Position numbers and translations under genes: made by a program. A DNA stretch of 64,000 bases from Salinivenus lutea (GTDB lineage Bacteria > Bacteroidota > Rhodothermia > Rhodothermales > Salinibacteraceae). The stretch is taken from NCBI GenBank assembly GCA_002894685.1, contig NCRC01000002.1, positions 62,001 to 126,000 of the forward strand, given 5' to 3'. Below the pieces are notes generated by a model that was given only the letters and a program-made list of their open reading frames with translations, ran no database searches and had not been told where the DNA came from. Positions 1 through 64,000 of the stretch are shown here, piece by piece; positions within the stretch are counted from its first letter, which is position 1; every line of letters starts with the position of its first letter.

Positions 1-2608
1 AGGTTCGGGTTTCTACGTCTTCGACCAGTCCATCTGGGTCCTCAACCGTGAAAGTGACGCGGCCGGTCCCTTTTGGGTCCTCCTGGGCTTTTGCGGAGAC
101 TGAGGGCCGCACGTCGGGAAGCGTAGCTTCGAAAGTGGGCACCTCAAACGTCTCGTCGAACGGTGTCTGCTCCGCCGTGCCGCCCTGACCCGGCTCGCTG
201 TAGGCTTCGGCAAGGACCCCGATGGTGTCGCCCGGACTGAGGACGACGGACGGGTTCAGAAGCTCCGTCGTCGACTGCGCGTCGACCTGAATGGTGTTGT
301 CGACCGTGTCGTCGTTCCCCTTATCGAGCTCGAAGAGAAAACTCTTGGTGTCCTCGTCTCCTACGGCCAAAATTTCAGCCTCGACGGTTCCGCGGCTTTC
401 GTTCCACGACCATTTGACCTGGTACTGGCCGTTCGGCACCGTGTCGATGTCGAAGGTCCACTTCCTGAAGACCTCGTCCACCTGCGGCCCTGTACGCAGG
501 GCCAACTCGACAAACGAGTTGTGCTTCGCGACAAGGCCGACGTCGAGGCTGTAGGAGCCCGCGCCGGACCCGATCTGCGTCCAGGAATCCGACGGATCAA
601 AGTTGGCGCCCTCTTTCGTCCGCGCTTCGACAGCCGTGACGATGTTGAGCGGATCGGACACCCGAAACTCGACGGTTCCTGTGCCGCCGTCCTGGTAACG
701 GTCCACGTCGGTGATGACGGGCTCGACACGGGGCGTGCCGCCCCCGCCGTCGCCGGGCGGTGGAGGCGGGTCCGGGTCAATGAACCGGTCCAACACGCCC
801 TCCATCGGCTCGCCGAGTGTAACCCGGACGACGGTCGAGGGCGAGCCGGCAGACAACTCCTTTTCCGTGGACGTGATGCGCGCCTCCACGTCCGTCCCGT
901 CGTGCAGCTTCACGGTCGCCGCGTCGCCGAGCATGAGCTCCTCCCCTGTGTTCTCGAGGACCGAGAGGTCAACGACCTCGCCGTCAAAGGTTCGGGACGG
1001 GAGCCCGCCCTCCTCGGCCATGTGGTCGGCGCCGCGCTGCCAGAGCCCACGGGGTCCCATGTACGGGGCGTATTGGACAGCGGTCGATGTGGGGGCCACC
1101 ACGGCCGCGTCGAGGTAGAATGTCGTGTCGGGCTCGAGCTTGGTCACCTTCAAAAAGATCGTGCCGGCGGCCGGCTGCGCGCCCTGGATCGTGTACCCCC
1201 GAAGCGTATCCTCCCCGCCCTCAATCGTCTGGTCAGGGGGGTATTCCGTCCCCTCACTGTCAACCAGCTGCACCTGGAGGCGCCCCGTTTGCACGCGAAG
1301 AGCGACGTGGACGGAGAGCGTCGGGCCCTCCTCCTCCGGGTCGAAGACGAATGAAGAGGACCGAACCCCCTCTTCCTCGTCCGCCGCCGTAGTTTCAACC
1401 TTGATTGCTCCGTCCCCGTGCCGGGAATAATCGCGGCCGCTTGCAATCGAGAGCGCTGTATTTGAGCCGAGGGCGGCCCACCCGGTCAGCGTGTCCGCCG
1501 CCGCGTTCACCCCGCCTCGCTCCAGGAGGTTTTCGTAGGGGGCCACGTTGGAAAACCGCTTCGCCTTTGTGCGCTCCCCGATCGTATTGGCGGCGTCCGT
1601 GTCCGTGAGTTCGATCAGATCATCCCCGCCCGCATCCAGAAAGAGGAGCACCGACCAGTCGCTCACGTCGCCGGCAACCGTTAAAACATCCGGCCGGGTG
1701 GTGCTCTGGACCTCGCGGACGTCTCCGCTCCCGTCCGTGACTTTTGCGCGCAAAAGGACCCCGTCCTTCCAGAACGCCCGGTTCTCTAGCGTAATGGTCG
1801 TCCTGTTTGCGCCGGAGTCGTAGGTGGCCGTGTCGATGGGGAAGCGGGCCCCGGCCATCGTGCGGGTCTGGTCGTCTTGCCCCGACAGGGGCAGGAGCGC
1901 CGAAAAGAACTGGTCAGTCCGCTGCCGGTCGCGAAGCGAGAGGCGGTTGACGGTGTCGCCCTGCTGGTCCTCCCGTTCCCTAATGGTGCGATTCGTGGGG
2001 TCCGAGTCCCCGATGCGCTCGAGCAGGTCGATCTTGTACTCGCCCGCCCCGTCGTCCCACCGGGCAGTCCACTCGGCCCGCAGGTCATCGGCGACCGCGG
2101 CCAGGTGCTCCTGGTGCGTGCCGGCCGAGACGAACGTGTTGACGATCTCTCCCTGGAGGGCCGGCGCAATGGTGCCCCGCGAAAAGAGGGCGGGTGCGTT
2201 GTAGCTGCTGCCCAGGATCCGGTCGAGGGCGGTCTCCACCGGGACGGCCGTATGAGACAGGTCGGTCTCTTTGCTGCCGTCCGAGAGGGTGAGGTAGGCT
2301 ACCTGGTCGCCGAGGCGGGCCCAGAGCGGGCGACACTGCACAACACTTCGGGCCTGGCCGTCCCCCCGACGAAACTGGTCGGAGATGATTTCCCACCGTT
2401 CAGTCGGGTGCTGCGCGTAGACGAGCTCAAGGACGCGCCGCTGCTCGAACTCCATCCACAGGGCGCTCCCCGGCGTCGGCTCGACCCGCAGGCTCGGCGC
2501 CTGGTCCAACGTCGTCGACCGGCGCACGCCGTCCACATCGTCCTCTACGTGTTGGGCCACGTAGGACGAGAGGTCCCCCGCCAGTATGTTGATGGCCTCA
2601 AGTGTCAT
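1..2608 (-). CDS. Phage tail protein (tail hub or fibre-like), 3' end beyond the window
   Basis: An open frame of at least 869 codons starts at the ATG at 2606-2608 and runs off the left edge with no stop. I checked the frame across many lines and found it open. It lies directly downstream of the tape measure gene, where siphoviruses encode distal tail, hub and host-recognition proteins. The N-terminal part is acidic. A proline/glycine hinge (PPPPPGDGGGG) near residue 620 is followed by beta-rich, fibronectin-like sequence. The exact role (hub, fibre or tail-associated protein) cannot be read from the sequence. The C-terminus is missing only because of the window edge. Confidence 0.75.
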   Translation of the reverse strand, partial: MTLEAINILAGDLSSYVAQHVEDDVDGVRRSTTLDQAPSLRVEPTPGSALWMEFEQRRVLELVYAQHPTERWEIISDQFRRGDGQARSVVQCRPLWARLGDQVAYLTLSDGSKETDLSHTAVPVETALDRILGSSYNAPALFSRGTIAPALQGEIVNTFVSAGTHQEHLAAVADDLRAEWTARWDDGAGEYKIDLLERIGDSDPTNRTIREREDQQGDTVNRLSLRDRQRTDQFFSALLPLSGQDDQTRTMAGARFPIDTATYDSGANRTTITLENRAFWKDGVLLRAKVTDGSGDVREVQSTTRPDVLTVAGDVSDWSVLLFLDAGGDDLIELTDTDAANTIGERTKAKRFSNVAPYENLLERGGVNAAADTLTGWAALGSNTALSIASGRDYSRHGDGAIKVETTAADEEEGVRSSSFVFDPEEEGPTLSVHVALRVQTGRLQVQLVDSEGTEYPPDQTIEGGEDTLRGYTIQGAQPAAGTIFLKVTKLEPDTTFYLDAAVVAPTSTAVQYAPYMGPRGLWQRGADHMAEEGGLPSRTFDGEVVDLSVLENTGEELMLGDAATVKLHDGTDVEARITSTEKELSAGSPSTVVRVTLGEPMEGVLDRFIDPDPPPPPGDGGGGTPRVEPVITDVDRYQDGGTGTVEFRVSDPLNIVTAVEARTKEGANFDPSDSWTQIGSGAGSYSLDVGLVAKHNSFVELALRTGPQVDEVFRKWTFDIDTVPNGQYQVKWSWNESRGTVEAEILAVGDEDTKSFLFELDKGNDDTVDNTIQVDAQSTTELLNPSVVLSPGDTIGVLAEAYSEPGQGGTAEQTPFDETFEVPTFEATLPDVRPSVSAKAQEDPKGTGRVTFTVEDPDGLVEDVETRT
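1742..1755. repeat. Dispersed 14-bp element, perfect palindrome, inside tail gene
   Basis: TTTTGCGCGCAAAA; with its flanking C and G it is a 16-bp perfect palindrome. It lies within the coding sequence of the tail protein. One of the phage-wide set described in the findings. Confidence 0.8.
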
Positions 2609-2625
2609 GCGTCTTCAGAGCCAAG

Positions 2626-5600
2626 TTATTGCGAGCGACGCCCCGGCGTCCGGCGGCGGATGGCGTTTTCGATTTTGCGTGCAATCTCCCGGCCGTCCAC
2701 GTTGCCGTCGATGTTGATCTCGATGTTCTGGGTGATCGTCTGCGCGTTGTTCTCCACATGCTTCGTTCGCGAGCGGTCTCCGCGGTCCAACATGGACCGA
2801 AGGTGCGAGGCAAGCTCCGCCCCGTCGGCCTGCATGAGGCTGCCGGTGAGCGAGTCGGCATCAATCGTGCCGTTCGAGGAAGCGCTGGACAGGCCCTCCG
2901 GGGAGGGGACCTCATCGGGACTTCCGACCTCCCCCGCAATGTAGTCCAGGATGAGGTTCCGCTGCTGCCCTTGTTGGACGAGCTCGCGTTGGAAGGAGAG
3001 GAGCTGGTTCGCCTGGTGCTCCGTGATGGTTCGGCTGACGGAGGCAGAGGTGGAGAACGATTCGCTTCCAGACTCGCCCTCTTGTTCGGTAAAAGTCTCC
3101 AGTTCTCCCAGGATGTCCTCGACCTGATTCGGGGTAAGGGAGCCGAGGTCCAAATCGCCGGCTGCCAAATCGTCGCTGATTGACGCAATCAGCTCGGACA
3201 ACTGCTCCCGGCCTTCTTCGCTGTCGATGTCCAGAGAGGCGATTTCTTCCAGAGTTTCCTGAAAGTCCCCGCTGGCCTGCTGGACAATCGTGTCCATGAA
3301 AGTCTGAAAGTTCTCCGGGGCCTCGCTGTCGCCAAACTGGCGCATCAGGTCCAACTGATCGATTGCTCCGGAGACCGAATCCGAAAACTCTCCAAGATCA
3401 TCCCCTAGTGAGTCAAGAATACTTCCGATTGGCTCAAAATCATCAGGAAGTAGATCCAGTAATTCTTGTGCATCTGACTCATCCAGAAAGTCTGTTTCCC
3501 CTGCTGCGGTCACAAACTCTGCTGGGGAAATTTGACCAGAGACTAGTTGGTTGACGAGCGTAGCTGCCTGGTCTGTGTCAATGTCCGAGAAGTCATCTGA
3601 GTCTACTCGCTCGAAAAGAGCACTCAGCATATTATCCACTAGGTCAGGAATCTGGTCGGAGATAAAATCAAACCGACTGAGTTCATCAAGAAGGTTATCG
3701 ACCTCATCATGATCGCGATCTTCCACTGCAGCAAGGTATTCGTCAAAAACGGCCTGAGCCTCGGCTATAACCTTCTCAGAGACGTCTTCACCAATCTGCC
3801 CCTCGTCTAGGAGTGCGTTGGTGTTTTCCTCTAGCGCATCGACGTTATCCCGAATCGAAGAGCGTAATTCGTTGAAATCGGGCCCCTGATCCTGTAAAAG
3901 TGGCTGGATCATCGTCGTTAGCCCGCCAGCTGCTCCGATCAGAGCTGACGCCCCCGAGACCCCACTTCCAAAGCTGGAAAAAATATCTGCAAAGCCCTCG
4001 ACATCACCTCGTTCGGTTAGCTCGACAATCCGCCCAACGTTGTCGAGAACGGAAGCAGTGCCCTGTATCGCTGCGTCGGCCCCATCGGACAAGTCGCCAA
4101 ACTGACTGGCCAAGTCCCCAATGCCGCGTACCAGACGGGCCGTGTCCTGAATATTCTCACCGACCTCCGAGACCTTTTCACCGGTTTCGTCTGCTTCGTC
4201 CCCCATCTCTTGGAGCGCCTTCACCGCCGCTTCCGCCTCCTCGGCTGAGAGGAGGCCCATCTCTTCAAGCTTCTCGATGATCTCCTCCAGCTCCCGGCGG
4301 TACCGCTTGGCTGCCGATCGAGACCGCGCCGCAAACTCCTGCGCATCAATCTCCCCGCGCTCCAGCTGCGACCGTAGCTCGGTGAGGCGTTGGTTGTAGC
4401 CCTCCAGGAGGATCCCAAAGCCCGACCCGTCTCCCTCCACCCCGGCCAGGTCAACGCCCTCCATGGCCTCCTGGAGCGACTCCCCAACCTTCTCCCCCAC
4501 GTCCGTGATCTTCTCCGGATCAATCACCGAGGGCCCGACAGTCCCTGTCGTCAGTCCCTTCAGGATCTCTTCCTGCTGGTCCTTTCGCCTCTCAAGATCG
4601 TCGATCATCTCTTCCGTTTCGTCCCGGAGGTCCTCGACCTGATCCTTCTGGGCACCGGTGGCCCCGATCGCCGCCTCGGCCAACTGCGCCCGGCGCTGCT
4701 CAAGCGTGTTGATCCGCCCCTGCAGATCGAAGATGTCCTGTAGGGTGTCTCGCTCTTCCTGGGTCGCGGCCGCCGACAGTCGCCGTTCACGCCGCTGCGT
4801 TTGCAGGGCCTCGCGGAGTTTCCGCTGCGCCTCCTGGAAGTCTGTAGAGTCAAAGTTCGACGAGGGGCCGCCGGCTCCCCCCTCGCCATCAGTCCCTGTG
4901 CCTTCGCCTCCGTCGTCCTGGACCTGTTGAAGCTCCCTGTAGCGCGCAATCAGATTGTCGATTCTCTCGCCCAGGTTCTCTTCCCGGAAGGCCCCAAATG
5001 CGGACGTCTGGGTCTCCAAAAAGTCACGGAGGGCTTCGCGATTTACGTTCATCCCGTCGGCAAAATCAGAAACGAGCGTTTTCGCCAACGAGTCAATGTC
5101 CTCATTAGCGCCCTGGATCTGCCCCTGAAGCTCCTTCCATTGCTCGACTTCGCCCTCTCCCAACTCATTCTGACGAATGCGGGCGCGGCGCAATTCCAGA
5201 AATGAGGCATTCAGCCGCTCCACCGCATCCGCCTGCTGCTCTTCCAGGCTCTCCTCAGCTGCCTCTCGGCGGAGGTCCACCAGCTCCTGCATTTTCCCAA
5301 TGAGCGGCTCTGCTCCATCGGCCGTCTCTCGGAAGAATTCGTCCCCGACTACAGACTGTAGTTCCTCGACCACCTCGGTCGTATCCTTGTTCTCTTTCTT
5401 GAGTCGCTGGTACTTCTCGATCAACTTCTCTACCTCCGCCACGCTAGACATTCTAGTCTGTGCGTCGATGAGGTCTCGCCGCACCTCTTCCACTCCCCCC
5501 AGTACATCGTTCAGTTTCGAGAGGACGGTCTCCAGCATCCCGGTGAAGTTGGAGCCGAAGTCCGTCACCCAGCTGCTCAACTTCGCCGTGAGACGCCCCC

Positions 5601-6660
5601 ACTCGTTGGCAACGTCCTTCGTCGTCTCGTTGAACTCTTCGGTGAGCGAGTTCACGTTGCGGCTCTCCTCGGCCGCCCGGCCGATTTGCGTGCGCAACTC
5701 GCCGATGTTCTGCACGAGAAGCGCCACACGTGAAGACTGCCGGACGCCAAACAGGTCCTGAATGGCGTTGGCCCGGGCCAGCTGATCCATTTCCTCGAGC
5801 TCCTCGAGGAACGAGAGAATGGCCTCTCGCCCGTTCTCCTCGAACGCCTGGACGACCTCTTGCTCGGTCATGCCCATGATTTCCCCGACCCGCTCGGCCT
5901 GCGGAAGGATGCGGCCAAAGACGGAGCGGAGGGTGGTCCCGGACTGGCGGGCATTGATCCCGAGGTCCTGGAGCGTCGTCGCAAACGCCGCGGCCTCATC
6001 GGCGCTCAGGCCGAGCGCATTGGCCGCCCCGCCCATGCGCTGTACGGCAGAGATGATCTGCTGTGTATCGGCCGCCGCGTTGTTGGAGAGCTCGTTGATC
6101 ACGGCGCCGAACCGCTGGGCCTCCGTAATGTCCTGCTGAAACGCATTCAGAAGCTGCCCAAGGCCCTGCGCGGCCTTATCTGCACTCACGACTGTGGCGT
6201 CGGCCATCATTGCCACCGTTCGCGTGAACGACGCGATGTCGTCGGGCGACTCGACGCCCAGCCGGCCGGCCTGCGCCGCAATGCCGGCCAACTCCTGCTG
6301 GGATGTGCCGAGGTCCGCCTGAATCTCGAGAAGGCGCCCCTGCAGGTCGACGAACTCCCGCTCGGTGAGCCCGGCCGTTTTCCGGACCTCATTGAGCTGG
6401 TTCTCAAACCCGACGGCTTTCGCCGTGGCCGTAGCGATGGCCGCGCTGACGGCAGCGACGCCCGTAAGAAGCGTCCCCACCAACCAGGCCTTTCCGCTTT
6501 TCGCGAGTGTCTTGATCCGCCCCAGAAGCCCGCTGGTTTTCGACGTCGCGGCCTCAACGCTCTCGTCGTAGGCGCCCACCGATCGGGCCAGCCCGGCCAT
6601 CGTGGCCTGCACGCCGTCGGGCTCCACCTTGATCTTTTGCTTCAGCGGCTCGAGTGGCAT
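2626..6660 (-). CDS. Tape measure protein
   Basis: A 1344-residue protein that sets tail length and is threaded through the tail tube. The N-terminal 400 residues match the TP901-type tape measure pattern, including alanine/glycine-rich helices and a hydrophobic stretch near residues 59-85. Long charged coiled-coil segments follow. It is the longest gene in the tail module and sits between a tail-assembly-like gene and the tail tip gene, as in most siphoviruses. Residues of about 860-1107 (about 3340-4080) are encoded by clearly more A+T-rich DNA than the rest, suggesting a recombined segment. The start is the ATG at 6658-6660, with no clear Shine-Dalgarno, as is usual here. Confidence 0.93.
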   Translation of the reverse strand: MPLEPLKQKIKVEPDGVQATMAGLARSVGAYDESVEAATSKTSGLLGRIKTLAKSGKAWLVGTLLTGVAAVSAAIATATAKAVGFENQLNEVRKTAGLTEREFVDLQGRLLEIQADLGTSQQELAGIAAQAGRLGVESPDDIASFTRTVAMMADATVVSADKAAQGLGQLLNAFQQDITEAQRFGAVINELSNNAAADTQQIISAVQRMGGAANALGLSADEAAAFATTLQDLGINARQSGTTLRSVFGRILPQAERVGEIMGMTEQEVVQAFEENGREAILSFLEELEEMDQLARANAIQDLFGVRQSSRVALLVQNIGELRTQIGRAAEESRNVNSLTEEFNETTKDVANEWGRLTAKLSSWVTDFGSNFTGMLETVLSKLNDVLGGVEEVRRDLIDAQTRMSSVAEVEKLIEKYQRLKKENKDTTEVVEELQSVVGDEFFRETADGAEPLIGKMQELVDLRREAAEESLEEQQADAVERLNASFLELRRARIRQNELGEGEVEQWKELQGQIQGANEDIDSLAKTLVSDFADGMNVNREALRDFLETQTSAFGAFREENLGERIDNLIARYRELQQVQDDGGEGTGTDGEGGAGGPSSNFDSTDFQEAQRKLREALQTQRRERRLSAAATQEERDTLQDIFDLQGRINTLEQRRAQLAEAAIGATGAQKDQVEDLRDETEEMIDDLERRKDQQEEILKGLTTGTVGPSVIDPEKITDVGEKVGESLQEAMEGVDLAGVEGDGSGFGILLEGYNQRLTELRSQLERGEIDAQEFAARSRSAAKRYRRELEEIIEKLEEMGLLSAEEAEAAVKALQEMGDEADETGEKVSEVGENIQDTARLVRGIGDLASQFGDLSDGADAAIQGTASVLDNVGRIVELTERGDVEGFADIFSSFGSGVSGASALIGAAGGLTTMIQPLLQDQGPDFNELRSSIRDNVDALEENTNALLDEGQIGEDVSEKVIAEAQAVFDEYLAAVEDRDHDEVDNLLDELSRFDFISDQIPDLVDNMLSALFERVDSDDFSDIDTDQAATLVNQLVSGQISPAEFVTAAGETDFLDESDAQELLDLLPDDFEPIGSILDSLGDDLGEFSDSVSGAIDQLDLMRQFGDSEAPENFQTFMDTIVQQASGDFQETLEEIASLDIDSEEGREQLSELIASISDDLAAGDLDLGSLTPNQVEDILGELETFTEQEGESGSESFSTSASVSRTITEHQANQLLSFQRELVQQGQQRNLILDYIAGEVGSPDEVPSPEGLSSASSNGTIDADSLTGSLMQADGAELASHLRSMLDRGDRSRTKHVENNAQTITQNIEINIDGNVDGREIARKIENAIRRRTPGRRSQ
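2673..2686 (-). repeat. Degenerate copy of the dispersed element (12 of 14)
   Basis: In the direction of the gene it reads GATTGCACGCAAAA, near the 3' end of the tape measure gene. It keeps the oriented GCACGC core. Confidence 0.45.
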
Positions 6661-6672
6661 GGAGAATACTCG

Positions 6673-7371
6673 TTATTGGAGGTCGTTTTGTCCGCGGTGG
6701 CCCGCCTGTTTGAGGTCGGCCACCTTCCGCATCTTCTTTTGCAGCCACTTCTTCTTCTCTTGCTCCCCCTCCCATTCAGGCTCAACATCGGGCTCGTCCT
6801 CCTCGTCCAGTCCGGGGAAGCGCGCCCGCTTCGTAAGCGACTCGTAGACGTCTTCGTCTCCTACGCGCCCCATCATGGCCCCCTCGGCCATTCGCCGCTG
6901 CTCGCGGGCCTCCAGCCGGCTCAGCTGCCCGAGCTGGGCCACGAACGCGGGAAAAGGCTCCTGCATCACGTCCTCGAATCGAAGCCCGAAGTGGGCCCGG
7001 TACTGGGCCAGCCGGGCCTGCCAGTAGGCTGGGCCCGACGGGGTATTGGGCGCGCCTTCGCCTTCGGCCGCTTCCTTTCGTTCCTCCCGAAGTCGCGCCT
7101 GAAGCCGCTCCGCCATCCCCCCGACCACGAAGGACCGGATGACATCCAGTCGTTTCGAGTCGGTGAACCGCCGGGAAAAGAGCACGGAGTAGGTCGGGAG
7201 CGGCAGCCAGTCGGCACAGACCTCCCGGAACGCCTCCTCGTCGGACGGCTCGTCCTCTTTTGCGCGCAAAACCGTAAGCCCGACCCGTACCGTGGGCACG
7301 GGGACGCGAAACGTCCCCACGCCGTCGACAAAAAGATCCCGCTCCGTCGTGGCCGCTACGAGCTCGCGCAT
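6673..7371 (-). CDS. Putative tail assembly chaperone-like protein
   Basis: A 232-residue charged protein placed between the major tail protein and the tape measure gene, the position of tail assembly chaperones (lambda gpG/gpGT). Its second half is rich in Glu, Arg and Lys and ends with a basic stretch (KKKWLQKKMRKVADLK). Only 12 bp separate it from the tape measure start. No frameshifted second product was identified, so the chaperone call is positional. It contains one perfect copy of the dispersed element (7258-7271). Confidence 0.5.
   Translation of the reverse strand: MRELVAATTERDLFVDGVGTFRVPVPTVRVGLTVLRAKEDEPSDEEAFREVCADWLPLPTYSVLFSRRFTDSKRLDVIRSFVVGGMAERLQARLREERKEAAEGEGAPNTPSGPAYWQARLAQYRAHFGLRFEDVMQEPFPAFVAQLGQLSRLEAREQRRMAEGAMMGRVGDEDVYESLTKRARFPGLDEEDEPDVEPEWEGEQEKKKWLQKKMRKVADLKQAGHRGQNDLQ
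7258..7271. repeat. Dispersed 14-bp element, perfect palindrome
   Basis: TTTTGCGCGCAAAA inside the putative tail assembly gene, where it encodes part of the LRAKED segment. Confidence 0.8.
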
Positions 7372-7391
7372 GCAGTGCGGTAGGCCTCAGG

Positions 7392-8261
7392 TTAGCTGGA
7401 CTGCCCAAACTGGCCGGGGAGGTCGTGGTCGTGGCCGTTCGGGAGCCGAGCCGGCGGCACGGTATGGACGACTTGGGCCCCGTCGGCATACTCCACGCCG
7501 GCCTGGTCCTGGTGCCGCTGCAGGGCCGACATCGTGAAGTCGACCTCGTTGTTGGCGTCCTCCCCGTCTGCGTCCTCCCACATGAAGTCGCCAACGGAGG
7601 TGTCGACCACGGCCGGGAAGTGGTACACCCCGGCCCGCTCGATCGCGTTTTGCTCCTTGCCTTTGGGCACGACGATGAGTGAGGGCGGGTCCACCTTCTG
7701 GATCCCGGACCCAAAGAGCATGCCCTCAATGAATCCGATCACCTTTCCGTCGGCCGTCGAGTCGCTGAGGGCCTCCTTGAGGGTGATGGTCGTTTCGTCG
7801 TTGGCGTCGTCGTAGCTCGCGCTCTCGACGGTGTAATCGCCGTCGTTCCCGCTCGAGCCGACCACGGTGATGATCTCGCCCGTCGCCAGAAGGCCGCTCG
7901 CATCGCCGCTCACGGTGACCGTGTCGGCCGAGTCGTCGACGGCTGTGATTTGGGCTTCGTGCTCCGGGATCTCCGCGGCGCTCATCATGGCCGTAATGAC
8001 GCGGGCCTGGACGTCCGCCAGCGTGATCGTGATCTCGGGGTTCACGCCCCGGTCGAACGTGGCGGCCGCCTGCTGGTGGCCGGCGACGTCGGAGGCCATC
8101 TGCTTGGAGGGGTTCATCGAGATCGACACGGAGGGCACTTGGCCCACCTCGAGGACCCCGTCTCCATCCGTCACGGTCGGGTCACCGATAAAGACGTAGG
8201 GCGCGGCGATCTGGTAGCTCTCGTCCGCTAGAAGGGTCGGGAGCTCTACGGAATTTGCCAT
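7392..8261 (-). CDS. Major tail tube protein
   Basis: A 289-residue acidic, beta-rich protein upstream of the tail assembly and tape measure genes, the expected place for the tail tube subunit. Residues of about 100-160 hold a domain with repeated VTVSG and ITVVGSS-like strands that resembles the Ig-like or insertion domains often found in tail tube proteins. The protein ends in a His/Asp/Pro/Gly/Gln-rich tail. The assignment rests on gene order and composition, as there is no catalytic motif to check. Confidence 0.75.
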   Translation of the reverse strand: MANSVELPTLLADESYQIAAPYVFIGDPTVTDGDGVLEVGQVPSVSISMNPSKQMASDVAGHQQAAATFDRGVNPEITITLADVQARVITAMMSAAEIPEHEAQITAVDDSADTVTVSGDASGLLATGEIITVVGSSGNDGDYTVESASYDDANDETTITLKEALSDSTADGKVIGFIEGMLFGSGIQKVDPPSLIVVPKGKEQNAIERAGVYHFPAVVDTSVGDFMWEDADGEDANNEVDFTMSALQRHQDQAGVEYADGAQVVHTVPPARLPNGHDHDLPGQFGQSS

Positions 8262-8297
8262 GGAATCAGAGGATTGGTCAGAAAGTACGACGCCCGA

Positions 8298-8777
8298 CTA
8301 TTGCGGGCGCACAATCAGCTGGTACGTGTGCGTCAGAAACCACCGCTCAAGATCGTCGGCCCACCGGGGCGCCTGCTGAATCCGAGTGCGCTTCACCGGC
8401 TGCTCGACCGCGGCGTCCGCCAGGTCGGGGGCGCCCCCGGTCCACACCTCGAAGAGTCGAGCCGCCGCCTCCGCGAAGAACACTCGACGAGCCACGGCGT
8501 GACGAGAAGCGAGCAGCATCCCCTGGAGCGTCACCGGCTCGACACCCTTGAAGTGCTGAGACACCCCACCGACCTGCGTTCGGAGGCGGACCACCAGGTC
8601 TTTCGGGCCGAGGCTCTCGGGCGTGTGGTGTTTGTGGACGGTCTCGTCCGCCGGTCGGCTTGCCCCTCCGGTGAGGTGTCCCATCAGCTCCGCATCTGCC
8701 AGCGCCACACTCTCGGCCCAGTCCACGACCTCGTCGTGGGCGATCGTCCCTAAGTCCGGATCGAGTGACGTCGGCAT
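8298..8777 (-). CDS. Phage neck or tail-completion protein, family not recognised
   Basis: A 159-residue protein from the ATG at 8775-8777. A longer TTG start is possible but would lie inside the dispersed element, so the ATG is preferred. It lies between the tail tube gene and the neck genes, where tail terminator or completion proteins are encoded. No known motif was seen. A copy of the dispersed element (8778-8791) touches the start codon directly. Confidence 0.6.
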   Translation of the reverse strand: MPTSLDPDLGTIAHDEVVDWAESVALADAELMGHLTGGASRPADETVHKHHTPESLGPKDLVVRLRTQVGGVSQHFKGVEPVTLQGMLLASRHAVARRVFFAEAAARLFEVWTGGAPDLADAAVEQPVKRTRIQQAPRWADDLERWFLTHTYQLIVRPQ

Positions 8778-8791
8778 CTTTGCGTGCAAAA
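8778..8791 (-). repeat. Dispersed oriented 14-bp element, directly before a start codon
   Basis: In the gene direction it reads TTTTGCACGCAAAG, immediately followed by the ATG of the 8298-8777 gene. 13 of 14 positions match the consensus. Confidence 0.85.
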
Positions 8792-8806
8792 GGGTGGCCG
8801 GAAAGG

Positions 8807-9295
8807 CTACTCGTTCTTGGGGAAGTCCAGGACCTGGTCGGATAGGTCCTCGTCTGGCTCGGGGGCCGCTTCCTCGTGGGTGCGGACGGGTCCATCGTCG
8901 ATCTGGCTCTTGTAGTGGGCCGCAAGGTTGCCGGTGCGGTCGGCCCAGTGGCCCTTGCGGGCCGCCCGGCGCGGGCCGTCGGCTCGAATCGGCGGCCGGG
9001 TCGCGCCCGTCTGCTCGAGGAGCCAGTTGATGTATTCCGCGGCGGCCGTTTCAAGCGCCCCCTCGATGAGCTCATCCGAGATGGCGCCGTCTTCTTTCTC
9101 ATCGATCGCCTTGAACTTCTCCCGGATGATGCGGGCAAGCTGTTCGTCGTTGAACACGAAAAACCCCTTCATCTCGTGCAAATAGACCGCATACTCCATC
9201 ACGTTGGCCACCGTGAGGGTGTGGCTCTCATCGGGGCCCGTGTCAACGAGCGCGGCAAGCACCCCTGAAATGTTGGAGGTAAAGCTGACGGACAT
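8807..9295 (-). CDS. Phage neck/tail protein, hypothetical
   Basis: A 162-residue protein in the head-tail joining module. It is mostly helical, with conserved-looking segments around VMEYAVYLHEMKGFFVF and YINWLLEQTG, then a basic stretch and an acidic C-terminus. Position suggests a neck component (HK97 gp10-like), but no diagnostic motif is visible. The spacing of 15 to 20 bp to both neighbours supports co-transcription with the late genes. Confidence 0.6.
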   Translation of the reverse strand: MSVSFTSNISGVLAALVDTGPDESHTLTVANVMEYAVYLHEMKGFFVFNDEQLARIIREKFKAIDEKEDGAISDELIEGALETAAAEYINWLLEQTGATRPPIRADGPRRAARKGHWADRTGNLAAHYKSQIDDGPVRTHEEAAPEPDEDLSDQVLDFPKNE

Positions 9296-9314
9296 GACAG
9301 GATCAGGTCGAGTC

Positions 9315-9683
9315 TCAGTCCCAGCGGACGCCGACGAGGATGGTCACGTCCCGACGTCGGGTTTCGGTGGCGGTGCCGGTCCGGGTCTGGCCGCGGAAGG
9401 TCGCCTCGCAGCGGCTCTCCTGCAGGGCGTCTTCGGCCGTACTCTCAATGAGCGGGAGGACGACGATGGCGTCGGCCTCCTGAAACGCGTCCCCGTCCGC
9501 CTGCCGGCGCAGTTCCCGCGCCTGCGTGCGGACCGAGGCCGCCCCGTCGTAATGGACCGTCTCTGTTGCGTCGTACGCCCCCTCCGTCGTATCATCGGCC
9601 TCCATCGTAAAAAAGCGCGCCTCGTCCCGCATGGCGGCCGTGCGCTGCGTTTTGATGGCGTCGAAGGTCCCCTGCGGGATCAT
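9315..9683 (-). CDS. Putative head-tail joining (stopper-like) protein
   Basis: A 122-residue acidic protein, four bases from the next gene upstream (9687-10076). Gene order places it among the connector and stopper proteins between capsid and tail genes. The C-terminal half (VVLPLIESTAEDAL, then VTILVGVRWD) looks like a small beta-barrel fold typical of stoppers. This is a positional call. Confidence 0.55.
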   Translation of the reverse strand: MIPQGTFDAIKTQRTAAMRDEARFFTMEADDTTEGAYDATETVHYDGAASVRTQARELRRQADGDAFQEADAIVVLPLIESTAEDALQESRCEATFRGQTRTGTATETRRRDVTILVGVRWD

Positions 9684-9686
9684 GGG

Positions 9687-10076
9687 CTAGACGAGTCGGG
9701 TGGTCGATGAACGGGTTTGGGATCGGGCCGGCTGGGGCTGCGGGTCGTCCGTCTCGCCCTCGATCGCCTCGAAGGACTCCCGCCGCTCGTCGGCCATCTC
9801 TTTGAAGGAGCCCACCTGCCGGTCCGAGTAGCGCAGGCTGCCGTCCTCCTCGAAGTCAGCCTGGTGCGGGTTCGTCGTGAGGCGAAGCCAGACGGCCTTG
9901 TAGGCCCGATGGTAGACCCAGTGCTCCTGGGCATCCTCGTCTCCGGTTTTGTCCTTGGCCTCCGAAAGCCACGTATCCACATGCCCGCCGTCGGCCTCCA
10001 GGTCATCAACCCCCGGAAACATGTCGTCGCGAAGCTCTCCTTCCGGCTCGGTAAAGTCGGCGGGCGAGAGGGCCAT
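9687..10076 (-). CDS. Putative head-tail adaptor protein
   Basis: A 129-residue helical, acidic protein directly downstream of the capsid-side genes. Aromatic-rich segment WVYHRAYKAVWLRL near the middle, then a Gln/Pro/Ser-rich C-terminus. Position fits an adaptor or connector that binds the portal ring after packaging. No specific family was recognised. Confidence 0.55.
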   Translation of the reverse strand: MALSPADFTEPEGELRDDMFPGVDDLEADGGHVDTWLSEAKDKTGDEDAQEHWVYHRAYKAVWLRLTTNPHQADFEEDGSLRYSDRQVGSFKEMADERRESFEAIEGETDDPQPQPARSQTRSSTTRLV

Positions 10077-10079
10077 GGG

Positions 10080-10445
10080 TTACTCGTCGGATTCGATGGC
10101 GTCTTCAACGTCGGCCTTGGTCACGCGGCCGTCCTTGCCGCTTCCCTCGATGGAAGCGAGGTCGATGCCCTCCTCTTCCGCGAGCTCGGTCGCGCCGGAC
10201 GTCGCGTCCACCTCTACGCTCTCTCCGCGGGCCTTCCGGGCAAGAGGCTCATCGATCCCGAACCGCGCCATGAGCTCCTCCAGGCCGTAATACTCGGCCT
10301 GGTTGGCCGTGACGAGGCCGGCCTCTCGGCAGGTCGCCCGCTCCTCCTCGCTCAGCGTGTCGGGGAGGGCCGGCAGGCGGTTGCCGTTTGCGTCGCGGGG
10401 CACGCCCCGATTGTCGAGCGTGACGCCGCCGGGGATGGTTTTCAT
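10080..10445 (-). CDS. Small head-region protein with a peripheral-subunit-binding (E3-binding) domain
   Basis: A 121-residue protein three bases upstream of the adaptor gene. Residues 85-118 match the peripheral subunit-binding fold known from 2-oxoacid dehydrogenase E2 chains: ELAEEEGIDLASIEG, then GSGKDGRVTKADVEDAI. In cell enzymes this tiny three-helix domain docks a partner protein, so here it may mediate docking between virion parts; that is inference. The N-terminal half has no recognised domain. The start is the ATG at 10443-10445. Confidence 0.7.
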   Translation of the reverse strand: MKTIPGGVTLDNRGVPRDANGNRLPALPDTLSEEERATCREAGLVTANQAEYYGLEELMARFGIDEPLARKARGESVEVDATSGATELAEEEGIDLASIEGSGKDGRVTKADVEDAIESDE

Positions 10446-10527
10446 AATGGCAGTGGGTCAAGTTCAAGAGTCAGCGCTACCGCCCCGCCCATCCCTCAGG
10501 GTGGCCCCCTCAAGTACTCCCGTCAGG

Positions 10528-11730
10528 TTAGAGGCTGGGGTCCTCGTAGCTGCCGTTGTCGTGGTAGTGGACCACGCCGTTTGTCCGGTTCCAGACCCCG
10601 ACGCCGAAGTAGTGCTCCATCTTGTCGGTGTTGAGGGGATAGTCCCGGATCTGGGCCGCCAGGCGCAGCCCACGGAGGCCCGGGCTCTGGTGCTGACGGA
10701 AGCACAGCGGCGCCTCATCCGCCCCGATGTCCGTGACGAAGATGTAGCCGGGCGGCACCCAGGGCTTGATCCAGACCTCGGCGGAGCGGAAAATCCCGAT
10801 CGCCCGGTTGTTGAGTGGGCGGTTGGGCGACTGCTGCTGCCGGGGCTGGTTCTGGTCGTCGCGCAGCGTGAGGCGGGCGTCGACGTACTCCTTGAAGTCG
10901 TCCAGGCCCTTCACGGTGGTTTCGTCCCCCTGGTTGATGTACATCTTCACATCGTTGGTGTGACCGTGGTGCATCAGGTCGTCCACCGAGTCATTGAGCC
11001 CGCCATTGGAGAGGCCGCTTTCGGCGTTGTAGTGGGTGTGCGTCGACCCGTCGAACGTCTGCCCGTTCGGCCCCGGCGGGATCGGGTCGCCGTCAGCATT
11101 GACGAGCCGCTTCACGTCCAGGGTGACCCGATCAATGAGGTGGTCGACGTACACGTAGTTGGACGAAAGGAAGAGGGCCGCCTGCATCCGGCTCCGAATC
11201 TTCGTGACGTCGGCCTTCTCGGCGTTGAGCGTGGCCTGCGCCATGTCGGCCGGCGTGGCGTTCACCTCGTAGTCGTCGCTCCAGCCGACGTTGTGGAGGA
11301 ATTTCCGGAGCGGAAAGGCGACCTCTCCGGACTCGTGGTCCTCCTGGGTCGTGCCTTCGCCAAACTCGTCGACCTCCTCCATCTCGGTATTGCCAGACGC
11401 CCCATAGATCCGTTGCCGATCCTGAGTCACCTCCGCGATTTCGGAGACCATTTCCTCGGTCAGCTGGCGGTGGTTCTCGAGGTCGGTCTGAATGACCTCC
11501 TCCACCGTATTGCGGCCGAAGTCGGCGACCGACTGGTGCTCGACGTCGAGCAGGTCCTCGATCGTATGGGCTCCGGTCTTTGTGGCCATCCCCACCAGGG
11601 AGGTCACGAGGAGGCCGATCAGGACCGCGGGGCCCTCCATCGACCCGAAGATGGTGCCGGCTGCGACGGCCGGAGGGGCCGAGACGGCAAAGAAAACCAG
11701 CAGAAGAAACGTGCTTCGAAGCGTGCGCAT
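10528..11730 (-). CDS. Major capsid protein, HK97-like, with odd hydrophobic N-terminus
   Basis: About 400 residues from the ATG at 11728-11730. Gene order (scaffold, decoration, this gene, neck genes) and the C-terminal half (a long loop with many Asn/Asp, then RSAEVWIKPWVPPGYIF and a C-terminal beta region) fit an HK97-fold capsid subunit. The first 46 residues look like a signal peptide plus a second membrane-type segment, which is unusual for a capsid protein. An internal ATG at 11587-11589 (MATKTGAHTIEDLLDV) would give a normal 353-residue capsid protein and may be the true start. No Shine-Dalgarno settles the choice. Confidence 0.75.
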   Translation of the reverse strand: MRTLRSTFLLLVFFAVSAPPAVAAGTIFGSMEGPAVLIGLLVTSLVGMATKTGAHTIEDLLDVEHQSVADFGRNTVEEVIQTDLENHRQLTEEMVSEIAEVTQDRQRIYGASGNTEMEEVDEFGEGTTQEDHESGEVAFPLRKFLHNVGWSDDYEVNATPADMAQATLNAEKADVTKIRSRMQAALFLSSNYVYVDHLIDRVTLDVKRLVNADGDPIPPGPNGQTFDGSTHTHYNAESGLSNGGLNDSVDDLMHHGHTNDVKMYINQGDETTVKGLDDFKEYVDARLTLRDDQNQPRQQQSPNRPLNNRAIGIFRSAEVWIKPWVPPGYIFVTDIGADEAPLCFRQHQSPGLRGLRLAAQIRDYPLNTDKMEHYFGVGVWNRTNGVVHYHDNGSYEDPSL

Positions 11731-11795
11731 GGGCACAGGTGAGTCTCGTGCGTGGAACGTGTCGGTGTGGCGCGGCCTCAAGCCGCGAACCCTGC

Positions 11796-12197
11796 TCAGT
11801 TGAGGCGTATGATCACGATGTCCGTCGAGCTCACGGCTCGGGCGACGCCGTTCGCATCGCCGGTGGTCGACGTGTCATCGAGCTCCCCATCGGCCGCCGC
11901 GACGTACAGCGTGTCACCCGGCGTAAGGTCGCCGGCCGCGTTGTACTGCATCCGCAGGCCGATGCCCATGAGGGTGATCGGCTCTCCCTCGTTCGCGTCC
12001 CGAGCGGCAAACCCGTCGACCTGGGCGTTCGCGTCGTCCGCCGACGCGTTGGAGCGGACGACCTCCCCATTGGAATCGACGCGGCAGGGCATCCCGCGCT
12101 TGATCCCGTCCTCCCCGGCGTGCAAGCCGGAGATCTGGGAGGCTCGGCGGGCGCTGTTGAGATCAAGGTCGACCTTGTCGCGAGTGATCTGGGCCAT
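11796..12197 (-). CDS. Capsid decoration / head stabilisation protein
   Basis: A 133-residue acidic, beta-rich protein between scaffold and major capsid genes. The pattern of Gly/Asp turns around short strands (GDTLYVAAADGELDD, then VARAVSSTDIVIIRLN) resembles phage decoration proteins of the DUF2190/gpD class. Spaced 15 bp from the scaffold stop codon. Confidence comes mainly from its position. Confidence 0.7.
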   Translation of the reverse strand: MAQITRDKVDLDLNSARRASQISGLHAGEDGIKRGMPCRVDSNGEVVRSNASADDANAQVDGFAARDANEGEPITLMGIGLRMQYNAAGDLTPGDTLYVAAADGELDDTSTTGDANGVARAVSSTDIVIIRLN

Positions 12198-12212
12198 AAC
12201 GTATCAGTGGGG

Positions 12213-12899
12213 CTACACCCCGTAGTTGAGTTGCTGTCGCTTCTGATTCCGAATGTCTTCGTCGCTGGGCTCCTGGTCGGGATTGTCCTGCCCGGCCGGC
12301 GTCTGCTTCGGGACCGACGACGAGGTGCTCTCGTCCTCGTCCTCCTCGTTCCCCTCTGCGTAGAGCGCGTTCTGGATCGGCTCCGAGAAGGACGACTCCA
12401 CGTACTCGCCCACGGGCTGCCGGCCGTCGTCCGTCTCGACGTAGGCCGTAGCCTCCTCGTCTTCCCCGTCCGCCTCTTCCACCTCGAAGTCGAGGTCGTC
12501 GGGCAGGATGTCCTCCGCGGCGTCCTCGTTGAGCCCTTCCACCTCGTAGACCGTGCGGCGCTTCTCCTTGCGGCGGTACGCCTGAAGCTCTTGCTGAGCT
12601 TCTTCTGCCTCCTGCAGCCGCTCCTGCACCTGGTCGGCCTGTACCGTCCCCTCTTCGCCGAGGGCACCAAGCTCGCGGAGCGACTCCGCCTGCTCCTCGT
12701 CGAGCACGACCTGGTCGTCGTCGGGGAGCCGGTCGCGAAGGGTGCGCAGCTGCTCCCGCTGCTCATAGTTGTCCTGAAGGAGCTGGGTGATCTTTTGCAG
12801 GGCCCGGCCGTCCTCGACGGCCTGTTGGGCCTGCCGCTCCAGCTCCTCCTGCGTAACGCCATTCTCGGTTTCGTCCGTATCGGTGTTTTCGTCTGCCAT
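12213..12899 (-). CDS. Capsid scaffolding protein
   Basis: A 228-residue, highly acidic coiled-coil protein. Residues of about 15-115 are rich in Glu, Gln and Leu heptads, and the C-terminal part is low-complexity Asp/Glu/Ser/Gln, ending in a short basic tail (NQKRQQLNYGV). This composition, with a position immediately before decoration and capsid genes, is typical of siphovirus scaffold proteins that fill the procapsid. It is the first gene after a strong terminator (12951-13000), so it probably has its own promoter. A 7-bp hairpin with a 3-base loop lies in the leader at 12922-12938. Confidence 0.8.
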   Translation of the reverse strand: MADENTDTDETENGVTQEELERQAQQAVEDGRALQKITQLLQDNYEQREQLRTLRDRLPDDDQVVLDEEQAESLRELGALGEEGTVQADQVQERLQEAEEAQQELQAYRRKEKRRTVYEVEGLNEDAAEDILPDDLDFEVEEADGEDEEATAYVETDDGRQPVGEYVESSFSEPIQNALYAEGNEEDEDESTSSSVPKQTPAGQDNPDQEPSDEDIRNQKRQQLNYGV

Positions 12900-12950
12900 C
12901 GTTCCACGTTGTACTTGATGTGCGCCTCCCTGAGGCGCTAAATGCGGCGA

Positions 12951-13000
12951 AAATAAAAAAGCAGCCTCCAGGCCGGACGAAGGGTCCGGGTGGAAGCTGC
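12951..13000 (-). terminator. Strong rho-independent terminator before the scaffold gene
   Basis: On the minus strand a long GC-rich stem (arms 12984-13000 and 12961-12978, 5-base loop) is followed by TTTTTTATTT. It would end transcripts coming from the packaging genes and the mini-CRISPR region before the scaffold-capsid block. Confidence 0.85.
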
Positions 13001-13152
13001 CATCAGCAGCGACGACTAGCGGTCGTCAGTCTACGAATGTGCGGCCACGAAGCCGTGGCGCGGGATTAAGTAGAATACGCCCCTACATCGCGGGTTTCAA
13101 GGGCGGTGGCGCTTGTCTTCACATTTAAGAGACTACAGGTGTACACCTGGGC

Positions 13153-13350
13153 TTAACCAGGACTGGACTCATCCCCACCTTCGCCCACGAGGACGAGCAT
13201 CGCCAACACCCGGCGCTCGGCATCGGTCTGGGGCGTCCGGTCGCTGGAGTCGATAATCTGGGCACACCCTGCCATTGCCGCTTCGAGCTCGTCAATGCGG
13301 CGACGCTGCTGCTCAATGCGCTCGAGCAGCTCTTCTTTCGATGGGCTCAT
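13153..13350 (-). CDS. Small coiled-coil protein, unknown function
   Basis: A 65-residue frame starting at the ATG at 13348-13350. The first 30 residues are a charged coiled coil (KEELLERIEQQRRRIDELEA). It lies between the I-B-like mini-CRISPR array and the terminator. No known family. A shifted alternative frame overlaps it but has no such regular helix pattern. Confidence 0.45.
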   Translation of the reverse strand: MSPSKEELLERIEQQRRRIDELEAAMAGCAQIIDSSDRTPQTDAERRVLAMLVLVGEGGDESSPG

Positions 13351-13386
13351 GAGAAGGGCCTATCGTCGGGTGAGCGACGGGCGGTG

Positions 13387-13549
13387 GGCTCAATACCTTA
13401 GGGGTGCGATTAAAACCGCGGTGGATGCCCTGACGTCGGCGCTGAATGCGTAATTTCAATACCTCAAAGGTGCGATTAAAACTCTTCCTCCGCCTCGAGC
13501 AGGGCCTCGGCCGTATCAATTTCAATACCTCAAAGGTGCGATTGAAAAC
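13387..13549 (-). CRISPR. Mini-CRISPR array, I-B/III-like repeat, 3 repeats and 2 spacers, no cas genes
   Basis: Repeats at 13387-13416 (degenerate), 13453-13482 and 13519-13549; spacers of exactly 36 nt at 13417-13452 and 13483-13518; constant 66-bp period. On the minus strand the repeat starts GTTTTAATCGCACC and ends GAGGTATTGAAAT, the usual form of type I-B/III repeats. The degenerate copy is the last one in that direction, as expected for the leader-distal end. The first and middle copies differ by one inserted base. The minus-strand reading of spacer 2 has an open frame (DTAEALLEAEE), so it may derive from a coding sequence. No cas gene is in the window. Confidence 0.88.
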
Positions 13550-13556
13550 GAGCCTA

Positions 13557-13769
13557 TCACGGGTGTGGTGTATTACGGTATTCCTCCTCAAGCTCCGACC
13601 GCAGCTCTTCATTTTCTTTAACAAGTGCCACGATAGCGTCTTCGAGTGCTTTCACCTGTCCTGCTATGGACATTGTAGTACTGGGGCTGACACCCTCCTC
13701 CTTGCGCCGCCGATCAAAAACACTACGAACGATCGGGTTTCCCTTTCGAATTTCATGTATTCGATCCAT
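13557..13769 (-). CDS. Small protein of unknown function between two mini-CRISPR arrays
   Basis: A 70-residue frame from the ATG at 13767-13769 (MDRIHEIRKGNPIVRSVFD), in DNA clearly more A+T-rich than the neighbours. The N-terminal half is basic; the C-terminal half is an acidic coiled coil (VKALEDAIVALVKENEELR). A longer start at 13838 is possible. It lies in what could also be the leader of the I-B-like array, so it may be only a chance frame. Confidence 0.4.
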   Translation of the reverse strand: MDRIHEIRKGNPIVRSVFDRRRKEEGVSPSTTMSIAGQVKALEDAIVALVKENEELRSELEEEYRNTPHP

Positions 13770-13839
13770 TGCAAGATATGTAGCCGTTGGGATTAAGCGA
13801 TCGTGTGATGTACATCTATGGATCGAGAAGCTTATCACT

Positions 13840-13929
13840 CGATCTATCCCCGCATCTGCGGGGCCACCGTTATCGCCCCGGCCGGGTCAGGAAAGGGGAA
13901 GGGACCATCCCCGCGTGTGCGGGGCATAC
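13840..13929 (-). CRISPR. Mini-CRISPR array, type I-E-like repeat, 2 repeats and 1 spacer, no cas genes
   Basis: Repeats at 13901-13929 and 13840-13868 (degenerate, 20 of 29 identical); spacer 13869-13900 is exactly 32 nt. The 29 + 32 geometry is the standard type I-E unit. On the minus strand the good repeat carries the I-E stem GCCCCGCACACGCGGGG and ends ATGGTCCC, as many I-E repeats do. Again the degenerate repeat is last on the minus strand. The array directly follows the minor head protein gene (ends 13997) and shares its direction, so it could be transcribed from the late operon. Confidence 0.82.
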
Positions 13930-13996
13930 ACTGCGTCACATCTTCACGCACGATACGCACGTGACGCCTGCCTGCAGGTTCCGCTCAACCCCGCGG

Positions 13997-15067
13997 TTAT
14001 TCGCCCCGCAGATCCGCCGCCAACTCCGGCGCCTCTCGCTGCTGTCGGACGCACCGACAGTGCCCGCCCCCCAGGCAAATCATGCCGGGCATTGGGCCCT
14101 GGCCGGGCAAGTACGGCCCCTCGTCCTCCGCCGTCGAACAGGGGGTACAGGTTGCCCCGTCGTCTACCGCGACGTAGTCAATCACCACCCCGGAGTCGTC
14201 GATCTGCTCCTCACTTTTCTCCCAGTACTTGCCATAGGCCTCCCCCTTGTACTGCCGGGCCCGGGCCGCAATCTCATCCTCCGTCATCGGCCGGCCCCGA
14301 AGGTCCTCGGCCAGCCGATCCACCGCCTTGTCGGGGACGTCTACGTCGCCGGACTCGTTCACAATGTCTCCTACGCGGCCGTCTGTCGCCTCCTCCAGAA
14401 TCTCATCCGCGACATCGTCGGCTGCGTCCGTTGCCTCGTCCTGGGCCGCTTTCCGGGCCCGCTTCTTGAGACGACGACGGGCCACCTCTTCCGCGTTCTC
14501 TCCCAGCTCGTTGCGCGCGGCCACCTCGTCGGCAAAGCGCTTGAGAAACTGCGCCTGCTCCCGCATCGTCTCCTGCAGGTCGTCGAGCTCGCCGGGGGTG
14601 AGGGGCGCCCCCTTCCCCAGCTGGGCCTGTTGCAGAAGGTTTTGCCGGAGGCGAACGATCATCTGGGAATGCCAGTCTCGGCCGCGGAGGTCGCCCTGGA
14701 GAACGCGCTCCGCCAGGTCACCAACGTCACGGTCGAAAAGCTCCATCGCCTCTTGTGCGACCCGCGTGCGGGACGAGGGCGGGGCGTTCAGCGCGGTCGC
14801 CGGCACGACTCCGGTTTCCTCGATCACCGCCATGCTGGCCGCCTCGGCCGCCACCGTCTCGACTGCCCGGCCCAGGGTGAGCTGCGTAATCGGCCCCTGC
14901 GTCGATTCCTCGAACGGGAGAGGCAGCGTATTTTCCTTGATCGCCCCCGCATCGTACAGCTCCAGGAGGGCCGTGGCTTCTGCCTGCGAGATTCCGACCG
15001 CGCCATTCGTCTCCTCGTGGCGCTGGACGAGAACGGCAAGGGCGTCGAGGAATTGGTCGCGATTCAT
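13997..15067 (-). CDS. Minor head protein (SPP1 gp7 / Mu gpF-like)
   Basis: A 356-residue protein encoded after portal, at the usual place of head morphogenesis proteins. The C-terminus has the family signature: CTPCSTAEDEGPYLPG, then GGGHCRCV, a pattern of paired cysteines, PG and a GH.CRC motif. The middle is long charged helices. In SPP1 this protein binds the portal and takes part in DNA exit. The start codon overlaps the stop codon of the preceding small gene (TGATG), which suggests translational coupling. Confidence 0.88.
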   Translation of the reverse strand: MNRDQFLDALAVLVQRHEETNGAVGISQAEATALLELYDAGAIKENTLPLPFEESTQGPITQLTLGRAVETVAAEAASMAVIEETGVVPATALNAPPSSRTRVAQEAMELFDRDVGDLAERVLQGDLRGRDWHSQMIVRLRQNLLQQAQLGKGAPLTPGELDDLQETMREQAQFLKRFADEVAARNELGENAEEVARRRLKKRARKAAQDEATDAADDVADEILEEATDGRVGDIVNESGDVDVPDKAVDRLAEDLRGRPMTEDEIAARARQYKGEAYGKYWEKSEEQIDDSGVVIDYVAVDDGATCTPCSTAEDEGPYLPGQGPMPGMICLGGGHCRCVRQQREAPELAADLRGE

Positions 15068-15318
15068 CAGTTATCCGTCGGGTACACTTTGGAGTAGTCT
15101 GCTTGCCCCTTTTCCGCGAGGGTCCGGCGCCGCGGAAAGGAAATGTCCACCGACATCGGCACGGTGACGTCTTCCACATCCGGGTTTGCCTCGTCGTCGA
15201 AATGGTCCGGGTCTCGAAAAAGGAAATCGAGAGTCATGATGACCTCCGTCCAGCCGTTACCCTCAATCAACTCCTTGAGAGCGCCCCGGATGGTTGCATT
15301 TTCGGTCAAGTGCTTCAT
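15067..15318 (-). CDS. Small phage protein, unknown function
   Basis: An 83-residue protein between portal and minor head genes. N-terminal helix (LTENATIRGALKELIEG), then acidic stretches and a basic segment SFPRRRTLAEKG. A copy of the dispersed element (15328-15341) lies 9 bp upstream of its ATG. Not recognised. Confidence 0.6.
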   Translation of the reverse strand: MKHLTENATIRGALKELIEGNGWTEVIMTLDFLFRDPDHFDDEANPDVEDVTVPMSVDISFPRRRTLAEKGQADYSKVYPTDN

Positions 15319-15327
15319 GGTCTACAG

Positions 15328-15341
15328 TTTTGCGTGCAAAA
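15328..15341 (-). repeat. Dispersed oriented 14-bp element between portal and next gene
   Basis: In the gene direction it reads TTTTGCACGCAAAA, a perfect consensus match. It abuts the portal stop codon and lies 9 bp before the next start codon. Confidence 0.9.
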
Positions 15342-16919
15342 TTACTGGTCCTGTTCGGCCTGCCCCTCAATCTCCCGCCGGCGCTGCATGACCGACTCGG
15401 CGAACTGGCCTTGGGCCTCCTGGCGCATGACGAGCTCTTCCTCCTGCTCCTGCCGAAGACGCTCGATCTCTTCGCGGGGGTGGTCGATCCCGTAGCGGAG
15501 CAGTGCCGTCCGGAGGGACAGGAACCCGTTCCCCTGAGCCTTCCGGATCTCCGACTTCTCTTCCGGCGGGACGGGGCCCGGGTCGACGTTCGCGTGCAGC
15601 TCCATCGCTGCCTCGGCCGGGTCCATGAACCCCTCTCCGCTCCCCCCGGCCAACTCCGCAGCGAGGGCGTACGCGGTTTCCAGGGCCCAACTGCCGGCGC
15701 GGTCCAGCTTCTCGGCGAGGTTCTCCACGTCGGACACGTGGTCGTGCCGGGCCTGCACGCGGCTCACGCCACTGGCCGTCCCGTCCCCAAGGAAGACGTG
15801 GAGCTGCTGCGCGGACCGGTAAATCGAGCGGCGCGCGAGGTTTGCGTCTTCGCGGAGGCTTTCGTTGTCGACGGGGGTGGTCTCAAACACATCGGCCGTC
15901 CCGGTCCGCTCCTCCGTCTGGCCGGTCGGCGACTGGGCCTTTTTCGGGACGGAGACGTGGTACTGGATCTTTCCCGGCCCCCGCTCGGGGTCCACCTTGT
16001 TCCCATGCTCGTCTTCCGGCGGGTCAATGTTGACGAGGTGCAGCTCCGGGAAGCCGGCACGCTGGCCGGTGATGTTGATCATCGTCCGGGTCGTATTCAG
16101 CGTCTTCTGGTTGGAGCGGACGGACTCGCTTACGAGGAGCTCCCCTTCCACCTCGTAGTGGAGCAGGTTCCCCTGTAGGTCGAAGGTTTCCTCCTGCACC
16201 TGCTGAACGCCCTCCGGCAGATCGCTTCCCTCTTCGTGCTCGATACGCAGGGCCGTCTCGCCATCATCCGTGAGGTACGTCTTCTCGGTGTAGTCGACCT
16301 CGCCAGTGCTCGACTCCTCCGTCCTCTGAAACGCGATGACGCCCGTTTTTTTCTTCGTCCGCAGGTCTTCGTGTACGAGGCCCTGGTCCCTCGGAATAAG
16401 CTCGACGCGGATACCGGCGAGTGCCTCCTCGATCGAGTCCGCCCCATCGCGGACATCGTCGGCGACCACGAGGCGCAGGAGCGTCTCCTGCTCGCTACTG
16501 ACGCGGGTGAGCACCTCCTGCCACCGGTCGGTCAGCTTCTCCTCGTCCCACCAGTCTCGAAGCAGCCGCTCCGCCGCCTTCGCCTCGTCGGGCTCCTCCT
16601 CGTCCTCCTCCGCCCCGGCCGGCATGACGTTGATTTCGGGCGGCTGGCCCAGGATGGCACTCTTGCGCCGCTGGATGACTTCGCTGATCAGGTCCTCAAC
16701 CACAAACACTTCCTCCAGGGCCTCCATGTAGGCGTCCCGCGCCCGGTCGGTCTTGGACGGCTTCGGCCCTTTGAAGCCGTCCCCGCCCTGCCAGTGGTCG
16801 ACGTCGCCGTCGAGGTCTTCGTGGGTGCCCACGAAATGGCGCGCCTCGTCGAGCCAGTCGGGGGCGTTGTTGCGGGCAAGCTGGTGGGCCTTGAGGGCCG
16901 TGATTTCGTTGGGAAGCAT
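15342..16919 (-). CDS. Portal protein
   Basis: A 525-residue protein directly after the terminase large subunit, the standard place for portal, which forms the dodecameric DNA entry ring. It has the long N-terminal helical segment with acidic insertions, a central wing/stem region containing GSWALETAYALAAELAGG, and a Gln/Glu-rich helical C-terminus (RQEQEEELVMRQEAQGQFAE). Size is within the family range of about 450-550 residues. Start is the ATG at 16917-16919, with a copy of the dispersed element 11 bp upstream. Confidence 0.85.
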   Translation of the reverse strand: MLPNEITALKAHQLARNNAPDWLDEARHFVGTHEDLDGDVDHWQGGDGFKGPKPSKTDRARDAYMEALEEVFVVEDLISEVIQRRKSAILGQPPEINVMPAGAEEDEEEPDEAKAAERLLRDWWDEEKLTDRWQEVLTRVSSEQETLLRLVVADDVRDGADSIEEALAGIRVELIPRDQGLVHEDLRTKKKTGVIAFQRTEESSTGEVDYTEKTYLTDDGETALRIEHEEGSDLPEGVQQVQEETFDLQGNLLHYEVEGELLVSESVRSNQKTLNTTRTMINITGQRAGFPELHLVNIDPPEDEHGNKVDPERGPGKIQYHVSVPKKAQSPTGQTEERTGTADVFETTPVDNESLREDANLARRSIYRSAQQLHVFLGDGTASGVSRVQARHDHVSDVENLAEKLDRAGSWALETAYALAAELAGGSGEGFMDPAEAAMELHANVDPGPVPPEEKSEIRKAQGNGFLSLRTALLRYGIDHPREEIERLRQEQEEELVMRQEAQGQFAESVMQRRREIEGQAEQDQ

Positions 16920-16930
16920 ATTGGGGTCGG

Positions 16931-16944
16931 TTTTGCGTGCAAAA
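16931..16944 (-). repeat. Dispersed oriented 14-bp element between terminase and portal
   Basis: In the gene direction it reads TTTTGCACGCAAAA, two bases after the terminase stop codon and 11 bp before the portal start codon. Confidence 0.9.
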
Positions 16945-16946
16945 GG

Positions 16947-18416
16947 TCAGTATTGCCGCGATCGGGGGGCGTCAGGGTAATTCCCGCCGGCCATGCGGAT
17001 CTCCCAGAACTGCGCCAGGGCGTCGGCCGCGTCCTTCTTGGTGGCGTCCTCGGCGTCCGTATCGTCGAGGTGGTTCAGGAACCGGTCGTTCCAGGGGCCG
17101 CGCACGAGCTTCACGTCGCCCCGCTGGGCGGCCGACGCCGGGGCCTGCCACCGGACCCACTTCGGGCCGGAGGGGCGGTGTCCCTCGACCGCGAAACCCT
17201 GAAGCACCTGTCGGGCAAGCGTTGAGATCTGCGACTTGCCGGCCTGGCCGGGCTCCTGTTCGATGTAGATCTTCGTCTCGCGGCCGTCCTGCTGGGCGAC
17301 ATTCTGGATTCGATCGTCGCGGGGGCCGGGGTCTTCCCTGAACATCCGGACGTCGAGGATGAACACAACGCCGTTCTTTTCGGCGGCCTTCACCCCGACC
17401 GTCCAGTCGGGGTCCGGGTTGTTTGGGGTCGGTGCGCTGCCGGCAAGGTCCCAGTGGCGGGACGGCCGCAGCCCGGACGGCACCTCTCGCGGGTCGACGA
17501 CTCCGAAGTCCTCCCGGTCGAACACATCTCCGTCCGCCACCTTCTTCAGCCAGTTGCCTCCGAGGAGCCGCCCCTTGTCGGCCGACTCCAGAGCCATCAG
17601 GTTGGCCAGATAGTTTGGGTTTTGCTCGAGGAGGAGCTGGTTGTCGTAGACGGATGCGGGGACGAAGCTGAAGCTCTTGACCAGGTCGGCCGGCCGCAGG
17701 TCCGGGACATCTTCGACGGCCGTCTTGAGGTAGGGCGCCCGCTCGATTACTGATTCCTCGGTCGGTCCCCAAACAAGCTCGTCGTCCTGGTCGCGCGCAA
17801 AATACCGCACCTTCCCGGCCCGCTCGTCGATCGGGAAGCCGTAGCTCTCCGCGTCCTCGTCGGTTTCGAGCCACCACCAGAGCATCTTGGTGAGCCAGTG
17901 GTCCGCGCCCTGGTCGGGTGGGTTTGTGCCGCCCCGGACGCGGGGCCTGATGCCGCACATCGACCGGTTGCGCGAGAGCATGTAGAAGAACTGCCCCCGA
18001 GTGAAGCTGGAGAGCTCGTCGAAGCCGATGTAGGCGATCTGTGAGCCCTTGTATTCCCGCTTCGTTTTTTCGTATTGCAGGTGGGCAAACCGGATCTGAG
18101 CGCCCGTGTCGAACGTGAACTTCAAGTCCGACTCGTTGATGGCGACGTCGGGGTGAGTATCCTGGTAGAGGCTTTGCGCCTCCTCCCAGATCCCGTCCTC
18201 GCCCTTGATCTCGGGATACGTTCGGCGGAAGATGACGGCCCCAAAGTCGGGATACTGGTCGACGTACTTGAGCGCGTCGAGGAGGAGGCCCCACGTTTTG
18301 CCTCCGCCAGCAGCTCCCCCGTAGATGCAGATGTCGGCCGGCGACCGCAGAAACGTCGTCTGCGGGCCGGGTTGCGGCCGAATGGCACCCTCCGGAATGT
18401 CGGCCTCTCGGATCAT
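16947..18416 (-). CDS. terL: Terminase large subunit
   Basis: A 489-residue DNA packaging motor. It has a Walker A motif at residues 33-41 (GGAAGGGKT), Walker B at about 127-134 (AYIGFDE) and a C-terminal RNase H-like nuclease domain with HWDLAGS and YIEQEPGQAGK. It cuts concatemeric phage DNA and pumps it into the procapsid through the portal encoded next. Its start overlaps the small subunit stop by four bases (ATGA type), which is typical of coupled terminase genes. Confidence 0.95.
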   Translation of the reverse strand: MIREADIPEGAIRPQPGPQTTFLRSPADICIYGGAAGGGKTWGLLLDALKYVDQYPDFGAVIFRRTYPEIKGEDGIWEEAQSLYQDTHPDVAINESDLKFTFDTGAQIRFAHLQYEKTKREYKGSQIAYIGFDELSSFTRGQFFYMLSRNRSMCGIRPRVRGGTNPPDQGADHWLTKMLWWWLETDEDAESYGFPIDERAGKVRYFARDQDDELVWGPTEESVIERAPYLKTAVEDVPDLRPADLVKSFSFVPASVYDNQLLLEQNPNYLANLMALESADKGRLLGGNWLKKVADGDVFDREDFGVVDPREVPSGLRPSRHWDLAGSAPTPNNPDPDWTVGVKAAEKNGVVFILDVRMFREDPGPRDDRIQNVAQQDGRETKIYIEQEPGQAGKSQISTLARQVLQGFAVEGHRPSGPKWVRWQAPASAAQRGDVKLVRGPWNDRFLNHLDDTDAEDATKKDAADALAQFWEIRMAGGNYPDAPRSRQY

Positions 18417-18964
18417 TCATCTGGCTCCTCGTCAGGTTCAGCGTCGCTGGAGCGGAGTGCTTCTTCGTCTTCCTCTTCCGGCACGAAGAAGGCCACGCCA
18501 CCCTGCTCTTCCGTCTCAATTGGTCCTCCGCCCTCGCCCATCAGCTCAAGCATTTGCGTGCTCGTGTACTTGCCGCCCGTCTCCTTTGCCATCTGCTCGA
18601 GCACATCTCGCATCTCCTCCAGCACATCGGCCCGGCCGAGCACGTTCTGGGAAGGGAGGTCCTCCAGGCTGTCCTTCAGGCGGTAGTACTGCTTCTCGAG
18701 CTCCCGCAGTCGGACAGACTTGTAAGACAGAGCAATCCCCTTCTGCTCCTCGAGGAAGTCCTCTCTCGTGTCCCAGAATAGGGTTTTCAGGTCTTCGGCC
18801 AACCCCTGCCCTTTCTGGTTCGTCGGGTCGTAGTGGGCAAGCTGCGACAGGTCGGCCTCCACCTCGTGCCGCTCTCGCAGTGCTTCCCGCACCTCGGACG
18901 GCCGGTCGAAGACCGCCAACCTCCTGACGACGAACCGCTTGTGTTTGGACTTGAGTCTGGCCAT
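18413..18964 (-). CDS. terS: Terminase small subunit
   Basis: A 183-residue protein directly before the large subunit with a four-base overlap. The N-terminal third is basic (RLKSKHKRFVVRRLAVF) and could bind DNA; the middle is coiled coil for oligomerisation, and the C-terminus is very acidic, as in many small terminases that recognise the packaging site and recruit the motor. The call rests on position and this layout. Confidence 0.75.
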   Translation of the reverse strand: MARLKSKHKRFVVRRLAVFDRPSEVREALRERHEVEADLSQLAHYDPTNQKGQGLAEDLKTLFWDTREDFLEEQKGIALSYKSVRLRELEKQYYRLKDSLEDLPSQNVLGRADVLEEMRDVLEQMAKETGGKYTSTQMLELMGEGGGPIETEEQGGVAFFVPEEEDEEALRSSDAEPDEEPDE

Positions 18965-19010
18965 GTGCTTTAGAATACTGCGGAAAACTGCAACTCCACC
19001 AGTAAAAAAA

Positions 19011-19646
19011 TCATCCCGTCACCGGCGCCCCACACCCACAGACGCCTCGCACAACGGCTTCGTCCGTGGACGGCCCCTTCTCGAAGGCAGTTCGGAGGTC
19101 TTTCAGCTCGTCACTATAGGCGCCGTAGCGGGCGACTTCATGGACGAACACCTCTGCATCGTGACCGGCAATCGTCCACTTCGGCCGCCCTGTCGCATCG
19201 GAGAATTCAGGGGTGCCGTATTCGTCGGTTTGCTGTGCGCAATGGCAGAGCTCGTGCTCAACGAGGGCACAGATGGCGCGGGCTCTCCCCTCCTCCAGGC
19301 AATTCGCCACGTACGGCTCGTAGAGGGTGATCAGGAAGTCGGGCGACTCTCCATCGAACCAGCCCCCAAACCACTTCGCCAACTGCTGCATCATGCGCCC
19401 CCGGTCCCACCCGTAGATTCCGTGTGGGGGCGGCTGCTCAGCTTTCCCGAGCACCCGCTGTCCACGCCGCTCGTACTCATGGCTGCTCCATAGTACAGCA
19501 ATCCGCGCATCGCGGAGGTGGGCGTGCCGATCGTGGGACAGGCCCCCTTCCTCGTCGATAAACGTCTCCCGCATCCATTCGGCCATGTCGGGGGCCGGCC
19601 GGAACCCACTTCCCTCCGTCTCCGATATGTCAGGGAGCGTGTTCAT
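19011..19646 (-). CDS. Putative phage zinc metallopeptidase (PhageMetallopep-like)
   Basis: A 211-residue protein with a zinc-binding HELCH motif (HExxH form) inside ICALVEHELCHCAQQ, followed by a downstream GHDAEVFVHEVARYG segment that can supply the third ligand. Phage proteins of the putative phage metallopeptidase family (PF18894) have this layout; their substrates are not known. It sits between terminase and a membrane protein at the end of the lysis block. Four cysteines at the C-terminus (VCGCGAPVTG region) are not explained. Confidence 0.75.
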   Translation of the reverse strand: MNTLPDISETEGSGFRPAPDMAEWMRETFIDEEGGLSHDRHAHLRDARIAVLWSSHEYERRGQRVLGKAEQPPPHGIYGWDRGRMMQQLAKWFGGWFDGESPDFLITLYEPYVANCLEEGRARAICALVEHELCHCAQQTDEYGTPEFSDATGRPKWTIAGHDAEVFVHEVARYGAYSDELKDLRTAFEKGPSTDEAVVRGVCGCGAPVTG

Positions 19647-19655
19647 GGGTGGGAG

Positions 19656-20267
19656 CTATAGCGGAAACGGTACGTCAATCCCTCCGGCGTGAAGGGCCAA
19701 CAGGCACCCTGCCATTCCCTGAGCGAGGCCGGCCAGGACATGCCAGAGAGAGTGCCACTTCGAGTGCACGGCCGTCCCCATTTGCAGCGCGACAGCCAGG
19801 AGAATGAGTGCCAGGCAGAAGAGCGTCCACTGCCATCCGACACTCCCCCACATGAGGCCGACGACAATCAGAGCTTGCAGGGCGATGGCTGGATTGCGGC
19901 GCACGTGGTCGCCGTGGCGCCACCACCAGGCCCAGGCGCCGAGTACCAACGGCACCAGAACGTACGGCGTGACGTCGTACGCCGCGTAGAGACTGAGCCC
20001 GACAAGGGCCCCCATGACCCATTGGATCGAGATCGCGTCTAGAAGCTGGGACCAGAGCACCCCGTCGCGGGTGGCATGGTAGGCGATAGACCCCGCGCCC
20101 TGTTGGACGAGAGCGTACGCCACGAGTCCGCCCAAAACCATTACGGCTGGAGCACGGGTCATCCCCGCCGCTCCTGCGACTGCCATCGCCACGATCCAGT
20201 AGATCGTGTTGGTGACTATCTCACCCGCCGAATGTGCTTCCGGAATGTCGATGTCAGCGATTCTCAT
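19656..20267 (-). CDS. Phage membrane protein, possibly holin-related
   Basis: A 203-residue, very hydrophobic protein with about six membrane segments (for example IYWIVAMAVAGAAGMT and VLVPLVLGAWAWWW). It is encoded in the lysis region, so a holin or anti-holin role is possible, but it is larger and has more segments than usual holins. Other roles such as membrane exclusion are possible. Not assigned to a family. Confidence 0.55.
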   Translation of the reverse strand: MRIADIDIPEAHSAGEIVTNTIYWIVAMAVAGAAGMTRAPAVMVLGGLVAYALVQQGAGSIAYHATRDGVLWSQLLDAISIQWVMGALVGLSLYAAYDVTPYVLVPLVLGAWAWWWRHGDHVRRNPAIALQALIVVGLMWGSVGWQWTLFCLALILLAVALQMGTAVHSKWHSLWHVLAGLAQGMAGCLLALHAGGIDVPFPL

Positions 20268-20298
20268 CGGGTAAACGGATACTTTGAGCGAGGGCTGC

Positions 20299-20523
20299 TT
20301 ATTCGGTGGGCGCCGGGGGATTGACGACGGTTGCCTCGACCGGTGAGCGACGGAGCTTTACGTGCGAAACCGAGCCCACCGAGACCTGCTCGTATGCCTT
20401 GTCGTCGACCAGCTGCCGCGGGGTGTCCTCGTGGGCACAGACGAACGCGTGTTGGGTCGGGAGCTCCCGGTTGCAAAAATCAACGGGGGTCGCCCTGTAG
20501 TGGTAGAGCGTGTAGTCGTCCAT
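20299..20523 (-). CDS. Small phage protein, unknown function
   Basis: A 74-residue frame from the ATG at 20521-20523 (MDDYTLYHYRATPVDFC). It has two cysteines, mixed charges and a proline-rich C-terminus. It is two bases downstream of the spanin-like gene, in the same direction. Not recognised. A weak copy of the dispersed element (20356-20369, 11 of 14) lies inside. Confidence 0.5.
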   Translation of the reverse strand: MDDYTLYHYRATPVDFCNRELPTQHAFVCAHEDTPRQLVDDKAYEQVSVGSVSHVKLRRSPVEATVVNPPAPTE

Positions 20524-20525
20524 GG

Positions 20526-21134
20526 CTACCAGGGGAGTATGGTGGTGAAGGTGCGAATGAGGTAGAACACCACTCCGATCACGACCAGCCCGCCAATCCA
20601 GGCGAGTCGGGTCGTGAAGGTTGACCAAAGCCCTTTTTCTTCTTCCGGGACCCGGGCCTGCACCTGACGCTCCTGCGGGCGGCCACGAACCTGAGCGTCC
20701 GGATATACCCGAACCGTGTCCCGAACGGTGTCGGACCGGGGCCGGCGCTGCCCGTATCGGGCGGCCTGTTTTTGCGGCTGAATGTCGAGCGCTTCGCCGA
20801 AACTCGGGAGTTCATACCTGTCGGTTAAGGTTCGACCTCCAACCTGGTATTGAAGCGTGACGTCGGGGTCGTCCGTCCGGCGATCGACCGTGAGGCGTTG
20901 CATGCGGAGCGTCGGGCCCGGCAGCGTGTCGCGGTGGATCTGCACTTCAATCGGCTGGGTTGGCACGCCGCGGTCGGGGACCGGCGGAAGGGACGGTAGC
21001 TGGAGCGTATCCGTCTGCGATCGAGTCGTGGGCGAGGGGGCCGGCACCGTCACCTGGCGCGTGGCCTGCCCGCTGCAGCCGACGAGGGCGGCGCATACGA
21101 CCGCAAGGAAAATGGTGGTCACCAGGCTACGCAT
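20526..21134 (-). CDS. Candidate unimolecular spanin (lipoprotein with C-terminal membrane segment)
   Basis: A 202-residue protein from the ATG at 21132-21134. The N-terminus is a lipoprotein signal with lipobox ALVGC (Cys20). The middle is Pro/Arg/Gln-rich and could span the periplasm. The last 30 residues hold one membrane segment (LAWIGGLVVIGVVFYLI) near the C-terminus. A lipidated N-terminus in the outer membrane plus a C-terminal inner-membrane anchor is the layout of u-spanins such as phage T1 gp11, which fuse the two membranes at lysis. The neighbours are a small gene and the membrane-bound endolysin. Function is inferred from layout only. Confidence 0.65.
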   Translation of the reverse strand: MRSLVTTIFLAVVCAALVGCSGQATRQVTVPAPSPTTRSQTDTLQLPSLPPVPDRGVPTQPIEVQIHRDTLPGPTLRMQRLTVDRRTDDPDVTLQYQVGGRTLTDRYELPSFGEALDIQPQKQAARYGQRRPRSDTVRDTVRVYPDAQVRGRPQERQVQARVPEEEKGLWSTFTTRLAWIGGLVVIGVVFYLIRTFTTILPW

Positions 21135-21351
21135 CCGAATGTCGGGGCACCTCGTGGTCACGGCAGGCAATTTGCGTTTCTGCGATAGCGATTTGTGTGT
21201 CCTCTATGGTCTCGTAGGCGCGCCCGGCCCGGGCGAGCACATCCCCCCGGTGGTCCAGTAGCGTCCAGGTATAGCCTTTCGCTCCGGGCACCTCATCGAT
21301 CACAAACCCGGTCTCGGGATCCGTTTCGGACTCCTCGGTCCTGCGTTGCAT
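21127..21351 (-). CDS. Small protein, DUF1508/YegP-like
   Basis: A 74-residue protein from the ATG at 21349-21351; a TTG at 21370-21372 would add seven residues. The core (YTWTLLDHRGDVLARAG, then TIEDTQIAI) resembles the short beta-hairpin repeat of DUF1508 proteins, which are usually stress-related and of unknown activity. It overlaps the spanin-like gene by eight bases and is part of the lysis block. Confidence in the family is modest. Confidence 0.5.
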   Translation of the reverse strand: MQRRTEESETDPETGFVIDEVPGAKGYTWTLLDHRGDVLARAGRAYETIEDTQIAIAETQIACRDHEVPRHSDA

Positions 21352-21389
21352 TCGGGATGGGTCGGTTGGCAACAGTCAGCGAGGATGCT

Positions 21390-22172
21390 CTACCCCGTCG
21401 GCGTGAAGGCGACGATCCGGAAGTAGCTGCCCGGCCGGATGCATCGATCCCGGGGCCACACGCCGTCTCCGTCGCGCTGCGGGCCGGCGTCTCCGGGGCT
21501 CGTGTTGCCCTCCACCGTCCGGCCGCACTGCTCGTGCCATCCACGCACGATGCCGATATGGCCTCTCCAGGTGTCCCCTCGTCTCCAGATGGCGAGCGCC
21601 CCGTCGGGCACGTCGGCGGTGCCCCGCAGGACGCGTTTCGCCTGGACGGAGCGATCGGTGATGTAGTCGGTGGCCGCTGCGCTTCGGACGTCTGGCCGCT
21701 TTGCCAGCGCCTCGTCCAACATTTTGCGCGCAAAACCGGCGCACCAGCTGTACCCGTCGGAAAGGTTCACGCTGGCCATGTAGGCCTCGATGCGTTCGCC
21801 CTCATTCGATCCGGGTGGGGATTCGGTCGTCCCAATCTCCTGCAGGGCCGAGTCGACCACGGCGGGGCGGTCCGGGGGCGTCGGGCAGGGCTGGCCGGTG
21901 GCGACGGCCGGCGCCAAAAGCAGAGCGAGGGCAAGCAATGTGACGGCGACCGCGACATTCCCCTCCTTGAGCTCGCCGATTGTGTCGATCCCCTCGAGGA
22001 GGTACCGATCGAGCCCTTCGAACAGGAGAAGGATGATGGCCACCTTCAGGAGGGCGGCCGCGAAGGCGCTGAAGGCGACGGCGCTCGTAAAGGTGTAGGC
22101 CACGGCCCCGGTCGAAAGAGCCGCGAGGCCAACGATAAACGCGACGCGCTTGGTGATGAGACGGCTCAGCAT
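21390..22172 (-). CDS. Membrane-anchored CHAP-type endolysin
   Basis: A 260-residue protein joining an N-terminal membrane part (segments at about residues 10-28, 31-53 and 72-92) to a C-terminal cysteine amidase/peptidase domain. The catalytic set can be seen as Cys144 (GYSWCAGF), His205 (GHIGIV) and Glu221/Asn223 (VEGNTS), the CHAP arrangement. It should cleave cell-wall peptides or amide bonds. Three membrane segments are unusual for an endolysin and suggest a holin-endolysin fusion or a signal-arrest-type anchor. It sits between the Rz-like and spanin-like genes. Confidence 0.8.
   Translation of the reverse strand: MLSRLITKRVAFIVGLAALSTGAVAYTFTSAVAFSAFAAALLKVAIILLLFEGLDRYLLEGIDTIGELKEGNVAVAVTLLALALLLAPAVATGQPCPTPPDRPAVVDSALQEIGTTESPPGSNEGERIEAYMASVNLSDGYSWCAGFARKMLDEALAKRPDVRSAAATDYITDRSVQAKRVLRGTADVPDGALAIWRRGDTWRGHIGIVRGWHEQCGRTVEGNTSPGDAGPQRDGDGVWPRDRCIRPGSYFRIVAFTPTG
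21722..21735. repeat. Dispersed 14-bp element, perfect palindrome, in endolysin gene
   Basis: TTTTGCGCGCAAAA, encoding the FARKM segment after the catalytic cysteine. Confidence 0.8.
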
Positions 22173-22177
22173 GGCGG

Positions 22178-22564
22178 TTATTCGTCGTTGAGCGGATTTG
22201 TCGAGAGGTCCGATGGCCCGTCGGTCCCGAAGGGCAGCTCCGATACCTGGAAATCGTCGGGGTCTAGCGCCTCCATCCCCTGCTCTTCGCGGAGTCGGTT
22301 CAACTCGCGCACCAGGAGCTCGACACGGCGCGCGAGGACTTCATTGCGTAACTCGGCGCGGACCCGGGCCCGTTGCTCTTGCTGTAGGTCACTTTCGAGC
22401 TGATTTACACGTTGGCGAAGAGCCCCCACCTGAGCCATCAGGTCGTCTCGAAACTCTGCCTGGGCACCTTTTCGAAGGCCCGCGTAGTCGATGATGTATT
22501 CGGCAATCTTCCAGATCGCGCCCCCTCCCAATGCGGCAAAGATGATTTTTAGCGTTGTGGACAT
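22178..22564 (-). CDS. Small membrane coiled-coil protein (Rz-like or holin candidate)
   Basis: A 128-residue protein with one N-terminal membrane segment (LKIIFAALGGGAIWKIAEYI) and a long charged coiled coil (residues about 35-95), then an acidic tail. This single-anchor plus coil layout is typical of i-spanins (Rz) and some holins. It is the first gene of the lysis block after a terminator at 22580-22633, five bases upstream of the endolysin. Confidence 0.6.
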   Translation of the reverse strand: MSTTLKIIFAALGGGAIWKIAEYIIDYAGLRKGAQAEFRDDLMAQVGALRQRVNQLESDLQQEQRARVRAELRNEVLARRVELLVRELNRLREEQGMEALDPDDFQVSELPFGTDGPSDLSTNPLNDE

Positions 22565-22579
22565 CGGCGGTCAGGTGCG

Positions 22580-22633
22580 TGGAAATAGAAAACGGGCGCC
22601 CTGACAGCCATGAGACTCTGTCGGAGCGCCCGT
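22580..22633 (-). terminator. Rho-independent terminator before the lysis block
   Basis: On the minus strand, arms 22618-22633 and 22592-22607 form a stem with core GACGGGCGC/GCGCCCGT, followed by TTTTCTATTT. It separates replication-side genes from lysis and late genes. Confidence 0.8.
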
Positions 22634-22676
22634 CATCAACGGGTAGGGTCGAAATGTCGAAGGTCAGGGAGGGCAG

Positions 22677-22883
22677 TCAGCCCTTCTTCGAATGTCGGTA
22701 CGAATCGGGTGCGTTGAAGCGCCGAACGTGGTGGTCCCCCTGGCCGGCCGTTTGGACGAGAAGTGTGGCCCCGGGGCCGCCGCGCTCGTACTGTTCAGCC
22801 AGTTCCTGGAGGACATCCTCCACCAGGGGACGCGGGAGGCGTCGCAGCGCCTCGAGGGTGTCGTCGTCGAATGTCGTGCTCAT
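22677..22883 (-). CDS. Small phage protein, unknown function
   Basis: A 68-residue frame from the ATG at 22881-22883 (MSTTFDDDTLEALRRLP). Its first half is helical and acidic (LPRPLVEDVLQELAEQY); the C-terminus is basic. It is the last gene before the terminator. Not recognised. Confidence 0.5.
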   Translation of the reverse strand: MSTTFDDDTLEALRRLPRPLVEDVLQELAEQYERGGPGATLLVQTAGQGDHHVRRFNAPDSYRHSKKG

Positions 22884-22954
22884 GTGTAAAGGACTGCCGC
22901 CCAGGGCAGCACCCTCTATACTACCGTTCGCACGGGGTGATTCGCAAGCGGCCT

Positions 22955-23215
22955 TCACATCTGTGGGTGCGCTGGCTTGAGATCGTCCCGATGGGTAAGG
23001 TCGGCGCCGCACTCCGGGCACCAGTGCTCGTGGCCGGCGCCCTTGCAACGGTCGCAGGTGCGCCACACCGGCCCGGTTGACGGGTAGAGGACCGGATCCT
23101 TTTCACTGACGTCGTACCGCCCGTTCTGGCAGTCGATACTCGTGCATCTTTGCCAGCGGGTCGGGTGGTGGCCGCATTCAGGGCAGGGTCGTGGGTCAAA
23201 CCGGAAATCGGGCAT
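22955..23215 (-). CDS. Small zinc-ribbon protein
   Basis: An 86-residue protein with four Cys pairs: CPECGHH, C-x4-C (CTSIDC), CDRCKG and CPECGAD. This suggests two treble-clef or ribbon folds, perhaps binding nucleic acid, as in DnaJ-type zinc domains. Two bases separate it from the upstream gene. No further function is clear. Confidence 0.65.
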   Translation of the reverse strand: MPDFRFDPRPCPECGHHPTRWQRCTSIDCQNGRYDVSEKDPVLYPSTGPVWRTCDRCKGAGHEHWCPECGADLTHRDDLKPAHPQM

Positions 23216-23217
23216 GG

Positions 23218-23427
23218 CTACTCGGTTACTTCAATGGAATCAACGTGTCGATAGCGCCTCTGACTACCTCCCGTCTCCACTTCAACGGTTGGATATGCGA
23301 CGCCCGTCACTGTACCTATCTCAGTGAATACCCCCTCTTTATAGGGGACCCGAACCTTTACTCGCTGGCCGAGGAGCGAGCCACTAAGGGCAGCCGTTCG
23401 GCGACGGATGGAGGCGGTATCAGGCAT
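23218..23427 (-). CDS. Small phage protein, probable beta-barrel (SH3/KOW-like)
   Basis: A 69-residue protein from the ATG at 23425-23427 (MPDTASIRRRTAALSG). The pattern GQRVKVRVPYKEGVFTEIG followed by VTGVAYPTVEVETGG resembles a small SH3/KOW-type barrel. A TTG start lying inside the dispersed element was rejected in favour of the ATG, which is 9 bp after the element. Function unknown. Confidence 0.55.
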   Translation of the reverse strand: MPDTASIRRRTAALSGSLLGQRVKVRVPYKEGVFTEIGTVTGVAYPTVEVETGGSQRRYRHVDSIEVTE

Positions 23428-23436
23428 CGTCAGGTC

Positions 23437-23450
23437 TTTTGCGTGCAAAA
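23437..23450 (-). repeat. Dispersed oriented 14-bp element after the parB-like gene
   Basis: In the gene direction it reads TTTTGCACGCAAAA (part of a 16-base near-palindrome 23436-23451), 8 bp after the ParB-like stop codon and 9 bp before the next start codon. Confidence 0.9.
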
Positions 23451-23458
23451 GAGTTGTC

Positions 23459-25492
23459 CTACGCAGCCTGCGGCTCCAACCGCCGCTCGATTTCCTTCTG
23501 CGCCGCCTGCCAAACCGTCTCCGGAAAGTCCTCCTTAGTCACCCTCTTCGACCGCCGGCGCATCTCTTTCGCGATCTCCTCGCGGCGCCACCGCTCCTGG
23601 CGGACGTCTGCGATGCGATAGGCGACGTACAGGCTCGCGATCGAAGCCTCCTCGGCCGCCTCCTGGTCCCACATCGACTCTGGGTCGTCGCAGTGGACGA
23701 GGGCGTCGACCTGGCCGGGGTGGACGTGGCCGACGGGGGAGCTTTTCGCGAGCGCTCGGGAACGGGCCTCCTGAAGTGCGTCAGCAGGAGTCGCTGCGCC
23801 GGTGACTTCGTACGTCTCATCGCCATCATGAAGTCGAGCGTAGTACCCCCTTTCTCCTACCCCGACCTGCCAGCCCAAGGAATCCCCCTCAACTGCGTCG
23901 ATCAACATTGGCAGGTGGGCCGGATGGTCGGCGGGCGTCCCGTCCCCGCTGGATGACGCTACATGCCTTTCATCGGACGTCCTCTCCGCCTCGTCATCTG
24001 CTGCCGCATCGTCGACCGCATCATTGCCCGAACCGTCCACGGCTCGTGGCTCTTTTGGCTGTCCCTCTTGAACTCCAGACTCATCAGGTGCACGCCCATC
24101 CGCCCGTGCTCCGGCATACGCTCCACCATCAGCCGGCGCATCTTCTTCGTCAGTGGTTTCATCTGCATCAGTCTGGTCGGTTTGGGTGGATGGATTTGGT
24201 TTGATACCTGCAGCTTTCTTGATGGCCTGGTCGAGATCCATCGTGCGGACGTTTTCCAAGCGGTCCCGTAGCCACTTCGGGGCAGACTTGATGACCTCTT
24301 CGGCATCGAGACTCACCTCACCATCGACCTCTACGCGATCTGTGATCTCGACGCGTATCTTCCGAGCACGCGCCTTGTGACCGTTCCGTGCCGTTGGGCT
24401 TTGGTACCCACGCAAGATCTGGTGGGCAGCAACCAGGTCTCCCAATGCAAAAATTCCGCTGGAGTAGTCCACCTTCGTAGAAGGAGGCTCAATCAGAGAC
24501 CGTAGATAGACCGCTGAAACACGCTCGTAGTCGAGGACGCCGGCCTTCTGAGCGGCAAGAGCCTTCTCCCTGACGCGGTGAACATCGGTTTCCTCACCGT
24601 CACGAGTAGTGCATGGCTGTCCTTCTTCCACCCCGCAGAATGCACAGGGAAGATCGGTGGGGTCATCCGGCTTCGCCTCACTCGCACTTTCCTCATCCTC
24701 ACTGGGGTCACTGTCCAACTCAGCCTCGACTCGCTCGACAAAGTCCGTCAACTCCCGGGTCCGGTCCCGAATGCCGTCAGACGTCAAACCACCACGAACC
24801 GCCTGCTGCACCATCGTCCCGGGCTTCAGGTCGACGTTCACCTGCTCCACGAGGTCCCCGTGCTCGTCCTCAACGGCGAACGCAGTGGCGAGCGCCAGTC
24901 CCTGCCGTACCGACAGGTCGCCCTCGTGGACATGCTCCTGGACATAGCGGGGCAGATGAAGGAGCCGGCGGCGATTTGACACCCAGGACGGGCTCTTCCC
25001 GCCGAAGGCCTCCCCGATCTCCGGGTTGTGGCGGCCAGCCTCGGCGTGCTCCTTGATCAACCGCGCCTCCTCGATCGGGGACAGCTCCTCCCGCTGGACG
25101 TTCTCGATCGTCACGAGGTCGAGCATTTCCGTGCCATCGATCCGCTGCAGGTCGACCGGGACATACCCGGGCACTAGGCCGGCGGCCTCGAGGTCGGCAT
25201 CCGTCACCGTGTCGTCCATATTGAGGTGGCGCACGGCCTCGATGCGGCGGTGCCCACTGGCGAGCTCGACGATCGCCAATTGATCTTCCTCCAGGTACCA
25301 CTCCCCATCGTGGGCCTCGGTGTACTCGCTGTAGGACGGCTGCTCGCCATCTACAAGGAGGCGGCCCTCCGGCAGCTGGCGGAGTCCGTGCTCGAGGATG
25401 GACTCGGCGAGGCGCTCCACGTCGCCGATGTCAAGACGAGACTGGTGCGGATTCGATCTGATCTGGTCGAGAGGGACATATGTTTTGCTCAT
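23459..25492 (-). CDS. Large ParB-like DNA-binding protein
   Basis: A 677-residue protein. Residues 1-110 form a ParB/Spo0J-type N-terminal domain (VPLDQIRSNPHQSR at the start, ELASGHRRIEAVRHL as the nucleotide-binding GHRR box). A KorB/ParB-like helix-turn-helix follows (SPIEEARLIKEHA, then GGKSPSWVSNRRRLLHL). A small zinc-binding motif CAFCGVEEGQPC lies near residue 285. The C-terminal half is acidic and low complexity, then a final helical domain. It may act in prophage partition, replication or gene control. It is the best phage-encoded candidate, beside the repressor and the Arc-like protein, to bind the dispersed element. Confidence 0.85.
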   Translation of the reverse strand: MSKTYVPLDQIRSNPHQSRLDIGDVERLAESILEHGLRQLPEGRLLVDGEQPSYSEYTEAHDGEWYLEEDQLAIVELASGHRRIEAVRHLNMDDTVTDADLEAAGLVPGYVPVDLQRIDGTEMLDLVTIENVQREELSPIEEARLIKEHAEAGRHNPEIGEAFGGKSPSWVSNRRRLLHLPRYVQEHVHEGDLSVRQGLALATAFAVEDEHGDLVEQVNVDLKPGTMVQQAVRGGLTSDGIRDRTRELTDFVERVEAELDSDPSEDEESASEAKPDDPTDLPCAFCGVEEGQPCTTRDGEETDVHRVREKALAAQKAGVLDYERVSAVYLRSLIEPPSTKVDYSSGIFALGDLVAAHQILRGYQSPTARNGHKARARKIRVEITDRVEVDGEVSLDAEEVIKSAPKWLRDRLENVRTMDLDQAIKKAAGIKPNPSTQTDQTDADETTDEEDAPADGGAYAGARADGRAPDESGVQEGQPKEPRAVDGSGNDAVDDAAADDEAERTSDERHVASSSGDGTPADHPAHLPMLIDAVEGDSLGWQVGVGERGYYARLHDGDETYEVTGAATPADALQEARSRALAKSSPVGHVHPGQVDALVHCDDPESMWDQEAAEEASIASLYVAYRIADVRQERWRREEIAKEMRRRSKRVTKEDFPETVWQAAQKEIERRLEPQAA

Positions 25493-25510
25493 AGCAAACA
25501 GTTTATAGTT

Positions 25511-26158
25511 TTAGTAGCGGTTAGCGTAGTAGTAAACCTGTTGTGGTTTAAGACCGTATTCTTTACCGACCTCCTTTGCCGTTGAATCTGAGTTGTTATA
25601 AGCCTCAGACACCTCTTTTTTCTCGTCATTACTCAGGTTGACATCGTTTCTCTCTACACGGCCAGGAGAGAGTGCCTCCTCGACACTGCAGCCGGCATCT
25701 AGCCGTTTGTAAATCGTACTTCTACTGACTCCAGTCTCCTCAGCCCACTCAGTAACCGACTGAGTTTTGCCATCGTGGGTGATTAACCGGCAGTTCCGGT
25801 TATTCCTCGATTGCTGCAACGGGGTCGCCCACCGGCAATTCTCCGGAGTGTAATTACCATCATTGTCGATCCTGTCAAGACTATAATCCCCACCCGGATA
25901 TTCGCCCATGTCGACTACAAAGCATTCGAGGCCTGACAGGTGTTCGGTGCCATTTTCCCAGCGGTCGCATACACTGATGCCACGCCCTCCGTACTTGTCG
26001 TAGGACCCATCATTTGGGTTTTTACATCGCTTAATCATGCCAGTATAGGGCCAGTATTCTGGCCACTGAGTGATGGGCACTTCGCGACGCTCCTCAATCA
26101 AATCCGGGACCGCGGGGTTGTCGCGGATTTTGTCGAGGGGGACTTGGGTTTTGCTCAT
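25511..26158 (-). CDS. HNH homing-type endonuclease fused to the first residues of a ParB-like protein
   Basis: A 215-residue protein. Residues 1-16 (MSKTQVPLDKIRDNPA) nearly repeat the start of the ParB-like protein downstream. The rest is a phage HNH endonuclease with YGGRGISVCDRW, the catalytic region YSLDRIDNDGNYTPENCRWA and NNRN, then helix-turn-helix modules (SVTEWAEETGVSRSTIYKRL and a final KEVGKEYGLKPQQVYYY). The gene is visibly more A+T-rich than its neighbours. It looks like a mobile endonuclease that entered the 5' part of a parB-type gene. Confidence 0.85.
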   Translation of the reverse strand: MSKTQVPLDKIRDNPAVPDLIEERREVPITQWPEYWPYTGMIKRCKNPNDGSYDKYGGRGISVCDRWENGTEHLSGLECFVVDMGEYPGGDYSLDRIDNDGNYTPENCRWATPLQQSRNNRNCRLITHDGKTQSVTEWAEETGVSRSTIYKRLDAGCSVEEALSPGRVERNDVNLSNDEKKEVSEAYNNSDSTAKEVGKEYGLKPQQVYYYANRY

Positions 26159-26169
26159 GGTTTTGGGCG

Positions 26170-26355
26170 TTATTCAGTGGTCTGGCGAAGATCGTGAGTC
26201 TCGTGGTAGTCGCATTCCGGACAGTCGATGGAGACCTGTCCGCGGTACTGCTCACCGTCGATCCAGCCGGTACGGCCGCACTCCGGACAGACGATCAGCA
26301 CCGATTGATTGCGGTCTCCAGTCCTGTAGCCAGGGACGACGTCGGGGGCAGCCAT
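26170..26355 (-). CDS. Small zinc-ribbon protein
   Basis: A 61-residue protein from the ATG at 26353-26355. Two CPEC motifs (CPECGRTGW and CPECDYHE) form a classic ribbon. It may be a small regulator or a replication accessory. It is 11 bp upstream of the HNH gene. Confidence 0.6.
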   Translation of the reverse strand: MAAPDVVPGYRTGDRNQSVLIVCPECGRTGWIDGEQYRGQVSIDCPECDYHETHDLRQTTE

Positions 26356-26357
26356 GG

Positions 26358-26579
26358 TCAATTGATCTTTGATTGCATTTGCTGTGCAGTCATTGTCATC
26401 AGACGGATTCCATCTTCCCGGCGCACGTTCGTCACCCAGTGCGCTTTCTGCCGGTTTTCTGGAAGGGTGAAGGCCACTGCCAGGGCTGGATCCTCGAACC
26501 CGTGAGCTTCAAACACCTTCTTGATGTCGTTGGCCAGGTCGGTGAGGTCTCCCTTATCAGAAGCGAGGGGGTGGCTCAT
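26358..26579 (-). CDS. Small phage protein, unknown function
   Basis: A 73-residue protein (MSHPLASDKGDLTDLANDI) with a helical N-terminal half and a short beta-like segment AHWVTNVRREDGIRLMT. The dispersed element lies 11 bp before its ATG. No family recognised. Confidence 0.5.
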   Translation of the reverse strand: MSHPLASDKGDLTDLANDIKKVFEAHGFEDPALAVAFTLPENRQKAHWVTNVRREDGIRLMTMTAQQMQSKIN

Positions 26580-26590
26580 ATTCTGAGTTG

Positions 26591-26604
26591 ATTTGCGTGC
26601 AAAA
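26591..26604 (-). repeat. Dispersed oriented 14-bp element
   Basis: In the gene direction it reads TTTTGCACGCAAAT (13 of 14), 8 bp after one stop codon and 11 bp before the next start codon. Confidence 0.85.
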
Positions 26605-26612
26605 GGGGTGAG

Positions 26613-26957
26613 TTACTTCGCGACTTTCACCAGCTGCGGGTTCAGCTTGTAGGTCGCGTATCCTTTCCGGTGGTCATGCTCGTGAATCAGATCACTCTCG
26701 CGGCAGAGCTTTCGCCGCCTGTCCGTGATGTCGTCTACCGCAATTTCTTCCTGGTCACGCTTCGGGATGCACGCCGCCGCTTCCCAGTCGCTAAGGGCTT
26801 GTGCTTGCACCGTGTCCTCCATCATGCCGACGGGGTACCCCTCCTCTGCGCAACGCTTTAGGAGCTTCACGTATCGGTAGGCCAGCGCGTCACGACCCTT
26901 CAGGTAGGATAGAAGGTCGTCGGCGGTCTCTATTGTGAGGGTGTCCGTCGCGGGCAT
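26613..26957 (-). CDS. Small phage protein, unknown function
   Basis: A 114-residue helical protein (TIETADDLLSYLKGRDALAY) with a basic middle (DRRRKLCRESDL) and the C-terminal segment GYATYKLNPQLVKVAK, which resembles the wing of a winged helix. It could be a small DNA-binding regulator, but the evidence is thin. Confidence 0.5.
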   Translation of the reverse strand: MPATDTLTIETADDLLSYLKGRDALAYRYVKLLKRCAEEGYPVGMMEDTVQAQALSDWEAAACIPKRDQEEIAVDDITDRRRKLCRESDLIHEHDHRKGYATYKLNPQLVKVAK

Positions 26958-27011
26958 GAATGCTGGCTGGTCGTGTGTGACCTTAGCGTTGTTGGAGATT
27001 CTGAGATCTGC

Positions 27012-27707
27012 CTATCCTTCCTCCGGCGCCTTGTCGGCTGCCGCATTTTCCTTGTCCACGGCTTTATGGACATCGATGTCGGCTGCCTCGGAGATGTGAG
27101 AGAGCCCTTCAGCGTCCTCCCGCGTCCGGTCTGGAGGCCGCTTCTCATCCAGTTGCGGCCGCACCTCCCCGTCGGCCGTGTCCGGGTCGTTCTTGAATCG
27201 GAAAAGCGGCTTGTCCTGCACCGTGTAGCCGGCAATCCCGAAGTCCGAACGGCTCAGGTGCTGCGGGAAGTCGTTGATGAGGCGGTTCATTTCGTGGCGG
27301 TCCAGGAGCTGATCGAGCCGATTCCGCATCTCCCGGTGCTTGGCGATGACCCGCTCAAAATCCGAGGGCAGGATGTGCTTCTTCTCCCGGAAGCGGAGGG
27401 CCGTTGCCAGCTCGTCGTCGTACATGAGCTCCTCCATCGCGTAGGCAAGTTCGGCCTCGGTGTAGCCCCGGCGAACAACCATCTGGGCGAGGGTCCCGAC
27501 GGCACCGTCGGACATGTCCGCCGTGGTCATCGCCTCGACGGCCGAGACCGCGTCGGCGGCCTGTTCGGGGGTGGCCTCGACAAGCCAGGCCTCCTCATCC
27601 CGAAGCGACGGCACGGCGGGCAGCTCGTCGTTTGCGTGCGAAACGCTCTTCAGGGCTTTCGTCTCGGTCGCTACCGCCGACTGGTCGCCTGGAATCGGGT
27701 CCGTCAT
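27012..27707 (-). CDS. Phage protein downstream of the replication initiator, unknown function
   Basis: A 231-residue acidic helical protein. If the start at 27707 is right, it overlaps the initiator gene by 113 bp in another frame. An ATG at 27528-27530 would avoid the overlap and give 172 residues. The conserved-looking core is GAVGTLAQMVVRRGYTEAEL, then FREKKHILPSDFERVIAKH. Its position after an O-like initiator suggests a helicase loader or replication partner (lambda P-like), but no ATPase motif is present. A degenerate dispersed element lies at 27631-27644. Confidence 0.55.
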   Translation of the reverse strand: MTDPIPGDQSAVATETKALKSVSHANDELPAVPSLRDEEAWLVEATPEQAADAVSAVEAMTTADMSDGAVGTLAQMVVRRGYTEAELAYAMEELMYDDELATALRFREKKHILPSDFERVIAKHREMRNRLDQLLDRHEMNRLINDFPQHLSRSDFGIAGYTVQDKPLFRFKNDPDTADGEVRPQLDEKRPPDRTREDAEGLSHISEAADIDVHKAVDKENAAADKAPEEG

Positions 27708-28668
27708 AGCTGGAATCTGCTTCTGCTTGGGTAAGGATCACGTCGAACTTGGTCCGATCGCCGCTGCGGGTCTTCTTGCGGAGTGTCCCGATCGAGGCGA
27801 TGAACCCCTCTCGGAGCCAGTCGCTCTGGGTGAAGAGCCAGTGGATGGCGTACCGCACCTCATCCCACTCGTAGTCGTCCTGCTCCTGAAGCAGGCGGAA
27901 CGTATCGCGCCAGTCCTCCACGACGGCCTGCTCGTCGCGATCAATCTTTCGGCGAAGCATCGAGGGGATGCGAAAACTCTTGATTGCGTCTTCGGCGTCC
28001 TGGAGCAGGCGGAGCGACCACTGGGCAGCCATGTGGTACTGCAGGTGTCGCTCTGAACGCGCTGGGTGGTCCTTCGGAATCACCGCTCGGAGTGCGTGGT
28101 GCCCCGGCGGGAGTCCCCCAATCCATCCAGCAGGGCTTCTCGCCGAGTCTGCGGTCGAGATTTTCTCGACCACATCCACAGAGAGAGAGGAGTCGTGGGG
28201 GAAGGATTTAGGAAGGGGGTTATGAGAGTCTGAGAGAAAAGGGGGAAGGGAAAAGGAAGGGGGAGAAGAGGAGAGAGAGGGGACCGTATCAGATTGATAC
28301 GTATCAGATTGATACGGTGACGTATCAGCCTGATACGTTTTACTCTCTGACTGGGGTTTAGAGCCGCCTCCCTCCTGTTCGCTCGTTTCCTCCTCTCCGT
28401 TCCCTTCTGACTGGGGGTCCGGCGTCGTCGGCCGCGGGCCCATGGGCGACTGAACCAGCCACCCGGCCTCCTTTAGCTCTCTGAAGTATCGGTTGGCCGA
28501 GGTCCGAGACGTCCCCATTGCCTCCGCCGCCTCCTTCTGCGTGAGCGGAGTGCCATCCTCCGAACGCGCAACGCCACGCTCGTCCGCATGGGCGAGATAC
28601 ACCGCATACAGACTTCGAGCTGCGTGCGTCATGTCACTCTGCTGAATGGCCAGGAGGCGCTGCTGCAT
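27595..28668 (-). CDS. Replication initiator, lambda O-like
   Basis: A 357-residue protein from the ATG at 28666-28668. Residues 1-80 form a winged helix (SLYAVYLAHADERGVA, then TQKEAAEAMGTSRTSANRYF) as in replication proteins that read their own origin. Residues of about 85-170 are a low-complexity Ser/Pro/Gln linker whose DNA contains three palindromic iterons, a purine-rich tract and an inverted repeat. The C-terminal 150 residues include EWDEVRYAIHWLFTQSDWL, a helical domain likely to contact the helicase loader. It lies downstream of recombination genes, as in lambdoid phages. Confidence 0.8.
   Translation of the reverse strand: MQQRLLAIQQSDMTHAARSLYAVYLAHADERGVARSEDGTPLTQKEAAEAMGTSRTSANRYFRELKEAGWLVQSPMGPRPTTPDPQSEGNGEEETSEQEGGGSKPQSESKTYQADTSPYQSDTYQSDTVPSLSSSPPSFSLPPFLSDSHNPLPKSFPHDSSLSVDVVEKISTADSARSPAGWIGGLPPGHHALRAVIPKDHPARSERHLQYHMAAQWSLRLLQDAEDAIKSFRIPSMLRRKIDRDEQAVVEDWRDTFRLLQEQDDYEWDEVRYAIHWLFTQSDWLREGFIASIGTLRKKTRSGDRTKFDVILTQAEADSSYDGPDSRRPVGGSDRDESPEERFARKRRAARRAVASG
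27631..27644 (-). repeat. Degenerate copy of the dispersed element (12 of 14)
   Basis: In the gene direction it reads GTTTCGCACGCAAA, within the 27012-27707 gene close to the overlap with the initiator. The orientation agrees with transcription. Confidence 0.5.
28153..28336. other. Candidate phage replication origin inside the initiator gene
   Basis: From right to left: three 15-bp palindromic iterons (28286-28300 and 28301-28315, both GTATCAGATTGATAC; 28322-28336, GTATCAGCCTGATAC), then a strongly purine-rich plus-strand tract (28181-28283), then an 8-bp inverted repeat with 3-base loop (28153-28171, GGTCGAGA and its complement). The order iterons, strand-biased tract, palindrome inside an O-like gene is that of lambda ori. 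No binding was tested. Confidence 0.72.
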
Positions 28669-28715
28669 GCCCAAGCGGGGAGGCGATTCGGTCTATGAGC
28701 GGAGGGAGTGTGACG

Positions 28716-29636
28716 TCAAAACGGGAGTTCCTCATCTGCCTCGAAGGCGCGCCGGTCGTGTCGGCCAAGCATCCGCTTTGCCTTCTCCTTGTAGGCCGGG
28801 GGCCAACTCTGAATCTGGTCGCGGCACTTCTCGACCGCGTCGGCCAGCTCCGCCCCGTCCTTTTGCGAAAGGGCCTCGTCCCACCTCTCGAGCGTTTTTC
28901 GGGCCTTCGGAGAAAGCTCAGTCAGTCCTCCCTCCTCGTTCGAAGATCCCTTCGCGGCCTGCGTGGTAGCAGATGCCTCCGGCACGGCCGGCTCGTGGGC
29001 GCCGTCCCCGGCCGGCGTGTCTCCTCGAGGTGGCGGCTGCTCTTGAGACGCTTCGTGCGGAGCGGATCTCGTAAAGCGCTCGGTCCACGGGCCGGAACTC
29101 AGGCCCATCCATTCACGGATCGTTTTCAGCCCGCTCACGAGCGCGTCCTTTTCCGATGGGGTCGAGTCAGGATATTGCTTCCCGCCGGCGTCGGTGAAGA
29201 CCGACATGAAGAGAACCTGGTCTTTGTCGGCCGGCTCAACGCCGATCGTGATCGGCCGATCGATTTCGTTCTTCCCGGCCGCCAGAAGGCCCGACACGAC
29301 GCCTCGGCCCGACGTGGCGGCCAGAGAGGTCTCGATGTCATACTGGGTGCGTCCGGCGTCCAGGGCGACGCGGAGTTTCGTGGTGGTGCCCTCGCTGCTC
29401 TCCTTGTCGTAGCAAACGATGTCGCTGAGGCGACCGCGGACGTAGCGATCCGTCACCGCAATGGGCTCTTCTGCATTCGGGTCCCAGCGGTACCAGCAGC
29501 AGTTGTCGGGGGCCTTGACGCGGTTCGCATAGAGGGTGACCGTGCCCGGCGGGTCGCTCCGCAGGCCCATATCCTCCCGCTCGGCAGCGCGCACGAGGCG
29601 GCGCAGGAGACGAATGGTTTCTGAGGAATCACTCAT
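28716..29636 (-). CDS. Candidate phage single-stranded DNA-binding or annealing protein
   Basis: A 306-residue protein from the ATG at 29634-29636. Its last nine residues (FEADEELPF) match the acidic tip of bacterial SSB proteins, which recruits replication and repair enzymes. The N-terminal 150 residues are mixed alpha/beta and may form an OB-like or annealase domain; the linker (about 185-250) is Pro/Ala/Ser-rich, as in SSB. It lies between a RecE-like exonuclease and the replication initiator, where phages encode annealases or SSB. The N-terminal fold was not identified. Confidence 0.65.
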   Translation of the reverse strand: MSDSSETIRLLRRLVRAAEREDMGLRSDPPGTVTLYANRVKAPDNCCWYRWDPNAEEPIAVTDRYVRGRLSDIVCYDKESSEGTTTKLRVALDAGRTQYDIETSLAATSGRGVVSGLLAAGKNEIDRPITIGVEPADKDQVLFMSVFTDAGGKQYPDSTPSEKDALVSGLKTIREWMGLSSGPWTERFTRSAPHEASQEQPPPRGDTPAGDGAHEPAVPEASATTQAAKGSSNEEGGLTELSPKARKTLERWDEALSQKDGAELADAVEKCRDQIQSWPPAYKEKAKRMLGRHDRRAFEADEELPF

Positions 29637-29768
29637 CGTGGCTAGGTGTACCTGTGATCGAAGAGAAAGCAACCGACGCCGCGCATGCTGTTGGAGGCGA
29701 TGCGCGACGTTATCGCCCTTCGCCGGCCGGGCCGGCTTCGTGAGGGCTCATCAGGGCTGCTGTTAGGC

Positions 29769-30908
29769 CTATCCGCTGATGCCCAGGCGGTCTTTCTCGT
29801 AGGACTTCATGCCGAGCTCGCGGATGCCGTCCGCGTAGCTGGGCCACTGGTCTTCCCGCTCGCACTCGGCAATCTCGTCCATGAGCTGACTCGTGCGGCG
29901 TCGAACGCCGGACAGGTCTTTCCCGTGAAGCCGGTAACACTGCACCGCGTAGGGCGCGCTCGACTCGACGCAGGTAAAGACGAAGTCCTTGATCGTGACG
30001 TCCGACTCGGCTGCCTGCCGGAGCCCGAGGCTGTAGAAGGGCTGTTGCATCCAGTAGCCATACCGCGCCATCTTCCGCCGGAAATCCTCCGGGTGAGCGC
30101 TACGGGTACTTTTCAGGTCGACGATCGCCACCCCCTCTGGCAGGCCGACAATGCGGTCGGGCCGGGCCTTGCACATCAGACCCGTCGCCTCATCCTTCCA
30201 AAGGATCGTGACCTCGGGCAGGCCCGGGAGGTCGTAGAGGAGCGATCCGGCGTCCGGGTCCATTTCGAGCGCGCCCGCCATGCTTTCCACATCGCCGGCC
30301 GTATCCGACTTGAGGACCTCGATGTCGTCGGGCTCGCTATCGTTGGGGGCATGTGTTCCACAGTACCAGGTGCCATCATGCCGCACCTTGGCCGAGTAGC
30401 TGCACCGATCCCCGTCTCCTTTCGTGGCCTCACACTGCTCGGCTGCCACGTCGTAGGTCTCTTCGTACAGGTCGGGCTGTAGCACACGGGTATGGAGGGC
30501 CGTCCCCAGGCTGGCCGCGTCGGAGGTGTCCTCGCCCTCCTCTCCCTTCCATCGGTAATAGGCATGCAGCGGGCTCATCCGTGCGGCCTCGGCGAGCACG
30601 CTCCGGGAGAGGGCAGGGTGATCGTGGTATGCCTCCTCTGACACCCCGAGGTAAATGCCGGGCCCGACGTCGGGCTCCGAACCGGGATAGAACTCGTGCG
30701 GAGGAAGCGTGAGTCCGAGATTGGAAAGGGTTTCCTTTGCCGATCCAAGAAGGGCCAAGTCCTTTTCTGCCTCGTTCATCCCCTCCTCGTCCTCTGGAGG
30801 GGTCTCCTGATGCTGCTGTTGATCCTCCGCACCATCGGCCTCTGCCGGCGGGGCCGGGGGCGCGTTATCGAAAAGGTCGGTAGCTTCGTCTGGAGGTGAC
30901 TTTGGCAT
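29769..30908 (-). CDS. RecE-like exonuclease (PD-(D/E)XK family)
   Basis: A 379-residue protein. The nuclease core is clear: GTALH (His139), an acidic residue near 232, PDRI (Asp251), DLKS (Asp264 and Lys266) and a later WMQQPFY, the order seen in RecE/lambda-exonuclease-type enzymes that resect 5' ends at double-strand breaks. Cys159, Cys169, Cys183 and His186 form a possible zinc finger inserted between the first motifs. The first 50 residues are acidic and disordered. It should act with the protein at 28716-29636 in phage recombination. Confidence 0.85.
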   Translation of the reverse strand: MPKSPPDEATDLFDNAPPAPPAEADGAEDQQQHQETPPEDEEGMNEAEKDLALLGSAKETLSNLGLTLPPHEFYPGSEPDVGPGIYLGVSEEAYHDHPALSRSVLAEAARMSPLHAYYRWKGEEGEDTSDAASLGTALHTRVLQPDLYEETYDVAAEQCEATKGDGDRCSYSAKVRHDGTWYCGTHAPNDSEPDDIEVLKSDTAGDVESMAGALEMDPDAGSLLYDLPGLPEVTILWKDEATGLMCKARPDRIVGLPEGVAIVDLKSTRSAHPEDFRRKMARYGYWMQQPFYSLGLRQAAESDVTIKDFVFTCVESSAPYAVQCYRLHGKDLSGVRRRTSQLMDEIAECEREDQWPSYADGIRELGMKSYEKDRLGISG

Positions 30909-30910
30909 GA

Positions 30911-31132
30911 TCAGTTGCGCCTATGTTCGTAGAGGTGAGAGTCTAGGGTTTCCGGCGGGTCGTCCGGAAAGGGCGGGTCGCGATCGTCGGAATACCACGG
31001 CTCCGGCGTCTGTCGGGCCCGGTCCCACGTCCATCCCTGGAGCAAAGCGAAAAGCACTGACAGAAGGACGAAAGTGCTGACGGCCGCTGCGACGATCTGC
31101 GCGGGGCTCAAGTCTTGAAGAAACTCAACCAT
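30911..31132 (-). CDS. Small single-pass membrane protein
   Basis: A 73-residue protein with one membrane segment (IVAAAVSTFVLLSVLFALLQ) and a Pro/Asp-rich, probably cytoplasmic tail. Directly next to the RecE-like gene; overlaps the upstream gene by eight bases. Function unknown; host takeover or superinfection roles are possible but unsupported. Confidence 0.55.
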   Translation of the reverse strand: MVEFLQDLSPAQIVAAAVSTFVLLSVLFALLQGWTWDRARQTPEPWYSDDRDPPFPDDPPETLDSHLYEHRRN

Positions 31133-31421
31133 CGGCCACCCCCACGCCTGGGAGGGCGCGCTTGAGCTCGCTGATCAGCTCCTTCAGGCGATCGCTCGAC
31201 AGCCAGTCGTACTTCGGAGGGGCGAAGGCCTTCACGACCTTGCGGGCCGCCTCCTTAAGCTGGTCGTGCTCGTCGAGCAATTCCTGGTGCTTGTTGCAGA
31301 CGGTCTGGTGCGACTCCTCCAGCTCCTGCAGGGCCAGGCGGTAGTCCTCCCGTGTCCAGTGCTCGCGGCCTGAGCGGACGATCGTGCCGTTGGTCACAGC
31401 GTTACGGTCGGATCTGCTCAC
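31125..31421 (-). CDS. Small coiled-coil phage protein
   Basis: A 98-residue protein starting with GTG at 31419-31421, which overlaps the stop codon of the preceding gene (GTGA), suggesting coupled translation. The middle is a coiled coil with a Cys (LQELEESHQTVCNKHQELL). Not recognised. Confidence 0.55.
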   Translation of the reverse strand: MSRSDRNAVTNGTIVRSGREHWTREDYRLALQELEESHQTVCNKHQELLDEHDQLKEAARKVVKAFAPPKYDWLSSDRLKELISELKRALPGVGVADG

Positions 31422-31705
31422 GTCGCATCACCTCCGGTAAGCACCGACGCCTTGACGATGGACACGAGGCGCTCGGCCCCGCCGACGCTCATGTGCAGCG
31501 TGAGGTGCTTGTAGGGATCGTTCCGCCACCGTCCACAGACGACGTCAGCATCGACAATCCCGTGGGTGTTGATCCAACTGGAGATGGCCCCGCTGTACCC
31601 GCGGCTGCGCACCTCGAAGAGGCCGACCGTGAAGCCCGCGTGGATGACGAAGGTCTCCTCCTCATCCGAGCCGGACGGCGTCGGAAGGGTCGGGGCGCTA
31701 GGCAT
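31418..31705 (-). CDS. Small phage protein, unknown function
   Basis: A 95-residue protein with beta-rich core (FVIHAGFTVGLFEVRSRG) and SWINTHGIVDADVVCGRW. It overlaps both neighbours by a few bases, so it belongs to a compact early operon. No family recognised. Confidence 0.55.
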   Translation of the reverse strand: MPSAPTLPTPSGSDEEETFVIHAGFTVGLFEVRSRGYSGAISSWINTHGIVDADVVCGRWRNDPYKHLTLHMSVGGAERLVSIVKASVLTGGDAT

Positions 31706-32120
31706 GGCGCATCACCTCCGCGCCGACGGCTGTCGTGTCTTGGATCTGGTTCAGCTCGCGCCTCAGGTCCGCGTAGCCGTCCTGCCACGCCTCGAAGAGC
31801 CGCATCTTGAGATCACTCGTGATGTCGAGCTCCTTCCTGTGGCCCTTGACGTAGGCGTAGAAGGCGTTCATCGACATCACCTTCTTCCCCTCCGGGGTGA
31901 CGACCGTGTACACGTACCCGGACGCTCCTCTCCGCTCGAAGCAGCAGCACACCGTCGGCTGGTCCGGGGCAAGGTCGTGCTCGCCCTGCCAAAGGTGCAG
32001 GCGGATGTCGCGCCAGGTGCCGCTGGGCGTGTTCATCTGCAGTTCCGCGTGGTTGTGAGGCGTAAGGCTCGGGATGGCGGAGGAACGTCCGTCCCCTGAA
32101 TTCCTAATAGAGGTAGTCAT
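31698..32120 (-). CDS. Phage protein, unknown function
   Basis: A 140-residue protein. A later ATG (MNTPSGTWRD) could be the true start, giving 112 residues. Features a CCC cluster (TVCCCFERRGASGYVY) and helical C-terminus (LKMRLFEAWQDGYADLRREL). First gene after tRNA-Gly in the early operon. Not recognised. Confidence 0.5.
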   Translation of the reverse strand: MTTSIRNSGDGRSSAIPSLTPHNHAELQMNTPSGTWRDIRLHLWQGEHDLAPDQPTVCCCFERRGASGYVYTVVTPEGKKVMSMNAFYAYVKGHRKELDITSDLKMRLFEAWQDGYADLRRELNQIQDTTAVGAEVMRHA

Positions 32121-32143
32121 AGGTGACTGAGATTGTGACCCGC

Positions 32144-32167
32144 CTCCACCTGTCTAAGCAGGTGGGG
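32144..32167. other. Hairpin downstream of phage tRNA-Gly
   Basis: CCACCTG and CAGGTGG form a 7-bp stem with a 6-base loop, just past the tRNA 3' end on the minus strand. No U-run follows, so it may be an RNA-processing or stability element rather than a terminator. Confidence 0.4.
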
Positions 32168-32228
32168 GCATTTCTGTAGCTGTCGCTACGTGCCCTGGGC
32201 GGGTCGATGAGCGGTTATGCGAGTGTCG

Positions 32229-32300
32229 AGCGGGCGGCAGGGATCGAACCTGCAGCCTCCAGCGTGGCCCGCTGGCGCTCTGCCGCTGAGCTACGCCCGC
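32229..32300 (-). tRNA. Phage tRNA-Gly(GCC) with an unusual anticodon loop
   Basis: A full cloverleaf can be drawn: acceptor GCGGGCG/CGCCCGC, D-stem GCTC/GAGC, anticodon stem CCAGC/GCTGG, T-stem GCAGG/CCTGC with loop TTCGATC. Discriminator is T; CCA is not encoded. The 7-base anticodon loop is GGGCCAC, which puts GCC (32266-32268) at the anticodon, but position 33 is G instead of the near-universal U. The body is very like normal bacterial tRNA-Gly(GCC). It may be functional or decaying. Confidence 0.8.
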
Positions 32301-32309
32301 TGTCCGCTT

Positions 32310-32639
32310 TCAGGCCTTTCGAGCGCGGTTGATGAGAATGCCACCGAGCTCTTTAGCCTGTTCGGGAGTGAGGCCGAAAGAGCGGACCGACTTTCCGAAG
32401 TTGATGATCACCTTTCCCTCGGCATCTGTCACGCCAAACCGGATCTCTCCTTCATCGTGATCAGCGAGCTTGCCTTCGGGGTACTGGTCCGTTGCTCCGA
32501 AGTCCTTTTCCTTTGCGGCCTCATCAAGGCGGTCCTGCAAATGCTCAGGAATCCCGTCAGACAATTCTTTCTCGTCAGCATCGGGAAGCAAGTCGCCAGG
32601 AATCTCGTCCGGCATGTGCTCCTGCGAGTGGTGAGCCAT
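32310..32639 (-). CDS. Small acidic phage protein, unknown function
   Basis: A 109-residue, strongly acidic protein (DLLPDADEKELSDGIPEHL) with a short basic end. The C-terminal part (FGLTPEQAKELGGILINRA) resembles a helical element seen in other small phage early proteins. It lies between the two tRNAs. Not recognised. Confidence 0.5.
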   Translation of the reverse strand: MAHHSQEHMPDEIPGDLLPDADEKELSDGIPEHLQDRLDEAAKEKDFGATDQYPEGKLADHDEGEIRFGVTDAEGKVIINFGKSVRSFGLTPEQAKELGGILINRARKA

Positions 32640-32675
32640 AGTTAGGGAGTGTCAGTGGTCGGTGTGCGAGTGTCG

Positions 32676-32785
32676 CGGCCACGGTGGGAGTCGAACCCAC
32701 ATCGTCTCGCTCTGACAGCCCGTTCGTAGCGTCACCGCTCCGGGGCTGGCCCAAAGGGAGTGCTCTACCTTTGAGCTACGTGGCC
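32676..32785 (-). tRNA. tRNA-like gene, possibly tRNA-Pro(TGG) with a 38-nt insertion in the anticodon loop
   Basis: Acceptor GGCCACG/CGTGGCC (7 bp, perfect), D-stem GCTC/GAGC and T-arm GTGGG, TTCGACT, CCCAC are all intact. Between D-arm and T-arm are 61 nt, about 38 more than a normal class I tRNA. Removing 38 nt after TTTGGG gives loop TTTGGGA (anticodon TGG, U33, G37, A38) on stem CTCCC/GCGAG with one mismatch, and a 72-nt tRNA. The extra piece can itself fold (AGCCC...GGGCT). It could be an intron-like insertion at the canonical 37/38 site, an odd long-arm tRNA or a relic. Confidence 0.6.
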
Positions 32786-32957
32786 GTGTGGCCAGCGCTT
32801 GTCGCGACCGCGGCTGGCCGGGAGGCTTTCGCCTCGGCGGTCCCCCTAATCGCGTCGGGGCGACGCAGGGCGCAGTGTGTATCTCGAGCGCGCCCTCCGG
32901 CCGACCGTGGGTTGGAGTTGCAGTCCGTCACGATCCGACCGGGCATCTCTGTAGCCG

Positions 32958-33266
32958 TCAGTAGGCCCCGGCCCGCTCCCGGACCGTCCGCGTGGCGATC
33001 TCCTCCCCCTCCTCCCATTCGGTCCGGCTGACGTGGGCGGCCGACCGGTCTCCCTCCTCTTTCGGGTAGCCATGGCTGTCGCGGATCGGAATACCCCGGC
33101 GGTTCAGCTTGTCGTAGAGGGTCGACCGGGCAATGCCGAGCTCGTCAGCGAAGTCCTGGAGGCGCGGCAGCTCGTCCCGCTCGGCCACCTGGGCCTTCAC
33201 GTCACGAAGCTCCTGGCGCAGACCTCGGATCTCTTCCAGTATGGCTTCCGCTTTATCGTCAGACAT
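32958..33266 (-). CDS. Small helix-turn-helix DNA-binding protein
   Basis: A 102-residue protein from the ATG at 33264-33266. A coiled-coil N-terminus (ILEEIRGLRQELRDVKAQV) leads to a helix-turn-helix (LQDFADELGIARSTLYDKL), then a wing-like stretch. It is probably an early regulator (excisionase or activator type). The stop codon lies about 170 bp from the tRNA-like gene; that gap holds no gene I can support. Confidence 0.65.
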   Translation of the reverse strand: MSDDKAEAILEEIRGLRQELRDVKAQVAERDELPRLQDFADELGIARSTLYDKLNRRGIPIRDSHGYPKEEGDRSAAHVSRTEWEEGEEIATRTVRERAGAY

Positions 33267-33270
33267 GGCG

Positions 33271-33825
33271 CTATCGGCTGCTGGGCTGCGTGTCGCTGTT
33301 CTCTTCCTGCCGGTCGCCCGGCGGCTGCCCGTCGCCGGGCACCTCGAGGGTAGTCGCCCCGGCCATCCGCTCCCGAAGCTGGGCCTCTTCCTGTTCTGCC
33401 CGCTCCTCAACCATGCGCAGCTCCTTGCGGGCCTCGGCCATCGATTCAGGGTCGCCAGCATTGTAGCCCACTCGGAGACGCGAGAGCGCCTCCATCCCAT
33501 CTCCCACCTCGTCGTCGATCTCTCCATTCGGCCGGTGCGACGGCTCCCGGTAGGCGTCGTAGACACCGGGCGGGCGGATGACATCGACCAGGCGGCTGTT
33601 GCCCCGCGACCAGAGCTCTTTTGCAAGCGAAAGGTAGTAGCCCAGGGCATTTGGGCCGCCGAGGCGCGTCTCGTCGCTCGTGAGGCTGTTGACCGTGGCC
33701 CTGCTCATGCCGGCGACGAGGTCGGCTAGAGCCTGGTCGGTCCAGCCGTCAGAGTGCTTCACCTTCAGCAAGGCCTCGCGGCACTGATCTATAAGATGGT
33801 GCGGCTGGTCGAAATCGGGGCTCAT
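33271..33825 (-). CDS. Early regulator, helix-turn-helix, CII-like candidate
   Basis: A 184-residue protein. Residues of about 20-60 form a lambda-type DNA-binding domain (WTDQALADLVAGMSRATVNS, then LGGPNALGYYLSLAKELW). A helical middle and a Pro/Gln/Glu-rich C-terminus follow. It lies immediately left of the regulatory region, four bases before the next regulator. A role like CII or Cro is likely from position only. Confidence 0.6.
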   Translation of the reverse strand: MSPDFDQPHHLIDQCREALLKVKHSDGWTDQALADLVAGMSRATVNSLTSDETRLGGPNALGYYLSLAKELWSRGNSRLVDVIRPPGVYDAYREPSHRPNGEIDDEVGDGMEALSRLRVGYNAGDPESMAEARKELRMVEERAEQEEAQLRERMAGATTLEVPGDGQPPGDRQEENSDTQPSSR

Positions 33826-33887
33826 CAGAGTGACAGGCTTTTGCTTTGGGACGGAGGAGGTTACACGATACCCTCAATAACGAGGGG

Positions 33888-33901
33888 TTTTGCGTGCGAA
33901 A
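33888..33901 (-). repeat. Dispersed oriented 14-bp element in the early left operon
   Basis: In the gene direction it reads TTTCGCACGCAAAA (13 of 14), seven bases after the stop codon of the Arc-like gene and 62 bp before the next start codon. Confidence 0.85.
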
Positions 33902-33908
33902 GAGGGCA

Positions 33909-34085
33909 CTACACGACGGCCGCGCTGCCCTGGTAGTCGTCCCATCGTTCACGAATCCACTCTCGTACCTTCTGAGCCATGGGTTTGTCTTCGACCGCCG
34001 CCATCACCTTGAGGCGACGTCGCAGCTCTTCTGGCATTCGAATATTTAGGCGTACCTCCTCTTCCCTGTCGTCAGGGTTGTTCAT
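33909..34085 (-). CDS. Arc/MetJ-type ribbon-helix-helix regulator
   Basis: A 58-residue protein from the ATG at 34083-34085. Pattern EVRLNIRMPEELRRRLKVMA, then MAQKVREWIRERW, is the Arc-type ribbon-helix-helix: a short strand that enters the DNA groove, then two helices. It is the first gene of the leftward early operon and is divergent from the CI-type repressor, the place of Arc- or Cro-like switch proteins. It could bind operators in the 120-bp gap or the dispersed element. Confidence 0.8.
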   Translation of the reverse strand: MNNPDDREEEVRLNIRMPEELRRRLKVMAAVEDKPMAQKVREWIRERWDDYQGSAAVV

Positions 34086-34154
34086 GGCAGACCTCACCGC
34101 TATTGTGTGGGTGTCTTGTGTGTCGTCGCTTCATTTGGTAGAAGAGTGTAGGTA

Positions 34155-34189
34155 AGTGACCACACATTGATCCTTAGTGACCGTTCATT
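34155..34189. promoter_or_regulatory. Candidate repressor operators in the divergent early region
   Basis: Two direct copies of AGTGACC-NNN-CATT (34155-34168 and 34176-34189), 21 bp apart (two helical turns), lie between the divergent Arc-like gene and the repressor gene, 16 bp before the repressor start codon. They do not resemble the dispersed element. Confidence 0.6.
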
Positions 34190-34204
34190 AACGAAAACTT
34201 CATA

Positions 34205-35047
34205 ATGGATCAATTTGGAGACCGCGTTAGCAAGGCGGTCAATGAAGATCAAAGGAGCAGGGCTCAGGTAGCCCGAGATGCGGGGCTTTCTGATGCGACA
34301 CTGAAGCGGTGGGTCAAGAGGAAGGAGTCACCCTCTCTTGACCGATCAGACACCCGTGAAAATCTTGACTCTCTTTGCGAGACGCTTGGAGTACAACGTG
34401 AGTGGCTACTGAAGGGTAAGGGGGATATGAAGAGCCCTCGCTCTGATCCTAGCACCTCCCTACAAACAGAAGAGGGTGCTAACGTACGAGATCTATTCCG
34501 CGACCAAGCCACAATCACGATCTTCACCGACGTCAAGGCGTCGGCTGGCGATGGAAGTGTGGTTTACCCTGACGATGCGCGGCAAAGAGTAGAAGTCCCA
34601 CGTCACTTCATCTCCAAGTTACTGGGGGTCACACTCCCTCGCCGTGTCGGCGTCATTCAGGCCGATGGCGACTCGATGCGGCCGACAATCCAATCCGGCG
34701 ACATAATCATTTACAAGCCGGTGGAGGAGATTCGGACGGGCGGGATCTATGTACTCCTCATCGACGGCCGCCAAGTGGTGAAGCGCGTCCAGCCAATCAG
34801 CGGAGGCGGATACAAACTCATCTCCGACAACGACTATGACGACTACGAGAACGAGCGCCTGGTGCCCAAAGACAAAAACGGCCAGACCCTCGTGAACGAA
34901 ACGACTGGTCGCACGGTCGATATGCGGGTGGTCGGCTCGGTTATCTTCCCCGACCGTGATACGGACACGCTGCACGTCAAACAGGTGGCCCGGATCATCA
35001 AATCCGTGGCCGGCGGGGAAGTCGATGTCAACTCTCTCACGAAGTAA
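34205..35047 (+). CDS. CI-type phage repressor with S24 self-cleavage domain
   Basis: A 280-residue protein. Residues 15-40 form the helix-turn-helix (AQVARDAGLSDATLKRW). The C-terminal half is an S24/LexA-type peptidase: Ser157 in GDSMRPTIQSGD and Lys193 in VVKRVQ form the catalytic dyad, and AG at 114-115 in ASAGDG is the likely cleavage bond. It should hold the prophage silent and be inactivated by RecA-stimulated self-cleavage after DNA damage. Divergent from the early operon, with candidate operators just upstream. Confidence 0.92.
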   Translation: MDQFGDRVSKAVNEDQRSRAQVARDAGLSDATLKRWVKRKESPSLDRSDTRENLDSLCETLGVQREWLLKGKGDMKSPRSDPSTSLQTEEGANVRDLFRDQATITIFTDVKASAGDGSVVYPDDARQRVEVPRHFISKLLGVTLPRRVGVIQADGDSMRPTIQSGDIIIYKPVEEIRTGGIYVLLIDGRQVVKRVQPISGGGYKLISDNDYDDYENERLVPKDKNGQTLVNETTGRTVDMRVVGSVIFPDRDTDTLHVKQVARIIKSVAGGEVDVNSLTK

Positions 35048-35067
35048 CTGATGCCTAAACCCCACCT

Positions 35068-35550
35068 ATGAGGTACCTCTCCCTCCTTTTCGTTGCAACA
35101 CTACTGGTCGGCTGTGCCGGTTCCCAGCACACCGATGACCTTCCAGAGGGAGTTTCGGACCGGGAGGCACCTATGAGGGCCCAAACTGTTATCGTTTCAG
35201 CTGACACGAACGCCGACGCGGCCTACAAGGCCGCTGCTGCTGTATTGCAGGAGGAAGGATATGCTTTATCTAACACAGATCTAGAACTTCGCAGCCTGAC
35301 GACTGAACGTAAATCTGCAGAATGGAACGGGTCATTTTTGGCCCTACCGGCACACCGATTGTCGGTCTCCGCCACAGGCGATCCGACACACATTCGCCTT
35401 AACGGAGCCTATTTTGAGGGAAGCGTTCAGAACGAAATTCAGAAGTACGGCAAATCCACCTCCCCACAACGGCTGGCATGGGCGAAGCTGATCACCGTGG
35501 CGGACGCTGTAGCCGAGCGCGTGAACGGGGATCTCTCTTTCGAAAAGTAA
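35068..35550 (+). CDS. Lipoprotein in the lysogeny region, unknown function
   Basis: A 160-residue protein with lipobox in MRYLSLLFVATLLVGCAG (Cys16). The mature part resembles small outer-membrane lipoproteins with an alpha/beta core (ADAAYKAAAAVLQEEGYAL). It sits 20 bp after the repressor and is probably expressed in the lysogen, so it may change the cell surface (superinfection exclusion or host fitness). Its signal sequence is nearly the same as that of the next gene. Confidence 0.7.
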   Translation: MRYLSLLFVATLLVGCAGSQHTDDLPEGVSDREAPMRAQTVIVSADTNADAAYKAAAAVLQEEGYALSNTDLELRSLTTERKSAEWNGSFLALPAHRLSVSATGDPTHIRLNGAYFEGSVQNEIQKYGKSTSPQRLAWAKLITVADAVAERVNGDLSFEK

Positions 35551-35569
35551 CCATATTTAGAACCCCCCT

Positions 35570-35583
35570 TTTCGCACGCAAAA
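35570..35583 (+). repeat. Dispersed oriented 14-bp element before second lipoprotein gene
   Basis: TTTCGCACGCAAAA, 13 of 14, 10 bp before the ATG at 35594. Same direction as the downstream gene; the neighbouring genes here run on the plus strand, so orientation follows transcription. Confidence 0.85.
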
Positions 35584-35593
35584 GACTCACCTA

Positions 35594-36046
35594 ATGCGGT
35601 ACCTCACTCTCTTCCTCGTTGCTACCTCCCTTCTTTCCTGTTCATCCACTGAGCCTCGAGACCGGTCTGTGCGCGTCAACGCTACAGACCTGACTCGCTA
35701 CACTGAGAAGGGCTTCCTCATCACTCCGGACAACTACCCTGGGGAGTACCAGTCCGTTGGGTACGTCTCCGTAGAGGTTGAGCCGAAGGCAGAGGTGATG
35801 AAAGATGATACTGAGCCATATGATGGAATGGTCGAAGGACCGTTGGTCACTTCTCAGGACAGAGTCTACTACGATCCTCCGGAGTTGCGGGCCGCCCTCG
35901 ACAGCCTCTACGAGAAATCAACCTCGATGGGGGCGGATGCAGTCATCAACTTCCAACAGGAGGGATATGAGATCGTCTATTCTGGGGCTTCACTTCCGGC
36001 CCTCCGCGTCTCAGGGTTCGCGATCCAGCGAAATAACAATGAGTGA
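35594..36046 (+). CDS. Second lipoprotein in the lysogeny region, unknown function
   Basis: A 150-residue protein with lipobox LLSCSS (start MRYLTLFLVATSLLSCSS). A central segment (GFLITPDNYPGEYQSVGYVS) and C-terminal GADAVINFQQEGYEI resemble the YbjQ/heavy-metal-type lipoproteins, loosely. It follows the first lipoprotein and shares its signal sequence, so the two may be paralogous or share a surface role. A copy of the dispersed element lies just upstream. Confidence 0.65.
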   Translation: MRYLTLFLVATSLLSCSSTEPRDRSVRVNATDLTRYTEKGFLITPDNYPGEYQSVGYVSVEVEPKAEVMKDDTEPYDGMVEGPLVTSQDRVYYDPPELRAALDSLYEKSTSMGADAVINFQQEGYEIVYSGASLPALRVSGFAIQRNNNE

Positions 36047-36157
36047 GTGGCTCCAACCACTTAAAGATGTAGCCCCTTTTTATTGTGATCAGTGGGCTCC
36101 CGACGCGGATTATCCACTACTCGCTGAATTGTAGTAGGCAGATCGAATCGCTGGACA

Positions 36158-36171
36158 TTTTGCTCGCAAAA
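36158..36171 (+). repeat. Dispersed 14-bp element before the nuclease gene
   Basis: TTTTGCTCGCAAAA, 13 of 14, 13 bp before the ATG at 36185. Confidence 0.85.
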
Positions 36172-36184
36172 CCACCTCTGGTTG

Positions 36185-36838
36185 ATGCCCACTTGCCCTG
36201 ACTGCAAGGCTGACCTTGACAACGAGGCTAACTATTGTCCGAACTGCGGCGAAGCGATCGATGCCGAGGCCGAAAGCTACGCGGATCGAGAAGATTTATC
36301 CCCTACAGCACCGAGAACCTCCGACTCAACACTCGAGGGTCACGTTACACGCGTGAAGGATGGAGATACAATTGTCGTGTCCTTAGACGAAGGCCGAACG
36401 GTCGACGTCCGACTGTGGGGCGTTGATGCCCCCGAATCAGATCAGCCCTACGGCCCAGTGGCGACGAAAGCCGCCCGGAAAATCGCGAAAAATAAGACCT
36501 GCTCTGTTGTTGTCAGAGACCACGATCATCACGGGCGAATCATTGGTCGCGTCTTTGTCAGCGAGAAAAGTATCGACGTTGGCCACAGCCTAGTCACCAG
36601 TGGCTACGCCTGGCACCGGACAAAGTATGTTACGGGGCACCAGGAATTGTCCGACCAACTCGAGGAGTCCCAGGCGCAAGCTCGCCGTGAAGAGCTCGGG
36701 TTATGGACACAGTCGAATCCCATCCCTCCTTGGGAATGGCGAAAACAGGGAAGTCCCTCATCTGACGTAGAGGATGTAGTTCAGGCCGCGAAGAAGGGAC
36801 ATCGGTGGACCAAGTGGCTCCTCAGTTTTCTGCGATGA
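36185..36838 (+). CDS. Zinc-ribbon plus staphylococcal-nuclease domain protein
   Basis: A 217-residue protein from the ATG at 36185. Cys4, Cys7, Cys18 and Cys21 form an N-terminal zinc ribbon. Residues of about 50-180 form a thermonuclease (SNase) domain: RVKDGDTIVV, VRLWGVDAPESDQ (the catalytic Arg and Glu region) and GRIIGRVFVSE. No signal peptide, so it should act inside the cell. In a prophage conversion block it could degrade incoming DNA, but this is inference. Known SNase proteins cleave DNA and RNA with Ca2+. Confidence 0.85.
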   Translation: MPTCPDCKADLDNEANYCPNCGEAIDAEAESYADREDLSPTAPRTSDSTLEGHVTRVKDGDTIVVSLDEGRTVDVRLWGVDAPESDQPYGPVATKAARKIAKNKTCSVVVRDHDHHGRIIGRVFVSEKSIDVGHSLVTSGYAWHRTKYVTGHQELSDQLEESQAQARREELGLWTQSNPIPPWEWRKQGSPSSDVEDVVQAAKKGHRWTKWLLSFLR

Positions 36839-36864
36839 CTGCGTTTGACGCGTACCAACGATAC

Positions 36865-36878
36865 TTTTGCACGCAAAA
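36865..36878 (+). repeat. Dispersed oriented 14-bp element
   Basis: TTTTGCACGCAAAA, a perfect consensus match (with its flanking C and G a 16-base near-palindrome), 12 bp before the ATG at 36891. Confidence 0.9.
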
Positions 36879-36890
36879 GACTTCAAACCC

Positions 36891-36995
36891 ATGAGCGACC
36901 ACTTCAACGCCGGCCAGGGAGACGGGTCAAGTATAGACACTCCACCTCTCAACGAGATCTCTTGCAGCGAATGCACATTACCTGAACATGCCTGA
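36891..36995 (+). CDS. Very small acidic protein (34 residues)
   Basis: The frame MSDHFNAGQGDGSSIDTPP ends with CSECTLPEHA, a Cys-x-x-Cys. It starts 12 bp after a perfect dispersed element, as other genes of the phage do, and overlaps the next gene by eight bases. This makes it a likely short gene or leader peptide, although it is too short for any family call. Confidence 0.4.
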   Translation: MSDHFNAGQGDGSSIDTPPLNEISCSECTLPEHA

Positions 36996-37914
36996 GTCGT
37001 CAGACGAGTCCTCCTCAGAGGGAGAACCCGACATGTCCGAGTTCAAAGTGATCTACGAAGGAGATCAACACGACATACGTGCAGACGTACTGCTGGACTC
37101 GATCGGCTCGGTGACCGACCTCGTTTCCACGATCAATTCGGAGGTTGGGGGCGGCCGGGACATCAAGATTCGGATTTCGGCACCCGAACGAGGCTCTTTC
37201 GGAATCGATCTCACGGTCCTTACAGACATCGCGACGACGGTGATGTCCGAGGAGGTGGTCACTTACACCGGCTCCTTGGTTGGGACAATGACAGGTCTCT
37301 ATGAGCTGCACAAGCACCTGTTTGGCGAAGACCCGGACCAGGTCCAGGAAGATGGGAATGACGTACATGTCGAGAACCGTGACGGGGACGTGAAGGTGTT
37401 CGACAAAACGGTGGTCAACATCTACAACGGGAATGACGATGCCCGTGACGACCTTGATGGAACGTACGAGTCCACCCTAAAGGACGACCGAGTCGAGGGA
37501 ATCCGTATTGAGGACTCCGAAACCGGAGAGGAGAAATTCAGGGCCGACAGAGAGGAGTTTGACGAGCTATCGGGGGGAGACCGCGAAGATGAACTGGAAG
37601 AACGAGAGGTTCAAGACCGGGTCACCCTGACCGTGGTGCGGGTTATTTTCGATCCGAATCGAAAGTGGGAATTTCTCCTCGATGGAGAGAAAATCAGTGC
37701 CAAAATCGAGGACATCGGATTCTGGGCCCGGGTCAACAACCTCGAAGAGGAGTTCTCCAGCAGCGATCGGATGGAAGTTGAACTCGTTCGAAGCCAAAAG
37801 TACGACCCAAGCCTCGAGGATTGGAGTACGGAAGAGTATACGATCGTGCAGGTCTATGACCACTGGAAGGCCGGTGGACAGCAAGGTGACTTCTTCGACG
37901 AAGACGATGAGTAG
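36988..37914 (+). CDS. Acidic protein in the lysogeny block, unknown function
   Basis: A 308-residue protein (alternative ATG at 37033). The N-terminal half has an alpha/beta pattern with RISAPERGSFGIDLTV, followed by a short hydrophobic region (YTGSLVGTMTGLYEL). The C-terminal half is beta-rich (VTLTVVRVIFDPNRKWEFLL) and ends acidic. Proteins with a similar GSF-x-(I/V)-D-L motif are often seen on mobile elements, but I cannot name the family. It lies between the nuclease and the integrase, a common site for defence or conversion genes. Confidence 0.6.
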   Translation: MPESSDESSSEGEPDMSEFKVIYEGDQHDIRADVLLDSIGSVTDLVSTINSEVGGGRDIKIRISAPERGSFGIDLTVLTDIATTVMSEEVVTYTGSLVGTMTGLYELHKHLFGEDPDQVQEDGNDVHVENRDGDVKVFDKTVVNIYNGNDDARDDLDGTYESTLKDDRVEGIRIEDSETGEEKFRADREEFDELSGGDREDELEEREVQDRVTLTVVRVIFDPNRKWEFLLDGEKISAKIEDIGFWARVNNLEEEFSSSDRMEVELVRSQKYDPSLEDWSTEEYTIVQVYDHWKAGGQQGDFFDEDDE

Positions 37915-37916
37915 TC

Positions 37917-39050
37917 ATGGCCACCCTCCGCGAACTCAAGACAAAGTGGCAGATCCGCTATTACGATGGGTCTCGCTCGCCAAAGGAAACCACCGACTCA
38001 ATTGACAAAGGGCAGTACACGGAGGCCGAGGCCCAGTCGGAAGCCGAGTATCGGCAACAGATGTATGACCGCGGCCGCTACGATCCATGGACGCAGGCAG
38101 AGCCGGGAGCGGCCGCCCGCGTCGGGGATGACCCCACCTTGAAGGAGCTCGCCGAGCTGTACGTCGAGGAGAAGCGTCAGGCCGGCCGGCGCGGCGAGGC
38201 CGGCGGGTGGACGGAGAACACATACCACTCTGACGCCCCCATCCTGAAAGATTTTGCACGCAAAACGGGCTCCTCCCTGCAGGCCTCCAGGCTCCGGACG
38301 TCTCACATCCGATCCTTCGTCTACCAGGACCAGCTCGCCAACGCGACGCGCCGGGGCTACCACCGTCGCGTCCGGGCAATGCTCCAGTGGGCGGAGCGGA
38401 AGGGCCTAGTGCCCGACCCACCGGACATGCCGCCCCCGCCAAAGAAGCAGAAGACACTCACCGAGGTGATCACCGAGGCCGAGCTTGAGGAGATCTGCGC
38501 CGCCCACCGGTCGATCCAGTACACAACCATCCGCCACAGCCTCATGTGGCGCTTCCTCTTCTACCAGGGGCTCCGGCCGGGCGAGGCCTACGACCTGCGC
38601 ATCGGCAACGTGTACTGGGACGAGGGGCGCCTCCAGATCGGGGACCACACGAAAGGCGTCCGGCAGAAGAGCGGCGACGAAAGCCTCATCCCCCTCCTCC
38701 CTCCTGGCCGCTTCTTCCTCCGGCCGTTCCTCGAGCGTGAGCTCTGGGGCGAGGGCCCGCCGCCGACGTCGCCAGACGCGAGGGCGTTTGGAGCCGGCCC
38801 CGGGGCCCGGAGGCCCTCGAGTAGTTTCAAGCGAGCGGTGCGGGCAGCTGCTGATGATGACGAAAACTCAATCACCGAGGAGCGGGCGGAGCGGATGTCC
38901 ATGTACACGCTTCGCCACAGCTGCGCGACCCACTGGCTTCGGGAAGGCAAGGCCCTGATTTGGGTAAACCGGCTGCTTCGGCACTCCCAAGTCCAGACGA
39001 CAATGGAGTACGTCCACTTGGCCGGCGTGGACCTACAGGAGATGGGATAA
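37917..39050 (+). CDS. int: Tyrosine-type phage integrase
   Basis: A 377-residue recombinase. N-terminal arm-type and SAM-like domains (about 75-170) precede the catalytic domain: Arg220 (YQGLRPGEA), Arg333 (TLRHSCATHW), His356 (LRHSQVQTT) and the nucleophile Tyr365 (MEYVHL). The first His of the usual HxxR box is Tyr330. It lies next to the tRNA-Lys 3' end and should join phage and chromosome there. A perfect dispersed element (38252-38265) is inside its coding sequence (FARKT). Confidence 0.95.
   Translation: MATLRELKTKWQIRYYDGSRSPKETTDSIDKGQYTEAEAQSEAEYRQQMYDRGRYDPWTQAEPGAAARVGDDPTLKELAELYVEEKRQAGRRGEAGGWTENTYHSDAPILKDFARKTGSSLQASRLRTSHIRSFVYQDQLANATRRGYHRRVRAMLQWAERKGLVPDPPDMPPPPKKQKTLTEVITEAELEEICAAHRSIQYTTIRHSLMWRFLFYQGLRPGEAYDLRIGNVYWDEGRLQIGDHTKGVRQKSGDESLIPLLPPGRFFLRPFLERELWGEGPPPTSPDARAFGAGPGARRPSSSFKRAVRAAADDDENSITEERAERMSMYTLRHSCATHWLREGKALIWVNRLLRHSQVQTTMEYVHLAGVDLQEMG
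38252..38265 (+). repeat. Dispersed oriented 14-bp element inside integrase gene
   Basis: TTTTGCACGCAAAA, a perfect consensus match in the direction of the integrase gene. Confidence 0.85.
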
Positions 39051-39148
39051 ATGGACCCTCAGTCGGCGCGCGTTGAGATCTTACCAACGGTTTACCAAAT
39101 AATACCGGATACCGCTGGACAAAACGTGTCGATGCTGTCGAGACGCCC

Positions 39149-39184
39149 AAAAGAAAAGCCCCGCTGAGCGTCTGCTCAACGGGG
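39149..39184 (-). terminator. Rho-independent terminator between tRNA-Lys and integrase
   Basis: On the minus strand the arms 39174-39184 and 39159-39169 (CCCCG-TTGAGC type) form a stem with a 4-base loop, followed by CTTTTCTTTT. It ends the tRNA-Lys transcript and keeps it from entering the integrase gene. Confidence 0.85.
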
Positions 39185-39216
39185 TGGGATGCCGTTTGTC
39201 GTTGCTGAATGGGATG

Positions 39217-39290
39217 TAGGCCCGGGGGGATTCGAACCCCCAACTCACGGATTAAGAGTCCGTTGCTCTACCAAGTTGAGCTACGAGCCT
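39217..39290 (-). tRNA. tRNA-Lys(CTT), right attachment site of the prophage
   Basis: Full cloverleaf: acceptor AGGCTCG/CGGGCCT with one G-T pair, D-arm GCTC/GAGC, anticodon stem ACGGA/TCCGT with loop CTCTTAA (anticodon CTT), T-arm GGGGG, TTCGAAT, CCCCC. Discriminator A. CCA not encoded. Its 3' half faces the integrase, so the attachment core is expected there. The exact core cannot be set without the left end. Confidence 0.93.
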
Positions 39291-39529
39291 ATAAGTCGAT
39301 ATTCCAAACACCAGTTACCTACGGAGCGCGCCAAGGTTCAGCGAGGCGGGCGGAGACTGGGGGATTCTCCACGTATTCCATTGGGGATTCACGCATCTCA
39401 CGGTCGGCCTCGACCGATGTATAGTTTCGATGAAAGGCGAGGAAGCCGTGTGACCATTTCTTGGGAAAATCGTCGACTCAATCCAGTGGGTCACTCACAA
39501 TGCACATCTAATCAGATCCACACACAACC

Positions 39530-40114
39530 ATGTCCAATACCGTTGATCGTCTTTCGGAGATCCGGTCCCTCTCCTTGCATTGGCTCTCAAGCCTCATCGT
39601 GCTCTCCCTCCTCTTCATGACGGGGTGCGATGGGGTTTCCGGGATCGATGACGACGAGGACCCCTCGTTCTCAAAGGAAGTCGCCCATGAGAGCCTCAGT
39701 GCGGACGCCCCGAAAACAGAGGCCGTCGCTGAGGGGCAGTACGGAGACCTCCAAGAGGGAGCGACGCTGGTCATTCGGAATCAGGAGGAATTTGCAACTC
39801 TCTGGGAGCAGCTCCACTCCCATCAGGAGACGGCGCCGACCCTGCCGGACGTGGATTTCAGTCAGAAAACCGTGGTCGCCATCATCATGGGCGCACAGCC
39901 AACTGGGGGCTATAGTGTCCACGTTGACGAGGTGCGGTTGAATGAAGACGAAAACGCGGCGCAGATCCGGTACGCTGAGGTGTCTCCCGGCGACAACTGC
40001 AGCGTGACGATGGCCACCACGTCCCCGTACGTGATCGCCTCCTTCGACACCCGCGTGGACGACACCTCCTTTTCCGGGAGGTCCGAGGTCCGCTCCTGCA
40101 CCCCGTCTGAGTAG
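39530..40114 (+). CDS. Lipoprotein with PrcB C-terminal domain
   Basis: A 194-residue protein. An N-terminal lipobox (LLFMTGCDG) marks it as a lipoprotein. The C-terminal part (VVAIIMGAQPTGGYSVHVDE, then MATTSPYVIASF) matches the PrcB C-terminal domain known from spirochaete protease complexes, often found alone in Bacteroidota. It is the first host gene beyond the prophage. The 239 bp between tRNA-Lys and this gene hold no gene I can support. Confidence 0.75.
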   Translation: MSNTVDRLSEIRSLSLHWLSSLIVLSLLFMTGCDGVSGIDDDEDPSFSKEVAHESLSADAPKTEAVAEGQYGDLQEGATLVIRNQEEFATLWEQLHSHQETAPTLPDVDFSQKTVVAIIMGAQPTGGYSVHVDEVRLNEDENAAQIRYAEVSPGDNCSVTMATTSPYVIASFDTRVDDTSFSGRSEVRSCTPSE

Positions 40115-40194
40115 GAGCCTCGCCGCGTCGACTCAGACCGGCCCGAGACGGATTCCCGGGGGGCTTTTCCGGAGCCAATCGGACAGGGCCGCGC

Positions 40195-42126
40195 CTACAC
40201 GTCCAGTTCGTCGGCCTCCCCGGCGTGCTGCATGATGAAATCGAACCGGGCGGAGCTGTCGCGGCCCATCAGGTCCGTGATCGTACGCTCGGTGACCATG
40301 CGCTCCGCATCGGGAATGGCGACCTTCAGCAGACGCCGGGAGTCGGGGGCCAGCGTCGTCTCTTTGAGCGTATCGGGCATCATTTCGCCGAGGCCCTTGA
40401 ACCGCTGAATGTCGGTACTCAGGTTGCGCCCGTCCTGCTCAATCTCGTGGAGGATCTCATCGCGGTCGGCGTCGTCGAGGGCCCAGTGCGTCTCTTTCCC
40501 GGCGTCGATGCGGTAGAGGGGCGGCTGGGCAATGTACACATGGCCCCCTTCCAGTAGGGGCCGCATGTAGCGGAAGAAGAAGGTGAGGAGGAGCGTGGCG
40601 ATGTGGTGCCCATCCGAATCCGCGTCCATGAGGAGGATCACCTTCTGGTAGCGAAGGTCGGACAGGTCGAGGGCATCGCCCAGGCCACACCCGAGCGCCT
40701 GCACGATATTGGAGAGCTCCTTGTTGCTCTGCACGCGGTCGAGGGTGGCCTGCTCGGCGTTCAGCACCTTTCCGCGCAGGGGCAGCACGGCCTGGGTGCT
40801 CCGATCGCGGGCCTGCTTGGCCGACCCGCCCGCCGAGTCCCCCTCCACAATGAAGAGCTCACACTCGCTCGGCGTGCTGGAGGAGCAGTCCGCCAGCTTG
40901 CCTGGGAGATTGAGGCGGCTCTTTGACCCGGAGCGGCCGCTAGACCCGCTGCTGCTGGAGCGCCGGGCGCGGCGCGCCTTCGCTGCCTGCACCACGCGGG
41001 AGGCGATGGCCTCTCCCGTGGAGGGGTGGTCGTTGAGATACTGCTCCAGTTCCGTCTTCAGGGCGCCGGAGACGAGCGAGCGGGCCGACGGGTTGTTCAG
41101 CTTGTCCTTGGTCTGCCCCTGAAACTGGGGGTCGACAATGAACAGATTGACGATGGCCACGAGCCCCTCCCGCGTGTCGTCGGCCGTGATGTCGAGCCGG
41201 TGGGGCACGAGGTCGTGCGTGTCCATGTACGACCGGACCACGGTGCGAATGCCCCCACGCAGCCCCTGCTCGTGGGTCCCTCCATCCTGCGTGGGAATCC
41301 CGTTGACGAACGTGTGCACCTGCTCCTTGGGCGCGTCGGTCCACTGGAGGGCAATTTCGAGGCGGCCCTCGCCCTCCAGGTCGTCCTCGGCCATCATGAA
41401 CACGTCGTCGTGGATGGCACTGACCTGCAGATCGTCCACCATGTGGGTCAGGTATTCCTCAATGCCCCCCTCGTGGTGAAGCTCGTGCCGGTCCCCGCTC
41501 GTCTCGTCGACAAAGACGATCCTGAGGTCGCGGTTGAGGTACGTTTTGACCTCCAACTGCTCACGGATCCACTCCGCGTCGAACGTCACCGACTCAAAAA
41601 CCTCGGGATCGGGCCGGAAGAAAATGGATGTCCCGGTGCCGCGCGTGCTTTCCTTTGTCGTCTCGAGCTCCGTGACCGGCGTCCCGCGCCGGAACTGCTG
41701 CTGGAACTCCTTCCCGTCCCGCTTCACGGTCGCCGTCATCTCCTCCGACAGCGCATTCACCACCGACACGCCCACCCCGTGCAGCCCGCCGGAGGTGATG
41801 TAGTTGCTGGAGTCAAACTTCCCGCCCGAGTGGAGCGTCGTCAGGATGAGCTCGACGGTCGGCACGCCCTTCTCCGGATGCTCGTCGACGGGAATGCCCC
41901 GCCCATTGTCGGTGACCGTCACGCTCGATCCATCCTCGTGCAGGGTCACCTCAATCTTCGAGGCGTAGCCGTTCGTGGCCTCGTCGACGGCGTTGTCGAC
42001 CACCTCCCAGAGGATGTGGTGCAGGCCGGGCCGCCCGGTGCCGCCAATGTACATGCCGGGCCGCTTGCGCACAGGCTCCAGCCCTTCGAGGACATCAATG
42101 TCTTTTCCGGTGTACGTCGTCGCCAT
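40195..42126 (-). CDS. parE: DNA topoisomerase IV subunit B
   Basis: A 643-residue type II topoisomerase ATPase subunit: GHKL ATPase (VRKRPGMYIGGT, DNAVDEA, GGLHGVGVSVVNALS), transducer, and TOPRIM domain (EGDSAGGSAKQARDR, MDADSDG). It lacks the long TOPRIM insert of many gyrase B proteins and ends with a short tail (DLMGRDSSARFDFI) like ParE. It decatenates chromosomes with ParC, encoded 51 bp upstream. The pair parC-parE is one unit here. Confidence 0.9.
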   Translation of the reverse strand: MATTYTGKDIDVLEGLEPVRKRPGMYIGGTGRPGLHHILWEVVDNAVDEATNGYASKIEVTLHEDGSSVTVTDNGRGIPVDEHPEKGVPTVELILTTLHSGGKFDSSNYITSGGLHGVGVSVVNALSEEMTATVKRDGKEFQQQFRRGTPVTELETTKESTRGTGTSIFFRPDPEVFESVTFDAEWIREQLEVKTYLNRDLRIVFVDETSGDRHELHHEGGIEEYLTHMVDDLQVSAIHDDVFMMAEDDLEGEGRLEIALQWTDAPKEQVHTFVNGIPTQDGGTHEQGLRGGIRTVVRSYMDTHDLVPHRLDITADDTREGLVAIVNLFIVDPQFQGQTKDKLNNPSARSLVSGALKTELEQYLNDHPSTGEAIASRVVQAAKARRARRSSSSGSSGRSGSKSRLNLPGKLADCSSSTPSECELFIVEGDSAGGSAKQARDRSTQAVLPLRGKVLNAEQATLDRVQSNKELSNIVQALGCGLGDALDLSDLRYQKVILLMDADSDGHHIATLLLTFFFRYMRPLLEGGHVYIAQPPLYRIDAGKETHWALDDADRDEILHEIEQDGRNLSTDIQRFKGLGEMMPDTLKETTLAPDSRRLLKVAIPDAERMVTERTITDLMGRDSSARFDFIMQHAGEADELDV

Positions 42127-42177
42127 TAAGTTGCTGCGTCGTTCGTGTGGGGGTCCATCGAAAGCGAGGGCGGCCCG

Positions 42178-44517
42178 TTATCCGTCCTCGCCGCCAGACT
42201 GCACTACAGGGGTCGGAAACGCCTCGGCAAAGTAGCCACGCTTGATCACCAGCGTGCCCTTTGCCCCACGGTTTGTCACATCGAATTTTGTGGTCCGCAC
42301 CGTCTCTTCCCGGCCGTTGTTCGTCGCCACCGAGAAGCCCTCGCGCGCCCGGTCGCTCAGGGTGAAGCCAAGCACGCGGTCGTCGGTCTCCAGCTTAATC
42401 GCCCGCACGCCCTTCGCCGCCCCCTTGTAGACGGACACCTGGTGTGCCGGAAAGATGAGCGCCCGACCGTCGTGGGAGGCCAGACACACGTTTTCGTGAC
42501 CGCGGGCGAGTCGCGCCCCGACGGCCTCGTCCCCCTCATCGAAGCGCATGTACATGCGTCCCGTTCGGGTGGAGGGGTCCGTAAACCCATCCAGCGTGAA
42601 GCGCGTCGCCTGTCCCCCCTTCGAGATCGCCACGACGTAGGGCTCGTCCGGGGCGTCCTCTGCCTCCCCCTCCAGGTCGAAGAGCTGCCCCTGATCGGCC
42701 GGCTCCGGCGGCACCGGGTCCGGGAGCACCCGGTCGTCGAAGGAGATGGCCCCCACCACGTACTCCCCGTCATCAAACTTGAAAAGCTTCTGGACGGGGT
42801 CCCCGTAGCCGGTCGTGCTGGGGATGTCCGCAATGCGGGTCGTGTAGCACGTCCCGTAGTTGGTAAAGAACCCGACCGTCGCGCGCGTAGAGCCCGGCAG
42901 CACCCATCCCACCTCGTCCCCGTCCCGCACCCGGATGGAGTCGATGTCGGAATACGTTCCCTGCCGCTTCACCCACCCGTCACGCGTCACGATCACGTGC
43001 ACGTCCTCGTCGACGATGTAGTCCTCTTCCGTGTACTCCATGCGGGCCTCCGGCCCCACCAGCACGCTGCGGCGCTCGTCGGCGTACGACTCGCGCACGT
43101 CCCGGAGCTCATCTTTGACCACCTCCCAACGAGCAGACGCATCATCGAGGAGGGCCCGAATCTCCTCCGCCCGCTCCCGCTTTTCGGCGAGCTCCTCGCG
43201 CACGGCGTCCACCTCCATCTGCGACAGCTTGTAGAGCTGCGTTTCGAGGATGGCATCGGCCTGGGTGCGGTCAAGCTGAAAGCGGTGCATCAGGCGCTGC
43301 GCGGCGTCGTCCTTGTTCTTCGAGGCCCGGATGATCTTGATGGCCTCGTCGAGCGCGTCGAAGATGGTCTCGAACCCTTCCAGAATGTGGATCCGCGCCT
43401 CCAGCTTGTCCAGCTCGTGCTGCAGGCGTCGCGTCACGACCTCCATCCGAAAATCCAGGAAGTGACGCAGGATGGTGCGCAGGTCGACCCGTCGCGGCGC
43501 CCCCACCTCGGCATCGTCCGTGGGGACCAGGCACGTGAGGTTCACGTGGAAGCGCTGCTGCAGCTTCGTGTGCTTGTAGAGGTAGGCCATGGCCGCCTCG
43601 GTGTCCGACCCCCGCTTGAGCTCCAGCACAATCCGAACGTCGTCGGTGGACTCGTCCCGCACATTTGAGAGCTGCGGCACATTTTCCTCCGCAATGTGGT
43701 CGGCGATCTCTTCGACAATCTTGCTCTTGTCGACGCCGTAGGGCACCGACTCGATAATGACCCGCGTCTTGCCCTTCTCGCGGTACGCGCCTCGCATCTC
43801 GATCGTCCCCTTGCCCGACTCGTACATCTCCACGAGCTCCTCTTCGGTGTTCAAGAGCCGCCCCCCCGTCGGAAAGTCGGGCCCCTGAATGTGCTCCCGC
43901 ACGAGGGTTTCCGTCGACACCTCGGGCTCGTCGACCATGTGGAGGGCCGCGTCCACCACCTCTCCCAGGTTGTGCGGCGGGATGTTCGTGGCCATGCCCA
44001 CCGCGATCCCGCTCGCGCCGTTCACCAGGAGATTCGGCACCCGCGCCGGAAGCACGACCGGCTCCTGCGTCGTCCCGTCGAAGTTGTCGCGGTAGTCCAC
44101 CGTGTCCCGCCGCAGCTCCTCCAGCATCTCCATCGCCAGGGGCTGGAGCTTCGCCTCCGTGTACCGCATGGCGGCGGCGTTGTCGCCATCAATCGACCCA
44201 AAGTTGCCGTGTCCGTCCACCAGCGGCGCCCGAAGAGAAAAGGGCTGGGCCATCCGCACCATGGCGTCATAAATCGCCTTGTCCCCGTGGGGGTGGTACT
44301 TTCCCATCGTGTCCCCTACGACCGTCGCGCTTTTCCGGTGCCGCTTGTCCGGATAGAGATTGAGGTTGTTGAACATCGCAAACAGGATGCGACGCTGCAC
44401 CGGCTTCAGGCCATCCCGAATGTCGGGAAGGGCCCGGCTGGTGATGACCGAAAGCGCATAGTTCAGGTACCGCTTGCGGGCGGTCTCCTGTAGCGAGATG
44501 GTATCGGTTACGGGCAT
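42178..44517 (-). CDS. parC: DNA topoisomerase IV subunit A
   Basis: A 779-residue cleavage subunit. Clear motifs: [35 protein letters not shown] and catalytic Tyr119 in [10 protein letters not shown]. At the position of E. coli GyrA Ser83, the main quinolone contact, there is Lys80; Asp84 matches the acidic partner. The C-terminal blades are those of ParC/GyrA. It works with ParE to separate daughter chromosomes. GyrA cannot be excluded on motif grounds alone, but pairing with ParE supports ParC. Confidence 0.88.
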
Positions 44518-44667
44518 TGGTGGGAATCAATAACAGAGCTTAAAAGAGCACACATAGTTTACTCACACGGGGTCGGAGATACAACCAGACGACGCCTCCG
44601 GGGGACCTCCCCGGGGTGGGACGCAAAACGCAGCGAATCTCCGGTGGATCCCAGGAAAGACGCCGGT

Positions 44668-44726
44668 CCCGGAAGCGCCCCCTTTTCGCCCCGTACGGGC
44701 GTCATTTCCGGGCCGGGTTTTTTCTT
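44668..44726 (+). terminator. Orphan plus-strand terminator-like hairpin in the parC-AlbA gap
   Basis: CCCGGAAGCGCCC (44668-44680) pairs with GGGCGTCATTTCCGGG (44697-44712), followed by a T-run at 44718-44726. Both flanking genes run on the minus strand, so the plus-strand orientation is unexplained; it may end an antisense transcript. The rest of this 240-bp gap shows nothing else I can support. Confidence 0.45.
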
Positions 44727-44760
44727 TGCAATAACAGAGATCGCGCCCGCCCCTCCTCGG

Positions 44761-45408
44761 TCAGTACCTCAGCGTAAAGTAATCGCCGTCCCCGTCCGCG
44801 TGCAGGTGCAGGAGGTCCGCCCGAGTGAGCCGGAGGAGCGTCTGCGAGGCCCGCTCGGACGAGATGTCGGCGAGTTGCGCGAGTTGGGAGACCGTAATCC
44901 GCCCGTAGTCGTCGAGGTAGCGCATCAGCAGCGATTCCGTCTCCCCAAACTCGAAGGTGACTCCACCGGAGGGGGTCTGGTTGCGGAGTTGCTGGACCGT
45001 CTCGTCACTCGCCACGACGCTGCGCTCTTCGACCCGCACGTAGGCCGGGCCCTCCCCGTTTGTGGTCGACTCCGCAATCACAAAGTGCGGCTTCGACGCG
45101 CTTTCCGGGACGACGACGACCAGCACGTCGCGCCGGTCGCCCACCACCACGCGCTCGGTCCGATACTCCACCGCGGGATCGCAGTGGCTCTGGGTGGCCT
45201 GGCGCAAAAGAAATTTCTCCTCCGAGGCGTCGGTGACGCCCGTGATCGTCCCGTCGTCGTCCACGCCGAGCACGATGCGCCCCCCGTGGGTATTGGCCAG
45301 TGCGACCACCTCCTTCGCGATACGCTCGGGCCGGGGCACCTGTCGCTTGAACTCGAGACTCAGTCCTTCGCCCAGCCCCACAAGTTGTTCCAGTTCTCGC
45401 AGAGTCAT
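44761..45408 (-). CDS. AlbA_2/Schlafen-type ATP-binding-like protein with helix-turn-helix
   Basis: A 215-residue protein from the ATG at 45406-45408. The N-terminal part (LSLEFKRQVPRPERIAKEVV, then GGRIVLGVDDDG) is the AlbA_2 domain found in many bacterial regulators. A winged helix follows (MRYLDDYGRITVSQLAQL). It is probably a transcription regulator of unknown target. The ATG start matches the domain start; a longer start upstream is not supported. Confidence 0.75.
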   Translation of the reverse strand: MTLRELEQLVGLGEGLSLEFKRQVPRPERIAKEVVALANTHGGRIVLGVDDDGTITGVTDASEEKFLLRQATQSHCDPAVEYRTERVVVGDRRDVLVVVVPESASKPHFVIAESTTNGEGPAYVRVEERSVVASDETVQQLRNQTPSGGVTFEFGETESLLMRYLDDYGRITVSQLAQLADISSERASQTLLRLTRADLLHLHADGDGDYFTLRY

Positions 45409-45461
45409 AGTGTTTGGCAAACGCGGAGAACGAGGACACGGTCCCACCCGTCCGGCACACA

Positions 45462-46496
45462 CTACCTCGTCTGTTCCTCCAGCCCCTCGGGCAGCCAGTG
45501 CTCTCGCTTCGCGGACCGCGTCATGAGCTCTTCCACCATGGCCTGGGGCCGACGGCCCTGGAAGAGAACGGAGTAGACGGCCTCCGTAATGGGCATCTCG
45601 ATGTCGTGTCGGTGGGCCAAATCGTGGATCGATTGCGTGGTGCGCACCCCCTCCGCCACCATGTCCATGCTGTCGACCACGTCCGGGAGCGAGCGCCCCT
45701 GCCCAATCTGTTCGCCGAGGTAGCGGTTCCGGCTGTGGGCACTCATGCAGGTCACGATGAGGTCACCAATTCCGGCCAGTCCGGCAAACGTCTCCGGCCG
45801 GGCCCCCAGGGCACGCCCCAGCCGGCGGATCTCTGTAATGCCACGCGTAATGAGGGCCGCCTTGGCGTTGTCCCCGTAGCCCACCCCGTCGCCAATGCCC
45901 GCGGCGATGGCGAGCACATTTTTCGCCGACCCGCCAATCTCCACCCCCATCACGTCGGTGTTGACGTAGACTCGGAGCCGTTCGGTCATGAAGACCCGCT
46001 GGATGCGCTGGGCCACGGCGTCGTCGGGGGCCGCGGCCACAACGGTGGTGGGGCGCCCCTGGGCGACCTCCTCCGCGTGGCTGGGCCCGTACAGGACGCC
46101 GATCTGGGCGGGGGGCACCGACGCCAGCACCTCGTCGAGCACCTGCGACATCGTGCAGAGGGTGTCGTTTTCGATGCCCTTCGCCAGGGAGACGACCGCA
46201 ACCTCGGAGTGCGTAAAGGGACGCAGGCGCTCCGCCACCGATCGCAGGGTCTGCGACGGCACGGCGAGCGCCCAGAGGTCGGAGGCCCCCGCGGCCGCTT
46301 CCAGGTCCGACGTCACGCGGACGGACGAGGGAAGGTCGATCTCCGGAAGGTAGGCCGGATTGCGGCGCGTGCGACGCAACTGCTGGGCGGCCTCGGGACG
46401 ACGCGCCCACAGGGTCACGTCCCGACCGGTGGACGCCAGGTGCACGGCCAGCGCAGTCCCCCAACTGCCCGCACCAAAAAGGGTGAGCGACGACAT
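45462..46496 (-). CDS. gpsA: Glycerol-3-phosphate dehydrogenase (NAD(P)+), copy 1
   Basis: A 344-residue enzyme that reduces dihydroxyacetone phosphate to glycerol-3-phosphate for lipid synthesis. Rossmann motif GAGSWGTALAVHLA at the N-terminus, catalytic region IGGSAKNVLAIAAGI and GIGDGVGYGDNAKAALITRG, and substrate site GPSHAEEVAQG. It is next to plsY, the next user of its product. A closely similar second copy is encoded at 54357-55409. Confidence 0.95.
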   Translation of the reverse strand: MSSLTLFGAGSWGTALAVHLASTGRDVTLWARRPEAAQQLRRTRRNPAYLPEIDLPSSVRVTSDLEAAAGASDLWALAVPSQTLRSVAERLRPFTHSEVAVVSLAKGIENDTLCTMSQVLDEVLASVPPAQIGVLYGPSHAEEVAQGRPTTVVAAAPDDAVAQRIQRVFMTERLRVYVNTDVMGVEIGGSAKNVLAIAAGIGDGVGYGDNAKAALITRGITEIRRLGRALGARPETFAGLAGIGDLIVTCMSAHSRNRYLGEQIGQGRSLPDVVDSMDMVAEGVRTTQSIHDLAHRHDIEMPITEAVYSVLFQGRRPQAMVEELMTRSAKREHWLPEGLEEQTR

Positions 46497-46549
46497 GAGC
46501 AGAGTGATACAGTCACACGACAGTGGAGGCCCCTACGCCCTGACAGGTC

Positions 46550-47236
46550 TCAGATCTCTCCCCGTCCCAGCATTCCCTGTGCGGGCCGAAAAGAGCTTAC
46601 TCGGTTCTCGTTGCCCCGGAGCAGGCGACGAATGTTGGACCGGTGCGCCACGATGATGGCGGTCCCAATGAGAAGCCCAATGACCAGAAGGCTTCCGTCG
46701 AGGTCGGCCCCCATCCCGTACTTGCGAATCGCGACGAGCGTCGGAAACGCGATCGCCGACGTGATGGAGGCGAGCGAAACGTAGCGCGAGGACAGGAGAA
46801 CGGCCGCAAACACCGCCATGGTGTACAGCATGGTCAGCGGCGTGAGCGCCAGCAGGATGCCCGCCGCCGTATTCACTCCTTTCCCTCCTTCAAACCGGGC
46901 GAAGATCGGATACATGTGGCCCACGATGGCCGCCAGCCCCGCGAGCAACCCGACGAGCACCGACGTCTCCCACCCGAAGACGCTGAGGGCCGGCAGGGGG
47001 TCGATGCGGACGTAGGAGGCAACAATCCCCGCAGACAAGTACCCCTTCCCCATGTCAACAATCGTGGCGAGCACCCCGGCGGGCCACCCCACCACCCGAA
47101 AGGCATTCGTGGCCCCGGCATTGTGACTTCCATACTGGCGAATGTCGACCCCGTACAGGGCCTTGCTCGACCAGAGAGCGCCCGGAATGGAGCCCAGGAA
47201 GTAGCTGATCAGGAGGATCACCAGAAGCGACAACAT
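46550..47236 (-). CDS. plsY: Glycerol-3-phosphate acyltransferase
   Basis: A 228-residue membrane protein with about six segments that transfers an acyl group from acyl phosphate to glycerol-3-phosphate. Family motifs: GSIPGALWSSKALYGVD, YGSHNAGATNAFRV and FEGGKGVNTAAG. Adjacent to gpsA, which makes its substrate. Start is the ATG at 47234-47236. Confidence 0.93.
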   Translation of the reverse strand: MLSLLVILLISYFLGSIPGALWSSKALYGVDIRQYGSHNAGATNAFRVVGWPAGVLATIVDMGKGYLSAGIVASYVRIDPLPALSVFGWETSVLVGLLAGLAAIVGHMYPIFARFEGGKGVNTAAGILLALTPLTMLYTMAVFAAVLLSSRYVSLASITSAIAFPTLVAIRKYGMGADLDGSLLVIGLLIGTAIIVAHRSNIRRLLRGNENRVSSFRPAQGMLGRGEI

Positions 47237-47363
47237 GGCGGCACTGGTGCGTCTTGAGCAAAGAGAACGACAGTCATGCGGGGCGTTTTTCCACAGTGAC
47301 TACTGGAGGACTGCACTCTCCTACCCTTCCTCCGGCGCCAGATGTTCCGGTTCTGGGTATGGC

Positions 47364-48398
47364 TCATCCCGCGTCGGGGGACGCCGCCGCGGAGGCGTCC
47401 GTCGACACCACTCGACCAATCTCAATCACTTCGTCTCCCTGCTCCCGGCAGACCCGACGGGCGGCCTCCGCCTGTTGCGGGGACACCGCCGCGACGAGGC
47501 CGATGCCCAGGTTAAACGTCCGGCGCATGTCGTCCTCGGGCACGGCGCCCTCCCGCTGGATCAGGTCAAACACGGGCGGCCGCTCCCACGCCGCATAGTC
47601 CACCTCGGCGGCACACCCGTCCGGGAGAATGCGTCGGAGATTTCCGGGCAGGCCCCCGCCCGTGATGTGGGCGCATCCGTGCACGAGAGAGTCCTCTATG
47701 AGCGCTCGAATCGTCGCGAGATACGAGCGGTGGACGCGGAGGAGCGCCTCCCCAACGGTCTCGCCGTCAAGGGCCGCCGGTTGGTCGTCCACCGAGTAGC
47801 GGTCCAGGAGCACCGAACGGGCGAGCGTGTAGCCGTTCGTGTGAATGCCCGTCGAGGGCACCCCAAGGAGCACATCGCCCGGGGCGACCGCCGCCCCGTC
47901 CAGGATCTGCTCTTTGTCGACGACCCCCGTGATGGCCCCGACCAGGTCAAAATTGTCGTCGCCGTACACATCCGGCATCTCGGCCATCTCGCCGCCCACC
48001 AGCGCACAGCCATTTTCCTTGCAGGCAGTCGCAAAGCCGCGCACGAAGGCCTCGGCCACGTCGGGGGCCAGGTCACCCACGCCCACGTAATCCAGGAAGT
48101 ACAGCGGCCGGGCCCCGCAGACGGCAATGTCGTTTACGCAGTGGTTCACGAGGTCCTGTCCGATTGTATCGTAGCGGCCCATCCGACGGGCCACCTTCAC
48201 CTTCGTGCCCACCCCGTCCACCGACGAGACGAGGACCGGCCGGTCCAGGCCCTCCAGGTCCAGCTCAAAAAACGACCCGAACGAGCCAATATCGGCCAGC
48301 ACGCCGGGGGTGTGGGTGTCGCGAACGAGGGGCCGGATGCGATCGACAGCCGCGTCCCCGGCCTCTACATCCACGCCCGCTTCCTTGTAGGTCGTCAT
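47364..48398 (-). CDS. purM: Phosphoribosylformylglycinamidine cyclo-ligase
   Basis: A 344-residue AIR synthetase of purine synthesis: closes the imidazole ring of FGAM using ATP. Clear motifs: VSSVDGVGTKVKVA near the N-terminus, GQDLVNHCVNDIAVCGARP, GEMAEMPDVY and GVPSTGIHTNGYTLAR. Size is normal for the family. It lies alone between plsY and the prenyl-synthase-like gene. Confidence 0.94.
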   Translation of the reverse strand: MTTYKEAGVDVEAGDAAVDRIRPLVRDTHTPGVLADIGSFGSFFELDLEGLDRPVLVSSVDGVGTKVKVARRMGRYDTIGQDLVNHCVNDIAVCGARPLYFLDYVGVGDLAPDVAEAFVRGFATACKENGCALVGGEMAEMPDVYGDDNFDLVGAITGVVDKEQILDGAAVAPGDVLLGVPSTGIHTNGYTLARSVLLDRYSVDDQPAALDGETVGEALLRVHRSYLATIRALIEDSLVHGCAHITGGGLPGNLRRILPDGCAAEVDYAAWERPPVFDLIQREGAVPEDDMRRTFNLGIGLVAAVSPQQAEAARRVCREQGDEVIEIGRVVSTDASAAASPDAG

Positions 48399-48437
48399 GG
48401 GATCAAGATTGGATTCGGTAACGGATTGGGCTTCAAC

Positions 48438-49268
48438 TTACCCGGGAGCGGTGCGCCCGAACATCACCTGGAGGTACACCTGCAGGCGGCGGAACCAGGA
48501 GAGGGACAACGGGGCCGACCACAGGTCAAAATCCCGCCGCTCCAGTTCGTTGAGGAGGGCCAGCGCTCCCATCCAGTAGTATTTTAGAATGTAGGATCGC
48601 CGAAACGACAGGACGGACATCAGCGCCCCGCCCTGGGCAAGCGCGTCCCGTATGCGGACCGTTTGCTTCCAGAGCAGGCGCTGCATTTCGTCCGCCTGCG
48701 TTCCCTCTTGAAGCTGCTCGACCGACACGCCGGCCCACTCCAGGTCCTCCGTCGGGATGAACACCCGATTCGCCCGCGCATCTCTCGGCAGGGTCCTCAG
48801 CCGCCCCAACAGGAAGAAGCCCCGGGCCAGCTCGTCGACCTGGCGGCGCTGGGCCGACGACTGGAGGCCCGCCAGCCCGGCCAGCAGGCGGGCGTGCGGG
48901 ACGGCCCACAGCCGGACGAACGTGTCGAGCCGCGTCGCCGTCGCAAACCGAATGGGGCCGACAAAGGTGCGTGCGGCCTCCACCTGGGCCCCCAGGAGGG
49001 TGCGATCCAGCCCCTGCGCCGCACACGCCTCGTACGCCGCCGTCCAGACGGATTCGGACACGACGTGCAGGGGCTCGCCCGCCTCGGCCCGCGTCCGCTC
49101 GCCGTCAAAGAACGTGTCTACGGCCGCGGCGTCGTCCGCCGGCACCGGAACGGTGGGCTGCACGAGGGCCGAATGGAACGCCCAAAGGGCATCGGCCGCC
49201 GCCCGACGCTCCCCCCACCAATCGTCGTAGAAGGGACGGTGCGACCGCGGAACCTCGAACGTAGGCAT
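48438..49268 (-). CDS. Divergent squalene/phytoene-synthase-like protein
   Basis: A 276-residue protein from the ATG at 49266-49268 (MPTFEVPRSHRPFYDDWW). The helical pattern and the segment RGFFLLGRLRTLPRDARANR, then VFIPTEDLEWAGVSVEQL, match the C-terminal half of squalene/phytoene synthases. The two Asp-rich metal sites are degraded: the second box reads RTLPRD where active enzymes have RD...ED. It may be inactive or have a changed role, perhaps in carotenoid or hopanoid synthesis. The longer upstream start adds a membrane-like stretch and is judged unlikely. Confidence 0.7.
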   Translation of the reverse strand: MPTFEVPRSHRPFYDDWWGERRAAADALWAFHSALVQPTVPVPADDAAAVDTFFDGERTRAEAGEPLHVVSESVWTAAYEACAAQGLDRTLLGAQVEAARTFVGPIRFATATRLDTFVRLWAVPHARLLAGLAGLQSSAQRRQVDELARGFFLLGRLRTLPRDARANRVFIPTEDLEWAGVSVEQLQEGTQADEMQRLLWKQTVRIRDALAQGGALMSVLSFRRSYILKYYWMGALALLNELERRDFDLWSAPLSLSWFRRLQVYLQVMFGRTAPG

Positions 49269-49364
49269 AATCGCAGCTAAAAACAGAAAAACCTGGTGCC
49301 AAACACGAACGGGGAAGCCCGTCAAGGCTTCCCCGCTCAAATCGTATCGGCAATGGAGGCGGAA

Positions 49365-51326
49365 CTACGCCTGCGCAAACTCCTGCTTGACCACGCTGAT
49401 TTGGCTCCCTTCGAGAACCATCTGGAGCTCTCGTTCCGACAGGTCGTGCTCCACGACGTACGTCTCGTCCTTGTCGGCGTTGGTGACCTTCACATCCGTC
49501 CCCGACTTCACCTGTTCGCGCAGGTTGCGGAACTGGAGCGTGTCGCCCTGCTCGATGCTGTCGTAGGACTCATCGTCCTTGAACAGGAGCGGCAGGATGC
49601 CGAAGTTCGCCAGGTTCTGCCGGTGAATCCGGGCGTAGCTCTTGGCGATCTTGACGCGCGTGCCGAGCCAGCGCGGGGCGATGGCGGCGTGCTCGCGACT
49701 GGAGCCCTGTCCGTAGTTCGTGCCTCCGACCACGGCAAAGCCGTTGTCCTGATGCTCCATGGCGCGGTCGAAGAAGCTCTCGTCGACCTGCTCAAAGACG
49801 AATTCCGAAATCTTCGGAATGTTGGAGCGGTACGGCAGAATGCGCGAGCCGGCCGGCATAATTTCGTCGGTGGAGATGTCGTCGCCCACCTTCAGGAGCA
49901 CCGGAAGGTCAAACGAGTCCTGCAGCTCCTCAAATTCGGGGAGCGACACGACGTTCGGGCCCTTCTCCAGCTCCATGCCCTTCGCCTCCTCCTCGGACAC
50001 CGGCTCGACCAGCTGATCGGTATTGATGCTGATGTTCTCCGGCTCCTGGGCGTTCGGGTACTCCATGTCGTAGAGATCCGCCAGGTCGCGCGGGTCGGTA
50101 ATCTCGCCGGTGAGCGCGGACGCCGCGGCGGTCTCGGGACTGACGAGGTACACCGCGTCCTCCTTCGTCCCCGAACGGCCCGGGAAGTTGCGCGGCACCG
50201 TGCGGACCGAAATTTGCCCCGTGGCGGGCGCCTGCCCCATGCCGATGCAGCCGTTGCAGCCGGCCTGGTGGATGCGAGCGCCGGCGCGGGTGAGCATCTG
50301 CAGGTGGCCCGTGTTCATCAGGTTCTCCAGAATCTGGCGCGACGTCGGGTTCACGTCGAACGACACGCGGTCGTGCACCTGGTGGCCGTCCACAATCTCG
50401 GCGGCGCTGGCAAAGTCGCGGAAGCCGGGGTTGGCGGAGGAGCCCACGTAGCTCTGGTAGATCTCCTGGCCTTCCACCTCGCGCACCGGAACGACGTTGC
50501 CCGGGCTGCTCGGCTTCGCAATCTTGGGCTCGAGCGAGGAAAGGTCGATCTCCTCGTGCTCGTCGTAGGTGGCATCGGCGTCGGCCTTGATCTCGCGGAA
50601 GGCGTCCTCGCGGCCCTGACGACGCAGGAAGTCGCGAACCTCCTCGTCCGCCGGGAAGACGGTGCTGGTGGCGCCCAACTCCGTGCCCATGTTGGCGATC
50701 ACGTGGCGGTCCATGCAGCTCAGGCTGTCGAGGCCCGGACCGTAGTACTCGATGATCTGGCCCACGCCGCCGTCCACGTCGTGGCGCTCCAGCATCGTGA
50801 GAATCACGTCCTTGGCGCTCACCCAATCCGGCAGCTCGCCCGTCAGCTTCACGCCCCATACCTCGGGCATGTTAATGGTGTACGGCTTGCCGGCCATGGC
50901 CATCGCAACGTCGAGGCCCCCGGCGCCAATGGCGAGCATGCCGATCGCCCCCGCCGCCGGCGAGTGGCTGTCCGACCCGATGAGGGTCTTGCCCGGCTTC
51001 CCGAACCGCTCCTGGTGCACCGGGTGGCTCACGCCGTTGCCCGGGCGGCTGTACCACACGCCAAACTTTTTGCAGGCGCTGCGCAGGAAGAGGTGGTCGT
51101 CCGGATTTTTGAAGTCGGACTGGATGAGGTTGTGGTCAACGTACTGAGCCGACAGCTCAGTCTGGACGCGGGGGATTCCCATCGCCTCAAACTCCAGCAT
51201 CACCATCGTGCCGGTGGCGTCCTGAGTGAGGGTCTGATCCATCTCCAGCTCGATTTCCTCCCCCGTTTCCATAGAGCCCCCGACGAGGTGGCTGTCGATC
51301 AGCTTTTCAGCAACATTCTGTCCCAT
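49365..51326 (-). CDS. Aconitate hydratase, Aquifex type
   Basis: A 653-residue TCA-cycle enzyme converting citrate to isocitrate. Motifs: SDSHSPAAGAIGMLAIGAGG, MGTELGATSTVFPADE, cluster cysteines in HQAGCNGCIGMGQA, and swivel domain GGTNYGQGSSREHAAIAPR. Shorter than AcnA/AcnB and matching the Aquifex/mitochondrial-like type of about 650 residues. It holds a [4Fe-4S] cluster. Confidence 0.93.
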   Translation of the reverse strand: MGQNVAEKLIDSHLVGGSMETGEEIELEMDQTLTQDATGTMVMLEFEAMGIPRVQTELSAQYVDHNLIQSDFKNPDDHLFLRSACKKFGVWYSRPGNGVSHPVHQERFGKPGKTLIGSDSHSPAAGAIGMLAIGAGGLDVAMAMAGKPYTINMPEVWGVKLTGELPDWVSAKDVILTMLERHDVDGGVGQIIEYYGPGLDSLSCMDRHVIANMGTELGATSTVFPADEEVRDFLRRQGREDAFREIKADADATYDEHEEIDLSSLEPKIAKPSSPGNVVPVREVEGQEIYQSYVGSSANPGFRDFASAAEIVDGHQVHDRVSFDVNPTSRQILENLMNTGHLQMLTRAGARIHQAGCNGCIGMGQAPATGQISVRTVPRNFPGRSGTKEDAVYLVSPETAAASALTGEITDPRDLADLYDMEYPNAQEPENISINTDQLVEPVSEEEAKGMELEKGPNVVSLPEFEELQDSFDLPVLLKVGDDISTDEIMPAGSRILPYRSNIPKISEFVFEQVDESFFDRAMEHQDNGFAVVGGTNYGQGSSREHAAIAPRWLGTRVKIAKSYARIHRQNLANFGILPLLFKDDESYDSIEQGDTLQFRNLREQVKSGTDVKVTNADKDETYVVEHDLSERELQMVLEGSQISVVKQEFAQA

Positions 51327-51506
51327 AGTGTAGAAGCGTGGTGTTAATCAGCAAAATGCAATCGTGGCCCATTGCCGTTGATAAAATGTAACAGCCATGG
51401 ATCGAAGATGGTAGTGGCACGCGTAAAGATTTCGTGCCGGACGGGCCGAGCACGGCCCAACCGCACGCACGACTCGGTCCCCGTGACGCGCAGGGCCCCC
51501 CTCCCG

Positions 51507-52307
51507 TCAGCCTTGATCCGCCGTGCCGGCCCGCGCCCACGGCGGCGCCTCGTCCTGGAGGAACGCGTCGATCCCTGCCTGGCAGTCCTCCGTCCCGCGG
51601 GCGAAGGCGTTCATCTGCACTGCGTAGTCGAGCGCCTCCTCAAAGCCCATCCCGGGCACCTGCGCGAGCATGCGCTTGGTGAGGGCCACGGCCGTGCCGC
51701 TGGTCTCCGTCGCCAACTCCTCGGCGCGCTCGGCCACACGGGCCTCCAGGTCCTCGGGCGGCACCGCCTCCGTAAAGAGCCCCTGGTCGACGGCCTCCTC
51801 CGCCCCCACCAGTCGCCCGCGCAGCAACAGGTCGCGCGCCGCGGTCTCCCCCAGCTTGCGCCGGACGAACACCATCACGATGGCCGGAACGAAGCCAATG
51901 CGCACCTCACTGAAGCCCAGCTTCGCCTCCGTGCTCACCACCGAAAAATCGCACACCGCGGCCAGCCCGCACCCTCCACCGATGGCGTGCCCGTTGACTT
52001 TTGCGATGATGGGCTTCGGGTGCTGGTACACGAGGCGAAAGAGCTCTGCCAAGTGGCGCGAGTCCCGCTCGTTCTCGCGGGGAGAGGCGTCCCGCATGGC
52101 CCGCAGGTCGGCCAGGTCCGCCCCCGCGGAAAAGGCCGTCCCCGCTCCGGTGAGCACAAGGACGCGGGGGGCATCGTCCTCCGCCCGTCTGAGCGCGTCC
52201 TTCAGGGCCGTCACCAGATCAGCGTTCAGGGCGTTGCGCTTGTCGGGGCGGTTGAGGCGAAGGGTGCGGACCTGATTGCGGGTGGCAGTCTGAACGAGAT
52301 CGGACAT
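51507..52307 (-). CDS. Enoyl-CoA hydratase/isomerase family protein
   Basis: A 266-residue crotonase-fold enzyme from the ATG at 52305-52307. Oxyanion-hole motifs: GTAFSAGADLADLRAM and GHAIGGGCGLAAVCDF; catalytic region KLGFSEVRIGFVPAI. It may act in fatty acid or leucine breakdown (methylglutaconyl-CoA hydratase-like). A much longer frame upstream is out of family and rejected. Confidence 0.88.
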   Translation of the reverse strand: MSDLVQTATRNQVRTLRLNRPDKRNALNADLVTALKDALRRAEDDAPRVLVLTGAGTAFSAGADLADLRAMRDASPRENERDSRHLAELFRLVYQHPKPIIAKVNGHAIGGGCGLAAVCDFSVVSTEAKLGFSEVRIGFVPAIVMVFVRRKLGETAARDLLLRGRLVGAEEAVDQGLFTEAVPPEDLEARVAERAEELATETSGTAVALTKRMLAQVPGMGFEEALDYAVQMNAFARGTEDCQAGIDAFLQDEAPPWARAGTADQG

Positions 52308-52386
52308 CGTGGGGAGAGGCCGGTCGGACAAAGAGCGTGGGTGGAAAAACCTACCGGACGCTGCGCCGCTTGTCCACCGACGGCCC

Positions 52387-53166
52387 TCACGGAGCGGCGT
52401 CGGCGAGATAGAAGCGGTAGATCGGCCACACGTCGAAGACGAGGGCCAGCGCCCGATCGACGAGTTCGGGGCCGAGGGCCAGGGTCTCCTCGCGTCCAAT
52501 GTAGTGCCGCACGTAGATTCCATCCGCGGCGTCCACGCTTGCGGGCACCGCGTCGAGCGGATCCGGGTGTACGTCCTGGGTTTCGTTTGAGCCCGAGCCG
52601 CGATGCGTGTAGAACTGCCAGCGGTCCTGCGCCAGGAGGGGGTTGACGAGGTCGAGGTACGTGGCGGATGCGTCGGCCACGCGGCGCTTGGCCTGCTCCA
52701 GGAGGTCGGTGGCGTGGGCCCCGACGTACACCCCGACGGCAAACCCATCCGGGGACACCCGATGCGTGATCTGCACGTCCTCCAGCCGACGCGTCTCGGG
52801 CCGGTAGAACGACATCCAGAGGTGGTCGTGGCAGCCGCCTGCCCCGAAGTCGTTCTTGAGGAGCCGACTGAAGACGTGCTTCTCTGTCTCAAAGCCGAGC
52901 CGATTCGGCAACACCCAGTTCACCACCAGATCGTCCCGGTAGCGGCGGAAGGGATCTTTGAGGTGCTCCGTGACGCCCGGCTTTTCTTTCTTGTACTGGT
53001 CGATGTGGGGCTCCGCCCGCAGCCGGTCGAGCATCGAAAACACCTCCGGCGTCCATCCGCCGAACGAGCGATCAATGTCTTCCGGGCAGTGGAGGTCCTC
53101 CACCGGGACCGCGGCGGGGTCGCGGGCGTCGTCGAGCATTCCGTCGGGGAGAAAACGTTGTGGCAC
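52387..53166 (-). CDS. Conserved-looking protein of unknown function
   Basis: A 259-residue protein with no signal peptide, rich in aromatics (VNWVLPNRLGFETEKHVF, then HDHLWMSFYRPETRRLED). An ATG at residue 10 is a possible alternative start. Located between the enoyl-CoA hydratase and fructose-bisphosphatase genes. I do not recognise its family. Confidence 0.65.
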   Translation of the reverse strand: MPQRFLPDGMLDDARDPAAVPVEDLHCPEDIDRSFGGWTPEVFSMLDRLRAEPHIDQYKKEKPGVTEHLKDPFRRYRDDLVVNWVLPNRLGFETEKHVFSRLLKNDFGAGGCHDHLWMSFYRPETRRLEDVQITHRVSPDGFAVGVYVGAHATDLLEQAKRRVADASATYLDLVNPLLAQDRWQFYTHRGSGSNETQDVHPDPLDAVPASVDAADGIYVRHYIGREETLALGPELVDRALALVFDVWPIYRFYLADAAP

Positions 53167-53197
53167 AGCGGCGGGCCGCGTTCAATGGCCCCCGCGT

Positions 53198-54274
53198 CTA
53201 TGCGTTCGCGGACGACGACTCGGACCCGCGGCCCTCAAGAAAGGCCCCGGCCCGCTCCACCAGGGACGGACTGCCGATGTACAGCGGGGTGCGCTCGTGC
53301 AGGTCCGTAGGGTTAATGTCGAGAATCCGCTGGTGCCCATTCGTTGCGCGCCCGCCGGCCTGCTCAACGAGAAAGGCCATCGGGTTGGCCTCATACATCA
53401 GCCGCAGCTTGCCCTGCGGATGGTCGGCGGTGGACGGGTACATGTACAGCCCGCCCGTCAGCAGATTGCGGTGAAAGTCCGAGACGAACGAGCCAATGTA
53501 GCGGGCCCGAATCCGGGCCCCCGTCTCGGGATCCTTCTTTTTCAACCAGCTCAGGAACGACCGCAGCTCGGGGGAAAAGTCCTCGATGTCGGCCTCATTA
53601 ATCGAGTACATGCGCCCCTCATCCGGAATCTTCAGGTCGGGGTGCGACAGCATAAACTCCCCAATCGACGGGTCGAGGGTGAAGCCGTTGACGCCGTCCC
53701 CCGTCGTGAAGACGAACATGGTGGAGGAGCCGTAGGCCACATAGCCGGCGGCCACCTGCTCGCGGCCCGGCCGGAGCACCACATCCATCGCATCGTCCGG
53801 TTGCACGTGCTCGGGCAGGGTGTACACGCTAAAGATCGTCCCGACCGAAGCGTTGACGTCCGTGTTCGACGACCCGTCGAGCGGATCAAAAAACACGGCG
53901 TAGCGCTCCTTGGCCTCCCGATTGGGGTCGAGGGGAATGGTTTCCGGCTGCTCCTCAGATCCGACAAGGCAACACTCGCCCCCCTTCCGGAGGGCCCGCT
54001 CCAGCTCGCGATCGGCGATCCAGTCGAGCTTCTTTTGGCGCTCGTCCTGCACGTTCACCGTGCCCGTCTCGCCCCGCACGTCGAGAATGCCGGCCCGCCG
54101 AATGTTGTGGTTGATGATCTTGGCCGCCACGCTGACATCCCGGATGAGGCGGGCAAACGATCCGGTGGCGTGCGAAAACTTTTCGTGGCGGTCGATGATG
54201 AATTGCTCCAGGGTCATCAGGGACTCCGATGACGACGACTCACGGATCGACTCGGTAGAGGAGACGGACGACAT
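53198..54274 (-). CDS. fbp: Fructose-1,6-bisphosphatase, class I, copy 1
   Basis: A 358-residue gluconeogenic enzyme. Metal and substrate motifs: GGECCLVGSEEQPE, FFDPLDGSSNTDVNASVG (metal site) and LYMYPSTADHPQGKLRLMYE (substrate site). N-terminal part MTLEQFIIDRHEKF is the class I start. It dephosphorylates fructose-1,6-bisphosphate. Next to a gpsA copy and the glycerol operon; a second copy of equal length lies at 62563-63639. Confidence 0.94.
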   Translation of the reverse strand: MSSVSSTESIRESSSSESLMTLEQFIIDRHEKFSHATGSFARLIRDVSVAAKIINHNIRRAGILDVRGETGTVNVQDERQKKLDWIADRELERALRKGGECCLVGSEEQPETIPLDPNREAKERYAVFFDPLDGSSNTDVNASVGTIFSVYTLPEHVQPDDAMDVVLRPGREQVAAGYVAYGSSTMFVFTTGDGVNGFTLDPSIGEFMLSHPDLKIPDEGRMYSINEADIEDFSPELRSFLSWLKKKDPETGARIRARYIGSFVSDFHRNLLTGGLYMYPSTADHPQGKLRLMYEANPMAFLVEQAGGRATNGHQRILDINPTDLHERTPLYIGSPSLVERAGAFLEGRGSESSSANA

Positions 54275-54356
54275 GGTGCGAAGAAAAAATCTGAAAGGTC
54301 AATGAGACCCGTCCCCGCCGTGTCGGCCGGCCCAGTCGGTGATCCCGGCGGCCTCC

Positions 54357-55409
54357 CTAGTCGGTGGACGGAGACATGAGTTCGGGGCTCCCGGAGGCCT
54401 CCGGGAGCCAGTGCTCTCGCTTGGCCGAGCGGGTCATCAAGCGCTTCACCATTTCGGCGGGCTCACGCCCCTGAAAGAGAACGGAGTACACGGCTTCGGT
54501 AATGGGCATTTCGATGCCGTGGTGCTGCGCAAGGCCATAGATCGACTGCGTGGTGCGCACCCCCTCCGCCACCATGTCCATCTCGTGCAGGATGTCCTCG
54601 AGCGGCTCCCCGCGCCCGATCCGTTCCCCCAAGCGCCGGTTGCGGCTGTGCTGGCTCATGCACGTCACCACGAGGTCGCCGATGCCAGACAGCCCCGAAA
54701 ACGTTTTCGGGTCCGCGCCGATCGCCTGCCCCAGCCGACGCATCTCGGCGATGCCCCGCGTCACGAGGGCGGCCTTGGCATTGTCCCCGTAGCCGACCCC
54801 GTCGCCGACACCCGCGGCGATGGCGAGCACGTTTTTGGTCGAGCCCCCAATCTCCACCCCAGTCACGTCGGTGCTCAGGTAAATTCGCATCCGCTCCGTC
54901 ATGAAGGCCTTCTGGATGCGCCGGGCCTCCGGCTCCGTGGGCGCGGCGGCCACCAGGGTCGTGGGACAGCCCTCCGCCACCTCCTCTGCGTGACTCGGCC
55001 CGGACAGAACCCCGATTTGTTCAGTCGGCACGGCCCGGAGCGTCTCGTCGAGCACCTGGGTCATCCGGCGGAGCGTCTCGTTCTCGATGCCCTTCGAGAG
55101 CGAGACCACCCGAGTGGTCTCATCCGCGTACGGCTCAAGGGATTGGGCCCGGGGACGCAATTTCTGGGATGGCATCGTCATGCCCCACACCTGCGAGGCC
55201 GACGCGGCCTCCTGAAGGTCGGCCGTCACGTGGACGGAGGTCGGAATCGGAATCGACGAAAGGTATTGGGGATTGCGCGAGGTGCCCCGAATCGCGTCCA
55301 CCGTCTCCTGCCGACGCGCCCAAAGCGTGATGTCGCGCCCTGCGGACGCGAGGTGCACCGAAAGGGCCGTGCCCCAGCTCCCAGCACCAAACAGCGTGAT
55401 TGCGGACAT
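54357..55409 (-). CDS. gpsA: Glycerol-3-phosphate dehydrogenase (NAD(P)+), copy 2
   Basis: A 350-residue paralogue of the 45462-46496 enzyme, alike from MSAITLFGAGSWGTALSVHL to the C-terminus (SVLFQGREPAEMVKRLMTRS). Catalytic motifs GGSTKNVLAIAAGVGDGVGY and GPSHAEEVAEG are intact, so it should be active. Placed between fbp and the AraC-type regulator of the glycerol block, it may serve catabolic balance (glycerol-3-phosphate and NADH) while copy 1 serves lipids. Confidence 0.93.
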   Translation of the reverse strand: MSAITLFGAGSWGTALSVHLASAGRDITLWARRQETVDAIRGTSRNPQYLSSIPIPTSVHVTADLQEAASASQVWGMTMPSQKLRPRAQSLEPYADETTRVVSLSKGIENETLRRMTQVLDETLRAVPTEQIGVLSGPSHAEEVAEGCPTTLVAAAPTEPEARRIQKAFMTERMRIYLSTDVTGVEIGGSTKNVLAIAAGVGDGVGYGDNAKAALVTRGIAEMRRLGQAIGADPKTFSGLSGIGDLVVTCMSQHSRNRRLGERIGRGEPLEDILHEMDMVAEGVRTTQSIYGLAQHHGIEMPITEAVYSVLFQGREPAEMVKRLMTRSAKREHWLPEASGSPELMSPSTD

Positions 55410-55504
55410 AAGCGGTGTCGTCGTTCTGCGTGTTACTCAAATCCGGGGCGAGCGCCCGGGCGTGCTTTCACGTCGGGGTGGGCCCGGTAGATCCGCCGGC
55501 GCCG

Positions 55505-56428
55505 TCACCCGGACGCCGGGACAGTCGTCTCTCCCACGTCCAGCTGGTATTGCTTCGGGGTCTTTCCAACGTGCTCCTTAAACATGTCGATGAAGTAGCT
55601 GGTGCTGCTGAACCCCAGGGCGTGGCTCACCTCGGCCACCGTCGTCGCCTGATCGGTCAACAGCTCCCGGGCCCGGGCCACCCGTTGCTCTGTGATGTAC
55701 TCCAGTGGGGACATGTCGAATTCCTCACTGAAGTGGCGGTAGAAGCTCGACTTGCTCATGCACGCTTCCTCAACCAACTCGTCGATGGAGATGTGGCGGT
55801 CGAGATGCTCCTGAATGTACTGCACCGCGGCCGCAATGCCCCCGTCGGCGGAGTGGCGCGCATACCCGGTCGTCAACAGGGGGCGGGCCGGGGTCTGGAG
55901 AAGGTGGATGAACAGCTGCTGCACATTCAGGTCGATGAGCGGATGTCGCTGCGGAGGCTCCTTCTCAAACACAAACGCAATCATCTGCAGCGTGCGGTGA
56001 ATGCCCTCCGTCCGCTCAATTGAACAGTACGGCCGCTCTCGGAGTCCCCACTCGCCCTCTGCCGCCCCTGGAGCCGGGTCCAGCTCCTCCAGAAGGGCCT
56101 GGACGCGGTCGCGATTCACCTTCAAAGCAACCCAGTGGGTCGGGCTCTTCTCTCTTCCCCCCAAATACAAACGCAAAGACCGCAACGGCGGCACGAGAAT
56201 CGACTGCCCCGCCTCCAAATGCCTCTCTCGCACATCGGGCCCCCGCACGGCCGCCTGCCCCGACAGCAGACCGTAGTAGACGAGGTACGGCGCCCGCAAG
56301 GACACCGACGAGGACGGCGAACCTGTGCGAAACATCGCCAGGGTGTGCTTCCGCCCCCCACGCTGCCCCTCTCCCTCCGGAATAAAGAGCCTCCCCGACG
56401 ATCGATCGATGGCTGGCTCGTTGGCCAT
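55505..56428 (-). CDS. AraC-family transcription regulator
   Basis: A 307-residue regulator. The N-terminal part is a cupin-like sensor (SILVPPLRSLRLYLGG). The C-terminal 100 residues form two helix-turn-helices: HISIDELVEEACMSKSSFYRH, then TTVAEVSHALGFSSTSYFID and GKTPKQYQLD. Divergent from glpK, it probably controls the glycerol block. An alternative is control by the LacI-type sites in the gap (56579-56649), whose regulator is not in the window. Confidence 0.88.
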   Translation of the reverse strand: MANEPAIDRSSGRLFIPEGEGQRGGRKHTLAMFRTGSPSSSVSLRAPYLVYYGLLSGQAAVRGPDVRERHLEAGQSILVPPLRSLRLYLGGREKSPTHWVALKVNRDRVQALLEELDPAPGAAEGEWGLRERPYCSIERTEGIHRTLQMIAFVFEKEPPQRHPLIDLNVQQLFIHLLQTPARPLLTTGYARHSADGGIAAAVQYIQEHLDRHISIDELVEEACMSKSSFYRHFSEEFDMSPLEYITEQRVARARELLTDQATTVAEVSHALGFSSTSYFIDMFKEHVGKTPKQYQLDVGETTVPASG

Positions 56429-56578
56429 AAGAGTGAGTGCGTCCGATAGAGAAAAGTGAAGCCAGCAAGCGAGGAAGGGCCCGGTCCAAGATCACCGTTG
56501 GGCCCTCCTCGCTCGTCATCCAAAGGCGTACGGCCCTTCATCTTATAGCGTCAGGGTCAGCGCTCGAAAAATCGAGCG

Positions 56579-56649
56579 TGGAAGCGCTTTGGGAACATGG
56601 TGGCATTTTTCTGGAAGATCGTGTTATTCACCCTCTGAAAGCGCTTCCT
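56579..56649. promoter_or_regulatory. Two LacI-type operator-like sites between the AraC gene and glpK
   Basis: TGGAAGCGCTTTGG (56579-56592) and TGAAAGCGCTTCCT (56636-56649) are inverted copies of one palindromic site with AGCGCT at the centre, 57 bp apart. They resemble cre/LacI-family operators. They lie 117 bp and more before the glpK start codon and 150 bp and more from the AraC gene, so they can control both. The rest of this 337-bp gap shows no gene. Confidence 0.6.
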
Positions 56650-56765
56650 ATACTGAATCTCCATTCGAATGCCACCACGCGCGGCAGGCCGGGATTGCTC
56701 CCCGCGTGGGGGTGAATTCATAACTCTTCGCCTCGCACTGCACCCACCCATTTCCGCCCTCCGAT

Positions 56766-58289
56766 ATGCAGTACATTCTTTCCCTCGACCAAGGCACGAC
56801 GAGCTCGCGGGCCATCATCTTCAACCAGCAGGGGCAGATCGAAACGATCGCCCAGAATGAGTTTCAGCAATTCTACCCGAATCCAGGATGGGTAGAACAC
56901 GACCCGAAGGAGATCTGGTCCACCCAGGCCGGGGTCGCCGCCGAAGCGGTGAGCAAAGTCGGTGCGCGCCCCAAGGACATTGCCGCCATCGGCATCACCA
57001 ATCAGCGAGAAACCACGATTGTGTGGGATCGCGAGACCGGGGAGCCGGTCCACAACGCGATCGTGTGGCAGGACCGCCGCACCGCTGAATTCTGCGACCG
57101 CCTCAAGGATCAGGGCCTCGTGGACCTGTTCCAGGAAAAGACGGGGCTCGTGCTTGACTCCTACTTCTCCGGCACGAAGGTCCGCTGGATTCTGGAAAAC
57201 GTAGACGGGGCGCGTGAGCGAGCAGAACGCGGTGAGCTCGCCTTCGGCACCGTCGATTCCTGGCTGGTTTGGAATCTGACGGATGGCGAAGAGCACATCA
57301 CCGATGTCACCAATGCCTCCCGGACGCTGATGTACAACATCCGGGAGGAGAAATGGGACGATGAGCTTCTGGACATCCTGGATGTCCCCCGCTCAGTCCT
57401 TCCGGAGGTCCGCCCCTCCAGCGAAGTGTACGGAAAGACGAGCAGCAACGCCTTCAGTGCCTCCGTTCCGATCGCAGGCATTGCGGGCGACCAGCAGTCC
57501 GCCCTCTTCGGGCAGGTGTGCACGGACGTTGGCATGGGGAAAAACACGTACGGGACCGGCTCCTTCGTGCTGATGAACACCGGCGAAACCCCCGTCAAGT
57601 CGGAGAACGACCTGCTCACCACCATTGCCTGGAAGCTGGGCGATGAGCCGACGCAGTACGCCCTGGAAGGCAGCATCTTCGTCACGGGGGCCGTGGTGCA
57701 ATGGCTCCGAGACGAGTTGCGCATGATCCGCTCCTCGGCGGACGTGGAGTACCTCGCCAGCAAGGTCGACTCGACGGACGGGGTGTATCTCGTTCCGGCG
57801 TTTACGGGCCTGGGGGCGCCGCACTGGGACCAGTACGCCCGCGGAACGATCGTCGGCATGACCCGGGGCACGAACGAGTCCCACATCGCCCGCGCCGCCC
57901 TCGAAAGCATCGCCTTTCAGTCGGTCGATGTCATTCGCGCCGCGGAGGCCGACTCCGGCATTGACTTCAACGAGCTTCGCGTCGACGGGGGCGCCTCGCA
58001 GAACGACCTGCTGATGCAGATGCAGGCGGACCTGCTTGAGGCCCCTGTGGTCCGACCCCAGCTCCGCGAAACGACGGCCCTGGGCGCCGCTTACCTGGCC
58101 GGCCTCGCCGTCGGGTACTACGACAGCGTAGAGTCGATCTCGAAGCAATGGTCGGTCGACTCTCGCTTCGAGCCCCAGATGGACGCCTCCGAGGTGGAGC
58201 GGAAACGGAAGCAGTGGAACCGCGCCGTGGAGCGGTCCAAGGGGTGGGCGAAGATCCAGAAGGAAGAGGAGGCGGAGGTTGCCTCCTAA
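56766..58289 (+). CDS. glpK: Glycerol kinase
   Basis: A 507-residue FGGY-family kinase that phosphorylates glycerol with ATP. Motifs: [13 protein letters not shown] at the N-terminus, [62 protein letters not shown] and the C-terminal FGGY-type signature in [14 protein letters not shown]. Size is normal for GlpK (about 500). It starts the glycerol block, followed by glpD. Confidence 0.96.
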
Positions 58290-58315
58290 CAACCACAGTA
58301 GGCGGATGCCTCTCT

Positions 58316-58345
58316 GGGCGCGACCCGACGGAGCGGGTCGCGCCC
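58316..58345. repeat. Perfect 12-bp stem hairpin between glpK and glpD
   Basis: GGGCGCGACCCG and its exact complement flank a 6-base loop (ACGGAG). No U-run follows, so it is more likely an mRNA stability or processing element than a terminator. Confidence 0.75.
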
Positions 58346-58390
58346 GGTACTGCCTCTCGTCCGATCGCACTTGTCTTTCGACTCCACTCT

Positions 58391-59971
58391 ATGCAACGCG
58401 AAACCCAACTGAGCGCATTTCAGCAGCACGACGGGGCCTGGGACTTCGTCATCATCGGGGGCGGAGCCACGGGACTGGGGTGCGGCATTGAAGCCGCCGC
58501 CCGGGGCTACGATACGCTCCTCCTTGAGATGCATGACTTCGCAAAGGCCACGTCGAGTCGCTCAACCAAACTGGTGCACGGCGGCGTGCGGTACCTGGAG
58601 CAGGGCAACGTCTCCCTCGTCTTCGAGGCCCTTCATGAGCGCGGCTTGCTTCAGCAAAACGCCCCGCATCTGGTGTCGAAGTTGCCCTTCGTCGTCCCCA
58701 CCTACAACTGGTGGGAAAAACCGTACTACGGCATCGGAATGAAGGTGTACGACCAGCTGGCCCGGGGATACAGCTTCGGGCGTTCCAGGAATCTCGGGCG
58801 CGACGAAACGCTGGAGCGCATTCCGACCGCCAAGTCTGATGGGCTGTGGGGCGGCGTGCTCTATTACGATGGCCAGTTCGACGATTCCCGCCTGGCCGTC
58901 AATATGGCCCAGACCTTCATCGAACAGGGCGGGACCGCCCTCAACTATATGAAGGTCACGGACCTGAAGAAAAAATACGGGGCGGTGCACGGTGTAGAGG
59001 CTGAATGCCAGGAAACGGGCGACACCTACACCATCGACGCAAAGACGGTTATCAACGCCACCGGCATCTTCACGGACTCGATCCGGAAGATGGATGACCC
59101 CTCGGCGGGCACGACTCTCCGCCCGTCTCAGGGGATTCACCTGGTCCTCGACCGCTCCTTCCTCCCGGGCGACTCGGCCATTATGATTCCGAAGACGGAC
59201 GACGGCCGAGTGCTGTTCGCCATCCCCTGGCACGACCGCGTCGTGGTGGGAACAACCGATGAGGAAGTCGACGGGCCCGCCCTGGAGCCGGCCCCGATGA
59301 AAAAGGAGGTGGAGTATCTCCTCGATCATGCCGGGCGGTACCTTTCCAAGGTGCCGCAGCGCGACGACGTGTTGTCGGTGTACTCGGGCATCCGGCCCCT
59401 CGTGACGGATCCGAGCAACTCCGACAGCGGCGACACCTCTGACATCTCCCGGGAGCACGTCCTACACGTTTCCGAAAGCGGACTGGTGACCATTTCGGGC
59501 GGCAAGTGGACAACGTACCGCAAAATGGCGGAGGATACGATCGATCAGGCGGCCCGAGTGGCCAACCTGGAAGAACACCCGTCCGCCACCAAACAACTCC
59601 CCATCCACGGCTGGCACCAGCATCCGGAGCAGTTTGGGGACCTCTCCTACTACGGCTCAGACGCCCCCGCCCTTCTTGAACTGGTCCGTGAACGACCCGA
59701 GCTCGGAGAGCCGCTTGACGAGCGCCTTCCCATCCGGGCCGTCCAGGTCGTGTGGGCCGCCCGCCACGAAATGGCACGGACCGTCGAAGATGTCCTCTCC
59801 CGTCGCACACGCTGCCTGCTGCTGAATGCACAGGCGTCGATTGACATCGCTCCCGATGTGGCTGCGCTCATGGCCGAGGAGAAGGGCTACGATGCCGATT
59901 GGGAAGCAAAACAAGTCGAGAACTTCACCGAGGTCGCTGAGGGGTACTTGCTCTCACACATCCTCAACTGA
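58391..59971 (+). CDS. glpD: Glycerol-3-phosphate dehydrogenase, FAD-dependent
   Basis: A 526-residue membrane-associated enzyme that oxidises glycerol-3-phosphate to dihydroxyacetone phosphate and gives electrons to quinone. Start chosen at the ATG at 58391 (MQRETQLSAFQQHDGAWDF), which directly precedes the FAD motif FVIIGGGATGLGCGIEAAA; GGVRYLEQGN follows. The longer upstream frame reads through a hairpin and out of the family. Works with glpK to bring glycerol into central metabolism. Confidence 0.95.
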   Translation: MQRETQLSAFQQHDGAWDFVIIGGGATGLGCGIEAAARGYDTLLLEMHDFAKATSSRSTKLVHGGVRYLEQGNVSLVFEALHERGLLQQNAPHLVSKLPFVVPTYNWWEKPYYGIGMKVYDQLARGYSFGRSRNLGRDETLERIPTAKSDGLWGGVLYYDGQFDDSRLAVNMAQTFIEQGGTALNYMKVTDLKKKYGAVHGVEAECQETGDTYTIDAKTVINATGIFTDSIRKMDDPSAGTTLRPSQGIHLVLDRSFLPGDSAIMIPKTDDGRVLFAIPWHDRVVVGTTDEEVDGPALEPAPMKKEVEYLLDHAGRYLSKVPQRDDVLSVYSGIRPLVTDPSNSDSGDTSDISREHVLHVSESGLVTISGGKWTTYRKMAEDTIDQAARVANLEEHPSATKQLPIHGWHQHPEQFGDLSYYGSDAPALLELVRERPELGEPLDERLPIRAVQVVWAARHEMARTVEDVLSRRTRCLLLNAQASIDIAPDVAALMAEEKGYDADWEAKQVENFTEVAEGYLLSHILN

Positions 59972-60060
59972 TCATCTCTGCGCGGGTGCAGCGCACGTTT
60001 CAACAGAGTCACCGCACACGTTCTCATCCAGCTACCGCTCATTAGAATTTCTATAACGCC

Positions 60061-61101
60061 ATGGAAGCGCTTCTCGATCTCAACTGGATGTACCTCCTCC
60101 TCGCCGCCTTCGCCGGGGGCGCCTTCGGAGCCGCCATTGGGGCCCTGCCCGCCTTTGTTTTCACCGGAATCATGGTGATTGCCGGTGAGGCCGGGGGACT
60201 CGACGGCGTCACCGGGTCCCTCGCCTTCGGCGCCTTCTTCGGCCCGCACGTCTCCTTCGCCGGCGGGGCCGCCGCGGCCGCCTACGCCGCCAAAAAGGGG
60301 TACATGCAAACCGGCTTCGACTTCCACGAGTCTAAAAACATCACCGCCGCGCTCGGGCTCAACGTCGACGTGCTGGTCGTGGGGGGGCTGTTTGGCATTC
60401 TCGGTGTCCTCATTCGGCAGGTGTCCGTGTCGTTCGGGATGCCGTGGGACCCCATCGCCATGGGCGTCGTCCTGTCCGCCCTGTTCCACCGCCTCTTCCT
60501 CGGTTACAGCCTGATCGGCAAAGTGCACGGCGCCGGCTTCTTCGACATGGGCCCGTTCGAGCGCGAGGAAAAGCGGAGCTCCGACGCGGGAACGATCTCG
60601 GATCACATCAAGTCCGCCACGGATCGGTTCGCCGTAGAGCCGTGGCTCCCCCATCAGTACAAATGGAGCAACGTGGCCTTTCTGGGGCTCGTCGCTGGCT
60701 TCCTCGGGGCCTACGCCGCCCTCGAAACGGGAAGTCCCTTCCTGGCCTTCGGCATCAGTGCCGCCTCCCTCCTGTTCCTCAACCTCGGGGTTGAGAAATT
60801 CCCGGTCACGCACCACATGACGCTTCCCGCGAGCACCATCGCCCTGGCGGTTGTGGCGAGCGGCGACGGCGTGGAGGCCGGACTCCTCACGGGCGCTTCG
60901 GATACGACCGGGCTCATTTTCGGTGCCTTGTTTGGACTGATCTGCGCCCTGTTTGGCGAGGCCTTCCAGCGCATCTTTTACGCCCACGGCGACACGCACT
61001 GGGACCCTCCCGCAGCCGCCATTGTCTTCGGCACGTTCGTGATTGCCCTCCTCTACTTCGGAGGCGTACTCGGCACGACCGTCTGGGTCCCGACTCCCTA
61101 G
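60061..61101 (+). CDS. Membrane protein of the glycerol block, unknown function
   Basis: A 346-residue, very hydrophobic protein with about eight membrane segments (for example YLLLAAFAGGAFGAAIGALP and GLNVDVLVVGGLFGILGVL). It lies between glpD and a porin, so a transport role, perhaps glycerol entry, is likely but unproven. Lacks the NPA motifs of GlpF aquaporins. The family is not recognised. Confidence 0.65.
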   Translation: MEALLDLNWMYLLLAAFAGGAFGAAIGALPAFVFTGIMVIAGEAGGLDGVTGSLAFGAFFGPHVSFAGGAAAAAYAAKKGYMQTGFDFHESKNITAALGLNVDVLVVGGLFGILGVLIRQVSVSFGMPWDPIAMGVVLSALFHRLFLGYSLIGKVHGAGFFDMGPFEREEKRSSDAGTISDHIKSATDRFAVEPWLPHQYKWSNVAFLGLVAGFLGAYAALETGSPFLAFGISAASLLFLNLGVEKFPVTHHMTLPASTIALAVVASGDGVEAGLLTGASDTTGLIFGALFGLICALFGEAFQRIFYAHGDTHWDPPAAAIVFGTFVIALLYFGGVLGTTVWVPTP

Positions 61102-61176
61102 TCCGCATGAGGGGGGCTTCGCCCCTCACTGGCTGTTCCCCCTTGTCACACTCTCTTCCCGAAACCGCGCACTACC

Positions 61177-62415
61177 ATGCACTCTTCAGACACTACATTC
61201 GTCTCCTCTTCGACTGGACGGGTCGGCTCGCTCCTCCGCTCCCTCGGCGTCGGGCTCCTGGCCCTGGCCCTCAGCGTTGCGCTCCTCCCTCATGCGTCGC
61301 ATGCGCAGTCCGAGGACGACGAGGATTCCTACCCCTCCATCGACCTGTCCGTGAACCTCATGCAGTCGGCGCAGGCCCTCACGGTCGACGACGAAAACCC
61401 GCCCATCTCTTCGGCCGGGGTCTCCTCCGGCAGCTACTCGGGCTTTCATCAGGTCCGCGCCGGCCTCAATGCCAGCGTGCAGTTCTCTGAGCGGGTGAGC
61501 GGGCTCCTGATGCTCGAAGCCGAACCGAATGACTTCGGGACAAATGGGTTCGCTCCCGCCGTGGACTTCGTGACGATTGACCTGGCCCTGACCGACCAGC
61601 TGACGTTCCGGACGGGGACCCCGGTCACCGGTCTCATCAACTTCCGCGGCTTCTCGGACGGACCGGTCACGCAGGGGAATCCGCTCATCGGCAACTCCCC
61701 CGCCGACATGATTACCGCCGCACACGGCGTGAAGCTCATCGGAACCTACGACACCTTCGGGTTCGACGTGACCGTCAACCGCTCGTTCGGCGAGGACTTC
61801 ACGACCACCGACTACACCGGCGTCAACGTGATTGGGAAGGTCCGCTACACTGGCTCCCCCCTCTTTAAGGTGGGGGCGGGAGGCGCCTTCCACACCGGCG
61901 ATGGGGTTCCCCCGAACACCCCGGAAGTGCAGGACGGGCAGAATGGACTGGTCTTCGCCAACGGAGACCGCGAAAACTACAACCTGATTGGCGGCGGCGC
62001 CACCTCCTCCACGCACACCCACGTGAACATGCCGTCGGGAACGATCGTCCAGGCCGACGCAAAACTTACGCCGGGCGTCGCCGACATTGACGCGTGGGCC
62101 GGCTTCGCGACCGACGACGAAGACGAGGTAGGAAACGACCGGAACTCGGCGTTCTTCGGTGGCATCGGCGCAAAGGCGAACCTGACGCCGGACTTCTACC
62201 TCGCAGGCCGCTTCACCTACGTCGGAAACACCTCGGAGGACGCCCCGGACGATCACACGTCCGTGAGTCGGATTCAGGTCGGGTTCGGGTATGAAGTGTT
62301 CGACCGGGCCCTCTTCAAGGTTGAAGGCGTTCGACAGGTGGAAGGCGTCAACTCGTACGGCCAGGTGGGCAACAACTGGTCGGGCGTCACGTCCGAGCTT
62401 TCGGTCAACTTCTAG
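61177..62415 (+). CDS. Outer-membrane porin-like beta-barrel
   Basis: A 412-residue protein with a signal peptide (LLALALSVALLPHASHAQ, cleavage near residue 44). The mature part shows regular alternation of short strands (VGFGYEVFDRALFKVEGVRQ at the end) and terminal Phe, as in outer-membrane barrels. Probably brings glycerol or related solutes through the outer membrane, based on the operon context. Followed by a strong terminator. Confidence 0.8.
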   Translation: MHSSDTTFVSSSTGRVGSLLRSLGVGLLALALSVALLPHASHAQSEDDEDSYPSIDLSVNLMQSAQALTVDDENPPISSAGVSSGSYSGFHQVRAGLNASVQFSERVSGLLMLEAEPNDFGTNGFAPAVDFVTIDLALTDQLTFRTGTPVTGLINFRGFSDGPVTQGNPLIGNSPADMITAAHGVKLIGTYDTFGFDVTVNRSFGEDFTTTDYTGVNVIGKVRYTGSPLFKVGAGGAFHTGDGVPPNTPEVQDGQNGLVFANGDRENYNLIGGGATSSTHTHVNMPSGTIVQADAKLTPGVADIDAWAGFATDDEDEVGNDRNSAFFGGIGAKANLTPDFYLAGRFTYVGNTSEDAPDDHTSVSRIQVGFGYEVFDRALFKVEGVRQVEGVNSYGQVGNNWSGVTSELSVNF

Positions 62416-62459
62416 ATGCCCTCCGCCTCAACACCCACTGTCTCGACAGTCGGTCCTCT

Positions 62460-62502
62460 CCCGGGGGCCCGCCCATCACGCGGCGGCGCCCCCGGGTTTT
62501 TT
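62460..62502 (+). terminator. Rho-independent terminator of the glycerol block
   Basis: CCCGGGGGC (62460-62468) pairs with GCGCCCCCGGG (62486-62496), followed by TTTTTT. It ends the glpK-glpD-membrane protein-porin transcript. Confidence 0.9.
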
Positions 62503-62562
62503 GATTGAGGCCTTCTTTTTCTTCCCCGCAGAGGGACGCGGGACGCCCCCCGCGACTCCGCC

Positions 62563-63639
62563 TCAGACCCGTTCCGGCTCTCCCTGCAAAAAGGCCTCCG
62601 CGCGACGCACCATGTCGGCGCTTCCGATGTAGAGGGGCGTTCGCTGGTGAAGCTTCTCGGGCTGTTTCTCCAGAATGCGCGTGTGCCCGTCGGTGGCCCG
62701 CCCCCCCGCCTCTTCCGCAATAAAGGCCATGGGGTTTGCCTCGTACATGAGTCGCAGCTTGCCGGAGGGGCTTCCCTGCGTGGCCGGGTACATGTAGATC
62801 CCCCCCTTGATCAGATTGCGGTGGAAGTCGGAGACGAACGAGCCGATATACCGCGTCTTGGCCGGCCGGTTGGATTCGGCGTCGGTTTCCTGCAGCCAGT
62901 CGAGATAGTCGCGCAGCCCGCCGTCGAAGGAGTTGTAGTATCCGGCATTAATCGAAAAGATGCGCCCGCGGTCCGGCGTCTTCAGGTTGGGATGCGACAA
63001 CAGGAACTCCCCGATCGACGGATCCAGCGTAAAGCCGTTCACGCCGTTGCCGGTGGTGTACACGAGCATCGTGGAGGACCCGTACACCACATAGCCGGCC
63101 GCCACCTGCTCGGTCCCCGGCTGCAGGGCCGCGTCGAGCTCCGGCTCTTCCTTTTCGTAATCGTCCGGGAGGCGGTAGATGCTGAAGATGGTGCCCACCG
63201 ATACGCAGACGTCGATGTTGGAGGAGCCGTCCAGGGGGTCGAGCAGCACGATGTACTCGCCATCCCCTTCCGAGGTGGTGCTCAGCGGGATCGCTTCGGC
63301 GTGCTCCTCCGACCCAATCAAACAGCACTCTCCCCCTCGACGCAGGGCCAGCACAAACTCGCGGTGCGCCAGAGCATCCATTTTCTGCTGCACTTCTCCC
63401 TGCACGTTCGTCTCCCCGGTGCTGCCGTAAATATCGATGAGCCCCGCCTTGCGCATGTCGCGATTGACGATTTTTGCCGCGAGGCTGATGTCGCGCAGCA
63501 GCCGCGAAAAGGCCCCCGTGGAGTGCGGAAATCGATCCTGCTGCTCTAGAATGAACTGTTCAAGCGTCTCAAAGTCGCCGAGTTCGGAATCGATGGCCCC
63601 ATTACTCTGAGAAGACACGGGCGAGTCAGAAGTAGACAT
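62563..63639 (-). CDS. fbp: Fructose-1,6-bisphosphatase, class I, copy 2
   Basis: A 358-residue enzyme from the ATG at 63637-63639. All class I motifs are kept: GGECCLIGSEEHAEA, VLLDPLDGSSNIDVCVSVG and IYMYPATQGSPSGKLRLMYE. It converges with the porin gene. A palindromic LacI-like site lies 73 bp upstream of its start codon (63712-63725), which suggests control different from copy 1. Confidence 0.93.
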   Translation of the reverse strand: MSTSDSPVSSQSNGAIDSELGDFETLEQFILEQQDRFPHSTGAFSRLLRDISLAAKIVNRDMRKAGLIDIYGSTGETNVQGEVQQKMDALAHREFVLALRRGGECCLIGSEEHAEAIPLSTTSEGDGEYIVLLDPLDGSSNIDVCVSVGTIFSIYRLPDDYEKEEPELDAALQPGTEQVAAGYVVYGSSTMLVYTTGNGVNGFTLDPSIGEFLLSHPNLKTPDRGRIFSINAGYYNSFDGGLRDYLDWLQETDAESNRPAKTRYIGSFVSDFHRNLIKGGIYMYPATQGSPSGKLRLMYEANPMAFIAEEAGGRATDGHTRILEKQPEKLHQRTPLYIGSADMVRRAEAFLQGEPERV

Positions 63640-63711
63640 GACGTTGGGGAATTGAGTGGATTCGAGAACCAACGGAGGGTCCGAAGACATCCGGGTAAGG
63701 TAAGCAAGAAG

Positions 63712-63725
63712 TGGAACCGCTTCCA
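63712..63725. promoter_or_regulatory. LacI-type operator-like site upstream of fbp copy 2
   Basis: TGGAACCGCTTCCA, palindromic except for the central pair, is close to the two sites between the AraC gene and glpK (TGGAAGCGCTTTGG and TGAAAGCGCTTCCT). A shared regulator could link glycerol use to gluconeogenesis. Confidence 0.55.
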
Positions 63726-63747
63726 AGCCTTCGGGGTCCGGTACGTC

Positions 63748-64000
63748 TTATTTCGTGGATGCTTCCGCAAGGCGATCCCGCAGATTCAGCGTGGCAACGA
63801 TCCGGCGGGTGTTGGGCGCCTCGAGGGAGGACTGCTCCAGGTCGCGGAGCATGCGGCGGAGCGCCGCGGGGGTGTCGACGTCGTACCACTCCGGCAGAAC
63901 AGTGACGGCCGCACTCGTGGATTTTGCTCGGGTCAGCGTATCCGCAAACACCCGGTCGTGGCTGTAGCGCATGCCGTCAAAAAGCGAAGGGAACGGCGCA
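63748..64000 (-). CDS. Glycosyltransferase, DUF2064/TIGR04282-like, 5' end beyond the window
   Basis: The C-terminal part of a protein that starts outside the window; the frame stays open to the right edge (APFPSLFDGMRYSHD). The end motif LPEWYDVDTPAALRRML matches the LPxWYDVDTxxDL signature of the DUF2064/TIGR04282 glycosyltransferase family. An internal ATG at 63970-63972 would start in the middle of the domain and is rejected as the true start. Confidence 0.75.
   Translation of the reverse strand, partial: APFPSLFDGMRYSHDRVFADTLTRAKSTSAAVTVLPEWYDVDTPAALRRMLRDLEQSSLEAPNTRRIVATLNLRDRLAEASTK

Follow-up and report, generated by a model that had tools for sequence, protein, structure and literature searches.

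The prophage in the window (the whole stretch of 64,000 nucleotides of Salinivenus lutea DNA analysed here) carries two CRISPR mini-arrays, of subtypes I-B and I-E, for both of which the host genome encodes effector proteins. We propose that they form a two-subtype crRNA cassette by which the prophage would turn the two systems of its host on rival phages, a reading to which we assign a probability of about 55%. The initial annotation had reported only the first of these, as a Cas-less, I-B/III-like array between the minor head and scaffold genes of a prophage, and had suggested that it could use host Cas proteins to exclude related phages. The array is real, I-B-like and located where it had been placed, and use of host Cas proteins is possible in principle, since the host has a matching I-B effector. 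However, that account was incomplete: it overlooked the second mini-array, which corresponds to the I-E system of the host, as well as the cassettes present in other viruses.

The prophage is about 47 kb in length, is integrated in tRNA-Lys between 49-bp exact att repeats, and encodes an integrase, a CI-like repressor, terminase, portal, major head protein and tape measure. The canonical strand of both mini-arrays is the late-gene (minus) strand (Table 1). The GC content of the cassette segment is about 50%, against about 66% in its flanks, and a strong intrinsic terminator ends this accessory segment ahead of the scaffold gene. No promoter specific to the cassette was found at the locus, so its expression in the lysogen is putative. 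On either side of the I-B mini-array is a small coiled-coil-like ORF, and both are candidates for accessory or anti-defence proteins; the larger had no match in PHROG or Pfam.

Table 1. Positions in the window of the two mini-arrays and of associated prophage features.
Feature	Position	Strand	Details
Scaffold gene, downstream	12213..12899	-	34% identity over 150 aa to L088 scaffold
Intrinsic terminator, strong	12950..13001	-	long GC hairpin and T run
Small ORF downstream of I-B mini-array	13153..13350	-	65 aa, coiled-coil-like
I-B-type repeat 3, leader-distal, degenerate	13387..13416	-	hairpin and 8-nt handle eroded
I-B spacer 2 (distal), 36 nt	13417..13452	-	opposite strand codes for AVDALTSALNA, then TA
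I-B-type repeat 2	13453..13482	-	GTTTTAATCGCACCTTTGAGGTATTGAAAT
I-B spacer 1, 36 nt	13483..13518	-	TGATACGGCCGAGGCCCTGCTCGAGGCGGAGGAAGA; codes for DTAEALLEAEE
I-B-type repeat 1, leader-proximal	13519..13548	-	TTTTCAATCGCACCTTTGAGGTATTGAAAT
Small ORF between mini-arrays	13557..13838	-	93 aa, coiled-coil-like end
I-E repeat 2, leader-distal	13840..13868	-	GGTGGCCCCGCAGATGCGGGGATAGATCG
I-E spacer, 32 nt	13869..13900	-	TTCCCCTTTCCTGACCCGGCCGGGGCGATAAC
I-E repeat 1, leader-proximal	13901..13929	-	GTATGCCCCGCACACGCGGGGATGGTCCC; 2 mismatches to Salinibacter I-E repeat of G002
I-E leader end	13930..13951	-	...ATGTGACGCAGT; 16/22 identical to host C20 I-E leader end
Minor head gene, upstream of cassettes	13997..15067	-	phrog_24776
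Prophage integrase	37917..39050	+	
Attachment site, 49 bp in tRNA-Lys gene	39216..39264		exact copy at contig position C2:54075

The I-B mini-array (13387-13548) consists of three 30-nt repeats with a period of exactly 66 bp, separated by two spacers and without cas genes, in agreement with the layout first described. Its crRNA orientation is that of the minus strand, with the repeat reading GTTTTAATCGCACCTTTGAGGTATTGAAAT, so that the left copy, the most degenerate of the three, is leader-distal, as had been claimed. The repeat ends in ATTGAAA(N), the handle typical of I-B crRNAs, and the stems of the first two repeats are intact. The Rfam model CRISPR-DR2 matched the middle and right copies, with E values of 0.00067 and 0.21, both below the gathering cut-off. 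When the sequence upstream of this array was compared by eye with host leaders, no similarity was seen.

The I-E mini-array (13840-13929) lies 292 bp from the I-B array and contains a single spacer between two 29-nt hairpin repeats, whose spacing is exactly 61 bp. The matched repeat segments are at 13846-13864 and 13907-13925, and the core ATCCCCGCNNNTGCGGGG occurs twice in the window, compared with 0.03 occurrences expected by chance. Both repeats have intact stems, and the handle carries two changes relative to the host consensus; in the two arrays, distal repeats and handles depart from consensus. The 16/22 identity of the leader end to that of host contig C20 was equalled by only 2 of 20,000 random prophage words.

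Host contig C46 encodes Cas6b, Cas5b, Cas3b, Cas8b and Cas7b, i.e., the cognate proteins for the I-B array, upstream of a ten-repeat I-B array. When repeats were compared within the genome, as the initial annotation had advised, a 24-nt core proved to be identical between the prophage I-B repeat and this host array. Over the full repeat the identity was 27/30, and the three mismatches to its own host place the prophage repeat nearer to arrays from a Rhodothermaceae MAG (1 mismatch) and Longimonas (2 mismatches). A complete I-E system (Cas3e, Cas8e, Cas11e, Cas7e, Cas5e, Cas6e and Cas1e) is encoded on contig C13, so that the 29-nt hairpin repeat and 61-nt period of the second mini-array are accompanied by cognate I-E cas genes in the host. 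Within the host genome Cas1 was detected only on C13, with the I-E system; none was recognisable at the I-B effector locus (G000:C46:24000-40000), though an array is present there. The class of the prophage I-E repeat is represented in host arrays on contigs C1 and C13 and, in divergent form, on C20 and C57; the prophage repeat has six mismatches to the nearest host repeat.

The I-B locus of the Salinibacter ruber M1 plasmid pSR66 (NZ_CP030366.1) has the same I-B repeat and is fuller, with cas4, cas1b and cas2 also present, indicating that the I-B system can be plasmid-borne in Salinibacter; a total of 39 repeats was found in its two I-B arrays. Another Salinibacter genome has an I-B mini-array of two repeats together with leader-like sequence (G012:C45:22995-23084), and a further one has an isolated I-B repeat (G006:C5:109622). 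Solitary I-B-like repeats far from long arrays (G063:C1:1420883 and G064:C1:1473312) are conserved across two genomes from another family of the order.

Translated in frame, the distal I-B spacer reads AVDALTSALNA and then TA, which is a conserved tape-measure motif (PhageMin_Tail). When 2.9 million viral contigs were searched with degenerate codons for DALTSALNA plus TA, the window locus and seven others were recovered, and in all seven the motif lay within a long ORF whose surroundings were those of a tail tape-measure protein. The tape-measure protein of viral contig L090, which has the similar VADAVTSAVNAY, matched PhageMin_Tail at 6e-28, and the motif is absent from the prophage's own tape measure. 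Together, these sequence matches are good evidence that the distal spacer derived from a tailed phage. They tell us the source of the spacer and not its function: a phage motif would equally be present in a host spacer that had been taken up along with its repeats, so by itself it cannot settle whether the arrays act as guides or as decoys.

The product of spacer 1 weakly resembles a segment of the major capsid protein of a related phage, L079 (DMAQAMLNAEK; 25/36 nt). Spacer 1 and the spacers of viral contig L089 matched late genes with 10-11 mismatches, a level reached by 0.7-2% of random host words; this likeness was chosen after the fact and is suggestive only. The spacer search against phage sequences that had been proposed at the outset yielded the tape-measure motif but no exact target: there was no exact or near-exact protospacer by IMG/VR degenerate codon patterns, in the phage collection, or in 27 family genomes searched allowing up to 3 mismatches. 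The IMG/VR pattern for the I-E spacer ended in GGNGA where the spacer has GGGAA, and was hence uninformative for that spacer. That the I-E spacer might encode a Walker-A motif (VIAPAGSGKG) was also considered, and was unsupported. Host spacers (44 from the host genome, and those beside the 39 pSR66 repeats) were also compared with the prophage, and none came close to targeting it.

Similar cassettes lie beside minor-head genes in three other viral contigs, L088, L089 and L090. In L089, a Mu-F-like minor head gene is followed by an I-E repeat-spacer-repeat fused directly to an I-B repeat-spacer-repeat, the canonical strand of the cassette being opposite to that of the head gene. In L088, an I-B unit is fused to a unit with a third type of repeat, between minor-head and scaffold homologues, while L090 has kept the third-type repeats with its I-B unit cut down to one repeat lacking the handle. 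The nearest array to this third type, to which we give no subtype label, is in Salinibacter genome G008. At least two virus lineages have two subtypes next to each other in this gene neighbourhood. L088 and L090 are 94-95% identical over long flanking stretches, yet their spacers are wholly different, i.e., the repeats have been retained and the spacers exchanged. The IMG/VR contig L089 forms an inverted duplicate (about 7.3 kb) that probably arose as an error of assembly, and its cassette was for that reason counted once; an eroded fused I-E/I-B repeat is located 444 bp from the intact cassette, past an 87-aa coiled-coil ORF.

No such arrays occur in the related phage L079 (capsid 75% identical), which has a GIY-YIG gene in the same interval. 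In this closest relative, the GIY-YIG endonuclease gene (L079:11818-12651, minus strand) fills the space from minor head to scaffold, the 3' end of the minor head gene is partly duplicated beyond it, and there is about 3.8 kb of extra DNA (L079:6938-10734) between portal and minor head genes relative to the prophage in the window. A single locus of Vibrio phage ICP1 likewise alternates between a CRISPR system and a GIY-YIG nuclease (PMC11656645); the parallel with L079 and our prophage is suggestive only.

According to our model, the cassette would be transcribed together with the minor-head operon or from a promoter that escaped detection, and the transcript would be cut by host Cas6e and Cas6b, giving predicted processed crRNAs of about 61-67 nt whose 5' ends start with ATTGAAAT or ATGGTCCC. 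These would be loaded into host I-E and I-B Cascade and would direct Cas3 to the DNA of competing phages, e.g., tailed phages bearing the tape-measure gene, the expected outcome being heterotypic superinfection exclusion. With two effectors covered, a rival that blocked one would still be cut by the other, and spacers could be replaced while the repeats stay, via host adaptation at the repeat or recombination. A guide role is supported by the host I-B array sharing the 24-nt core, with its effector genes; by the complete host I-E set and the I-E repeat pair at 61 bp with a host-like leader end; by the tape-measure motif of the distal spacer, missing from the prophage's own tape measure; by the cassettes of L088, L089 and L090, with spacer exchange between phages about 94% identical; and by family precedent (PMC6858448). 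It is weakened by the lack of an exact or near-exact protospacer in our searches, by an I-B repeat that differs from that of the host at 3 of 30 positions, and by the two changes in the I-E handle.

The main rival is that the arrays are decoys that inhibit host CRISPR, like the Racrs: phage repeat RNAs would bind Cas6/Cas7 of both host systems and titrate them from host crRNAs, spacer content being irrelevant. That the repeat subtypes are exactly the two of the host fits this well, and a decoy role explains the departures of handles and distal repeats from consensus and the solitary, handle-less I-B repeat of L090; in the Racr study, moreover, a non-targeting crRNA also lowered interference (PMC10651486). 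Racrs are, however, solitary repeats by definition, whereas the spacers here are full-length (36 and 32 nt) at native periods, one of them encodes a phage gene motif, and near-identical phages swap spacers wholesale yet preserve spacer length and repeats. A guide role accounts better than a pure decoy for the full-length spacers and their exchange, and we regard the decoy reading as unlikely, though to be taken seriously. The two functions may coexist, because a phage crRNA occupies effectors whatever its target.

Another view, which we consider improbable, is that these are passive remnants, i.e., functionless pieces of host arrays captured by recombination and now decaying. The degenerate distal repeats, the missing exact targets and promoter call, and the 50% GC of the segment would all be compatible with decay. 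Against it stand the stems, which are intact in the two I-E repeats and in I-B repeats 1 and 2, the compact, fused arrangements in L088 and L089, and the recurrence of two adjoining subtypes in one gene neighbourhood across at least two lineages of virus. The possibility that the 66-bp units are a protein-coding repeat of 22 codons, which the initial annotation had named among the findings that would overturn its own reading, can be dismissed. A 116-aa plus-strand ORF (13446-13796) and a 103-aa minus-strand ORF (13313-13624) do cross the I-B array, but the repeats are identical at the DNA level, over the 24-nt core, to those of the host ten-repeat array beside I-B cas genes, the spacers are variable, and L088 and L089 have no conserved reading frame.

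If the crRNAs proposed in the guide model are made, a temperate bacterial phage would direct two separate host immune systems at its competitors, and this would explain how exclusion could survive anti-CRISPR proteins specific for a single subtype. A more tentative suggestion, which we think somewhat doubtful, is that there is a class of composite phage cassettes that have one guide per host CRISPR subtype and in some cases join repeats of two subtypes end to end. If so, one phage could turn several host effectors on its rivals together, perhaps titrating them from itself. The fused two-subtype arrays and spacer exchange make the choice between guide and decoy directly testable, and Salinibacter strains that can be cultivated provide a bacterial system in which to do so.

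The initial annotation had stated that virus-borne mini-arrays are known mainly in archaeal viruses. They are indeed known there (PMC6858448), but are also documented in bacteriophages and prophages, as related in the relevant parts of PMC7099407 and PMC11656645. With one or two spacers, no cas genes and repeats matching host systems, the prophage arrays belong with these elements. A pair aimed at two different host systems looks new: we found no description of tandem or fused two-subtype mini-arrays matching two host systems in the open literature, a weak absence since that literature omits most subscription papers, including the survey of Faure et al. (2019). The mini-arrays of the portogloboviruses SPV1 and SPV2 (Medvedeva et al., 2019; PMC6858448) likewise lack cas genes, hold one or two spacers between host-like repeats, turn over their spacers at a fixed position and include one array with a leader. 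Ours differ in residing in a bacterial tailed prophage, in combining two subtypes in one genome, in having an I-B array without a host-like leader, and in that no exact protospacer was found. The bacteriophage and prophage arrays of Faure et al. (2019), as far as PMC7099407 and PMC11656645 relate, share host-type repeats, one or two spacers and likely inter-phage targeting; in those accounts they lack host leaders and have repeats identical to the host's, whereas here the units are tandem or fused, of two subtypes, and the repeat match is close, not exact. Racrs (PMC10651486) are likewise intergenic, phage-encoded repeat mimics of host subtypes, but each is a solitary repeat, while the arrays in the window are repeat-spacer-repeat and the other cassettes have full spacer-bearing units, except for the lone I-B repeat of L090. 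Chiyouvirus of Bathyarchaeia (PMC10848311) also has two mini-arrays per virus, only one with a host repeat; it differs in being archaeal, with three spacers per array, a second repeat type without an assigned host subtype, and arrays that are not fused.
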